The notes beneath the pieces are model-generated. The model searched no databases. It saw only the letters and a list, made by a program, of their open reading frames with translations, and was not told the origin of the DNA. A stretch of DNA of 10,810 nucleotides from Clostridia bacterium (GTDB lineage Bacteria; Bacillota; DSM-521; Neomoorellales; Neomoorellaceae): contig JASUSX010000043.1 in the NCBI GenBank assembly GCA_030445875.1, positions 1 through 10,810 on the forward strand, read 5' to 3'. A program made the position numbers and the translations under genes. Below, one piece after another: positions 1 to 10,810 of this stretch; position 1 is the stretch's first letter, and every line of letters begins with the position of its first letter.

Positions 1-809
1 AAGGGCGGCAGGGCAAAGGCCCCCTGGTGGATGGCCGGGGTATAATAACGGGTCGCCACCTGGGGGACGTTCTTCCAGTCTACCTCCAGGGGGTCGTATT
101 CCTTGCTCCCCAGGCTGAAGCTCCACAGGCCGCCAGGGTAAGTGGGCACTGTGGTCAGGTACAGGCGGGCGATGGGGAAGATCTCCGCCAGGTCCCGCTG
201 GATACGGCGGATGAGGTTACCGTTAAAGAGGGGGGATTCCGTCTGGGCGACGAAGAGCCCGTCCGGCTTTAAGGCCCGGTAAACGTTGCGGTAAAACTCG
301 GCGCTGAAGAGCCCCACCGCGGGACCAATGGGATCCGTGGAATCGATGATTATAACATCATAGGTATTCTCCATCTGGCGGACGTGCTCGATGCCGTCTT
401 CCAAACGGATATCCACCCGCGCATCGTCCAGGCCGCAGGATATCTCCGGCAGGTACTCGCGGGCATTGGCCACCACCCGGGCGTCGATCTCCACTAGGGT
501 GGCCTTCTCGATGCTGGGATGCTTGACAACCTCCCGGATGACGCCGCCGTCACCGCCGCCGATGACCAAGGCCGTGCGGGGGTTGGGGTGGGTATTGAGG
601 GGTACATGGGCGATCATCTCGTGGTAAAAGAATTCATCCCCCAGGGTTGTCTGGATGATGTTGTCCAGGAGCAACATACGGCCGTAAGACTCTGTATCCA
701 CCACGGCCAGGTCCTGGTAGGGCGTTTTTTCGTGGTGCAGGGTTTTTTGGATCTTGATGGAAAGGGCCAGGCCCGGGGTTTGTAATTCGGAAAACCATAT
801 GCCTTGCAC
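1..809 (-). CDS. speE: spermidine synthase (polyamine aminopropyltransferase), 3' end cut by window
   Basis: Transfers an aminopropyl group from decarboxylated S-adenosylmethionine to putrescine, giving spermidine in the cytoplasm. Seen: 269 complete codons, with the beta-strand N-terminal domain and then the Rossmann methyltransferase-like core. Residues 84-89 read GGGDGG (cofactor loop), 105-109 LVEID (acidic ribose-binding residue E107), 156-160 DSTDP (catalytic Asp region), and a late [10 protein letters not shown] stretch, all hallmarks of SpeE. The Bacillus subtilis enzyme is about 276 residues and aligns from the first residue, so only a handful of C-terminal codons and the stop lie outside the window. 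The start is GTG at 809; an AAAGGAGTT ribosome site lies about 8 bases before it, and the nearby ATG is out of frame. It follows the phosphate transporter gene by 95 bases, with a possible promoter between. Function assignment is very secure. Confidence 0.96.
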
Positions 810-865
810 AGCTGACAACTCCTTTACGGGTGAAGTGGGACAGGTTGGTACCAGGATTCCAGGGT

Positions 866-894
866 ATCTTAACAAAAAAGAGCCCTTCCCTCAA
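866..894 (-). promoter_or_regulatory. candidate sigma-A promoter of speE
   Basis: On the minus strand TTGAGG (889-894) and TAAGAT (866-871) are separated by exactly 17 bases, each matching four of six consensus positions. It sits in the 95-base gap between the phosphate transporter gene and speE and would start a transcript about 50 bases before the GTG start. No intrinsic terminator was found in the gap, so read-through from upstream is also possible. Inference from sequence only. Confidence 0.4.
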
Positions 895-904
895 GCCCTG
901 ACGC

Positions 905-2512
905 CTAAATAATGCCCATCACCGCCTGGGCTATGCTGACGCTATGGCTGTTGAGGCGCAGGAGCTGGTTGATGATCTCCATGTGGACCGACGTGGTTTC
1001 CAGGCTCAGGCGGTTTTCCTGCTGCAGGCGCTGGAAGTGGGAGTAGCGCAGGTTCTTTTCCAGGCGCAGTATTTCCGGGTGGCCTTTGATCACCCGCGCC
1101 GCCAGGGCCTCATCGGCAGCGGCAAAGGCCTCCATGGCCATAGTGAAGTTCTCCCGTACTTTTTTAAACATCTCCTGGAGCTCAGCCTGGCCGGCCGGGG
1201 AGAACTCCACCCCGCTGGCCTCGATCTTGCGCCACTGGTGGGCCATCTCGACGACCACGTCGCCGATATGCTCCAGGTCGTTGGCGATATACAGGAGCCG
1301 GGTCTGGGCCAGGAGCTGTTCTTCGCTTAAGTTACCCTGATTCATCCGGGCGAGATAACCGGCTACCGCCCGGTAAAGGTAATCCAGGATATTATCCAGG
1401 CCGCGCAGCTTTTCCAGCAGTTCCATTTCCCGCTCGGCCAGGGGCTGCATCACCCGGGGGAACATCTCCACCCGGATAATGCCGGCCATCCGCAGGAGTT
1501 CCTGGGTGGCCCCGGCCAGGGCCAGTTCGGGTATATCCAGCATACCGGCATCCAGGTATTTAGCCACCTTCTCTTCCTCCGGGGCGTCGGGGAGTACTTT
1601 TTGCATCAGGTGGCCCACCCAGGAGGTAAAGGGTAGGAACAGGAACATGTTGATAACATTAAAGAGGGTATGGCCGTTAGCCACCTGGTGGGCGACATCC
1701 GGGGAGGTCAGCCGGGACAGCTGGCTGTATAGCCCCAAAAAGGGTAAAAAGATGAGGACGCCGGCCAGCTTAAAGAAGAAATGGGCCAGGGCTACCCTTT
1801 TGGCTTCCCGGGAAAGGGCGACGCTGGAGATCAGGGCCGTGGCCGTGGTACCCAGGTTGGCCCCCAGGACTATCCCCAGAGCCGGCTCCAGGGCCAGGGC
1901 CCCCTGGGAGGCCAGGGTCATGGCCAGGACTACCGGGGCCGCGCTGCCCTGGACGATGGCCGTAAAGAGGGTCGCCACTGCCATCATTACCCAGGGATGC
2001 GCCGCCATACGGTCCAGGGTAGCAATAAAGGCGGGGGAATTGTTCAGGGGAGCCGTGGCCGAGCCCATGAGGGCGGCACCGTAAAAAATAAGGCCAAAAC
2101 CAAGGATGGCCTGGCCCAGGTGGTGCCAGCGCAGGCGCCGGGCGAAAAGATAAGGGATGAGGCCGGCCACCACGGCCCAGAGGGCATAGTCGCTCAGGCG
2201 CAGGGCAATGAGCTGGGCCGTCAGGGTAGAGCCGATGGCGGCCCCCAGGATAACCCCCAGGGCCTGGCCCAGGCTCATCAGGCCGGCGCTGACGAAGCCC
2301 ACCAGCAGCACCGTGGTAACCGCGCTGGTCTGGAGGAAAATGGTAACCACCAGGCCAGCCATCATGCCATAAAAGCGGTTTTTCGTGACCGCTCCCAGGA
2401 GCTGCTGCACCTGGCGCGCGGCCGCCTTTTGCAGGCCGGTGCTGATCAGGTTCATGCCGAAAAGGAAAAGAGCCAGCCCCCCTGCCAGCCCGGTAGCAAC
2501 GTTAAAAAACAA
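905..2512 (-). CDS. Na+/phosphate cotransporter family protein with C-terminal PhoU-like domain
   Basis: Membrane protein of the Na/Pi cotransporter (PF02690-type, NptA/YjbB-like) family, expected to move phosphate coupled to sodium. Seen in 535 residues: about eight hydrophobic segments over residues 1-305 built as two inverted repeats. Each repeat carries the family's Q-x-S motif (QTSA at 61-64, QGSA at 188-191) followed by a Gly-rich stretch (GAAIGST near 91-97, GANLGTT at 217-223). A soluble helical PhoU-like domain fills about 335-530 and includes an ANDLEHIGD helix typical of PhoU metal sites. The start is TTG at 2512, chosen because a perfect AGGAGG lies at 2520-2525, seven bases away. 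It follows phoU by 50 bases and is surely co-transcribed with it. In E. coli YjbB this architecture has been linked to phosphate export, so the direction of transport is open. The Q-x-S motifs are less Ser-rich than the usual QSSS/QSST. Confidence 0.9.
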   Translation of the reverse strand: MFFNVATGLAGGLALFLFGMNLISTGLQKAAARQVQQLLGAVTKNRFYGMMAGLVVTIFLQTSAVTTVLLVGFVSAGLMSLGQALGVILGAAIGSTLTAQLIALRLSDYALWAVVAGLIPYLFARRLRWHHLGQAILGFGLIFYGAALMGSATAPLNNSPAFIATLDRMAAHPWVMMAVATLFTAIVQGSAAPVVLAMTLASQGALALEPALGIVLGANLGTTATALISSVALSREAKRVALAHFFFKLAGVLIFLPFLGLYSQLSRLTSPDVAHQVANGHTLFNVINMFLFLPFTSWVGHLMQKVLPDAPEEEKVAKYLDAGMLDIPELALAGATQELLRMAGIIRVEMFPRVMQPLAEREMELLEKLRGLDNILDYLYRAVAGYLARMNQGNLSEEQLLAQTRLLYIANDLEHIGDVVVEMAHQWRKIEASGVEFSPAGQAELQEMFKKVRENFTMAMEAFAAADEALAARVIKGHPEILRLEKNLRYSHFQRLQQENRLSLETTSVHMEIINQLLRLNSHSVSIAQAVMGII

Positions 2513-2545
2513 CTCTTAACCTCCTGTAGACGCTAGTTTCTGCCC

Positions 2546-2575
2546 GCCCGCTATTTTTTATATTATCCTGCGGGC
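2546..2575 (-). other. intercistronic stem-loop at the phoU/transporter junction
   Basis: A perfect six-base inverted repeat, GCCCGC/GCGGGC (2570-2575 with 2546-2551), encloses an 18-base AT-rich loop containing the phoU stop codon. No uridine run follows, so it is not an intrinsic terminator. It may tune mRNA decay or the ratio of the two proteins. It could also be chance in a GC-rich genome. Confidence 0.35.
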
Positions 2576-3261
2576 TTGTTCTTCTGTGGTCCCTGGGAGT
2601 CCTTAAAAGCGCGGCGTTCACCTGTTTCCCTGTAAACAACCATTTCGGCCACGTTGACGGCATGGTCGGCAATGCGTTCCAGGTAACGGGCTACCAGGGC
2701 CAGGTAGCTGGCCTGGTCGACGTACTCCGGCCCCTGCTTCATAAAGCCCACCAGTTCGTCATAGAGGTCCTCAAAAAGGCGGTCGACGGCGTCATCGGCG
2801 CGTACTATTTCCCCCGCCGCTACCAGGTCGCGGTCCACCAGGGCGCGCAGGCTCCTGCGCAGCATGGCCCGGGCCAGGTCACTCATGCGCGGTATGTCTA
2901 CCAGGGGTTTGAAATACGGTCCCAGTTTGGCCAGGCGCTCGGCCACTTCGGCAATATTGACGGCGTAATCGCCAATGCGCTCCAGCTCTTTGCCCACCCG
3001 CATGACGGTGGCCAGGGTACGCAGGTCTTCCCCACAGGGTTGCTGCAGGGAGATGAGGTCCAGGGCCGCCATCTCAATATCGTAGTCCAGGTTGTCGGCA
3101 ATGTCATCCCCTGCGACGACCTGACGCGCCAGTTCCCTGTCCTGGGCCTTCAGGGCTTGCAAGGCCTTATCCACCTGGTCGGCGACATAGTCCCCCATGT
3201 GTAGAAGCTTTTGCTGTAATTCTAACAGCGCCCGGTCATAGGCATTAAGGATGCGGCCCAT
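2563..3261 (-). CDS. phoU: phosphate-signalling protein PhoU
   Basis: Cytoplasmic modulator of phosphate uptake and of PhoR/PhoB-type signalling. Seen in 232 residues: two repeated three-helix bundles, each with the metal-binding E-x-x-x-D signature (KELERIGDYAVNIAE in the first half, RYLERIADHAVNVAE in the second). Length and repeat layout match the family (about 215-235 residues); the last 20 residues are a charged tail. The start is ATG at 3261 with a GAGGGGAT ribosome site upstream. Known family members usually accompany the pstSCAB ABC transporter; here the partner immediately downstream is a Na/Pi-type carrier that has its own PhoU-like domain, so this PhoU probably serves that carrier. 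A promoter with a palindrome overlapping its -10 lies directly upstream. Confidence 0.95.
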   Translation of the reverse strand: MGRILNAYDRALLELQQKLLHMGDYVADQVDKALQALKAQDRELARQVVAGDDIADNLDYDIEMAALDLISLQQPCGEDLRTLATVMRVGKELERIGDYAVNIAEVAERLAKLGPYFKPLVDIPRMSDLARAMLRRSLRALVDRDLVAAGEIVRADDAVDRLFEDLYDELVGFMKQGPEYVDQASYLALVARYLERIADHAVNVAEMVVYRETGERRAFKDSQGPQKNKPAG

Positions 3262-3280
3262 CTGGAATCCCCTCGCAGGG

Positions 3281-3309
3281 TTGACAATTTCTTAACATAT
3301 ATTATATGT
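3281..3309. promoter_or_regulatory. palindrome and TTnACA-type repeats over the phoU promoter
   Basis: Two signals overlap here. First, ACATATA-T-TATATGT (3295-3309) is a perfect 15-base inverted repeat covering the -10 box, a likely operator for a dimeric regulator. Second, on the plus strand TTGACA (3281-3286) and TTAACA (3292-3297) are repeated with an 11-base period, with a degenerate third copy TATATG at 3303-3308. That is the form of a Bacillus PhoP box (TT-A/C/T-ACA repeats). The boxes lie around the inferred start site, which would be unusual for activation and fits repression better. The regulator is not known. Confidence 0.4.
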
Positions 3310-3329
3310 CTATTACCCTGCGGGTTAAA
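3301..3329 (-). promoter_or_regulatory. candidate promoter of phoU and the phosphate transporter gene
   Basis: The minus strand has a perfect TATAAT (3301-3306), 17 bases after a weak -35, TTTAAC (3324-3329). Transcription would start near 3294, about 33 bases before the phoU ATG, leaving room for the ribosome site. The perfect -10 in an otherwise GC-rich genome is the main support; a weak -35 suits an activated promoter. Confidence 0.6.
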
Positions 3330-3342
3330 GAGAACCCGGGTA
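3314..3342. repeat. nested inverted repeat upstream of phoU
   Basis: Two nested inverted repeats share one centre: outer TACCC/GGGTA (3314-3318 with 3338-3342) and inner GGGTT/AACCC (3322-3326 with 3333-3337), with a three-base offset on one arm. It overlaps the weak -35 box of the phoU promoter, so it may be a protein-binding site or a DNA/RNA hairpin. No uridine run is present for termination. Confidence 0.3.
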
Positions 3343-3397
3343 AAAATTGGACCGCCTAAAAAACTTAAGCTCGGCCGGAAAAGGACATAATCCAGGG

Positions 3398-3928
3398 CTA
3401 CCGTAACCGGCCGGCAGGGGCCAGCACCCTGGCCTCAATCATATCCACCAGGCCGGCGGCGTCATCCAGGCCGTAGCAAGGGGCGTCTATGGCCAGGGGC
3501 TCGTCGGTGGCCACGGCCAGCAGTTCATCGGCGGTGCACAGGAGTTCGCCCCCGACGGCCGCCCGGTGGACCTCGATCTTGGGCTTATCGCCCCGCTTAT
3601 AGCCCTCGGTAATGATCAAGTCGACATTTTGCACGCGCCCGGCGATGGCGTCCAGGGGCAGCTCCATTTCTACCTTTTCGATAATCGCCATCTTGGTAGG
3701 CGAAGAGATGACGACAACGTCGGCCCCGGCCTCGGCGTGGCGCCAGGTGTCCTTGCCGGGGCGGTCGATGTCAAAGCCGTGGGTATCATGCTTGATGGTC
3801 GCCACCCGGTAACCACGCCGCTTTAATTCCGGCAGGAGCTTGACCAGCAAGGTCGTCTTCCCCACATCGGACTTGCCGACAACGGAGATGACGGGTGGCG
3901 GGGACAGTTTATCCTTTTCCTGGTTCAA
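3398..3928 (-). CDS. mobB: molybdopterin-guanine dinucleotide biosynthesis adapter, MobB
   Basis: Small GTP-binding P-loop protein that works with MobA and MoeA in making the dinucleotide form of the molybdenum or tungsten cofactor. Seen in 176 residues: a P-loop GKSDVGKT at 18-25, the family motif TIKHDTHGFDIDRPGKD around 45-60 with DTWRH after it, VVVISS at 71-76, and LIITEGYKRGDKPKIEV near 104-120. All are typical of MobB, and the length is usual (about 160-175). The start is TTG at 3928 because an AAAGGAGGTA ribosome site lies about eight bases before it and no nearer ATG exists. It begins 33 bases after moeA ends and is the last gene of the cofactor run; the next gene downstream, phoU, has its own promoter. 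No clear terminator is visible after its stop. Confidence 0.94.
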   Translation of the reverse strand: MNQEKDKLSPPPVISVVGKSDVGKTTLLVKLLPELKRRGYRVATIKHDTHGFDIDRPGKDTWRHAEAGADVVVISSPTKMAIIEKVEMELPLDAIAGRVQNVDLIITEGYKRGDKPKIEVHRAAVGGELLCTADELLAVATDEPLAIDAPCYGLDDAAGLVDMIEARVLAPAGRLR

Positions 3929-3961
3929 ATTTAGTACCTCCTTTTACCTTGTAAGGTGCAG

Positions 3962-5260
3962 CTAAACCATAATTACCGTTACCTCCGCCCCGGCTGCCGG
4001 GGTGGTACCGGGGGGCAAATCAATTAAGGCATTGGCTCCTATAGCGGCACGGATGCCCCCCGGCCGGCGGGGCAGGGGCATTACCTGCCAGCCATGAGCC
4101 GTCGACTTGGCCCGGGCCCAGATGAAGGCCCGCTCCGGCCGCCGCCGGTCTATGGCCCGCGTCAGCCGCGCCGGGAAGGCCACCGGCAAGGGTTCTTTAC
4201 CTCCCAGGGCCAGGATAACTGGTGCCGCCAGGAGATAGTAAGCCACCAGGGCCGCCGGGGGGTTGCCGGGCAGGCCCAGCATTAATTTCCCATCCCACCG
4301 GGCCGCTATAACCCGCCGGGCCGGGCGGTTATTTAGCTCTGTAAAGAGCATTTTCCCCCCCGTCCGGGCAAAGGCGGCTGCTGTCAGGTCGTAATTACCA
4401 CCGCCGGCGCCGCCGGTAGTCAGGAGCAGGTCCGCCTCTCCCAGGGCCGCCCGGTAGGCCCTTACCTGTTCCTCCAGGTCGTCGGCCAGGGGACCCAGGG
4501 GGAGTACCTCGCCGCCGGCAGCCCCAACAGCCGCCGCCAGGGCATAAAAATTGCTGTTGTATATCCAGGGGGTACCTGCCCCGGGGCCGCCGGCCCGGCT
4601 GGCGTCGGCCGGGCCACGGCCGGCATTTCCCGCCTCCCCGGCGGCAGGGTCCAGGAGTTCACTGCCGCTGGCGGCCAGGGCTACCCGGGGCCGGCGGTAA
4701 ACCGTTACCTCCCGGATACCCAGGGCGGCCAGGAGGCCTGTTTCCGCCGGCCCCAGGGGTGTGCCGGCGGCCAGGACCCCTTCCCCGGCCGCCACTTCAG
4801 CTCCAGCGGCTTCCAGGTAACTCCGGGAAGGCAGGCCGGTAAGGCTGATATAGCCGTCCACCTCCGTCGCCATTTCCCTGGGTACAATGGCCACCGTCCC
4901 GGCCGGCGGCCTGGCGCCGGTAAAGATAGCCGCCGCCGTCCCCGCTGCCAGGGTCAGGTCGGGCTTCCTCCCGGCCGGCACCGCCCCCAGGAGGCGGTAG
5001 ACCGCCCTGGCTGGAGCCTCCCTACTGCCCGTACTTGTCCCGGAGCCCCGCAGTACCCTGGTCCCGGTTGCCGGCCCGGGCGGTCCTACGGCGTAGCCAT
5101 CCACCAGGGAACGGGGAAACGGGGGGAAAGGCCCCGGGGCAGTTACTGCCGCTGCCAGCACCTGCCCCGCCGCTTCCTCCAGCTTTACTTTAACCCTGCC
5201 GGGAGGTACCAGCCCGTCCAGCAGCAATTCCCGGGCCGCCTCCAGGGATAAAGGTGACAT
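3962..5260 (-). CDS. moeA: MoeA-family molybdopterin molybdotransferase (divergent active-site motifs)
   Basis: MoeA inserts molybdate (or tungstate) into adenylylated molybdopterin. Seen in 432 residues: SLVDGYAV at 51-58 (conserved Asp of the usual S-x-M/V-DGYA motif), IFTGARPP at 112-119, ASGSEL at 197-202, and LPGNPPAA at 330-337, in normal order. Differences from the family: the usual TGG-[VT]-S-x-GDYD loop reads TTGGAGGGNYDL (281-292), losing the Ser and the first Asp. The usual PGKP stretch before LPGNP is replaced by ELNNRPARR (308-316). A Gly/Ala-rich insertion of about 25 residues sits at 205-231. The start is ATG at 5260 after an AAAGGATGG ribosome site. It lies between mobA and mobB, so a role in cofactor assembly is secure, but metal choice and full activity are uncertain. 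The gene is extremely GC-rich (45 of 60 bases at 4621-4680). Confidence 0.9.
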   Translation of the reverse strand: MSPLSLEAARELLLDGLVPPGRVKVKLEEAAGQVLAAAVTAPGPFPPFPRSLVDGYAVGPPGPATGTRVLRGSGTSTGSREAPARAVYRLLGAVPAGRKPDLTLAAGTAAAIFTGARPPAGTVAIVPREMATEVDGYISLTGLPSRSYLEAAGAEVAAGEGVLAAGTPLGPAETGLLAALGIREVTVYRRPRVALAASGSELLDPAAGEAGNAGRGPADASRAGGPGAGTPWIYNSNFYALAAAVGAAGGEVLPLGPLADDLEEQVRAYRAALGEADLLLTTGGAGGGNYDLTAAAFARTGGKMLFTELNNRPARRVIAARWDGKLMLGLPGNPPAALVAYYLLAAPVILALGGKEPLPVAFPARLTRAIDRRRPERAFIWARAKSTAHGWQVMPLPRRPGGIRAAIGANALIDLPPGTTPAAGAEVTVIMV

Positions 5261-5294
5261 ACCATTCCATCCTTTCGCCAGGCAAAGAAATTAT

Positions 5295-5320
5295 CCCCCT
5301 GCCCGCGGAAGCAGCCGGGG
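5295..5320 (-). other. intercistronic stem-loop between mobA and moeA
   Basis: An eight-pair hairpin can form: CCCC plus CTGC (5295-5302) pairs with GCAG (5311-5314) and GGGG (5317-5320), with a two-base bulge at 5315-5316 and an eight-base loop. On the minus-strand transcript it is followed by a mixed ATAATTTCTTTG tract, not a clean uridine run, so it is at best a leaky terminator. It may lower moeA/mobB expression relative to mobA or protect the upstream mRNA. Confidence 0.4.
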
Positions 5321-5335
5321 GTGTGAGCGAGTCAG

Positions 5336-5929
5336 CTACTGTCCTGCCAGCAGGCGCCGTGCCCGATCCAGGTCGGCCGGGGTATTGATATTAAAAAACA
5401 CCCGCTCCAGGTCGGTAAAACCCTGGAGGCGGTCAATATCAATGTAACGCACCTTAACGTGCGGGTAAAAGGCGAAGGCCTGGTAGTCACCCTGCTGCAG
5501 ACAGGCTTCAATGGCTGGCAGGCAACTGCGGGAATAGACGGCGTGCAGGGGCTGCAGGTATTCACCCCGGCGGGGGACAACAGCGTCGTAGCCCCGGGCC
5601 TGTCCCAGGAGATGTTCAATAAAAGCCGGGTCCAGGAAAGGCATGTCGCAGGCGACAACAAAGTTGTGCCACCAGGGCGAAGCCAGCAGCCCAGCGTGGA
5701 AGCCACTCAAGGGCCCCCGGCCGGGGATGACATCCGTTACCAGGCGCACCTGCCAATCCCTGTACAGGTCGGGGGTGTTGGTTACAACGATTACCTCGGG
5801 AAATAATGGCCGCAAAGCCGCCACGATGGTGGCCAGCATCGACTCCCGCCCCAGGGGCAGCAGGGCTTTATTGGTACCCATACGGGTGCTTTTACCTCCG
5901 GCCAGGACGACCCCGGCTGCTTCATACAC
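5336..5929 (-). CDS. mobA: molybdenum cofactor guanylyltransferase, MobA
   Basis: Couples GMP from GTP to the metal-loaded pterin cofactor, forming the dinucleotide cofactor used by DMSO-reductase-family enzymes such as formate dehydrogenase. Seen in 197 residues: the nucleotidyltransferase signature LAGGKSTRMGTNKALL at 9-24, RGPLSGFHAGL near 71-81, the metal-binding ACDMPF at 93-98, a LQPLHAVYS stretch, and FFNINTPADL near the C-terminus. All fit MobA, and the length is usual. The start is GTG at 5929 preceded by CGGAGGCG with a slightly long spacer; no better start is visible. It follows the transporter ATPase gene by 84 bases without a credible promoter or terminator, so it probably belongs to the same transcript. 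Presence of mobA implies the host makes a guanine-dinucleotide cofactor. Confidence 0.95.
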   Translation of the reverse strand: MYEAAGVVLAGGKSTRMGTNKALLPLGRESMLATIVAALRPLFPEVIVVTNTPDLYRDWQVRLVTDVIPGRGPLSGFHAGLLASPWWHNFVVACDMPFLDPAFIEHLLGQARGYDAVVPRRGEYLQPLHAVYSRSCLPAIEACLQQGDYQAFAFYPHVKVRYIDIDRLQGFTDLERVFFNINTPADLDRARRLLAGQ

Positions 5930-6013
5930 TTCAGGTAGCGCCTCCGGTCAATTTAATCCCTTTTAGGATACCATAATTTTGCCCCCCGTCTCCAGGGCTT
6001 TTTTTTGATATGC

Positions 6014-7114
6014 TTACCCTTCTTCATTTGCTGGTAAGACCCAAAAAGAATCCTTTTTTAAGGATACAGTAACCTGTTCCCCCATTTTAAGCGCCATGTC
6101 ATGGTAAATATAGCCGGGGAGCTCCAGTTCGATCTTCATTCCTGTACCAGCAAGATCCAAAAATAGTAAATAACTGCCATACTGATCAAAAATACTCCGC
6201 ACCGTAGCAGGAAAAATATTTGACTGCACCCTTGGCGCAAGCGGACGGTCATGGCGGATAATAACCACTTCCCGGGGGTTAATACCAAAATGAATTTTAT
6301 CACCCAGGTACAAATTGGGAATTACCGGCAGCTGGAAAGTAAGTCCCTGGCTACTTTGGGCTATTATTTCAGTGGAAGAAATAGCATCTACCCTGCCACT
6401 GAACATATTACGGTTTAGCAATAATCTTGCTACTTCCAGGGTGGCTGGCCGGCGATAAATATCGTCCCGGCTGCCTATTTGTTGCAAGCGACCGTCAATT
6501 AAAACGGCAATTTTATCCCCCAGGAGAAAGGCTTCCTGGAGGTCATGAGTGACATGAATAACTGTCACCTTAAAACGGGTGAAAATCTCAGGCAGTAAAA
6601 AGATTAACTGCCTCCTGGTAAAACTATCCAAAGCCGAAAAAGGCTCATCCATCAGAATAATATCGGGTTCCACCAGCAGGGTCCTGGCCAGGGCTACCCG
6701 CTGTTTTTCGCCACCGCTTAAAGTTAGGGGATTAGAGCGGCTTAAAAGATGTTCAATGCCAAGGAAAGCCGCTAATTCCCTGGCCCGTTCCCTGGCCCGG
6801 GAGGGCGGAATGCGGTTGGGCCGGGCGCCAAAGGTGATGTTTTCCATGATGGAGAGGTGAGGAAATAGGGCCAGGTTCTGTTGGATATAACCAATTTTCC
6901 TCTCCTCTGGCAAAGCATAGGTGATATCCCGGCCGGCAAAGAGTATCCTGCCCTTCTGCGGTTTTTTCAGGCCAGCCAGAGTATCCAGCAGTACCGTCTT
7001 GCCGGCGCCGGATGGCCCCAAAACGATCAGGTATCCGGCTTTGCTTACGCTGAAGGAAATATCGTCCAGGTAAAACCCCGGGCCAGCTACGGTTAGATTT
7101 CTAACCTGGATCAC
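6014..7114 (-). CDS. modC: molybdate/tungstate ABC transporter, ATP-binding protein
   Basis: ATPase that powers oxyanion import on the cytoplasmic face of the membrane. Seen in 366 residues: Walker A GPSGAGKT at 33-40, Q-loop IQQNLALFPH near 77-86, ABC signature LSGGEKQ at 132-138, Walker B IILMDEP at 152-158, and the switch His at 190 (HVTHD). A beta-rich C-terminal part (about 230-366) includes one TOBE/MOP-like segment of the kind that binds molybdate in ModC. The start is GTG at 7114; it overlaps the permease stop by four bases (GTGA), a sign of translational coupling. Sequence alone does not separate ModC from WtpC, so the metal could be Mo, W or both. The gene is clearly more AT-rich than moeA (24 G/C in 60 bases at 6121-6180). 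Confidence 0.9.
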   Translation of the reverse strand: MIQVRNLTVAGPGFYLDDISFSVSKAGYLIVLGPSGAGKTVLLDTLAGLKKPQKGRILFAGRDITYALPEERKIGYIQQNLALFPHLSIMENITFGARPNRIPPSRARERARELAAFLGIEHLLSRSNPLTLSGGEKQRVALARTLLVEPDIILMDEPFSALDSFTRRQLIFLLPEIFTRFKVTVIHVTHDLQEAFLLGDKIAVLIDGRLQQIGSRDDIYRRPATLEVARLLLNRNMFSGRVDAISSTEIIAQSSQGLTFQLPVIPNLYLGDKIHFGINPREVVIIRHDRPLAPRVQSNIFPATVRSIFDQYGSYLLFLDLAGTGMKIELELPGYIYHDMALKMGEQVTVSLKKDSFWVLPANEEG

Positions 7115-7914
7115 TGGTACAGCGCCCCTTTATCCGTCAGCAAACGTAAAGCCAGGAGAATTAAAAATGCCAGCAAAACTATAATACTTACCAGGGCCAC
7201 CGCTTTTTCAATCCTTACAGAAGAGAGATTTAAATAAATGGCAATCGGCAAGGTCTCAGTTTTCATCCTGGTAGCACCTGCCAGGGTGACGGTGGCGCCA
7301 AACTCACCCAGGGCCCGGGCCCAGGAGAGAATAAAGGTGGCAATAATACCCGGCCTGGCCATAGGCAAGGTCACTCGCCAAAAGGCCCCGGCCTTGCTTT
7401 CCCCCAGGACCCGGGCCGCCATCTCGTAGGTCGGGTCAATGGCATCAAAGATAGATTTCATCAACCGGATGGCCAGAAAAACGACAATGGTAGCCTGCGC
7501 TACAATAATACCGGTCACGTTGAAAACTACCGGGAAAAAATGCTCCTGAAAAAGCAACCCCGGGGTTGTGTTAAAAAAAATTAGCAGCATTGCCCCCAGG
7601 GCGACCGGTGAGATGACCACTGGTAGATCCATAACGGTATCAATAACCGCCTTCGCCGGCACGCTGAAACGCGACAGGGCATAACCGGCGGGGATGCCAA
7701 TTAAAAGGGCCAGCGCAGCCACTACCAGGGCCGATTCTAAAGAGAGGGCCAGGGCAAAACGGACCTCTTTATCCTGAAGGCTGCTTACTAGTACATCCTT
7801 GTTTAAATAGCTCACCTGGGAGAATAGAAGCAGCAAGATATACATAAACACCATGGCAAGGAGGCCACTAAAGGCCACCGTAAAGGCCCTGGCAACAATC
7901 TTTTTCCGGCCCAC
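7111..7914 (-). CDS. modB: molybdate/tungstate ABC transporter, permease
   Basis: Membrane channel subunit of the oxyanion importer. Seen in 267 residues: about six transmembrane helices (near 12-32, 58-80, 95-115, 135-150, 187-205 and 238-258), and the EAA loop that docks on the ATPase (EMAARVLGESKAG at 164-176 followed by LPMARPGI at 183-190). After it comes SWARALGEFGATVTLAG, which is characteristic of the ModB/CysT branch. The start is GTG at 7914 with GAGGTGAGGGAG upstream. It begins 41 bases after the binding-protein gene and overlaps the ATPase gene by four bases. Membership of the sulfate/molybdate/tungstate permease branch is firm; the oxyanion identity rests on the cofactor genes and riboswitch around it. 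Confidence 0.92.
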   Translation of the reverse strand: MGRKKIVARAFTVAFSGLLAMVFMYILLLLFSQVSYLNKDVLVSSLQDKEVRFALALSLESALVVAALALLIGIPAGYALSRFSVPAKAVIDTVMDLPVVISPVALGAMLLIFFNTTPGLLFQEHFFPVVFNVTGIIVAQATIVVFLAIRLMKSIFDAIDPTYEMAARVLGESKAGAFWRVTLPMARPGIIATFILSWARALGEFGATVTLAGATRMKTETLPIAIYLNLSSVRIEKAVALVSIIVLLAFLILLALRLLTDKGALYQ

Positions 7915-7955
7915 TTTACTCCCTCACCTCATCTTTAAGACCCTGGCATGGTTAC

Positions 7956-8825
7956 TTACTGCCACTCTGCAGGTAACTGGTATTCACCGCCTACCGGAGC
8001 CCCCGGAGCAAATTTACGGGCTTCTTCAACGCTACCCAGGTAACCATATTTGCGAAAAACGCTTTTACCCTCTTCTGAGGTCAGAAAAGCCATAAATCGG
8101 GCGGCCAGCTCCTTTTGTTGGGAAAAATTAGAGATGGCTGCAGGAATATAACCTATACGGGTTATCTGTTCCGGTGGTAAATAGATAGTTTCAATTTTAG
8201 CCGGATCCCACTTTTGGAAGACATCCCAGCCCATGACGGCGTCAACTTGCTTCAGGGCTACCAGATTAGCCGTCTTTTCGCAGCTTTCCGCGTAAGTAAC
8301 AATATTCTTTTTAACCCTGTCAGCCAGCCCGGCTTTCTCGAGGATTTCTACTCCGTAAAGGCCTACGCAAACTGTCTCGGGACGCGCCAGGCCTACCCGC
8401 ACCCCTGGCCGGGCTAAATCGTTTAACGACTGGATTCCTTGCGGATTGCCCCTGGGTACATTAATTGCCGGTATAAGGTAAACCAGTATCTCTTCGGTTT
8501 TAGGGTCCACAACGCCATCTTTCTTGGCCATTTCCATGAAATCAGAAGAACCGGGGATGTAAATATCACCCTGGTGGGACAATTTCATCTGCGAAAGGAC
8601 GGCACCCGAACCGCCGAAGGTAAGGTTTACTTTAACGCCGGTCTTCTGCATAAAAAGGGTAGCAATTTCCTCCAGGGGAGGTTTACTGGCGGCCCCGGCA
8701 AAAACCTGTAGTTCTTTAGTTTCCCCCTGCCTGGCCGGAGTTACACTTTCTTTTGAAGAGGTACAACCAGCTAAAAAAAGAACTACAAGCATAGTAATGG
8801 CTACCATTTTCAATGTTTTTCCCAA
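7956..8825 (-). CDS. modA: molybdate/tungstate-binding lipoprotein (ModA-like)
   Basis: Extracytoplasmic receptor that hands oxyanion to the permease. Seen in 289 residues: a short signal peptide ending in the lipobox LAGC, so Cys21 would be lipidated and anchor the protein outside the membrane, as usual in Gram-positive bacteria. The mature part has the ModA-type fold markers VFAGAAS (41-47), FGGSGAVLSQ (70-79; Ser73 matches the second Ser that holds the anion), GDIYIPGSSDF (86-95) and GWDV (199-202). The usual PxxxPAGxY segment reads RPETVCVGLYG, with a Cys. The TTTS motif of the tungstate receptor TupA is absent. The start is TTG at 8825 with AGGAGG at 8836-8841, ten bases away; an in-frame ATG seven codons later is possible but lies too far from that site. 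It is the first gene after the riboswitch terminator. Confidence 0.88.
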   Translation of the reverse strand: MGKTLKMVAITMLVVLFLAGCTSSKESVTPARQGETKELQVFAGAASKPPLEEIATLFMQKTGVKVNLTFGGSGAVLSQMKLSHQGDIYIPGSSDFMEMAKKDGVVDPKTEEILVYLIPAINVPRGNPQGIQSLNDLARPGVRVGLARPETVCVGLYGVEILEKAGLADRVKKNIVTYAESCEKTANLVALKQVDAVMGWDVFQKWDPAKIETIYLPPEQITRIGYIPAAISNFSQQKELAARFMAFLTSEEGKSVFRKYGYLGSVEEARKFAPGAPVGGEYQLPAEWQ

Positions 8826-8870
8826 GGCTAATCAACCTCCTGCAGTATTGTCGGGACTAAAGGCCCTACA

Positions 8871-8914
8871 TAATAATAAATAAAAGCCCCGGCTCGCAAA
8901 GGATACCGGGGCTT
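8871..8914 (-). terminator. intrinsic terminator in the transporter leader (riboswitch expression platform)
   Basis: On the minus strand a nine-pair stem (AAGCCCCGG at 8906-8914 with CCGGGGCTT at 8884-8892) with a 13-base loop is followed by TTTTATTTATTATTA. It lies between the riboswitch aptamer and the ribosome site of the binding-protein gene, the usual place for a transcription-attenuating platform. No gene ends just before it, so its purpose must be leader control. Two G-rich segments in the aptamer (8982-8987 and 9011-9016) could pair with its 5' arm and act as antiterminator. Confidence 0.85.
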
Positions 8915-8938
8915 CCACGCCGAAGACCACAGCAGGTA

Positions 8939-9052
8939 ATCTCCTTTCCGAGCACAGGGAGGCAGGCCCGTTTCCCGGCCTACCCCGTGGGTGTAACCAC
9001 CCAGGCCAGCGCCCCATAGGCCACAGCCCTTAGGGAACACCGGCTCGGAGAT
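8939..9052 (-). ncRNA. Moco-family riboswitch aptamer (molybdenum or tungsten cofactor)
   Basis: Leader element known to sense the molybdenum (or tungsten) cofactor in front of moa, moe, mod and related genes. Seen on the minus strand: AUCUC (9048-9052) pairs with GAGAU (8939-8943), then CGAGC (9043-9047) pairs with GCUCG (8949-8953). A five-base GAAAG bulge on the 3' side produces the hallmark CUCGGAAAGGAG. Just before it is GCCUCCC (8957-8963), the conserved segment also present in the E. coli moaA leader (GCCUCCC...GGAAAGG). Inside are a GGGUG/CACCC hairpin closed by a GUUA loop (8989-9002) and a short GGCC-rich hairpin. A strong promoter lies upstream, a terminator downstream, then the transporter genes. 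Which cofactor it recognises cannot be read from the sequence by eye. Recognition rests on recalled consensus, not a covariance search. Confidence 0.85.
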
Positions 9053-9073
9053 GATATTTAATTTTACTTCATC

Positions 9074-9102
9074 ATCATAACCTTTTCGAGCCCTACCGTC
9101 AA
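9074..9102 (-). promoter_or_regulatory. strong sigma-A promoter of the riboswitch-transporter-cofactor operon
   Basis: On the minus strand TTGACG (9097-9102, five of six) and TATGAT (9074-9079, five of six) are separated by exactly 17 bases. The inferred start near 9067 lies about 15 bases before the riboswitch aptamer. The TGA stop codon of the regulator gene (9099-9101) is inside the -35 box. A near-consensus promoter fits control by a downstream riboswitch rather than by an activator. Confidence 0.75.
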
Positions 9103-10004
9103 TATCCAGGCGGGTGGGGTGGATGTTTTTCCAGAAACCCGGTAAAGGCCTCAGCAGCCGGGCTTAAAGGTTGGCGGCGCCGCACCAGGTAGAGGTCGCG
9201 CTTCAGGTTGACCCCCAGGAGGGGGACGATAACCAGGCGGCCCAGCTTCACGCTCTTTTCCACCGCCCAGCAGGTGACCAGGGAGATGCCCAGGCCGGCC
9301 TCGACGGCGCTGACAATGGCCTCGGTGCTGCCCAGCTCCATAACCACCTGGCCCGGGTCAACGGTAAAGCCGGCCTTCTGCAGGCGTTCCTCCACCACCC
9401 GGCGGGTACCGGAACCGGCTTCCCGCCAGACCAGGGGTTCGTCCTTTAGATCGGCCGGGGTTGCTGCTGATGCCCCGGCCAGGTGGTGCCCGGGCTGGAC
9501 AATGAGGACCAGTTCATCCTCGACCAGGCGGCTATAGGAGAGGCTGCGGCCCCGTCCCCCGGCGCCGACCACCCCTAGGTCAATCTCCCCCTCCTGCAGG
9601 CGGCGGATAACCTCCTGGGTGTCAGCAATCTCCACCACCACCTCTACCCGGGGGTATTCCCGCCGGAAACTACCAACCATCCGGGGCAGAATATACTGGC
9701 CCGGGGTGGTGCTGGCCCCCAGCAAGAGCCGGCCCTTCACCAACCGGGTCAGTTCCGCCAGCTCCCGCTGGGTCTGTTCCAGGTGCCGGGCAATAGCCCG
9801 GGCGTGCTGGTAACATATCTCCCCAGCCCCCGTAAGCCGCACCTCACGGCCACGGCGTTCCAGCAAGCGCACGCCGTAGTAGTCCTCCAGGGCCTGGAGC
9901 TGCTTACTTACCCCCGGCTGGGTGAGATGCAACTCCTCCGCCGCCGCCGACAAGGTACCCTTTTCCACCGTGGTAATAAAGGTTAACCAGTAATTAAGGT
10001 TCAT
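9099..10004 (-). CDS. LysR-type transcriptional regulator
   Basis: DNA-binding regulator with an N-terminal winged helix-turn-helix and a C-terminal periplasmic-binding-protein-like effector domain. Seen in 301 residues: the HTH at about 18-40 (TLSAAAEELHLTQPGVSKQLQ), LLERRGREVRLTGAG as the wing region, then RLLLGASTTPGQYILPRMVGSF opening the effector domain at about 90. WREAGSGTRRVVEERL and GSTEAIVSAVEAGLGISLV follow later. These resemble the CysL/CysB branch that often senses small oxyanions or sulfur compounds. The start is ATG at 10004, giving the standard LysR beginning; a longer reading would overlap the divergent ldh. It is divergent from ldh (67-base gap) and directly upstream of the transporter operon with no terminator between, so its targets could be either. 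Effector unknown. Confidence 0.9.
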   Translation of the reverse strand: MNLNYWLTFITTVEKGTLSAAAEELHLTQPGVSKQLQALEDYYGVRLLERRGREVRLTGAGEICYQHARAIARHLEQTQRELAELTRLVKGRLLLGASTTPGQYILPRMVGSFRREYPRVEVVVEIADTQEVIRRLQEGEIDLGVVGAGGRGRSLSYSRLVEDELVLIVQPGHHLAGASAATPADLKDEPLVWREAGSGTRRVVEERLQKAGFTVDPGQVVMELGSTEAIVSAVEAGLGISLVTCWAVEKSVKLGRLVIVPLLGVNLKRDLYLVRRRQPLSPAAEAFTGFLEKHPPHPPGY

Positions 10005-10071
10005 AAGTCGTGACTCGATCCCCCGTATAACCTTCCTGGCTCCAACAGACACTAAGCCTCGAGGTGATCCT
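10005..10071. promoter_or_regulatory. divergent regulator/ldh intergenic region
   Basis: The 67 bases must hold the upstream signals of both divergent genes, which is the usual setting for a LysR operator and autoregulation. A TATAAC (10026-10031, plus strand; TTATAC on the minus strand at 10027-10032) could serve as -10 in either direction, but no convincing -35 pairs with it. The GAGGTGAT ribosome site of ldh is at its right end. No clear LysR T-N11-A dyad could be singled out by eye. Confidence 0.4.
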
Positions 10072-10810
10072 ATGCCCCTCCAGGCACCTGTCAGGGTGGC
10101 CATTATCGGCACCGGCTATGTCGGCGCCAGTACCGCCTTTGCCCTGCTCTTCAGCCCCATCGTCAAAGAACTGGTCCTGGTAGACATCGACCACAAGCGG
10201 GCCGAAGGGGAGGCCATGGACCTTGCCCACGCGGCCACTTTAATCCGGCCCGTCAAGATCCAGGCCGGCGGCCCGGCCGACTGCGCCGGCGCCCGGATCA
10301 TCATTTTCACCGCCGGGGCCAACCAGCAACCGGGTGAAACCCGTCTGGACCTGGTGCACCGCAATACCGCCATTCTCCGGGAGGCCCTGCCGCCCCTGCT
10401 GCGCCATTGCCCCGACGCCTTGATCCTCATGGTAGCCAACCCGGTCGATATCCTGACCTATACAGCCTGGAAGCTTTCTGGACTACCGGAAAACAGGGTC
10501 CTGGGGTCCGGCACCGTTCTGGACAGCGCCCGTTTCCGCCACCTCTTGAGCCGCCGCCTCCACGTTGACCCCCGCAATATCCACGCCTATGTAATCGGCG
10601 AACACGGCGATACCGAGGTACCGGTCTGGAGCCTGGCCAACGTGGCCGGGGTTGGCCTGGAAGAGTTCTACCGCCTGGACGGCACCACCGAGGAGGAAGC
10701 CTCCCGGAACGAAATAAGCCGCCAGGTACGGGAGGCCGCCTATGAGATAATCAAACGGAAAGGCGCTACCTCCTATGGTGTGGCCCTGGCCTTTAGCCGC
10801 ATTACCGAAA
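10072..10810 (+). CDS. ldh: L-lactate dehydrogenase, 3' end cut by window
   Basis: NAD-dependent interconversion of pyruvate and L-lactate in the cytoplasm. Seen in 246 codons: the nucleotide loop GTGYVG (13-18), VLVDID with the ribose-binding Asp38, the mobile loop AGANQQPGETRLDLV with Gln85 (position of LDH Gln102, where malate dehydrogenases carry Arg) and Arg91 (Arg109). VANPVDILTY (121-130), LDSARFR with Asp151 and Arg154 (Asp168/Arg171) and GEHGDTEVPVWS with catalytic His178 (His195) follow; the spacing Arg154-His178 matches the family. A full enzyme is about 315 residues, so roughly 70 are outside the window. The start is ATG at 10072 with a good GAGGTGAT ribosome site. Substrate call as lactate rather than malate rests on Gln85. 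It is the only plus-strand gene and is divergent from a LysR regulator. Confidence 0.96.
   Translation, partial: MPLQAPVRVAIIGTGYVGASTAFALLFSPIVKELVLVDIDHKRAEGEAMDLAHAATLIRPVKIQAGGPADCAGARIIIFTAGANQQPGETRLDLVHRNTAILREALPPLLRHCPDALILMVANPVDILTYTAWKLSGLPENRVLGSGTVLDSARFRHLLSRRLHVDPRNIHAYVIGEHGDTEVPVWSLANVAGVGLEEFYRLDGTTEEEASRNEISRQVREAAYEIIKRKGATSYGVALAFSRITE

Follow-up and report, generated by a model that had tools for sequence, protein, structure and literature searches.

A Moco riboswitch with a proposed strand-exchange antiterminator upstream of transporter and cofactor genes in Moorella

The gene cluster and its leader

The window, by which we mean the whole 10,810-nucleotide stretch of DNA that was analysed, comes from a Moorella genome, a draft of 1.57 Mb in 163 contigs that is 59% complete. 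Six genes lie behind a leader on the minus strand in the order modA, modB, modC, mobA, moeA and mobB. The gaps between them, taking the first start codon of each ORF, are 41, -4, 84, 75 and 33 bases. The genes are as follows.

7956..8825, minus strand: modA-like, substrate-binding component (type 1 in what follows), starting with TTG; TIGR01256 at 90.9 bits against a cut-off of 62.5; SBP_bac_11
7111..7914, minus strand: modB-like permease; Pfam BPD_transp_1 above gathering, best NCBIfam models below their cut-offs
6014..7114, minus strand: modC/wtpC-like ATPase; Pfam ABC_tran above gathering, best NCBIfam models below cut-off
5336..5929, minus strand: mobA (MGD synthesis); Pfam NTP_transf_3 above gathering, MobA models below cut-off
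3962..5260, minus strand: moeA (molybdenum insertion); Pfam MoeA_N, MoCF_biosynth and MoeA_C above gathering, NCBIfam models below cut-off
3398..3928, minus strand: mobB (adaptor); TIGR00176 at 150.2 bits against a cut-off of 76.2

In addition, the top solved-structure match of the modA-like protein was a molybdate-binding protein chain (E 3.3e-15). The transporter is predicted to carry molybdate or tungstate, and the choice stays two-way because the NCBIfam models for the permease, the ATPase, MobA and MoeA all score below their cut-offs. A gene for a LysR-type regulator (9099-10112, minus strand) lies directly upstream; it passes the NCBIfam model of a selenium-metabolism-associated LysR protein (267 bits, cut-off 250), and lysR and the riboswitch are neighbours at all 10 Moorella loci. 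At the other end, a promoter-like TTAACC-16-TATAAT (3301-3328, minus strand) lies between mobB and phoU and may split the phosphate genes from the operon.

The leader contains the following elements.

9074..9102, minus strand: sigma-70-like promoter; -35 TTGACG at 9097-9102, 17-base spacer, -10 TATGAT at 9074-9079
8925..9062, minus strand: Moco RNA aptamer RF01055 with P3 present; 83.2 bits, E 1.8e-19, model positions 1-135 of 135
9047..9052, minus strand: 5′ strand of P1, AUCUCC (RF01055 alignment)
8939..8944, minus strand: 3′ strand of P1, GGAGAU (RF01055 alignment)
8884..8914, minus strand: predicted terminator hairpin AAGCCCCGG[UAUCCUUUGCGAG]CCGGGGCUU (sequence, our own terminator scan, leader alignment)
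8869..8885, minus strand: U-rich tract overlapping the end of the terminator stem and continuing beyond it (sequence)

The earlier note had read from the letters a near-consensus promoter, a Moco-type aptamer, a terminator with a run of uridines and, behind them on one strand, modABC-mobA-moeA-mobB, and our analysis found all of these in place. The promoter-like site has 10 of 12 consensus matches and is one of 10 such sites in the window, where 4.3 (sd 2.3) were expected. Across 12 aligned leaders, five of the six columns of its -35 and four of the six of its -10 are invariant, and the -35 overlaps the end of the lysR gene.

The riboswitch is a real member of RF01055. The cmscan search of the whole window against Rfam gave this minus-strand, full-length match, far above the gathering score of 36, as the sole match at E<=1, and the genomic context, molybdenum transport and Moco synthesis genes, agrees with the family. 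Furthermore, the RF01055 alignment shows by eye a GAAA tetraloop (GNRA, on P4) within GGGAAACGG, and CCUAAG...UAUGG in P2 looks by eye like what we take to be its receptor. P3 is formed by UGGGUG pairing with CACCCA, and the P3 helix was drawn in the predicted folds of 12 of 12 leaders. The hairpin behind the aptamer resembles an intrinsic terminator, with a predicted stem of nine pairs, a 13-base loop and a U-rich tail running to about 8869. It is absent from the terminator list of the program, whose scanner has a loop limit of 8.

A candidate antiterminator in the leader

We compared 12 orthologous leaders from three genera. For instance, the same leader was found in Moorella stamsii (G002), M. 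mulderi (G003), M. sulfitireducens (G004) and M. thermoacetica DSM 21394 (G006). Two strands in these leaders can pair with each other.

8942..8953, minus strand: candidate antiterminator upstream strand GCUCGGAAAGGA, the 3′ strand of the aptamer itself, overlapping P1
8892..8903, minus strand: candidate antiterminator downstream strand UCCUUUGCGAGC, made up of the terminator loop and the base that opens the 3′ arm; no differences among the 12 leaders

The letters of GCUCGGAAAGGA are the same in 11 of the 12 leaders, and in the remaining one (G009) the first G is replaced by A. Meanwhile, the terminator loop UCCUUUGCGAG (8893-8903) is identical in all 12 leaders and all three genera. Of the 12 columns of AUCCUUUGCGAG, 11 are invariant; the 29-column spacer that separates aptamer from terminator has one such column, and the 60 bases past the terminator have two. 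We would not expect a terminator loop to be so strongly kept unless it had a second role. Because the loop would pair with the nearly invariant core of the aptamer, it offers no room for covariation.

Between GCUCGGAAAGGA and the loop with its next base, 11 Watson-Crick pairs and one G.G mismatch can form (10 pairs in G009), and CCC (8957-8959) can extend this antiterminator by pairing with GGGG of the terminator 3′ arm. The duplex energy in the window was -27.6 kcal/mol, and none of 200 dinucleotide shuffles was as good. The other 11 leaders had 0-9 of 200 shuffles as good, except L042 with 48 of 200; support was also weaker in L032 and L034, with 9 of 200 each. In addition, the pattern CGGAAAGGAG-gap-TCCTTTNCGAG occurred once per genome in 12 of 61 genomes, and the reversed-pattern control was never found in these 61. 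A search of named genomes with the loop pattern gave 10 matches, four of them in Moorella, and the remaining six may be due to chance. Sequence, conservation and predicted energy all point to an antiterminator that would use aptamer bases and exclude the terminator.

We consider it probable that the leader is a Moco-sensing transcriptional OFF riboswitch working by strand exchange. Anatomy, conservation and energies were computed, and for ligand binding, termination, direction and transcript extent we infer the following. The leader transcript would begin just ahead of the aptamer. Without cofactor, GCUCGGAAAGGA (8942-8953) would be unoccupied as the loop UCCUUUGCGAG (8893-8903) leaves RNA polymerase; the free strand would capture the loop and the start of the 3′ arm, the terminator would be blocked and the transporter genes would be transcribed. 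With cofactor bound, the aptamer would be stabilised, and P1 (AUCUCC:GGAGAU) and the core would retain the GCUCGGAAAGGA strand. The loop would then be free, so that the CCCCGG:CCGGGG stem could close ahead of the U tract and stop transcription before modA. Since the operon is predicted to import molybdate (or tungstate) and encodes MoeA, MobA and MobB, the end product would limit its own supply. A second promoter-like site, TTGCGA-18-TATTAT (8899-8870, minus strand, 9 of 12 matches), spans the terminator, and its use, if any, would bypass the leader; most relatives, judged by eye, do not conserve its -10.

Predicted folds were calculated with a model that has no ligand and no tertiary contacts, forcing either P1 and the terminator (fold A) or the antiterminator (fold B). 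The two were nearly equal in the window (A -93.0, B -93.9 kcal/mol), and B minus A lay within 3 kcal/mol, between -2.6 and +2.8, in 10 of the 12 leaders. The antiterminator was favoured by 7-8 kcal/mol in G005 (-8.3) and G006 (-7.1). When the leaders were folded without constraint to 110 bases past the aptamer, inspection by eye showed the terminator in the window and L040 and the antiterminator in the other 10. We also scanned four leaders at equilibrium by transcript length. Once the loop and the first bases of the 3′ arm were out, the probability of the antiterminator pair was 0.97-1.00 and that of the terminator still 0.00. At full length, the terminator reached 0.98 in the window, 0.99 in L078 and, partly, 0.69 in L033, and L034 (G006) remained antiterminated. 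P1 was merely 0.08 in the window at full length without ligand while the terminator was at 0.98, so the modelled terminator there needs no P1, and P1 and the terminator are not seen rising together in the window model.

Genes behind the riboswitch in related genomes

RF01055 was present in 41 of 61 genomes, that of the window included. In 10 of the 11 genomes of the genus, the gene order is lysR-riboswitch-transporter-mobA-moeA-mobB-phoU-nptA; the flanking genes are 76-91% identical to those of the window, and MoeA is 56-71% identical. The transporter is of two types. Type 1, with a ModA 75-92% identical to that of the window, occurs in the window and six others. Type 2, found in G005, G006 and G009 (L032, L034 and L042), has a ModA about 30% identical to that of the window and 84-90% to that of G006. 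These three loci keep the same riboswitch, lysR, moeA, mobB and phoU despite their distant ModABC; the reading frames picked for the permeases at L034 and L042 overlap. Both types together, as close matches, were found in none of the 11 genomes, two of which are incomplete (59% and 84%). In G005 (L032), mobA shows an internal deletion about 3146-3397 bases past the aptamer, where query residues 58-136 are missing between two abutting matches.

Two neighbouring genera (G016 and G017) also have the riboswitch and a type-1 transporter, with ModA 71 and 68% identical, and no match to mobA, moeA or mobB was found in the 8 kb behind their riboswitch. Meanwhile, the draft genome G007 has neither transporter type as a close match. 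Its contig (L170, G007:C33) carries lysR, a stretch ending in 26 codons, mobA, moeA (in two matched pieces) and mobB, and the 26 codons look like the tail of a type-2 modC. RF01055 was not found on this contig at E<=1 nor elsewhere in the genome at E<=0.001. The arrangement is possibly a misassembly.

A similar trace may lie in the window itself.

5965..6010, minus strand: probable decayed 3′ remnant of a type-2 modC, lying in the gap between modC and mobA; matches the scar of G007 with a DNA score of 44, a value that none of 300 shuffles reached

One frame of this 84-base gap reads YQKKALETGGKIMVS*, beside YQRENLAPGDRIMVSLKK... in the G007 scar and YQREKITPGDRIMVSLKK... in the type-2 modC of G006. 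The link of the remnant to type-2 modC runs through G007, because direct comparison with the intact tails gave weaker matches, equalled or exceeded by 7 (G006), 18 (G005) and 26 (G009) of 300 shuffles. As judged from these remains, the locus of the window likely once held the other, type-2, transporter too. If the two had stood in tandem and one of them had later been lost in each lineage, this would explain why the types exclude each other, and the transporter slot behind the riboswitch seems to have turned over. Trees disagree on the placement of the window's genome and G007, with uneven support. Another group of Moorella Moco RNAs (L036, L039, L043-L045, L047 and L052) precedes a third ModABC-like transporter, whose ModA is 33-36% identical to that of the window; at L039 a 242-residue ORF with no NCBIfam match at E<=1e-30 lies first, before this transporter.

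The simplest reading for the window, and a plausible one, is a single transcript over all six genes. We regard as possible, without favouring it, that the riboswitch mainly controls the transporter and that mobA-moeA-mobB are transcribed largely from their own promoter, so that uptake and assembly would have no common sensor. This would be compatible with strand exchange, and is likelier in the six relatives where a promoter-like site with a perfect TATAAT precedes mobA (6 of 10 Moorella loci: G001, G004, G005, G006, G009 and G010). At five of the nine mobA loci scanned alike, 1-30 of 500 shuffles were as good; G005 was scanned over a longer stretch, without shuffles. The window has a promoter-like site inside modC (6321-6294, minus strand, 9 of 12 matches), but the scan of the 130 bases preceding mobA found none in the window itself or in G002, G003 and G008. 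Furthermore, the riboswitch, transporter, mobA, moeA and mobB keep their order in 10 of 11 genomes of the genus, and the terminator-like sites between modA and mobB on this strand all lie inside genes except one, a 5-pair stem in the mobA-moeA gap, which argues for a common transcript. That gap carries a sizeable hairpin without a T run. G007 points the other way, with lysR, mobA, moeA, mobB and phoU present and neither riboswitch nor transporter at the locus. If this arrangement is real, it suggests that the transporter is the main client of the switch, with species differing in how the assembly genes are controlled.

Other switch models and other Moco RNAs

To see how the aptamer 3′ strand behaves in other Moco RNAs, we compared its pairing with its own and with foreign terminators. 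A usable terminator was present in 93 of 113 Moco RNAs, which formed 55 clusters by terminator identity; some clusters share a genus, so they are not fully independent. The 3′ strand preferred its own terminator (fraction above 0.5) in 41 of the 55 clusters, with a mean fraction of 0.68 (p 8e-5), and 14 clusters did not favour their own. The cluster of the window scored 1.00. When the segment was slid along the aptamer, three windows at the 3′ strand gave 0.68, 0.71 and 0.65 (nominal p 8e-5, 3e-6 and 1e-4), and eight further upstream gave 0.48-0.57 (nominal p 0.042-0.71); these windows lie at a fixed distance from the 3′ strand and so are shifted in RNAs without P3. The segments were anchored on the first AAGG, which takes the wrong hairpin in a few RNAs (by eye, for example L043 and L054).

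By eye, the partner of the 3′ strand varies by lineage: loop and 3′ arm in the operon of the window, 5′ arm and loop elsewhere. We lean towards the view that a strand-exchange platform is common to the Moco riboswitches of this phylum: the terminator loop would partially copy the aptamer 5′ strand, and the 3′ strand of the ligand core would choose between that copy and the original. The terminator arms would often also carry part of this copy, and from one lineage to another terminator loop and aptamer 3′ strand seem to have changed in step. In the window, the partial copy is AUCC-UUUG-CGAGCCGG beside the aptamer's AUCUCCGAGCCGG. If this is true, the platform would be readable from sequence for many Moco RNAs.

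The earlier note had proposed a different OFF switch: while no ligand is bound, the terminator 5′ arm GCCCCG (8907-8912) would be paired with one of two aptamer segments, CGGGGU (8982-8987) or UGGGGC (9011-9016). Both six-pair complementarities exist, each with one G-U, and the OFF logic is plausible, but energy and pairing across the family speak against these segments as the antiterminator, and we think this model very unlikely. The CGGGGU:GCCCCG pairing, counting G-U, is possible in 12 of 12 leaders; however, CGGGGU is part of the conserved aptamer, and this alone can account for its being conserved. UGGGGC makes six pairs in the window alone, with three to five for the equivalent segment in the other 11 leaders. 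Relative to the better of folds A and B, forcing CGGGGU costs 10.9-21.5 kcal/mol (the forced fold of the window has an energy of -79.1 kcal/mol) and forcing UGGGGC 17.9-31.2 kcal/mol, so that the cost over 12 of 12 leaders spans 11-31 kcal/mol. Segments over both stretches score 0.64-0.96 in the window's own cluster, where upstream segments are also above half (0.70-0.89) because the terminator arm is C-rich and the aptamer G-rich; over all 55 clusters, the four windows covering them average 0.50-0.56 (nominal p 0.043-0.46). The forced-fold energies and the own-versus-foreign pairing led us to reject CGGGGU and UGGGGC as antiterminator strands. Also very unlikely is a transcriptional ON switch in which ligand favours the antiterminator: the near-equal energies of the two folds would in principle let either be the bound form, but the antiterminator occupies the P1 3′ strand, which is incompatible with the RF01055 aptamer fold, and an OFF response would be expected of genes that supply the pathway.

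The main gain of the strand-exchange reading is a detailed, testable model of how the switch would flip, different from that of the earlier note. The instability of the molybdenum cofactor stands in the way of a simple assay of direct binding. A terminator-type Moco riboswitch with a defined antiterminator, in a genus with cultured members, would offer termination as a simple read-out. In addition, the natural variants, with the same riboswitch before two distant transporters and a relative without both, allow comparison of what the switch is kept for.

The aptamer class, the gene context and terminator-type examples were already known, and the strand-exchange pairing was worked out here. The leader resembles the RF01055 motif in its full-length match, P3, GAAA tetraloop and downstream modABC and Moco genes. 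The accessible text of PMC2408646 reports Moco RNAs before modABC and Moco synthesis genes, some Moco RNAs that precede intrinsic terminators and a Moco RNA in Moorella thermoacetica, and there Regulski et al. 2008 linked the presence of P3 to Moco rather than Tuco. Unlike for the window, no antiterminator is given there for the terminator-type RNAs, and the word 'antiterminator' has 0 occurrences in the main text. Nor is one described for Moco RNAs in the accessible text of PMC2408646, PMC12121620, PMC2700814, PMC9943018, PMC9495176, PMC10845959 and PMC6239172, a search that mostly leaves subscription journals aside.

The same genome has a second Moco RNA (G000:C54:7352-7493; L002, L055), with an RF01055 score of 73.1 bits over all 135 positions and a terminator behind it. 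Unlike that of the window, it is followed by what looks by eye like a short ORF and by a moeA-like gene (33%), and its terminator differs (AACTTCAGGCACCC[CATCC]GGGTGCCTGAAGTT). Its aptamer strand CCCGGAAUGGG can pair with its own terminator, no better than chance (46 of 200 shuffles as good).

Finally, the moaA riboswitch of E. coli belongs to the same aptamer class and shows an OFF response to Moco. According to the accessible text, its design is translational, with P1 itself holding the ribosome-binding site (PMC2408646), and RNA-seq evidence indicates that it also modulates termination (PMC12121620). In contrast to the ribosome-binding site within P1 of moaA, the leader of the window has a predicted terminator behind the aptamer.
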